Source: Cyanobacteria bacterium M_surface_7_m2_040 (GTDB taxonomy: Bacteria; Cyanobacteriota; Cyanobacteriia; PCC-6307; Cyanobiaceae). Taken from it: DNA of 5,738 nucleotides. The stretch is taken from contig VGPQ01000102.1 in assembly GCA_016882555.1 (NCBI GenBank), positions 1 through 5,738 of the forward strand, given 5' to 3'. A model generated the notes under the pieces. The model was not told the DNA's origin. It saw nothing but the letters and a program-made list of their open reading frames with translations, and made no database searches. Within the stretch, counting starts at the first letter, position 1, and every line of letters begins with the position of its first letter. Positions 1 to 5,738 of the stretch are shown piece after piece. The position numbers and the translations under genes are program-made.

Positions 1-924
1 GCCCAGATTCTTGTTGTAGGCGATCGGAGCGCCGTTGAGGGTCAGCACATCGAGCACCGTGGCACTGGGGTAGACGCTGGGCCACAGGGCGAGCATGTCC
101 TCCTGCCCCACCCGGCCGCCCACGGTGGCGGTGAAGCCGGCTCCGATCGGCAGCTGGTAGTACAGCTTGTCGATGCCGACAACATTGGCGCCACTGTCTT
201 CCTGGAAGGCCACCTCCAGCTGGCTCAGGGTGGTGGGTCCGCCGCCACCGAAGCTGTTGCTGGTGCCGTCAAAGTTGCCACTGCGCAGCACCGTGCGCAG
301 CAGGTCGTTGCCGTTGAAGCTGGTGTCAAAGTTGAGCTGCACGTCGTAGTTGAACGTGACGGCGTTGGTGAGCGGCAGGGCACCCTGACTCACGCTGTTG
401 ACCGTGTTGGCACTGCCGTTGATGGCACTGCCGCCAAAGGCGGTGCCCCCAAGCACCATGGTGGCCTGGCCGCTCAACTTGGTGGTTGTGGAGAACTGCT
501 GGGCCTCCAGCACGCCCACCTTGGCCTCCATCCCGTCGACGCGGCCCTTGAGGATGGCGCGTTCGTTGGCGAACTCGGTCATCAGCTTTTTGAGCTCGTC
601 GGTCACTTCCGACGCGCGATCGAGGCAGGCATTGAGCAGGGCCGCTGCCTCAAAACGGGTCATGGCCTTGCCGCCGCGGTAGGTGCCTCCCGGGTAGCCC
701 GCCACGCAGCCATAGCGCTCGATCAGATTGCTCAGGGCTTGGTAGGCCCAGTCGCTGGGTTTGATGTCGCCGAGCTGGGCGATGCCGCTCACCTGCTCAC
801 TGCTGGCATAGCGGGCGATGGCGCTCAGGTTGAGCTCGCCGGCTCGGGCGTCATCGACTGCGGCGACGGGGGTCAGCAGGGCCAGGGCCACGGGGTTGAG
901 CCAGGGGTGTGCGCCGGGTGCCAT
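1..924 (-). CDS. SLH-domain OprB-type outer-membrane porin (cyanobacterial 'iron uptake porin' class), 3' end missing
   Basis: This is a cyanobacterial outer-membrane porin that lets small solutes or ions cross the outer membrane. The reading frame is open for 308 codons and runs off the left edge. From the N-terminus there is a hydrophobic signal segment (about residues 8-23, possible cleavage after ARA at 26-28) and one SLH domain (about 47-105, with LGDIKPSDWAYQAL, GCVAGYPGGTYRGG and MTRFEAAALLNACL) that anchors to peptidoglycan-linked polymer. A charged coiled coil follows (about 104-145), and from about 147 come the Gly/Asn/Ser-rich amphipathic strands of the barrel. ATG at 924 is the only plausible in-frame start before the stop at 988-990. 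Its signal peptide is odd because it has no Lys/Arg in the n-region (see the 924-959 entry). A Zur/Fur-type box lies 55 bp upstream, so zinc-controlled expression is likely. Database names say iron uptake; the promoter suggests zinc. The family call is firm; the substrate is inferred. Confidence 0.93.
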   Translation of the reverse strand, partial: MAPGAHPWLNPVALALLTPVAAVDDARAGELNLSAIARYASSEQVSGIAQLGDIKPSDWAYQALSNLIERYGCVAGYPGGTYRGGKAMTRFEAAALLNACLDRASEVTDELKKLMTEFANERAILKGRVDGMEAKVGVLEAQQFSTTTKLSGQATMVLGGTAFGGSAINGSANTVNSVSQGALPLTNAVTFNYDVQLNFDTSFNGNDLLRTVLRSGNFDGTSNSFGGGGPTTLSQLEVAFQEDSGANVVGIDKLYYQLPIGAGFTATVGGRVGQEDMLALWPSVYPSATVLDVLTLNGAPIAYNKNLG

Positions 925-959
925 CAGAGCAGTTGCCTCAGAACGGAGCGGCGGCCCAT
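924..959 (-). other. Possible 11-codon upstream ORF overlapping the porin start (or displaced signal-peptide n-region)
   Basis: An ATG at 959-957 opens a frame reading MGRRSVLRQLL and ends in TGA at 926-924, which shares one base with the porin ATG (TGATG). Its start is preceded by AAGG with 7 nt spacing, a better ribosome site than the GAGG lying 11 nt before the porin ATG. The peptide is rich in Arg and Leu and resembles the positively charged n-region that the annotated porin lacks. Two readings fit: a short translationally coupled leader, or a frameshift (natural or sequencing error) that split the real signal peptide. Translation is not demonstrated. Confidence 0.4.
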
Positions 960-978
960 GGGGACACCTTGCGGAGAA

Positions 979-993
979 TGATAACGATTATCA
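979..993. promoter_or_regulatory. Zur/Fur-type operator upstream of the porin
   Basis: TGATAACGATTATCA is a 7-1-7 inverted repeat with six of seven pairs complementary. It matches the cyanobacterial Zur consensus as I recall it (TGATAATNATTATCA) at every defined position but one, and is also close to the general Fur box. It is an AT-rich island in GC-rich DNA, 55 bp upstream of the porin ATG. On the minus strand it contains GATAAT and TATCAT, either of which could serve as a -10 element, so bound repressor would block the promoter. The zur gene ends less than 200 bp away. Zur rather than Fur is inferred from this context. Confidence 0.82.
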
Positions 994-1002
994 AAAGTTT
1001 TG
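992..1002. repeat. Short perfect palindrome abutting the Zur box
   Basis: CAAAAGTTTTG is a perfect 5-1-5 inverted repeat that shares its first two bases with the Zur box. It lies on the upstream side of the porin promoter, near the expected -35 region. It may simply be promoter AT-richness; a role as a second binding site is speculative. Confidence 0.35.
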
Positions 1003-1101
1003 CGGCGTCTAGATCGGGCCATCAGTTGGTCCTGTTGGTTGGGCGATGGGGCGCGCTGCGTTTCCCCTGGCTGTGACAAAACGCACGAGCATCGGCAGTC
1101 C

Positions 1102-1189
1102 ATGCTGCGTCGTTTGGTCAGCGATGGCGCTGGTCAGATCTGGTCGCAGCATCCAGGCTTGATCCAGCTTCTCGATTCAAGATGCTGCG
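1102..1189. repeat. Three-arm inverted repeat at the 3' end of zur (alternative hairpins)
   Basis: ATGCTGCG occurs at 1102-1109 and again at 1182-1189, and its reverse complement CGCAGCAT lies between them at 1145-1152. The middle arm can pair with either outer arm; with the right-hand one the stem grows to 9 bp (1145-1153 with 1181-1189). That right-hand arm lies inside the last codons of zur. No T-run follows on either strand, so this is not a classical intrinsic terminator. The rest of the zur-porin spacer (994-1176) holds no gene or RNA that I can recognise. Confidence 0.4.
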
Positions 1190-1686
1190 TCTGCGTGGTC
1201 ATCGCAACAGCCTGCTGGCAGCCCTGCTGCTGCACTGGAGTGAGCAACAGCTTCAGTTGCCCCGTGTTGACGCTGCTGGCAGGCGTCGCACAGTCCAAAG
1301 AATTCCAGGGTGTGGAACAGGGGCCTGAAACCCCGCAGGCTCTGCGCGCTCAGCTGCACGTCGTGCACCGGGCAGATCTCCAGGGTTTCGGTGCTGCCGC
1401 AATCCACGCAGGTGAGGTGATGCTCGTCGCGTTCGGCCGGGGCATAGAGCGCCTCGCCGCTGGGCAGGTGGCGGCAACGCACCAGCCCCTGTTGCTGCAG
1501 TTGGCGCAGGTGCCGGTACACCGTGGCCAGGCCCATCGGGCTGTTGCCGCGGCGCAGCCGGGCGTGCAGGTCCTGGCCGCTGAGTTCCCCCTTGCAGCGC
1601 CGCAGCTCCTTGAGCAGCTGCTCCTGTTTGGCAGAGAGGGCCACAGCCACCTGGGTCAATGCTGCGCGAGCAGGCAAGGGAACCAA
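1177..1686 (-). CDS. zur: Fur-family metalloregulator, probably the zinc repressor Zur
   Basis: This is a DNA-binding repressor that uses Zn(II) as co-repressor. The N-terminal half holds a winged helix, with the recognition region at about residues 49-69 (SPMGLATVYRHLRQL). The C-terminal half has the Fur dimerisation core. Two CxxC pairs, C93/C96 (LTCVDCG) and C133/C136 (LCDACQQ), would form the structural zinc site. C71, H73, E79 and H89/H90 are candidates for the sensing site. The FHTLEFFGLC segment resembles picocyanobacterial Zur proteins as I remember them, and the neighbours fit zinc better than iron or peroxide. The C-terminal tail ends in a small metal-ligand cluster (CCDDH). No ATG is available: a stop lies at 1695-1693, so the start is TTG 1686, TTG 1677, TTG 1659 or GTG 1650. 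It follows the exported-protein gene by 37 bp and is probably co-transcribed with it. Fur or PerR are less likely alternatives. Confidence 0.8.
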   Translation of the reverse strand: MVPLPARAALTQVAVALSAKQEQLLKELRRCKGELSGQDLHARLRRGNSPMGLATVYRHLRQLQQQGLVRCRHLPSGEALYAPAERDEHHLTCVDCGSTETLEICPVHDVQLSAQSLRGFRPLFHTLEFFGLCDACQQRQHGATEAVAHSSAAAGLPAGCCDDHADAAS

Positions 1687-1723
1687 AGCTGTTCTAACCC
1701 AGCCATGCCGGTGTGTTGCGCGC

Positions 1724-3046
1724 TCAGGGCGGCAGCCAGAGGGCCAGGCGGCCCCGCTGGCCCACGGGCGTCAGTGCCAGATCAGGGCCGGCCATCAGCA
1801 TCAGCTCGGGCGATGGCGGTCTGGAGCCGGGGCGGCCCAGCGGCCGCAGCACCAGCAGCAGCTGGTAGCGGCTGGGGTCAAGGCTGATCGGCGTGCCTGG
1901 CTCCAGTTCCCAGGTGCTGAGGCTGCGGCGTGCCTGGGTGCGGCCCTGGCGATCGAGTTCCAGCACGGTGAGCTCAGGACGCGCAATGCCCTCGATCTGG
2001 GCCAGCCACAGCCGCTCGCCGCCCCCCAGGCAGCTGCTGGCCACCAGCGCCTGGCTGCCCAGCCACAGCTGCCGCGGGGCCTGACCCGGTTCGACCAGTT
2101 CGAGCGAACGGCGAAAGGCGGGCCAGTGGCGCACCAGCAGGGCGCGTCCGGCCCGCGGGCAGAAGCTGCTCAGATCGCGGCTGCCCGGCAGGGTCTGCAA
2201 CCGCGGCGGCCGTGGTGGCAGGTCGTGCAGGGTCAGGCCCTCGCTGGCGGGTACCACCACGGCGCCCCCCTGGGGCAGCAGTCGCATCGGTCCGCTGGCC
2301 TCGATCGCCAGCGGGCGTGGCCGTTGTCCCTTGGGCCACAGCAGCGTCTGCGCGCTCATCGGCTCGGGGCCGCCGCTCTGGATCAGCAGATCGCCGCGGC
2401 GGTTGCTGCTCAGATGGGCAAACAGGGCGCGCCCATCCCCCAGCGCGATGGGCGCCTGGGCCCGCACCGGCGCCAACCCCTGGCTGGCCGGGGCCAGGTT
2501 GCGCTGCTGCAGGGGGATGGTCCAGATCTGTTGGCCAGCCGCTGAGCGACTCACCAGGGCCACGCCCGAGCCATCGCCGATGGGCTCAACGGCCAGGATC
2601 TGGCTCCACACCGGCGAGATCGCCTGCCAACGCCCATCGGCCTGCTGCAGCTGCAGCTGCTCGCCGCCGCGCACCGGCACCACCGCGAGGATGCGGGGCC
2701 TGGGATCCCACAGCCAGCGGCTGGGCGGCAGGGCTGCGCCGCGGCGGTCGCGGCCGGCCAGGGTGAGCCTGATCGGGCCGGTGATGCGGCTGCCCGGCGC
2801 CAGGCTCAGCTTCAGCCGGTTGCCGTTGCCCAGCCAGCGCACGTTGAAGGGCGGCTGCAGCTGGCTGCTGGCGGCCACGCTGGCGCGATCCATCGGCCGG
2901 CTGAACCGCAGCTCCAGAGAGGCGGGACCGCTGCTGGCCTCGCTCTGCTGCAGCGCCACCAGCCGCGGCGGCAGACGCAGCAGCAGTTGCTGCTGACCCA
3001 CGGCCAGCGCCAGCGGCAGCGCCAGGGCCAGCGCCAGCCGGTTCAT
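1724..3046 (-). CDS. Exported protein of unknown function with N-terminal Ig-like domain, in the zur/permease operon
   Basis: I do not recognise a characterised family for this 440-residue protein. The first 16 residues (MNRLALALALPLALAV) form a short signal peptide or anchor, so most of the chain should lie outside the cytoplasmic membrane. Residues about 43-100 (LELRFSRPMD to IRLTLAGRDRRG) look like an SbsA-type Ig-like domain. From about 115 to the end there are repeated short beta-strand stretches with GDG, RGDL and RLWLAQ-type turns, suggestive of a beta-propeller or another repeat beta fold; this is by eye only. There are just two cysteines (C296, C339), which could form a disulfide. 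There is no obvious His-rich metal site. Its ATG overlaps the stop of the upstream membrane protein gene (ATGA), so its translation is coupled to the permease pair. It is probably an envelope accessory subunit of that system. Confidence 0.85.
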   Translation of the reverse strand: MNRLALALALPLALAVGQQQLLLRLPPRLVALQQSEASSGPASLELRFSRPMDRASVAASSQLQPPFNVRWLGNGNRLKLSLAPGSRITGPIRLTLAGRDRRGAALPPSRWLWDPRPRILAVVPVRGGEQLQLQQADGRWQAISPVWSQILAVEPIGDGSGVALVSRSAAGQQIWTIPLQQRNLAPASQGLAPVRAQAPIALGDGRALFAHLSSNRRGDLLIQSGGPEPMSAQTLLWPKGQRPRPLAIEASGPMRLLPQGGAVVVPASEGLTLHDLPPRPPRLQTLPGSRDLSSFCPRAGRALLVRHWPAFRRSLELVEPGQAPRQLWLGSQALVASSCLGGGERLWLAQIEGIARPELTVLELDRQGRTQARRSLSTWELEPGTPISLDPSRYQLLLVLRPLGRPGSRPPSPELMLMAGPDLALTPVGQRGRLALWLPP

Positions 3047-3750
3047 GGTTCCAGCGGCCGCGGCGGGCGCGGGATCGGCCTGATCCGCTGCGGAATCACC
3101 ACCAGCTCTTCGCCCTGGGGGCCCTGCTGCACGGCCATCTCACCGTTGATCTGCAGCCATTGATCAGCCTTGGGCAGGGGTTGATCGCCGGGCCAGCGCA
3201 CCGGCAGCCCAATCGGTGTGGCATCGGCCAGGCAGCAACGCACCAGCAGCCGCGCCAGCAGCGGTGGCCCATCGCTGCGCGGCAGCACGAAGCCGCTGAT
3301 GCGCACGGGATCGCCCACGTACAGGCGTGGATCGCTCTGGCTGCGCAGCAGCCGCACCCAGTCGGTGAGGCTGCGCTGGGCCGGCGGCAGCACGAAGGCC
3401 AGTTCGGCGTCGCTGCTGTCGTCGCCGGGGCGTCGCTGCGCCAGATCGGCAAACGAGGGGTTCGGCGGCAGGGCGATCAGCAGCAGGGCGATCAGCGCCG
3501 TGGCCGCCAGCGTTCGCCAGTGGCGGGGCGTCACGGTTTCGGCGACCGCCGCTGCAGCCCCTTGGCTCCAGCGGCCCCGCAACGGCAGCACCAGCACCAC
3601 CGCCCACACCAGCAGCAGCAATCCGGCGATGCTGACCAAGGGGTGAAACACCCCGCGCAGCAGCAGATCGAGCCGTCCATCAGCACTCGAGCGCAGCAGC
3701 ACCAGACCCCACAGGGCCAGCCCGGCGGCCTGCAGGTGGCGGGTCTTCAC
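3043..3750 (-). CDS. TIGR03943 / YcgQ-type (UPF0703, DUF1980) putative permease subunit
   Basis: This is the membrane partner of UPF0718 permeases; the transported substrate is not established. With a GTG start at 3750 the protein has 235 residues. Hydrophobic segments lie at about 6-20, 36-57 and 80-97, followed by a largely soluble domain. The family signature is visible in that domain: YVGDPVRISGFVLPR (about 144-158), LLVRCCLADATPIGLPV (about 168-184, with C172/C173 and D176) and WLQINGEM (about 198-205). The GTG overlaps the permease stop as GTGA, the usual coupled arrangement. An ATG seven codons upstream (3771) is possible, but MKTRHLQ is the more natural beginning. The stop overlaps the next gene's ATG. 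In other bacteria these pairs often sit near zinc-related genes, including CobW GTPases, which matches this neighbourhood. Confidence 0.88.
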   Translation of the reverse strand: MKTRHLQAAGLALWGLVLLRSSADGRLDLLLRGVFHPLVSIAGLLLLVWAVVLVLPLRGRWSQGAAAAVAETVTPRHWRTLAATALIALLLIALPPNPSFADLAQRRPGDDSSDAELAFVLPPAQRSLTDWVRLLRSQSDPRLYVGDPVRISGFVLPRSDGPPLLARLLVRCCLADATPIGLPVRWPGDQPLPKADQWLQINGEMAVQQGPQGEELVVIPQRIRPIPRPPRPLEP

Positions 3751-4721
3751 AGCAACCACAGGTTGATCCATTGACTGATCAACAGCACGCTCAGGCCGGC
3801 CCCCGCCGAGGCCAGCAGTAGGCCCTGGGGCCGCAGCAGCAGGCCCAGCAGGCCTGCCAGCTTCAGGTCGATCACCGGGCCCAGCAGCAGAAAGGCCAGA
3901 AGGGCGCCAGGGGTGACCTGGGCCGCAAAGCTGAGGGCCAGAAAGGCATCCACGCTCGAGCACACCGAGATCACCAGGCTCAGGGCCATCAGCGCCAGGA
4001 TCGAGCCGGTGGGGCTGCCCCCCAGGTTGAGCAGCCACTGGCGCGGCAGCAGCGTCTGCACCAGGGCCGCCAGCACGCAGCCGGCCACCAGCAGCAGTGC
4101 CAGCTGCACAAACTCGCGGCCGCCATGGCTAAGCACCTCCTGCAAGGGAGGCCGAGGCGTGGGCTGCGGCGATGGCTCCTGAGCAGTCGACGTGGCTGTT
4201 GACACGCCGACCAGGCCAGATCGCCGTTGCAGCAAGGTCACCGCGGCCAGGGGTTGGTTGAGCCGCCGCTCGGCCAGTACATCGGCCTGCAGCAGCTGTT
4301 GTTCCGGAATCAGGCGCAGCAGCAGGCACAGTGCCAGCGACACCAGCACAGCCCCGATGGGCCTGGCCAGCAGCAGCCAGGGCTGATCCGGAAAGGCGGC
4401 CCAGGTGCTGGCGATCACGATCGGGTTGAGCACCGGCGCGGCAAACAGAAATCCCAGGGCCGAACCCAGGGGTGCCCCGCCCACCAGCATGCGCCGCGCC
4501 ACCGGCACGTTGCCGCACTCGCAGGCCGGCAGGGCAAAGCCCAGGGCGGCGCCGCTCAGCGGCCCCAACAAAGGATGGGCCGGCAGCCTTCTGAGCCAGC
4601 GCCCCCCGGGGGCGAGCCAGCGGGCCAGGGCCGAGATCAACACGCCGATCAGCAGAAACGGCAACGCCTCGATCAACAGTCCCTGAAACAGTGCCCAGGC
4701 GGTGTTGAGCTTGATCAGCAT
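3747..4721 (-). CDS. UPF0718 / YraQ-YcgR-type integral membrane permease
   Basis: This 324-residue polytopic inner-membrane protein is the presumed transport channel of the two-gene permease system. It has two hydrophobic halves joined by a polar Pro/Gln-rich linker (about 140-200). The first half carries PACECGNVPVARRM (65-78, with C67 and C69) and APVLNPIVIA (95-104). The second carries the matching VCSSVDAFLALSF (253-265, with C254) and LLLGPVIDLKLAGLL (278-292). These repeated Cys- and Asp-containing helices are the hallmark of the family; members include putative arsenic (ArsP-like) and other metal or metalloid permeases, so the substrate is not fixed by homology. The ATG at 4721 lacks a strong Shine-Dalgarno sequence. 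It begins 50 bp after the vapC stop with no recognisable promoter or Zur box in between, so its transcript may start upstream of the toxin-antitoxin genes. Zinc or another divalent metal is inferred from context. Confidence 0.87.
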   Translation of the reverse strand: MLIKLNTAWALFQGLLIEALPFLLIGVLISALARWLAPGGRWLRRLPAHPLLGPLSGAALGFALPACECGNVPVARRMLVGGAPLGSALGFLFAAPVLNPIVIASTWAAFPDQPWLLLARPIGAVLVSLALCLLLRLIPEQQLLQADVLAERRLNQPLAAVTLLQRRSGLVGVSTATSTAQEPSPQPTPRPPLQEVLSHGGREFVQLALLLVAGCVLAALVQTLLPRQWLLNLGGSPTGSILALMALSLVISVCSSVDAFLALSFAAQVTPGALLAFLLLGPVIDLKLAGLLGLLLRPQGLLLASAGAGLSVLLISQWINLWLL

Positions 4722-4771
4722 GGGCCAGAGCCTAGGAGGCGCGCCCCGGCGCTCGCCCCCGCGTTTGCTGT
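4722..4771. other. Short vapC-permease spacer, no promoter seen
   Basis: These 50 bases are GC-rich and contain two palindromic hexamer/octamer sites (CCTAGG at 4731-4736, GGCGCGCC at 4738-4745). No hairpin followed by a T-run, no -10-like element and no Zur-box-like sequence is visible. Read-through from vapBC into the permease operon is therefore plausible. Confidence 0.5.
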
Positions 4772-5194
4772 TCAGGAACCCGAAAAGGGGTTCAGCAACG
4801 GCACGCCGGTGCCGGCAAAGTCAGCCGTGTTGAGCGTCACCAGCGTGAGGCCATGCAAGAGAGCCGTGGCGGCAATCTGCTTGTCGATGGCGTTGTGCCC
4901 CTGGGGCACCCGCAGGCGTCCCCATAGCTGAGCGCCATCGGCATCCAAAGGCAGCACCCGGTCGCTGAAATCGCTGATCACCTGGGCAAGCCAAGACTCG
5001 AGAACCCCGGCCTGCTGCTGATCACCGCGATGGCGGATCAGTGCGATGCCGCGTCGCAATTCGCCGATCGTGATCGCCGACACGAACAGCGGCGTTTGCG
5101 CTCGAGCAACATCGCCCCAGAACGCCATGACGCCTGCATCAGCCCGGCGCCCCTTGCGCCCCTCGCTGATCACGTTGGTGTCAATCAACAACAT
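4772..5194 (-). CDS. vapC: VapC/FitB-type PIN-domain toxin (endoribonuclease)
   Basis: This is a type II toxin expected to cleave RNA through a Mg2+-dependent PIN active site. The 140-residue length is normal. All four acidic residues can be placed: D5 in LLIDTNVISE, E45 in TIGELRRGI, D104 in NAIDKQIAATAL and D125 in LVTLNTADF. The ending GVPLLNPF is typical of the FitB branch. The common VTRN before the last Asp is VTLN here, a mild change. Nothing suggests inactivation: there is no frameshift and the length is full. It begins 11 bp after the antitoxin stop with a weak ribosome site, which would keep its output below that of the antitoxin. The target RNA cannot be told from sequence; initiator tRNA and other tRNAs are known targets of some family members. 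Confidence 0.93.
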   Translation of the reverse strand: MLLIDTNVISEGRKGRRADAGVMAFWGDVARAQTPLFVSAITIGELRRGIALIRHRGDQQQAGVLESWLAQVISDFSDRVLPLDADGAQLWGRLRVPQGHNAIDKQIAATALLHGLTLVTLNTADFAGTGVPLLNPFSGS

Positions 5195-5205
5195 GGCCAG
5201 ACGCG

Positions 5206-5442
5206 TCAGCTGAACACATCGACTGGCTCTGGTCCATCCCCAGCGCGTTCAAAGTCAGCATCAAGGCCCACATTCGGCATGGCTGCAAGCAGCTCAGCCA
5301 GGTTTCGCCGCGGGGGCTCCAACAAGGCTGCCGCCAGGATGGCGCGGTGCTCTGCTTCTGCGCTGCGGCCATGGGCCCCGGCGCGCTTCTTGAGAGCTTG
5401 CACCAGGGTGTCATCCACACCGCGGACCAGCAGATCAGCCAT
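5206..5442 (-). CDS. FitA/VapB-type ribbon-helix-helix antitoxin
   Basis: This 78-residue antitoxin is the partner of the PIN toxin that follows it. The N-terminal 40 residues form a FitA-like ribbon-helix-helix: LLVRGVDDTLVQALKKRA gives the beta strand and first helix, and HGRSAEAEHRAILAAAL the second helix, with the GRSAEAE turn characteristic of the FitA group. The C-terminal part (from about 45, with VGLDADFERAG) would wrap around the toxin and block its active site. ATG at 5442 is chosen because family members start MA-x-L-x-V/I-R; a TTG at 5466 would add eight unneeded residues and would lie inside the candidate operator. Autoregulation by the toxin-antitoxin complex is expected. Confidence 0.9.
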   Translation of the reverse strand: MADLLVRGVDDTLVQALKKRAGAHGRSAEAEHRAILAAALLEPPRRNLAELLAAMPNVGLDADFERAGDGPEPVDVFS

Positions 5443-5457
5443 CCATTCTTGCCGCGT

Positions 5458-5474
5458 TGATAGCAATGCTAGCG
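5458..5474. promoter_or_regulatory. Candidate toxin-antitoxin operator upstream of vapB
   Basis: TGATAGCA-A-TGCTAGCG is an 8-1-8 inverted repeat with six of eight pairs complementary; its core TAGCAATGCTA (5461-5471) is perfect. It lies 15 bp upstream of the antitoxin ATG. As I recall, the gonococcal FitAB operator has half-sites TGCTATCA and TGATAGCA, and the left half here is identical to one of them, though the spacing differs. TAGCAT within it (minus strand) could be a weak -10 element. Confidence 0.5.
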
Positions 5475-5499
5475 CCCTCGCTCAGGGTTGCTGCCTGGT

Positions 5500-5560
5500 G
5501 CTGCCGCTGTCTGCATCAAACGATCGCGGCAGCCAGTGGGGTCGATCCGGGTGGCTGCCG
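5500..5560. repeat. Overlapping inverted repeats in the vapB-cobW intergenic region
   Basis: GCTGCCGC (5500-5507) pairs perfectly with GCGGCAGC (5526-5533). CGGCAGCCA (5527-5535) also pairs perfectly with TGGCTGCCG (5552-5560), with a 16-nt loop. The middle arm is shared, so the two hairpins exclude each other. There is no T-run after either on the plus strand. They lie between the presumed divergent promoters; their function is unknown. Confidence 0.4.
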
Positions 5561-5569
5561 TTGCTAGAA

Positions 5570-5584
5570 CGACAACCATTCTTA
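5570..5584. promoter_or_regulatory. Weak Zur-box-like site upstream of the CobW GTPase
   Basis: CGACAACCATTCTTA matches the strong porin box at 10 of 15 positions, including the AAC-x-ATT core, but only three of its seven inner pairs are complementary. It ends 35 bp before the CobW ATG and lies in the shared divergent region with vapB. It could allow graded Zur control, or be chance. Confidence 0.25.
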
Positions 5585-5590
5585 CTGATG

Positions 5591-5606
5591 CCGGACCTGG
5601 GTCCGG
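5591..5606. repeat. Perfect 7-2-7 inverted repeat in the CobW leader
   Basis: CCGGACC-TG-GGTCCGG is a perfect 7-bp stem with a 2-nt spacer, ending 13 bp before the CobW start codon. In RNA the 2-nt loop is tight, so one pair would probably open. It could hinder ribosome loading, or act as a DNA site for a dimeric protein. Confidence 0.4.
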
Positions 5607-5619
5607 ATCCCGCCTGGCC

Positions 5620-5738
5620 ATGGCCTTCTCCAGCCCTGTTCCCGCCGCCGAGCGCCTGCCGGTGACCGTGCTCACCGGTTACCTCGGTGCCGGCAAGACC
5701 ACCTTGCTCAACCGGATCCTCACCCATGAGCACGGCCT
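5620..5738 (+). CDS. CobW/COG0523-family (G3E) GTPase, putative zinc metallochaperone, 5' part only
   Basis: Only the first 39 codons are present before the right edge. After a short variable leader comes [20 protein letters not shown]: a beta strand and the Walker A/P-loop G20-Y-L-G-A-G-K26-T27-T28, followed by the LLNRIL helix. This is the exact opening of G3E-family CobW proteins, which hydrolyse GTP to deliver or handle zinc or cobalt. The metal-binding CxCC motif expected shortly after would lie outside the window, so the zinc-linked and cobalamin-linked branches cannot be separated directly. ATG at 5620 is the only reasonable in-frame start; no clear Shine-Dalgarno is visible. It is transcribed divergently from the antitoxin-toxin genes, and its neighbours favour a zinc role. 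Confidence 0.92.

Follow-up and report, generated by a model that had tools for sequence, protein, structure and literature searches.

The pairing of a UPF0718/COG0701 permease with a TIGR03943/COG3689 subunit occurs as ycgR-ycgQ in Bacillus subtilis and scfA-scfB in Streptococcus pyogenes, and was described as two genes of unknown function in the portion of PMC5584981 available to us. The first two genes of the cyanobacterial locus analyzed here constitute the same pair, but the locus adds a gene for an Ig-propeller protein (denoted P440) and is surrounded by zinc genes. A literature search for TIGR03943 by name gave no match, and one for COG3689 or COG0701 with zinc gave no paper on the topic by title or abstract; Barnett 2012, on marine cyanobacterial zinc genes, may comment on this gene neighborhood. 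Neither COG0701 nor DUF1980 was among the matches listed for a search on Zur, permease, and DUF1980. SO_0444 (NF033936) and ArsP share their Pfam family with the present permease and are efflux proteins, though their gene neighbors differ from those found here. For P440, three envelope proteins are comparable. AztD is a Zur-controlled β-propeller passing zinc to a binding protein, according to the available part of PMC6689063. ZepA of Anabaena resembles P440 in being a cyanobacterial envelope protein that contains an Ig-like domain and is linked to zinc/Zur; it is encoded by a 915-bp gene and carries a PEP-CTERM tail, an H-X(2-9)-H-F/Y-H motif, and a second domain of a new fold, as given in the accessible sections of PMC10957091, in whose main text the word "permease" is absent. 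TolB is a periplasmic propeller, as P440 is predicted to be.

The stretch of DNA analyzed (hereafter, the window) comprises 5,738 nucleotides, that is, positions 1–5,738 of contig VGPQ01000102.1 in assembly GCA_016882555.1 of Cyanobacteria bacterium M_surface_7_m2_040, a member of Cyanobiaceae. The open reading frames of the permease (324 aa, 3747..4721), the TIGR03943 subunit (3043..3750; 235 aa if counted from the GTG of the overlap), and P440 (440 aa, 1724..3046) were all located on the minus strand where a sequence-only reading had placed them, joined as it described by GTGA and ATGA. The GTGA at 3750–3747 combines the permease stop with the GTG of TIGR03943, and the ATGA at 3046–3043 is the TIGR03943/P440 overlap. 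With automatic start choice, the latter spacing was exactly −4 nt in 32 of the 44 loci with all three genes placeable, and this recurrence indicates that the ATGA overlap is not due to chance. The permease/TIGR03943 junction is more variable than this, since the last four bases of the permease were GTGA in the TIGR03943 frame at 10 of 63 loci and ATGA in frame at 3 of 63. Next on the minus strand is a Zur-type Fur-family regulator (1177..1686; PF01475, 61.7 bits), which has 169 aa if TTG is its start. The 37-bp gap after P440 claimed earlier holds if this TTG at 1686 is used, and a later start would widen it. The window edges cut a SomB-type porin (1..924, minus strand; NF033921, 205.6 bits, cut-off 100) and the start of a CobW/COG0523 GTPase (5620..5738, plus strand; PF02492, 32 bits, cut-off 20.7).

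The permease covered model positions 2–289 of 294 in PF03773 (ArsP_1) with 180 bits, above the Pfam curated cut-off of 32.3. Its nearest named family in the profile search was SO_0444, but an assignment to this Cu/Zn efflux equivalog was rejected, as NF033936 gave 80.3 bits (E 1.4e-22), far below the cut-off of 300. The second gene was taken as a member of TIGR03943 based on its score (152.9 bits, cut-off 88.8) and the partner permease adjoining via the GTGA overlap. B. subtilis was matched in both control searches, for the permease and for TIGR03943. An alignment of 45 permease copies showed C67-E68-C69, C254, and D258 to be invariant; for TIGR03943 (41 copies aligned), this was the case for C172-C173 and D176, as numbered in the 235-aa protein. 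A single-chain TIGR03943 model built from 4 sequences gave a pLDDT of 40.3, which is too poor for use. In two genomes (G071 and G024), TIGR03943 was apparently damaged and P440 was intact.

P440 belongs to no named family: with hits accepted up to E = 1, it matched neither a Pfam or NCBIfam model nor the sequence of a chain of solved structure. Its AlphaFold2 model (pLDDT 93.7, pTM 0.89) consists of an N-terminal helix (residues 2–24, 2975..3043), an Ig-like (Big_5-like) domain recognized from its strands (residues 29–113, 2708..2962), and a β-propeller also detected by Foldseek (residues 118–438, 1733..2695), all encoded on the minus strand. Both the Ig-like start and the propeller suspected from the letters are therefore present in a confident model. 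Big_5 was matched at E ≤ 0.01 by 14 of 22 distant relatives. The Kyte-Doolittle peak of 1.64 at residues 4–22 coincides with the helix, a probable membrane anchor; of 340 distinct sequences, 306 have QQ[QYH] after it. Just before QQ, most aligned rows have V, L, I, or M, a poor signal-peptidase site as read from the alignment, and the window P440 has G. The earlier description of an exported protein is hence corrected: P440 is more likely a membrane-anchored protein facing the periplasm. It carries two invariant cysteines, and only two histidines are well conserved among the 340 sequences, H211 (94%) and H307 (95%), with H274 at 13%.

The top Foldseek match of the P440 model was TolB (7mx5_B, E 2.6e-7). 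P440 differs from TolB in that its N-terminal domain is Ig-like, and was rejected as a TolB because TIGR02800 gave no match up to E = 1; this model was matched by one of the 22 distant relatives (E 0.0014). AztD (6n01_A) appeared at rank 37 among many propellers, with E 6.7e-6 and TM-scores of 0.45/0.52. Both AztD and P440 are β-propellers, a common fold that says nothing on function, and both occur in zinc-gene neighborhoods; the conserved disulfide noted for AztD in the available part of PMC6689063 may be compared with the two invariant cysteines of P440. Nevertheless, P440 has no conserved His triplet and differs from AztD by its Ig-like domain and its probable membrane anchor. It was not accepted as an AztD, since the two zinc sites of AztD have highly conserved His ligands and P440 has only H211 and H307 to offer. 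Nor is it a ZepA, as the PEP-CTERM tail and the H-X(2-9)-H-F/Y-H motif were absent when its sequence was read.

Of 101 Cyanobiaceae genomes, 45 carry both P440 and the permease and the others carry neither; TIGR03943 is present in those 45 plus one remnant. P440 and TIGR03943 are neighbors in 42 of these genomes, and P440 lies on a contig separate from the pair in the other 3. Genomes G005, G009, and G081 (one each from genera g6, g10, and g46) have none of the three genes, all of which are present in their congeners. P440-type relatives of approximately 500 residues occur across cyanobacteria, with a profile homology to P440 of probability 98.8. In 291 genomes of the class outside Cyanobiaceae, TIGR03943 (253 genomes) and the P440-type gene were both present in 246, one only in 7 and 3, respectively, and neither in 35, so that co-occurrence is nearly complete despite separation of the genes. 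The two genes were close in 26 of 112 cases and apart in 86, and the permease-TIGR03943-P440 order was kept in 6 of 20 stretches around TIGR03943. The proposed tie between P440 and the permease pair is thus borne out by shared genomes and adjacency. Homologues lying mostly away from the pair had been named as evidence against it; they are not the rule within Cyanobiaceae, although by position they are outside this family. The permease, TIGR03943, and P440 hence form a well-supported three-gene unit.

The zinc link of this trio in Cyanobiaceae is strong. Its neighbors include ZnuABC, Zur, COG0523, and outer-membrane genes, and ZnuA, ZnuB, ZnuC, or Zur was found in the same stretch in 39 of 46 P440 loci, with the genes arranged in six or more different orders, and no zinc gene was in view in the other 7. 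ZnuA is near 33 of the 46. In all five loci of genus g35, the profiled gene that comes after P440 on its strand is znuC, whose open frame begins at most 6 nt past the P440 stop. Genus g5 has P440 beside an OMP-znuA pair in all but one of its 18 loci (17 of 18). Around 25 TIGR03943 loci outside Cyanobiaceae, no ZnuA, ZnuB, or Zur was detected; this silence is weak evidence because the profiles were built on Cyanobiaceae. ZnuC matches at three of the outside loci (L109, L171, L172) were low and may represent other ABC ATPases.

The Fur-family protein of the window is predicted to be a Zur from its Fur fold, two CxxC pairs read in the open reading frame (CVDC and CDAC), and nearest relatives among zinc-sensing members. 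Its closest solved chain was 7ne9_AAA (E 1.1e-48), possibly the Zur of WH8102, followed by 2o03 (FurB/zinc; E 3.7e-18). The E. coli-type Zur model PRK11639 gave 24.6 bits, below its cut-off of 167. For scoring, TGATAATNATTATCA was assumed as the Zur box consensus, and the Zur/Fur-like palindrome TGATAACGATTATCA at 979..993 showed one mismatch to it (11 of 12 positions). A Zur-like box was found in 5 of 64 permease upstream regions, with at least two of these boxes overlapping the start codon, versus 45 of 57 ZnuA upstream regions; among random 270-nt stretches drawn from these loci, including their znu promoters, 2.0% had one. The figure of 5 in 64 does not support a general rule by which Zur would control the trio directly. 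The suggestion that the system is regulated with its own sensor is weakened accordingly, as the good box in the window precedes the porin.

In WH8102, synw0970-0973 increased both when Zur was missing and when zinc was low, according to the available part of PMC9337993. SYNW0973 is probably P440 by synteny, considering the adjacency to the OMP-znuA pair in genus g5. P440 is convergent with this pair; antisense read-through as the source of the SYNW0973 signal is less likely, as the RNA-seq libraries are stated to be strand-specific (PMC9337993). Its main text makes no mention of synw0974-0976, and SYNW097x terms are absent from PMC3865332.

We propose that P440 is a membrane-anchored periplasmic subunit of the permease, which probably moves zinc, and give this reading a probability of roughly 0.45. 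A three-part unit is proposed because of the overlaps, common occurrence, joint absence, and zinc neighbors persisting through at least six gene orders. In this complex, the permease would carry metal through a membrane path containing the invariant Cys-Glu-Cys and Cys/Asp residues, and the Cys-Cys...Asp site that is invariant in TIGR03943 would be presented to the periplasm. The N-terminal helix would hold P440 beside both, and the propeller may be a docking and cover piece placed between the permease in the inner membrane and partners in the periplasm or outer membrane. As for direction, we slightly favor supply, meaning uptake or a delivery alongside ZnuABC; export is somewhat less likely, and another substrate takes the remainder. 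A simple Zur-controlled importer is argued against by the rarity of the box, the efflux relatives, and six sampled trio-less genomes that keep a Zur-type gene and ZnuA. The P440 copies apart from the pair (3/45; 86/112), the damaged TIGR03943 beside intact P440, the presence of just two well-conserved histidines, the 25 outside loci lacking a ZnuA, ZnuB, or Zur hit, the 7 of 46 P440 loci without a zinc gene in view, and the absence of synw0974-0976 from the WH8102 main text also speak against the proposed reading. Overall, the sequence-only reading is upheld in placing P440 with the permease pair and weakened in its regulation by an own sensor.

The same three-part complex could also serve as an export valve that releases zinc (or Cu, Cd) and balances ZnuABC, P440 receiving or capping the metal in the periplasm. 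Consistent with such a valve are the nearest named family of the permease, SO_0444 Cu/Zn efflux, though below cut-off, its Pfam family ArsP_1, and the importers that stay where the trio was lost; the 59 of 64 permease upstream regions having no Zur-like box would fit a gene not induced by starvation. The SO_0444 mutant was sensitive to Zn and Cu in the available part of PMC3219624. We consider this valve unlikely: its neighbors are acquisition genes and Zur, and SYNW0973, if it is P440, rises at low zinc (PMC9337993, part available). Less probable still is a general envelope or thiol/redox role with another substrate, for which zinc proximity would reflect Cyanobiaceae gene order only. The zinc genes at 39 of 46 loci through repeated rearrangement oppose it, while the 246 of 291 class genomes with the pair and P440-type gene, the lack of detected ZnuA, ZnuB, or Zur around the 25 outside loci, and an effect of the mutans homologues on acid stress (available part of PMC5584981) agree with it. 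P440 might finally act apart from the permease and serve ZnuA as a periplasmic zinc chaperone of the AztD type, as its Foldseek match to AztD and the frequent proximity of ZnuA would allow. This is very improbable, considering that P440 has two well-conserved histidines versus three at AztD site 1, that many unrelated propellers match it equally or better, and that its distant relatives track TIGR03943 with no ZnuA detected nearby.

The UPF0718/TIGR03943 pair occurs in most sampled cyanobacteria and also in Bacillus and streptococci, and its function is absent from the literature found. The third component that accompanies it so constantly, together with the surrounding zinc genes, offers a concrete handle on the substrate and partner of this pair. 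With the proposed zinc-moving subunit role of P440 as a basis, it is conceivable, though doubtful, that cyanobacteria possess a three-subunit non-ABC zinc complex that works beside ZnuABC in Synechococcus and Cyanobium, of which SYNW0973 would be the anchored Ig-propeller cap. A Zur-responsive gene of a model ocean cyanobacterium, SYNW0973, gains a likely identity.

The window is a contig of a draft genome of the Synechococcus/Cyanobium group, judging by the names of its relatives. Its minus strand encodes the ArsP_1/UPF0718 permease (4721–3747), the TIGR03943 subunit (3750–3043), the 440-residue protein P440 (3046–1724), a Zur-type regulator (1686–1177) and, from 924 to the window edge, a SomB-type porin; a CobW/COG0523 gene starts at 5620 on the plus strand. 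The GTGA and ATGA overlaps that the sequence-only reading had described within the trio of permease, TIGR03943 and P440 are indeed present. The ATGA overlap was again obtained in 32 of 44 loci by automatic start choice, the other 12 comprising true gaps as well as failed start choices, and the permease/TIGR03943 junction varied more among the Cyanobiaceae loci than the TIGR03943/P440 junction. A FitA-like RHH antitoxin (PF22513, E 1.7e-15) and a PIN toxin (PF01850, E 1.3e-11) lie within 4772–5466 on the minus strand, between CobW and the permease. As VapB/VapC queries matched the window alone among the 53 loci listed, these genes are an apparent local insertion, which may separate the trio from its promoter.

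The permease/TIGR03943 pair is already known but uncharacterised, appearing in the available text of PMC5584981 as gene pairs of unknown function, ycgRQ under ECF sigma factors and scfAB required for fitness in infection. A literature search of incomplete coverage found no third component or zinc link for this pair. Among 101 Cyanobiaceae genomes, P440 and the permease occur in an identical set of 45, and TIGR03943 in 46, the addition being G049 with a weak match containing an internal stop. TIGR03943 adjoins P440 in 42 of the 45; in the three others, all of genus g9, they lie on separate contigs, 2 kb or more away from any contig end. The g9 P440 homologues (loci L075, L077 and L079 versus L076, L078 and L080; 35–38% identity) do not share a contig with the permease pair and have no zinc gene in view, representing a detached third component. 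The trio is wholly absent from G005, G009 and G081 (each 99% complete), sampled genomes of genera g6, g10 and g46, respectively, each of which also includes genomes that possess all three genes. TIGR03943 is in two partial frames in G071 (L063) and matched over only 62 residues in G024 (L067), with P440 and the permease intact in both, which may reflect real decay or sequencing error.

Outside the family, the P440 profile detected ORFs of approximately 500 residues (P500), mostly as weak matches, and 202 of 291 cyanobacterial genomes were matched. Profile comparison of 22 P500 ORFs with P440 gave 373 aligned columns (probability 98.8, E 1.2e-16), and 14 of the 22 matched Pfam Big_5 (E ≤ 0.01). 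A search with these ORFs found matches in 237 of the 291 genomes, and TIGR03943 is present in 253. When TIGR03943 matches were tallied genome by genome against the combined P440- and P500-profile matches, 246 genomes contained both, 7 TIGR03943 alone, 3 P440/P500 alone and 35 neither. Some cyanobacteria, e.g., G161, G274, G306, G322 and G348, have two or three P500-profile matches, suggesting either paralogues or split genes in drafts. Gene positions are looser than this co-occurrence. Among the matches listed, TIGR03943 and P500 lie within 4.5 kb in 26 of the 112 outside genomes with both coordinates listed, across 8 families, and not so in 86, some of which may be split by draft contig breaks; the proposed adjacency of P440 homologues to the pair holds inside the family and mostly fails by position outside it. 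TIGR03943 directly precedes P500 in 5 of 19 stretches fetched around P500, and P500 directly follows TIGR03943, in the order of the window, in 6 of 20 fetched around TIGR03943; another 4 of these 20 stop too near TIGR03943 to show P500.

All-against-all comparison of the family loci gave recurring neighbours, identified with Pfam as ZnuA (PF01297, E 4.5e-70), an ABC ATPase, an ABC-3 permease, CobW, an outer-membrane barrel and PTPS. Profiles built from these neighbours located ZnuA in 33, ZnuB in 28, ZnuC in 28 and Zur in 31 of 46 P440 loci (45 genomes, one divided between two contigs), and at least one of the four in 39. By a rough estimate, if a 2.7-Mb genome has a few zinc loci, one of them would fall by chance within a given 14-kb stretch in a few per cent of cases, a comparison weakened by the mutual relatedness of the P440 loci. 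The stronger argument for a zinc link is that the zinc neighbourhood persists through rearrangement. At least six arrangements surround the trio: P440 followed by zur and the porin; a znuBCA block separating P440 from zur; the permease divergent from znuA; the permease divergent from zur; P440 facing a convergent OMP-znuA pair, from which znuCB diverges; and znuABC, the trio, znuCB, znuA and OMP on a single strand. The same profiles, which may not extend to distant homologues, matched no ZnuA, ZnuB or Zur around 25 TIGR03943 loci outside the family. ZnuA (PF01297) was also unmatched in G000, the genome of the window, and present in each of six other genomes searched alongside; as the G000 assembly is 80.85% complete, this may be an assembly gap. 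In most marine loci (L061–L070, L146–L163), ZnuA is paired with a β-barrel containing a His/Glu-rich stretch (e.g., L070:1603–2655), which by synteny would correspond to SYNW0972 and may form a zinc channel in the outer membrane.

Genus g5 is presumably that of marine Synechococcus WH8102. P440 is the next profiled gene past the OMP following znuA in 17 of 18 fetched g5 loci, although one of the 17 has a gap of about 0.8 kb with room for another gene, and the eighteenth gave no OMP match. This gene order in relatives indicates that SYNW0973 is probably P440. In the available text of PMC9337993, strand-specific libraries of WH8102 showed synw0968–0973 raised in a zur mutant and synw0970–0973 raised at low zinc as well, with synw0972 and synw0973 described as of unknown function. 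That text does not mention synw0974–0976, which counts against a simple operon response.

Upstream regions of the family loci were scored for a Zur-like palindrome of 12 positions with a threshold of ≥10, which 2.0% of random stretches reached. This score was attained for ZnuA (45/57), ZnuC (24/54), the porin (8/18) and zur (5/32), for the permease in only 5 of 64 regions, and in none of the 63 P440 and 51 TIGR03943 regions. The porin boxes suggest a Zur-controlled porin for zinc. The window itself has a near-perfect palindrome at 979–993 before the SomB-type porin; Fur and Zur boxes resemble each other, so that it could serve either regulator.

Cys67-Glu68-Cys69, Cys254 and Asp258 are invariant in 45 permease copies, as is Cys-Cys...Asp in 41 TIGR03943 copies, and these residues would fit a path for zinc or a soft metal. 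P440 possesses no conserved His site of the type found in the propeller zinc chaperone AztD, and would thus be a scaffold or cap instead of such a chaperone. The direction of transport is drawn two ways: the named relatives of the permease, ArsP and SO_0444 (available text of PMC3219624 and PMC10092412), suggest that the trio may export metal, whereas its neighbouring genes and SYNW0973, if this is P440, suggest that it serves zinc supply. Six sampled genomes retain a Zur-type gene and ZnuA without the trio, which indicates that the trio has an accessory role there rather than being the main importer.
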